Source: Elusimicrobiota bacterium (GTDB taxonomy: Bacteria; CG03; SLGR01; PWQF01). Taken from it: DNA of 11,048 nt. Under the pieces are notes generated by a model. The model was not told the DNA's origin, ran no database searches, and was given only the letters and a program-made list of their open reading frames with translations. Shown one piece after another: positions 1-11,048 of this stretch (the stretch's first letter is position 1; the number at the start of each line of letters is the position of its first letter). The stretch covers positions 1-11,048 of the forward strand of contig PWOI01000045.1 in assembly GCA_003557485.1 (NCBI GenBank). Direction: 5' to 3'. A program made the translations under genes and the position numbers.

Positions 1-2
1 AA

Positions 3-137
3 GAAAAGTGTCCGGACTTAGATATTAGGGCAGCAATGATTCCTCCGGTAGATCTTTGCAGATTACTCAAAAAAGATATATTCTTTTTTGAGGGGGGTCA
101 CGATGTCCCTTCCGTTCCCTACGCATTAAATAATTAA
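3..137 (+). CDS. C-terminal 44 residues of an unidentified protein (5'-truncated by window edge)
   Basis: The frame is open from the first bases of the window to a TAA at 135-137. The deduced peptide is well mixed in composition (it includes DIRAAMIPPVDLCRLL and FFFEGGHDVPSVPYALNN), which looks like a genuine protein end rather than chance. I do not recognise the family. The GGHD stretch vaguely recalls the C-terminal histidine loop of alpha/beta hydrolases, but 44 residues are too few to claim this. The codons at 66-92 form a perfect inverted repeat. The gene that follows on this strand starts about 530 bp downstream, so the two are probably not translationally coupled. Confidence 0.5.
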   Translation, partial: EKCPDLDIRAAMIPPVDLCRLLKKDIFFFEGGHDVPSVPYALNN

Positions 138-668
138 AAACTAAACGTAATCAGACAGAGTACCTCCGCATTCTGAACTGAGGTAAAGGGGGGACATGAA
201 TGCAGGAAACCAATATTTTATGATGGTAATAATCGCAATCTCCCTGGGCAGAGTAAGAGAAAAGAAAATATAAGATGTGAGATTGCTTGTAAAAGCGACC
301 TTATAAAAAAAACTTACTATTTTATCTAAACAGCGCATATGTTTATCTTAACGTAAGGATTATGACGAGGGTTTAAACAACAAGACAGATCAGGCAGCAG
401 CTTAAGGAAAATTTTTGAAGGCCGGATAGCTTTAATTTAAGAAGTATATGAAAACAGTCTCTGAAATTGCTTACAACGCAAATGCCTAATGACTATGCTG
501 CGGGTTGTTAATTTTTCTAAAATTGCTAACATTAAAATAAATAAGTTTACACGAACTCGGGATAATTAAATCTGGCTCTATAAACTGGTGCTTTATTAAG
601 ATCATCGGTCCCGGGAAGGAGCGCATGTATAGCAGATAATCTTGCATTCAAGGTTAAAGGGGAGTAAG
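138..668. other. 530-bp stretch with no convincing gene
   Basis: All six frames are interrupted repeatedly and I recognise no RNA gene or transposon end here. The candidates are weak. One is a 25-codon ORF at 196-273 with a strong Shine-Dalgarno. Another is a 50-codon open stretch at 177-329, in the same frame as the upstream gene end but lacking a start. A third is a 4-codon ORF (MYSR) at 625-639 preceded by AAGGAG at 616-621. I found no sigma-70 promoter with both boxes close to consensus upstream of the methyltransferase gene. TATAAA at 579-584 lacks a partner -35. The stretch may contain the operon promoter and decayed coding sequence. Confidence 0.5.
196..273 (+). CDS. candidate small ORF, 25 aa, hydrophobic core
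   Basis: An ATG at 196 follows a purine-rich Shine-Dalgarno-like run (AAAGGGGGG, 185-193) at close spacing, and the frame ends at TAA 271-273. The peptide begins MNAGNQYFMMVIIAISLG and ends in a basic tail (RVREKKI). The middle could form a short membrane segment. Nothing else supports expression, and no family is recognised. It lies in a gap where no other gene competes. The main alternative is chance, since an ORF this short is expected at random. Confidence 0.18.
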   Translation: MNAGNQYFMMVIIAISLGRVREKKI

Positions 669-1331
669 ATGAGTGAACTACTGAATATAATAACACCTTT
701 GCATAAAAAAGCTGAAAGGGATTATATCGGACGGATGAATGACAACAAGGTCGAGTGCATGAAAATTGCCAAAAAATACGGCCGGGAATTCTGGGACGGG
801 GACAGGCGATATGGGTACGGTGGATATAAATACGACGGAAGATATAAGCCGATCGCCGAAAAACTTATTGAAAAATATAATATTCCAGAACACGGTAAGA
901 TCATTGATATCGGTTGCGCCAAAGGGTTTTTATTATATGAGTTCAAGAAAATTCTGCCGGAATGTGAAATATCCGGGATGGATATCTCCAGGTATGCCGT
1001 TGATAATGCCAAAGAAGAGGTGCGCCCTGACCTGTTTATTCATAAAGCCCAGGAACCTTATAAATTTAAAGACAATGAATTTGACCTTGTTTTATCGCTG
1101 GGAACTCTTCATAACTTAATGATTTATGAACTGAAATCAGCTTTAAGAGAAATTGAAAGGGTTGGAAAAAATAAATATATCGTTGTGGAAAGTTACAGAA
1201 ATGATAACGAATTATTTAACCTGCAGTGCTGGGCCCTGACCTGCAGCCTTTTCTTAACCCCGGATCAATGGATCTGGCTTTTTAAGGAATGGGGTTATAC
1301 CGGCGATTATGAGTTCATCTATTTCGAGTAA
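669..1331 (+). CDS. class I SAM-dependent methyltransferase
   Basis: This 220-residue cytosolic protein has the Rossmann methyltransferase fold. SAM-binding motif I (IIDIGCAKGF) is at residues 78-87, an acidic end of strand beta-2 (SGMD) is near 105, and the motif IV region (FDLVLSLGTLHNL) is at 138-150. An aromatic, glycine-rich stretch (FWDGDRRYGYGGYKYDGR, 41-58) precedes the core and may shape the acceptor pocket. I chose ATG 669 because AAAGGGGAG at 656-664 sits just upstream; a TTG at 642 in the same frame lacks such a site. It is the first gene of a six-gene run, and the transketolase subunit begins 21 nt after its stop. The context suggests methylation of a sugar or sugar-nucleotide intermediate, but the substrate cannot be read from the sequence. 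Confidence 0.88.
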   Translation: MSELLNIITPLHKKAERDYIGRMNDNKVECMKIAKKYGREFWDGDRRYGYGGYKYDGRYKPIAEKLIEKYNIPEHGKIIDIGCAKGFLLYEFKKILPECEISGMDISRYAVDNAKEEVRPDLFIHKAQEPYKFKDNEFDLVLSLGTLHNLMIYELKSALREIERVGKNKYIVVESYRNDNELFNLQCWALTCSLFLTPDQWIWLFKEWGYTGDYEFIYFE

Positions 1332-1352
1332 ACTTAAGTCTGGGGAGGCGAG

Positions 1353-2099
1353 TTGTCTCTATCATCAAAGTTAGAAAAGAAAGCCAAGAGTATAAGACGG
1401 GATATTCTTGACCTTGCCGTTAAACACCGGAACAGTCATATAGCTTCAGCATTTTCGTGCGTTGAAATATTGCTGACGCTCTATGAAAAAATCTCCCCTC
1501 AAGACCGTTTTATCATGAGTAAGGGGCACGGGTGTTTAGCCCTGTACGCGGTGCTTCACTCCAAAGGATTTAACCCTAAGATAGGTGGCCACCCGGATAT
1601 TGACAAAGCGCACGGTGTAGAATGCACCACGGGAAGTTTAGGACACGGGTTGCCTATTGGAGTGGGAATGGCCTTTGCAAAAAAAATTAAAAAACAGAAA
1701 GGGCGCGTTTTTGTATTAATCGGAGACGGGGAATGCGAGGAAGGAACAATATGGGAATCCCTTTTTCTTATTAAAAAACTCAGCCTGCTTAATATCACCG
1801 TTATTATTGACAATAACGGGCTCCAGGCTCTGGACTACATAGAGAATGTGATGGGAGCTCTTGAATTAAAGAAAAAATTCAGAGCTTTCGGCTTCAATAC
1901 CTCTGAAATTAACGGCCATGATTTTAAACAGCTACTTGACAGCCTCTCCCGGGCCTGCAGCGATACAGATCTTCCTGGTGTGATAATAGCCGACACCGTA
2001 AAAGGCAAAGGCTTAAGTTTTATGGAAAACAAGCCATGCTGGCATGCCCGGTTTCCAGATAAGGACTTGCTCAGGCAGGCTTACAGGGAACTGACATGA
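1353..2099 (+). CDS. transketolase, N-terminal (TPP-binding) subunit
   Basis: This 248-residue protein matches the diphosphate-binding domain of split transketolases. The family signatures are all present: His29 in the position of the SGHIGG histidine, SKGHG (56-60), TTGSLGHGLPIGVGMA (92-107), and the TPP/Mg motif GDGECEEG...NN, with GDG at 124-126 and NN at 154-155. In the family, two half-proteins together transfer a two-carbon ketol unit between sugar phosphates using thiamine diphosphate. The start is TTG at 1353 behind GGGGAGG (1342-1348). It overlaps the next gene by 4 bp (ATGA), which implies translational coupling and 1:1 assembly with that partner. Its place in a glycosyltransferase operon suggests a specialised sugar-building role rather than the housekeeping pentose phosphate pathway; that is inference. 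Confidence 0.92.
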   Translation: MSLSSKLEKKAKSIRRDILDLAVKHRNSHIASAFSCVEILLTLYEKISPQDRFIMSKGHGCLALYAVLHSKGFNPKIGGHPDIDKAHGVECTTGSLGHGLPIGVGMAFAKKIKKQKGRVFVLIGDGECEEGTIWESLFLIKKLSLLNITVIIDNNGLQALDYIENVMGALELKKKFRAFGFNTSEINGHDFKQLLDSLSRACSDTDLPGVIIADTVKGKGLSFMENKPCWHARFPDKDLLRQAYRELT

Positions 2100-2584
2100 G
2101 AAGAGAGTTCGGAAAAGTTATAGTTGAACTTGCTGAAAAAGACAAGGATATCATTTTACTTTCAGGAGACTACGGTTACGGAATAGTTGATGAGTTTAAA
2201 AAGCGCTTTCCCCGCAGGTTTTTAAATATGGGAGTCTGTGAGCAGAGTATGATAAGCGCTGCTTCAGGCATGGCCCTGGAGGGATTAAAGCCTTATGTTT
2301 ACACTTTAACCCCTTTTCTGATAGAACGGCCTTTCGAACAGATTAAAATTGATATTGACCAACAGAATGTTAATGTAAAATTAATAGGGTATGCTGACCA
2401 TCCGCACCTGGGGATAACGCATGCTGAGCTTGATGCCTGCTATCTTATGAAGATTTTTAAGAATATAGTTTCATATTTTCCTAATAATTCCAGGGAAACA
2501 AGAGAAGCGCTTTTAAAATCATACCAGAGACCAGGGCCGGTTTTTATAAGCTTAAAAAAGGATAAGACGATCCCTTCTCATTAG
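2096..2584 (+). CDS. transketolase, pyrimidine-binding subunit, lacking the C-terminal domain
   Basis: This 162-residue partner of the preceding subunit carries the pyrimidine-binding domain. The catalytic glutamate that activates TPP lies in NMGVCEQ (Glu49), followed by SAASGMALEG. A GITHAELD stretch with His109 corresponds to the conserved TH/SH loop of the family. The usual C-terminal subunit is about 300 residues because a third domain follows. This one ends right after the last pyrimidine-domain strand (GPVFISLKKD, 147-156), and the next gene begins two bases after the stop, so there is no room for that domain. The end looks clean rather than frameshifted. The ATG lies in an ATGA overlap, with AGGGAA at 2085-2090. 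An active two-domain TPP enzyme is plausible because the active site is built from the two domains retained here. Confidence 0.88.
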   Translation: MRREFGKVIVELAEKDKDIILLSGDYGYGIVDEFKKRFPRRFLNMGVCEQSMISAASGMALEGLKPYVYTLTPFLIERPFEQIKIDIDQQNVNVKLIGYADHPHLGITHAELDACYLMKIFKNIVSYFPNNSRETREALLKSYQRPGPVFISLKKDKTIPSH

Positions 2585-2586
2585 GC

Positions 2587-3657
2587 ATGGGGCATATCTA
2601 TACAAATTTAAAAATTCTTTATTACAGAGAAAAACTGCTCTCTCTTCTTAAAGATAATACCGAGATTTTTCCGCCCCTGCATGTCAGGATTAAGCCTACA
2701 AATTTATGTAACCACAACTGCTATTATTGCGCCTACCGGGTTGACCACCTGCAGTTGGGAAAAGATATGAAAAGAAAAAACAGCATACCCCGGGAGAAAA
2801 TCCTGGAAATAATCGATGATTTTGAAGAAATCGGGGTAAAAGCAGTGACCTTCAGCGGCGGGGGCGATCCCTTTTGCTACCCTTATTTGACAGAAACAGT
2901 TAAAAAACTCTCTGAAACAAAAATTAAATTTGCCGCACTTACAAACGGTTCCCTTCTGGAGGGAGAGGCAGCAGAAATTTTTTCAAATCACGGAACTTGG
3001 CTTCGTGTGTCTATGGACGGTTGGGACGAGAAAAGTTACTCATTTTACAGAAAAACTCCAAAGGGAGAATTTAAAAAAATACTCTGTAATATGGAGAACT
3101 TTAAAAAGAAAGGAGGAAAATGTTACTTAGGCGCGGTCCTTGTTATTGACAAAAATAATTACCCCCATATTTACAACATGGTCAAGCGACTGAAAAGTAT
3201 AGGGGTTGACAGTGTAAAAATAGCTCCCTGTATAGTAAGTAATGAAATAAGGGAGAACAATAAATACCATAATCCGTTTTTTAAAGAAGCACAGAAACAG
3301 ATAAATAAGGCCACCAAGGAACTCAAGGAAGACAACTTTGAAGTATATGATTCCTATCATAAAATGTCCGGAAAATTTAAAAAAAATTATACCTGGTGCC
3401 CCTACATTCAGATACTTACCGTAATAGGAGCGGACCTTAATATTTATACATGCCAGGATAAGGCATATAACCTCAGCAGCGGATTAATAGGTTCTATAAA
3501 AAATAAACGGTTTAGAGAATTCTGGTTTGCAGATAAAAATAAATTTTTCAAGCTCAACCCGTCTATTCAATGCCAGCACCATTGTATATCAAATAAAAAA
3601 AATGAGCTTATACTTGAATATTTAGATGCTGACCCGCTACATCTGCCTTTTGTATAA
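2587..3657 (+). CDS. radical SAM protein with reduced SPASM-like C-terminus
   Basis: This 356-residue protein has the radical SAM cluster motif CNHNCYYC, with Cys41, Cys45 and Cys48 in CxxxCxxC spacing. It also has GGGDP (91-95), corresponding to the SAM-binding GGEP motif, and MDG at 143-145. The C-terminal part keeps cysteines at 271, 289, 329 and 333 around a GSIKNKRFREFW segment. This resembles a SPASM or twitch domain that would hold at least one auxiliary iron-sulfur cluster. Such enzymes cleave SAM to a 5'-deoxyadenosyl radical and modify peptides, sugars or cofactors. The operon contains no obvious precursor peptide, so a carbohydrate-type substrate is my inference. The start follows the previous stop by two bases without a clear Shine-Dalgarno, suggesting translational coupling. 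The stop overlaps the next start by one base (TAATG). Confidence 0.88.
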   Translation: MGHIYTNLKILYYREKLLSLLKDNTEIFPPLHVRIKPTNLCNHNCYYCAYRVDHLQLGKDMKRKNSIPREKILEIIDDFEEIGVKAVTFSGGGDPFCYPYLTETVKKLSETKIKFAALTNGSLLEGEAAEIFSNHGTWLRVSMDGWDEKSYSFYRKTPKGEFKKILCNMENFKKKGGKCYLGAVLVIDKNNYPHIYNMVKRLKSIGVDSVKIAPCIVSNEIRENNKYHNPFFKEAQKQINKATKELKEDNFEVYDSYHKMSGKFKKNYTWCPYIQILTVIGADLNIYTCQDKAYNLSSGLIGSIKNKRFREFWFADKNKFFKLNPSIQCQHHCISNKKNELILEYLDADPLHLPFV

Positions 3658-4448
3658 TGATAGGTATTGCCGGGGCCTCCGGGCTGATAGGATATAATTT
3701 TTACAGGTTTTTAAACTGCCGCGGCTATGATACAATTGGAACTTTTTATTCAAACAGGAAAGACGGGCTGGTAAAATTTAATCTTACTTCAAAAGATTTT
3801 TCCTTATTTAACAACTGCTCTCAGGTAATCATCGCAGCCGCCGTTTCAAATATCGATAAATGTTTTATTGAAAAAGATAAAGTTCGCAGAATCAATGTAG
3901 AAAGCACCATAGAACTTATAAAGTACCTGTCCCGCAAAAAGATAAAACCTGTATTCTTATCTACAGACCAGGTTTTTGACGGAGAAAAAGGAAATTATTC
4001 AACCGAAGATAAGCCCCGGCCTCTGAATTGTTACGGAAATTTCAAGCTTCAGGTAGAAGAATTTATGAAAAAAAATCTGCAAAATTACCTTATTTTAAGG
4101 TTAAGTAAAACATACAGCAGAAATTTAAATGAAAAATCTATTTTCAGTGAAATATATCTTAGTTTATCTAAAAATATTAAAATAGAAGCTGCTTATAATC
4201 AAATATTCAACCCTACGGACGTATCAATGTTATGCGAAATGTTAATAAAAGCTCTTGATTTAAACCTCAGCGGCGTATATCATATTGCAGAACCGAAAAT
4301 AATAAGCAGGCATGAGTTTGCCGTATCCGTCGCTCAGGAATTTGGATTTGATAAAGATCTTATAATACCGGCAGATATCAGGACTCTCAGTTTCCTCAAG
4401 GATACCAGGCCGCTTAATACATCTTTAATAGTTTCAGACCTAAGATGA
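3657..4448 (+). CDS. RmlD-like NAD(P)-dependent sugar-nucleotide reductase (extended SDR)
   Basis: This 263-residue protein resembles dTDP-4-dehydrorhamnose reductase. The N-terminus has the dinucleotide-binding motif GASGLIG (6-12). STDQVFDG (102-109) is the usual RmlD STDYVFDG motif, and the catalytic pair YGNFK (Tyr126, Lys130) follows. The family reduces a 4-keto group on an activated deoxysugar. No RmlA, RmlB or RmlC homologue is in the window, so the substrate may differ from dTDP-4-keto-rhamnose. The C-terminus stops just after a RPLNTSLIVSDL segment. In typical RmlD proteins a matching RP.NS.LDTSKL segment is followed by roughly 20 more residues, so this one looks slightly short. The frame remains open after the TGA up to and through the downstream glycosyltransferase. 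The start overlaps the radical SAM stop and lacks a clear ribosome-binding site. Confidence 0.85.
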   Translation: MIGIAGASGLIGYNFYRFLNCRGYDTIGTFYSNRKDGLVKFNLTSKDFSLFNNCSQVIIAAAVSNIDKCFIEKDKVRRINVESTIELIKYLSRKKIKPVFLSTDQVFDGEKGNYSTEDKPRPLNCYGNFKLQVEEFMKKNLQNYLILRLSKTYSRNLNEKSIFSEIYLSLSKNIKIEAAYNQIFNPTDVSMLCEMLIKALDLNLSGVYHIAEPKIISRHEFAVSVAQEFGFDKDLIIPADIRTLSFLKDTRPLNTSLIVSDLR

Positions 4449-4493
4449 GAACCGACAGAAGCCCCCTCTTACTTCAATACAGGCCCGGGAGTA

Positions 4494-5204
4494 ATGTTTA
4501 AGTTCAATAGCCTTTCTGTCTGCATCCCGGCCCACAATGAGGAAAAAACTCTCAGGGAATCAGTGAAAGATATTCTTCAGACTATGTCTCCTTATATAAA
4601 AAACATAGAACTGATTATTGTAAGTGACGGCAGCACCGACAGAACCCCTGATATAGCTGAAGAACTGGCAAGGGAATATAAGTGCGTAAAAACTATTGAG
4701 CATGAAAAGAAGTCCGGAATAGGGGTGTGTTACCGTGACGCTTTAAAAATTGCCACAGGAGAATATTTTACCTGGTTTCCGGCAGACCACGAGGATCCGG
4801 CATCAAACTTCATTAGGTACCTACCCTTTATAGATAATGAGACGGTGGTAACCTGCCATAGACGCGGCCAGGATCCTCGTTCAAGTTTCCGAATGCTCCT
4901 TTCATATGTTTATACCTGGACTCTTAACATATATTCCGGGTTACATTTAAAGTATTATAACGGCACCGCAATTTACCCTGTTTCGGTATTGCGTTCAATG
5001 CCTATACATTCAAGAGGAATTTTATTTTCAGCTGAAATTTTAATAAGGGCACATAACCTTGGGTGCAGGATAATTGAGGTCCCCGCCGTTTTAAAAAAAA
5101 GGACTTCCGGGAAATCAAAAATACTGACCCCCGACTCGGTTATACAGATCCTGCAGGATATAGCCCTGTTATGGAAAAATAAAATTAAAATGCCTTCTTC
5201 TTAA
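4494..5204 (+). CDS. family 2 glycosyltransferase, DPM1-like, without membrane anchor
   Basis: This 236-residue GT-A fold enzyme opens with SVCIPAHNEE (8-17), the nucleotide-sugar strand typical of family 2. It then shows VSDGSTDRT (43-51) and an acidic metal/nucleotide region PADHED (96-101). A C-terminal KKRTSGKSKI segment resembles the R..G.SK loop of dolichyl- or polyprenyl-phosphate sugar synthases. No hydrophobic C-terminal helices are visible, so it would be cytosolic or peripheral. The family moves a sugar from an NDP-sugar to a lipid phosphate or glycan. As the last gene of the operon it probably uses the operon's own sugar product, or makes a lipid-linked donor for the GT-C-like proteins encoded opposite; both are inference. 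GGGAG at 4487-4491 lies very close to the ATG. Its 3' end overlaps the convergent gene by 20 bp. Confidence 0.88.
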   Translation: MFKFNSLSVCIPAHNEEKTLRESVKDILQTMSPYIKNIELIIVSDGSTDRTPDIAEELAREYKCVKTIEHEKKSGIGVCYRDALKIATGEYFTWFPADHEDPASNFIRYLPFIDNETVVTCHRRGQDPRSSFRMLLSYVYTWTLNIYSGLHLKYYNGTAIYPVSVLRSMPIHSRGILFSAEILIRAHNLGCRIIEVPAVLKKRTSGKSKILTPDSVIQILQDIALLWKNKIKMPSS

Positions 5205-8070
5205 GTAAAGCGTATCCTGTTATTACCAGAAGCAGCGCAGCAGTAGCCATAAAAACCCTTATGCCCCATACCCATCCGATTGGGCGTATTTTAAAAACCA
5301 CGCTCTGCACTCCCTCTTCCACCCATACACCGCGCTGGCAGTAATTAACACGCAAAATGGGAGCGCGGTTTCCGTTTACATAAACTTCCCATCCGGGATA
5401 CCATATCTCTGTCAGAACCAGTATTGACGGCTCATTTATTTCAACATCTACTTTAATGCGGTTGGGATTAGCCATATTAAGATTAACGATCCGGTTCTTT
5501 TGCTGCAAATTATCAAAGTAATGGTCTTCATCGTAAGCTTCGCCGATATTATCCTCTGCCCGGGAAGGTAAAACTGCTGATGTGCTTACATATACGCCCC
5601 GTCTCAAATTACCCTCAACAAGCTGGTTTAACTGCTCTTCTTCCGAGGCCAGCACTATCCTGTCTGCGGTAAATACCCGGGGGAGCGCGTTATGGTTTGT
5701 ATGAACAAAAAACCCGGAATCACAGGGAAGTTTTACGGAATCGCCTTCCGAAAAAAGTGAGTCAGGCTCTTCATTCAACATATACCTGACTGAAAAATTG
5801 TTAAGAAAAGAAATATTCCTTGGATCCGGAAGGTCGTAATAAATATCCCATCCTATTTCCATATCATATGCGGTTTCAAATGCTTTCTTGAAACGGGCTT
5901 CTATGGGATGCATAGAAAACCCCATTAAAGCAGATTCTCCGGTTATTCTCACATAACTGTCAAAATACGGCATTGAAGTAGCTAACCGCATATCGGACAT
6001 CTTGGTTACCGCCGGAAGTGATTCGGTCATAACCTGGATAGCCTGCTTTTCATGAGGCCATGCGAACCTCTTATGGTCAGGCTCGTCAAAATTACTCTTG
6101 TAAAAGGTCAATGTTCCCAAAATTAAAAACTCTCCCATAGCAATTATGCCCAGCAAATACCCGAATTTTTTAAGGGGTAGGAAATATAACCCTGATATTA
6201 TAACGGCAGAGACCAGCACCCAGTAAATAAGTGAAGATCCCAGCGGCTTCCTCAAATCCTTTAATCTCTCATAAAAATATTGTTTTTCAACTGCAAGTTT
6301 ATCCGTATACTTAAAATAAATAGATGTAACCCCAGACTTTTGACTCCATTTATCCCTGGCGGAGTCATAAAAAAAACTCTTATCCGCATATTTCTGCTCT
6401 TCATATCCCAAGCCGGCATTACCGGACTTTTGACGGAGCCATACAAACTTGCCTGGAGGAATTTCAACATCAAATGTATACCAACCCTCTCCTTCAACAT
6501 AATACTCAGCGGCGAGTTCACTGTCTTCAGGCGAGCCCCGGGAACTCTCTCCAAATCGTATTTCTCCTGAGGAAGCTGAATCAAAAAAAGCACCGATTTT
6601 TTTAAGTTTAAAATCGGGAGAATACCTGCCAAGCGCTTCACCTATAGGATAATAGTTTTCTGCTGCCTTTAAGGGAGGCTCTGACCAGGTTGATTCTCCG
6701 GGATAACAGGCGGGTATCAAACCGGCAGCGCTTATCATAAATACAGCGGCGACATATACCCAGACCCAGGGTTTCAGCTTATCTTTTAATCTAAACAAAA
6801 GTTTTGAACTTATAATGTAATCAAGAGAAACCGGTGCCAATACCGCTACAGCAAAACACTGCAGCACCCTATAGCGGGAAGGAAACGGGAAATTCCTGAC
6901 AAATGGCAGGTTTCCTATAATATACCTGTAAAATGGGGTATGTTTTCCCATGGCGGCCAGGAGCGCAATTATATAAACTCCGCCGAATATGATAACCCAA
7001 CGACGTTTTTCCCGGGCTTTTAAATCGCCCGGAGGCCCCCTTAAGGCCGGGAGAAGGCTCAATAAAACAAGCAGGGATACTGCCATACCCCCACTCATAT
7101 TGGCTTCCCAGTAATATACAAATTGAGGAAGAAGCCTGCGGGTATATTCTCCGGTCACACTTGAAAATAAGTTTGGAATAAAAAGCGTAGCCAAATATGG
7201 CGGGGGCACATTCACCGGATCATGACTTAAAGCCTCTTCTACGGTCAGGTCAAGATGTTTATCCGAGTATCTGCTGCCCTCAATAGAAGAAACAAGATAA
7301 AAACTACTGAGCCCCATGCCTATTGCAGCCATAAGAAACGCTGTGGTCAAGGGGGATTTTATTGCTTTTTTTATTCCTTTATGAGCGCTGTTTAAGACAA
7401 GAAAAATTAATACCGCGCTCCATAGAAACGCGACAAAATGAAAAAAACTTACCTGTCCGGAAATTAAAACGAGTGAAAAAAGAACTCCGCCGGCTATTAT
7501 TTTCCAGAGGCTGAACTTTTTGACGGAAGAAAAGTAAGTTAAAAAAAGCCAGGGAAGCCAGGCATGCAGGGTAACAAACTGAGGCCATACGTGAGCATAC
7601 ATCAGAGCGGGACTGAAAATATATGCAAGTGCTCCAAAATATGCTGGGAACGTGGAGCATCTCAGAGCGCGCTTTAAAAAGAAATAGAACCCGGCGGCGG
7701 CCAAGGCATAATGTGCAAATTGCGGAAGAAGAACGAGAAACCAATAGGAATGTGCAAGGTTTTTAAGATCGGCCAGCATGAAAAAAGGCCAGTTCAGTAT
7801 ATAATATGTGTCCGCATGGTATACAGCGTAAAAGGGACTTGCGCCGCACCATATACTAGGATCCCAGAGAGGAAAAACACCCGCCTGGAGGTTGCGGCTT
7901 AAGAAGTAAAACCTTGGAAAATCTTCACGGAACAGATCATTATGAAAGATTCCCGCAAGTCCTGTCATTGCCGGAAAAAACAAAACTGCTACTACCAATA
8001 TAAGCAGCAGAACCGAAATAATATCCGGGGTTAAAAATTGCTTAGCACTTAATGATTTTTTGTTTCTCAT
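5185..8070 (-). CDS. YfhO-family (GT-C-like) multi-spanning membrane protein, 961 aa
   Basis: This large membrane protein of the YfhO family (putative GT-C glycosyltransferases or glycan-export factors) starts with a TM helix near residues 17-37. The acidic first loop follows (HNDLFREDFPRFYFL, 43-57), then AGVFPLWDPSIWCG (63-76), both typical of this family. About a dozen hydrophobic segments follow. The extreme C-terminus has the family motif WYPGWEVYVNG (890-900) and a final TM helix. A hydrophilic insert of about 150 residues (roughly 455-609) separates the membrane segments and looks beta-rich. I preferred ATG 8070 over TTG 8088 because the TTG lies in sequence that probably derives from an insertion-sequence end; neither has a good Shine-Dalgarno. 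It likely acts on lipid-linked sugars at the outer face of the membrane. The 3' end overlaps the glycosyltransferase gene tail to tail. Confidence 0.85.
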   Translation of the reverse strand: MRNKKSLSAKQFLTPDIISVLLLILVVAVLFFPAMTGLAGIFHNDLFREDFPRFYFLSRNLQAGVFPLWDPSIWCGASPFYAVYHADTYYILNWPFFMLADLKNLAHSYWFLVLLPQFAHYALAAAGFYFFLKRALRCSTFPAYFGALAYIFSPALMYAHVWPQFVTLHAWLPWLFLTYFSSVKKFSLWKIIAGGVLFSLVLISGQVSFFHFVAFLWSAVLIFLVLNSAHKGIKKAIKSPLTTAFLMAAIGMGLSSFYLVSSIEGSRYSDKHLDLTVEEALSHDPVNVPPPYLATLFIPNLFSSVTGEYTRRLLPQFVYYWEANMSGGMAVSLLVLLSLLPALRGPPGDLKAREKRRWVIIFGGVYIIALLAAMGKHTPFYRYIIGNLPFVRNFPFPSRYRVLQCFAVAVLAPVSLDYIISSKLLFRLKDKLKPWVWVYVAAVFMISAAGLIPACYPGESTWSEPPLKAAENYYPIGEALGRYSPDFKLKKIGAFFDSASSGEIRFGESSRGSPEDSELAAEYYVEGEGWYTFDVEIPPGKFVWLRQKSGNAGLGYEEQKYADKSFFYDSARDKWSQKSGVTSIYFKYTDKLAVEKQYFYERLKDLRKPLGSSLIYWVLVSAVIISGLYFLPLKKFGYLLGIIAMGEFLILGTLTFYKSNFDEPDHKRFAWPHEKQAIQVMTESLPAVTKMSDMRLATSMPYFDSYVRITGESALMGFSMHPIEARFKKAFETAYDMEIGWDIYYDLPDPRNISFLNNFSVRYMLNEEPDSLFSEGDSVKLPCDSGFFVHTNHNALPRVFTADRIVLASEEEQLNQLVEGNLRRGVYVSTSAVLPSRAEDNIGEAYDEDHYFDNLQQKNRIVNLNMANPNRIKVDVEINEPSILVLTEIWYPGWEVYVNGNRAPILRVNYCQRGVWVEEGVQSVVFKIRPIGWVWGIRVFMATAALLLVITGYALLKKKAF

Positions 8071-8147
8071 TCTGGTATGTAAAGTCAAAAATGCACACCG
8101 GATTTCTTATTGCCGCAAACCTCTGATTCTTGTATTTGTTATACCTT

Positions 8148-8338
8148 TTAAAAAAGCGTTCGGGGCCATATTCCCAAGACGGCTATACCTTCTATCCGGT
8201 TAAAGTCAATTACAATATACTCCGTAATTACTCTTATCGCTTCATCTCTCGTACGAAACCGTCACCTGACAATATGCCCTGACTTCAATATTCAATAGAA
8301 GCTCTCCAGTATAACGTTATTTTACCGTTGCCTTTCCG
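8148..8338 (-). pseudogene. IS3-family transposase remnant (C-terminal rve region)
   Basis: Read on the minus strand from 8321, one frame gives NNVILESFY, then a TGA (8292-8294), ILKSGHIVR, a second TGA (8262-8264), then RFRTRDEAIRVITEYI and FNRIEGIAVLGIWPRTLF up to TAA 8148-8150. This follows the order and spacing of the end of IS3-family OrfB: DNAVMESFF, a linker (LKTELVYH), then RFRTREEA, I.EYI, YNR, LGY..P..F. RKGN at 8327-8338 (the RKGNCYDNA motif) lies in a different frame, implying a small indel. Only the last 60 or so codons survive; the 5' part of the element is gone, and the stop of the TPR gene abuts it. Sequence from 8147 to about 8080, including a GTGTGCATTTTTGAC run, may be the decayed right end; that part is inference. 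Confidence 0.78.
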
Positions 8339-8348
8339 GAACCTTCTT

Positions 8349-10844
8349 TTATTTTGCCTCTTTCACAAGCTCCTTCAGTTTTTCCGCCATATTCTTTTTA
8401 CCCATGGATTTAAGTTTTTCAGCCTGTTTTAAAAGATTTTCCTTATCATCCAATCCATAATATACCCGCCCAAGATTCAAATAGGCATCCGCAACAAAAG
8501 GAGGGTTGAGTTCAATGGTCCGTTTAAAATTTTCTATGGCTCTTTTAAAATCTCCGAGTTCAGCATAAGAATATGCCAGGTTTATATACCCGTCGGCATA
8601 CTCAGGGTCAATATCCACCGCTTCCTTAAAATACTTTTTTGCTTCCTTAAAACTGCCTTTTTCAAAAAAGATATTACCCAGCCTGGTATACGCATATATA
8701 TATTCAGGAGAAATCTCCAAAACCTCTTTTAGAACCTCAACGGCTTTCTCAGGGTCACCTGCCCGGAGATATGTATCTGCCAACCTAAGGTAAGCATCCT
8801 CCCGGCCGGGAGGGATCTTCGCAGCGGATGAAAAGTAACCTGATGCTTTATAGTAATCCCCCTGCTCAAAGGAACGTTCCCCAAGAATCCTATAGAGATT
8901 GTAACCCGCCCAGGCCTCCACGGCCCCGGCGTAATATTCCAATTTTCTCCCGGAGAAAACGCTCCGGAATACGGCAAGGGTTTTAAAAAGATTTCTCTTA
9001 TTTCCTCGCAGGTATTCAAATTTTTCAATACCCTTTTCTCTCCGATAACTCTTGTATTCTACAAACTGTTCGTAATAATCCCTGTAAAAATCCATCCCCC
9101 ACTCCCCGTACATATCCTGTATAAGCTTCTCTTTTCTTTCGACCAATTCATACTTACCCATCAAATCAAAAACATATATAATTTCAATCATTGAAGTCAG
9201 GTTCTCAGCTTTCGCATACTCGTCAGGTTTTAGCATATAATGCTGTAACTCATTACCCAGATAACCTTTTTCAAGAAACGCCTCAACATTTCTCCTGTTA
9301 TTATTCACATTAAGTACTGTAAACAAAGTATAACTTGCAAATAAAAATAACGTGAGATAAGTAAATATACGCAAGGATTTGTCGCTATTTAAGTCTTTTA
9401 TACCCCAGCAATCAAACTCCGCCTTTTTGATACGAAAAATCAGAAGATAAAACAAGTAACCAAAAACCATAAATAGCGGCAGTGTAAGCCTTAATTTTAT
9501 ATCCAAATCCTTTGCTGAAAAAATCCGGGAGAGATATCTCAGATGGGCGATTCTAAGTGAAATAGGCCAGGGGTTTACGAGATATTCGTAATCTATACCG
9601 GTTATATATTCAACAGTAACCATCAGGTTCCATAGCACGCATATCACAGAAACCAGGATAAGAGCCGTCTTTACCCGTTTGCTCTTGAAGTATGATATAA
9701 GTAAAGCCAGCAAAATAACAAAAACAGTAAACTCCGTAACAAGCACCCTGGGACCGGGGGTTCCCAGCCCCCAGGAAAATCTAAGCGAAGTAACGGTCAT
9801 CTTAACCATCATAAAAGTAGCAAAAAATAATATTACAAGGTCTCTGTTTTTATTTCCTAAACCGTCTCTGTTTTTCCTGATTAGGTTCCATGCCGCCACC
9901 AGAACGCCCAGCATACATAAATAAAGAATCGGAGAGAAATAAAAAAAGCCGCGATAACGGGAAAACATCTGCTCAATAAAATAGCTGTCCTGAAAGTTTA
10001 TAACACCGAACTCCCCCATATAGAGCCTTCCGTATTTTATGTAGTCGTTTATTGTTTTAAAGACTATAGGCGGCAATACCCCAAGAAGGAAAAACACCCC
10101 TTTTTGCCAATCAGCCCGTTTTTGGTACAGCAGCCATAAAAAAATGAGGCCTATGAAAAAGGGTAGAAACCATACGTCAACTTTAACCACCATAGCTATC
10201 CCGAAAAAGATCCCAAACATAAACCAGTGCTCTTTTTCGGCTGCGGTAACATGCCTGAAATACCATATTGAGAGAACCATAAAAAGCAAAGCGATAATGT
10301 TGGCATTGCCGGTTTCTTTAAATGCAAATAAAAAGACAGGAGTCCCGAAAAAAACCGCGATTGAAGCAAAAAAAGCGACAAAATCCGAAAAGAACGAACG
10401 GACTATAATAAAACTCAGTATAAGTGAGATAATTCCGAATATTAACGAACTAAACGAAAGCACGCACTTAGTAAGTTCCTCCGTTGTATAGGAAGAAAAA
10501 AAATCAATTCTTAGCTTGGTGTCTAAAAATTTCAGAGTACTTGCGTATACATAAAAAGGAGCCCACAGAACTGTTCCTCCGTGATTATGCTGCGTAGGAA
10601 GATTAAATGTAGGCGATACACCGTAAGTTCCGTCATGGAATATGTAAGGATAAACTTTTTCGATATAATTTACAGGATTAAGGTCCCGGTCCTCAACAAT
10701 ACTTCGTGTATAAGCATAATAAATAGGCATATCAGGACCTCTGAATTCGGTTTCAAATGAAAGAAAACCGACCAGAAACACAGCAAGAAGAGAAAAATAT
10801 ATAATATTTTCTCCGGAAATAAACCCCGGTTTGTTTTTAAACAT
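8349..10844 (-). CDS. GT-C/GT39-like integral membrane protein with C-terminal TPR array, 831 aa
   Basis: About twelve hydrophobic segments occupy residues 15 to roughly 520. The first loop after TM1 contains RGPDMPIYYAYTRSIVEDRDLN (35-56), matching the acidic first extracytoplasmic loop of GT-C/ArnT-like transferases; Asp38 is the likely key acid. A soluble linker follows, then TPR units starting near 645, with three clear 34-residue repeats at 681-782 (for example AYLRLADTYLRAGDPEKAV) and a partial fifth to the end. GT-C enzymes take sugar from a lipid phosphate, and TPRs mediate protein contacts. The fusion therefore suggests a transferase or assembly scaffold at the cell envelope. The ATG at 10844 is preceded by an AGGGAG Shine-Dalgarno. 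It is first in the minus-strand pair, separated from the YfhO-like gene by the transposase relic. Confidence 0.83.
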   Translation of the reverse strand: MFKNKPGFISGENIIYFSLLAVFLVGFLSFETEFRGPDMPIYYAYTRSIVEDRDLNPVNYIEKVYPYIFHDGTYGVSPTFNLPTQHNHGGTVLWAPFYVYASTLKFLDTKLRIDFFSSYTTEELTKCVLSFSSLIFGIISLILSFIIVRSFFSDFVAFFASIAVFFGTPVFLFAFKETGNANIIALLFMVLSIWYFRHVTAAEKEHWFMFGIFFGIAMVVKVDVWFLPFFIGLIFLWLLYQKRADWQKGVFFLLGVLPPIVFKTINDYIKYGRLYMGEFGVINFQDSYFIEQMFSRYRGFFYFSPILYLCMLGVLVAAWNLIRKNRDGLGNKNRDLVILFFATFMMVKMTVTSLRFSWGLGTPGPRVLVTEFTVFVILLALLISYFKSKRVKTALILVSVICVLWNLMVTVEYITGIDYEYLVNPWPISLRIAHLRYLSRIFSAKDLDIKLRLTLPLFMVFGYLFYLLIFRIKKAEFDCWGIKDLNSDKSLRIFTYLTLFLFASYTLFTVLNVNNNRRNVEAFLEKGYLGNELQHYMLKPDEYAKAENLTSMIEIIYVFDLMGKYELVERKEKLIQDMYGEWGMDFYRDYYEQFVEYKSYRREKGIEKFEYLRGNKRNLFKTLAVFRSVFSGRKLEYYAGAVEAWAGYNLYRILGERSFEQGDYYKASGYFSSAAKIPPGREDAYLRLADTYLRAGDPEKAVEVLKEVLEISPEYIYAYTRLGNIFFEKGSFKEAKKYFKEAVDIDPEYADGYINLAYSYAELGDFKRAIENFKRTIELNPPFVADAYLNLGRVYYGLDDKENLLKQAEKLKSMGKKNMAEKLKELVKEAK

Positions 10845-10917
10845 AATGCTCCCTATACTGCTTTGATATGATTATTCATAGACGTTTTAAGAACACCCTC
10901 AAAACTCATAATCAGAA

Positions 10918-10946
10918 AAACTAACGATACGTTTTGGTTGTGTCAA
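10918..10946 (-). promoter_or_regulatory. possible sigma-70-type promoter for the GT-C/TPR gene
   Basis: On the minus strand a perfect -35 hexamer TTGACA (10946-10941) is followed after 17 bases by TAGTTT (10923-10918). That hexamer keeps the three most conserved -10 positions (T1, A2, T6). Transcription would begin roughly 65 nt before the ATG at 10844. The middle of the -10 box is poor, so the assignment is tentative. Confidence 0.33.
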
Positions 10947-10968
10947 GATTTTTCTGTAATTTAGCCAT
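10921..10968 (-). CDS. candidate very short ORF, 15 aa
   Basis: An ATG at 10968 (minus strand) follows a good Shine-Dalgarno-like run (AAAAGGGAAG) and encodes MAKLQKNLDTTKTYR before a TAG at 10921-10923. It begins 10 nt after the stop of the partial upstream frame ending at 10979, as a second operon gene would. It ends so quickly that it may be the start of a decayed gene or mere chance. It overlaps the proposed promoter of the GT-C/TPR gene, so the two calls compete. Confidence 0.15.
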   Translation of the reverse strand: MAKLQKNLDTTKTYR

Positions 10969-10978
10969 GCTTCCCTTT

Positions 10979-11047
10979 TCAGACTATTGCCATTTCTTTT
11001 AGAAACGGCAATTCAATTCCTTCTTCCTTTACGCTCTTCCCGTCTTC
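10979..11047 (-). CDS. possible C-terminal 22 residues of a gene entering from the right edge
   Basis: The minus-strand frame is open from the window edge to a TGA at 10979-10981, giving a plausible hydrophilic protein end (EDGKSVKEEGIELPFLKEMAIV split as EDGKSVKEEG and IELPFLKEMAIV). The other two minus frames stop sooner. One plus-strand frame is also open across the same bases, so the strand is not certain. No family can be named. A perfect 12-bp stem (with one G-U pair) lies inside this tail at 10986-11012. Confidence 0.3.
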   Translation of the reverse strand, partial: EDGKSVKEEGIELPFLKEMAIV

Positions 11048-11048
11048 T

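Follow-up and report, generated by a model that had tools for sequence, protein, structure and literature searches.

Thiamine diphosphate (ThDP) enzymes are already known to make branched sugars of surface glycans, through the YerE-type decarboxylases (PMC12247030). These yersiniose enzymes branch a nucleotide keto sugar of a surface polysaccharide and, compared by description, resemble the system proposed below. They differ in belonging to the decarboxylase superfamily, not the transketolase family, and in using 2-keto acids as donors (PMC12247030). Transketolases acting on keto sugars have been proposed, with activity still unproven, for Streptomyces antibiotic clusters (PMC12247030). In the miharamycin and amipurimycin clusters, split-gene transketolases are proposed to transfer a hydroxyacetyl unit to a keto sugar, as is suggested here; the likeness is again one of description, and those clusters differ in serving nucleoside antibiotics of Streptomyces (PMC12247030). 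The split-gene transketolase of Carboxydothermus hydrogenoformans (PDB 6yaj/6yak; PMC7661550) is likewise encoded by two genes.

Here, an operon is described that combines a two-part transketolase with a methyltransferase (MT) and a radical SAM enzyme (rSAM2). It probably belongs to a pathway that is common to many genomes, is apparently undescribed, and makes and attaches an unusual surface sugar. Searches of an open-access library of papers found no description of this gene combination.

Gene content and coupling of the operon

The window analyzed is the whole 11,048-bp contig C59 of a draft genome (2.07 Mb, 86.6% complete). Because it is one complete contig of a draft genome, the cluster may be cut at the contig ends. 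The window holds the following genes.

669..1331, + strand: MT, class I SAM-dependent methyltransferase, 220 aa (Pfam Methyltransf_31/11), of a family linked to split transketolases
1353..2099, + strand: TK-N, thiamine-diphosphate (PP) subunit of a split transketolase, 248 aa, TTG start (Transketolase_N)
2096..2584, + strand: Pyr subunit of the split transketolase, 162 aa, without a C-terminal domain (Transket_pyr only)
2587..3657, + strand: rSAM2, radical SAM enzyme, 356 aa; its core motif is CxxxCxxC, and its C-terminal third holds four more Cys (Radical_SAM, E 5e-26)
3657..4448, + strand: RmlD-like NAD(P)-dependent sugar reductase, 263 aa (RmlD_sub_bind, E 5e-37)
4494..5204, + strand: GT2 glycosyltransferase, 236 aa, like polyprenyl-phosphate-sugar synthases (Glycos_transf_2, E 3e-27)
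5185..8088, - strand: membrane protein, 967 aa, weakly YfhO-like, possibly a GT-C glycosyltransferase (YfhO, E 3e-4, below the gathering score)
8349..10844, - strand: PMT_2-like membrane protein, 831 aa, with C-terminal TPR repeats, possibly a GT-C glycosyltransferase (PMT_2, E 1.5e-9, and TPR domains)

The six + strand genes and their five junctions had been described in a sequence-only reading of this DNA, and both were confirmed, the genes and junctions by ORF calls and the domains by Pfam. In order, the junctions are a 21-nt gap, an ATGA overlap, a 2-nt gap, a TAATG one-base overlap and a 45-nt gap. That the genes form one functional unit, as the same reading held, is supported by these tight co-linear junctions and by the recurrence of the core across phyla in glycan-type clusters. 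The usual dTDP-rhamnose enzymes are indeed missing, with no rmlA, rmlB or rmlC in the 11-kb window. Both large membrane-protein genes are convergent with the operon, to which they may be functionally tied.

The RmlD-like protein is by Pfam a short-chain dehydrogenase (SDR) of the RmlD_sub_bind family. It scored 131 bits against an NCBIfam rmlD cut-off of 224 and is therefore not named a dTDP-4-dehydrorhamnose reductase (RmlD). At locus L044, an RmlD-like gene encoding a 54% identical protein lies immediately 3' of rSAM2. More distant RmlD-like genes were found close by in several other cassette loci.

Domains and active site of the two-part transketolase

The PP and Pyr subunits are encoded by separate, adjacent and overlapping genes (Transketolase_N and Transket_pyr), as expected of a split-gene transketolase. 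Both subunits match the C. hydrogenoformans enzyme best, in sequence and in structure, with 6yak the best PDB match of TK-N (E 5e-48) and 6yaj that of the Pyr subunit. The AlphaFold model of the 162-aa Pyr subunit was confident (pLDDT 85.8) and, when compared with the Pyr part of 6yaj, gave a TMq of 0.85-0.87. Unlike the C. hydrogenoformans enzyme, the window Pyr subunit lacks the C-terminal domain as well as H461, D469 and R520, and its genes stand in a glycan-type operon.

Transket_pyr covers residues 2-157 of the 162 in this subunit, and no other Pfam domain was found there. A tblastn search with the transketolase C-terminal domain gave no match anywhere in the window DNA. The absence of any remnant points to loss of the domain and rules out a frameshifted copy. 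The sequence-only reading was right about a transketolase split over two genes; the missing domain had gone unnoticed. In a sampled search, nearly all Pyr matches lay in frames of at least about 300 aa. Two further Pyr subunits without the C-terminal domain were found, at L047 (165 aa) and L048 (167 aa), and their clusters also hold HldE-like and second radical SAM genes. The window transketolase groups with these two (support 84), on long branches.

Could the operon be what is left, in decayed or incomplete form, of a once larger cluster, with a transketolase left nonfunctional by the C-terminal loss? The missing domain, the missing early pathway genes and the long branch of the window transketolase would fit such decay. 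However, the reading frames and gene couplings are intact, the catalytic residues are kept in both subunits and the Pyr subunit is predicted to fold confidently. The Pyr subunits of L047 and L048 moreover lack the domain while clustering with the fused nucleotidyltransferase-kinase (NT-kinase) and the second radical SAM enzyme. Decay is thus very improbable.

The transketolase of the operon is not the housekeeping copy, in line with the sequence-only reading. The genome carries its own transketolase in a 695-aa frame on contig C113 and DXS in a 624-aa frame on C206, and these separate full-length copies rule out a housekeeping transketolase or DXS. A phage origin was rejected as well, as the matches to the Pyr subunit in a phage collection were merely 27-34% identical. 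No relatives of rSAM2 were found in viral contigs.

The active site was compared in E. coli numbering, with E. coli TktA (locus L073) as alignment reference. The window enzyme retains H26, H66, H100, D155, E160, N185 and H261 in TK-N and E411 and H473 in Pyr. The ThDP/metal-binding and catalytic residues (GDG..N motif, H26, H66, H100, H261, E411, H473) are accordingly present. The sugar-phosphate and donor residues H461, D469 and R520 are replaced. All three are retained in 10/10 metabolic-type split transketolases (L013, L014, L017, L019, L021, L022, L026, L028, L030, L032). Among the glycan-type split transketolases, H461 is gone, D469 is gone except in L024, and R520 is replaced in many relatives and retained in some. 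At R358, S385, D469 and R520, mutation made E. coli transketolase more active towards aromatic aldehydes (PMC7661550); for S385, the present comparison gave no reliable alignment. The residue changes suggest, short of proof, that the window ketolase has a non-standard acceptor.

The cassette and its partner genes in other genomes

Thirteen other genomes, spread over several phyla, carry TK-N, TK-C, MT and rSAM2 near one another, with homologues 50-66% (MT) and 38-63% (rSAM2) identical to those of the window. The retention of these methyltransferase and radical SAM families beside or near split transketolases in 13 other genomes indicates a grouping beyond chance. The gene order is TK-N, TK-C, MT, rSAM2 in ten genomes (L036, L037, L038, L044, L045, L064, L066, L068, L069, L070), and three Lachnospiraceae (L039, L040, L042) carry the same four genes in different orders. 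The rSAM2 protein search yielded a Planctomycetota-labelled MAG, a Nitrospirae MAG, an unclassified bacterium and Lachnospiraceae MAGs. The remaining cassette loci came from genome searches and from plasmid pDCAR1 of Solidesulfovibrio carbinolicus; the Solidesulfovibrio cassette is surrounded by nonulosonate/flagellin-type glycosylation genes. What is conserved across genomes is TK-N/TK-C/MT/rSAM, often with an RmlD-like reductase. GT2 is no constant partner of the cassette in the relatives, and the exact order of all six genes, which the sequence-only reading had advised searching for, was not found elsewhere. That reading had named two findings that would speak against it, namely conservation in scattered contexts only and identity to housekeeping genes with no other copy in the genome. 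Neither was observed.

A search with MT alone (E <= 1e-70) returned 17 genomes, and a split transketolase lay within about 10 kb in 14 of them. Of the other three, one shows no split transketolase over 18 kb, and in two the flanks are short or run into a contig end. The 14/17 association gives good support to a common pathway for MT and the transketolase.

In a tree of concatenated transketolase subunits, metabolic and glycan types were separated with a support of 99. The transketolases linked to MT and rSAM2 fall into about three lineages of this tree, the window's being one. The tree of MT and rSAM2 differs, placing L036 with L044 (support 73), while their transketolases fall in separate groups. 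MT and rSAM2 may have stayed paired while the transketolase genes beside them were swapped; the tree of MT and rSAM2 has modest supports.

The cassette genomes share further genes. An HldE-like fused nucleotidyltransferase-kinase was found in 10/13 and a GmhA-like isomerase in 9/13. A second radical SAM enzyme, sharing 39% identity or more with the L044 protein, was found in 10/13. For the L069 genome, these counts take in an additional flank, L099. None of the three was found at 10 control loci with metabolic-type split transketolases. Heptose-type genes were also mostly missing from ten glycan-type split transketolase loci without rSAM2, so the heptose link belongs to the MT-bearing clusters. 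The relatives also carry SDR genes typical of nucleotide-sugar synthesis. GmhA-like and HldE-like scores were under the curated cut-offs, which suggests that the substrates may differ, and the domain order of the HldE-like protein is reversed. The heptose-type activation genes of the relatives and the altered substrate pocket had both been overlooked in the sequence-only reading.

In the source genome, own-genome searches found neither a GmhA-like gene nor the fused NT-kinase, and neither GmhA nor HldE of the NDP-heptose pathway is encoded on the contig itself. An HldE-type kinase domain protein adjoins lpxK and kdsB. Of the early pathway genes, the draft genome yielded only one homologue, that of the second radical SAM enzyme (46% identical, contig C102). 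Genes for the early steps may lie elsewhere, be missing from the assembly or have been replaced.

These partner genes bear on the main rival explanation, by which the split transketolase would supply sedoheptulose-7-P or a related ketose phosphate to a heptose-type pathway. The GmhA-like and then the HldE-like enzyme would turn this into an NDP-heptose, to be methylated and modified by radical chemistry. Sedoheptulose-7-P is made by transketolase and is the substrate of GmhA, and most of the related clusters share GmhA-like and HldE-like genes with the NDP-heptose pathway. Against this stand the loss of H461, D469 and R520 from the enzyme, the sub-cut-off scores, the failure to find either gene in the source genome, and the housekeeping transketolase, which already provides sedoheptulose-7-P. 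On balance, a heptose-feeding role appears unlikely.

The substrate class of rSAM2 was addressed separately. Cys 41/45/48 and 271/289/329/333 are invariant in nine sequences. The best family score was to the radical SAM maturase of tungsten cofactor oxidoreductases (TIGR04317); at 93 bits against a cut-off of 380, assignment to this family was rejected. The structure model was modest (pLDDT 69.7), and its structural matches were mixed, with enzymes acting on peptides (SkfB, SuiB), nucleotides (viperin) and sugars (DesII, BlsE). Is rSAM2 then a maturase of peptides or metalloenzymes, in an operon that modifies a peptide or protein and has sugar genes as mere neighbours? The top family score and the presence of SkfB and SuiB among the top structural matches point in that direction. 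But the score falls far under its cut-off, sugar-acting enzymes are likewise among the structural matches, no precursor-peptide gene was seen within the tight operon, and the partner genes across genomes are nucleotide-sugar genes. A role in peptide maturation is correspondingly quite improbable.

A proposed route to a surface-glycan sugar

The operon can be read as the tailoring arm of a pathway to a surface-glycan sugar: a ThDP ketolase would extend, by two carbons, a sugar that is probably something other than a simple sugar phosphate. The chances that this is correct are about even. Its support comes from the co-linear genes, the 13-genome cassette, the MT genomes with a nearby split transketolase and the partner genes absent from the controls. 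The catalytic residues that are kept, the substrate residues that are lost and the full-length transketolase and DXS encoded elsewhere also favor it. So do the glycosylation context in Solidesulfovibrio, the likeness of GT2 to polyprenyl-phosphate sugar synthases and the overlap of a GT2 paralogue with a YfhO-like gene on C102. Points against it are that the GmhA-like and NT-kinase genes were not found in the genome, that no enzyme forming a 4-keto sugar is encoded on the contig, that some glycan-type relatives retain R520, that the rSAM2 structural matches are mixed and that GT2 is not conserved.

Gene content, residue changes and co-occurrence were read from the sequences; the acceptor, product, order of steps and carrier could be as follows. 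The ketolase would transfer a two-carbon hydroxyacetyl unit to the carbonyl of a sugar, probably a nucleotide-activated keto sugar and not a simple sugar phosphate. The product would be a branched or chain-extended sugar. The RmlD-like enzyme would reduce a keto group, the methyltransferase would methylate the sugar, and the radical SAM enzyme may catalyze an epimerization, oxidation or deoxygenation. GT2 would then transfer the sugar, perhaps onto a polyprenyl phosphate that serves the neighbouring GT-C proteins, as in the CsbB-YfhO system (PMC5836110). A similar carbon-skeleton model had been offered in the sequence-only reading; its glycan-type context and its non-housekeeping transketolase were borne out, and the branched or chain-extended sugar is as conjectural as before.

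A more specific version is that a minimal two-subunit ketolase without a C-terminal domain adds the two-carbon unit to a nucleotide-activated keto sugar, together with a radical SAM sugar enzyme and a dedicated methyltransferase, in a surface-glycan pathway of several phyla. This version is tentative and rather doubtful. If true, cell-envelope glycans would contain branched or extended sugars made by transketolases. The loci provide a candidate set for keto-sugar transketolases outside Streptomyces, at least one of them from a strain in a culture collection, Solidesulfovibrio carbinolicus DSM 3852. A residue signature sets the candidates apart from metabolic enzymes, and MT and radical SAM partners recur with them. 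Does ketol transfer need the C-terminal domain at all? Its loss here offers a way to ask.

The last steps of the proposed tailoring arm can be compared with lipoteichoic acid glycosylation by CsbB-YfhO in Bacillus subtilis, where a GT2 is paired with a YfhO-type membrane protein (PMC5836110). Residues 3-225 of the window GT2, nearly its full length, align with the dolichol-phosphate mannose synthase 5mlz. Unlike in the CsbB-YfhO system, the YfhO-like gene of the window is convergent and its score falls below the Pfam cut-off. On contig C102, a GT2 that is 54% identical to that of the window is encoded by a gene overlapping a YfhO-like gene, and there the YfhO match is above the gathering score.

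Components and neighbours of the cassette clusters

Two additional Pyr subunits (the second subunit of the split transketolase) were found to lack the transketolase C-terminal domain, at L047:5925-6422 (165 aa) and L048:5580-6083 (167 aa). In the PP (first) subunits of both loci, the position of H100 (E. coli TktA numbering) is occupied by C instead of H.

The cassette comprises the split transketolase pair, a methyltransferase and the radical SAM protein rSAM2. In several clusters, the gene just upstream of the transketolase pair encodes a protein that weakly matches APH-type phosphotransferases (L066:7103-8164; L069:5597-7222). In Solidesulfovibrio this position is occupied by a gene whose annotation is aminoglycoside phosphotransferase family protein. 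The cassette of L045 is followed downstream by a gene for a B12-binding radical SAM protein (L045:12883-14343). The protein encoded at L037:2959-3918 is of the GSU2086 family (NCBIfam NF052581; score 349 bits, cut-off 250 bits), and homologues of it recur in the cassette clusters L036, L038, L045, L066 and L069.

Plasmid-borne and apparently duplicated cassettes

The cassette of Solidesulfovibrio carbinolicus is located on plasmid pDCAR1 (L064:682-29844), surrounded by pseB, pseC, pseF and a gene for an MptE-like protein. Another split transketolase pair is present about 10 kb upstream. In genome G349, the entire cassette cluster appears in two copies, one inverted relative to the other, on one 67.7-kb contig, L066 (G349:C15:5000-24000) and L067 (G349:C15:44000-63000). 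The ORF sizes and scores of the two copies are identical. The apparent duplication may reflect either a large inverted repeat in the genome or an error of assembly.

Related genes outside the cassette

An rSAM2 from the same phylum as the source genome (L065, G014:C159) is 60% identical to that of the window and 71% identical to that of L038; its 9.7-kb contig carries neither the methyltransferase nor a transketolase. The source genome itself contains a second glycan-type region on another contig (L105:2187-13136, G000:C102). This region carries a homologue (46%) of the second radical SAM enzyme that recurs in cassette clusters, an additional radical SAM/SPASM gene and TPR proteins, together with a GT2 gene that is 54% identical to the window GT2 and overlaps a YfhO-like gene.
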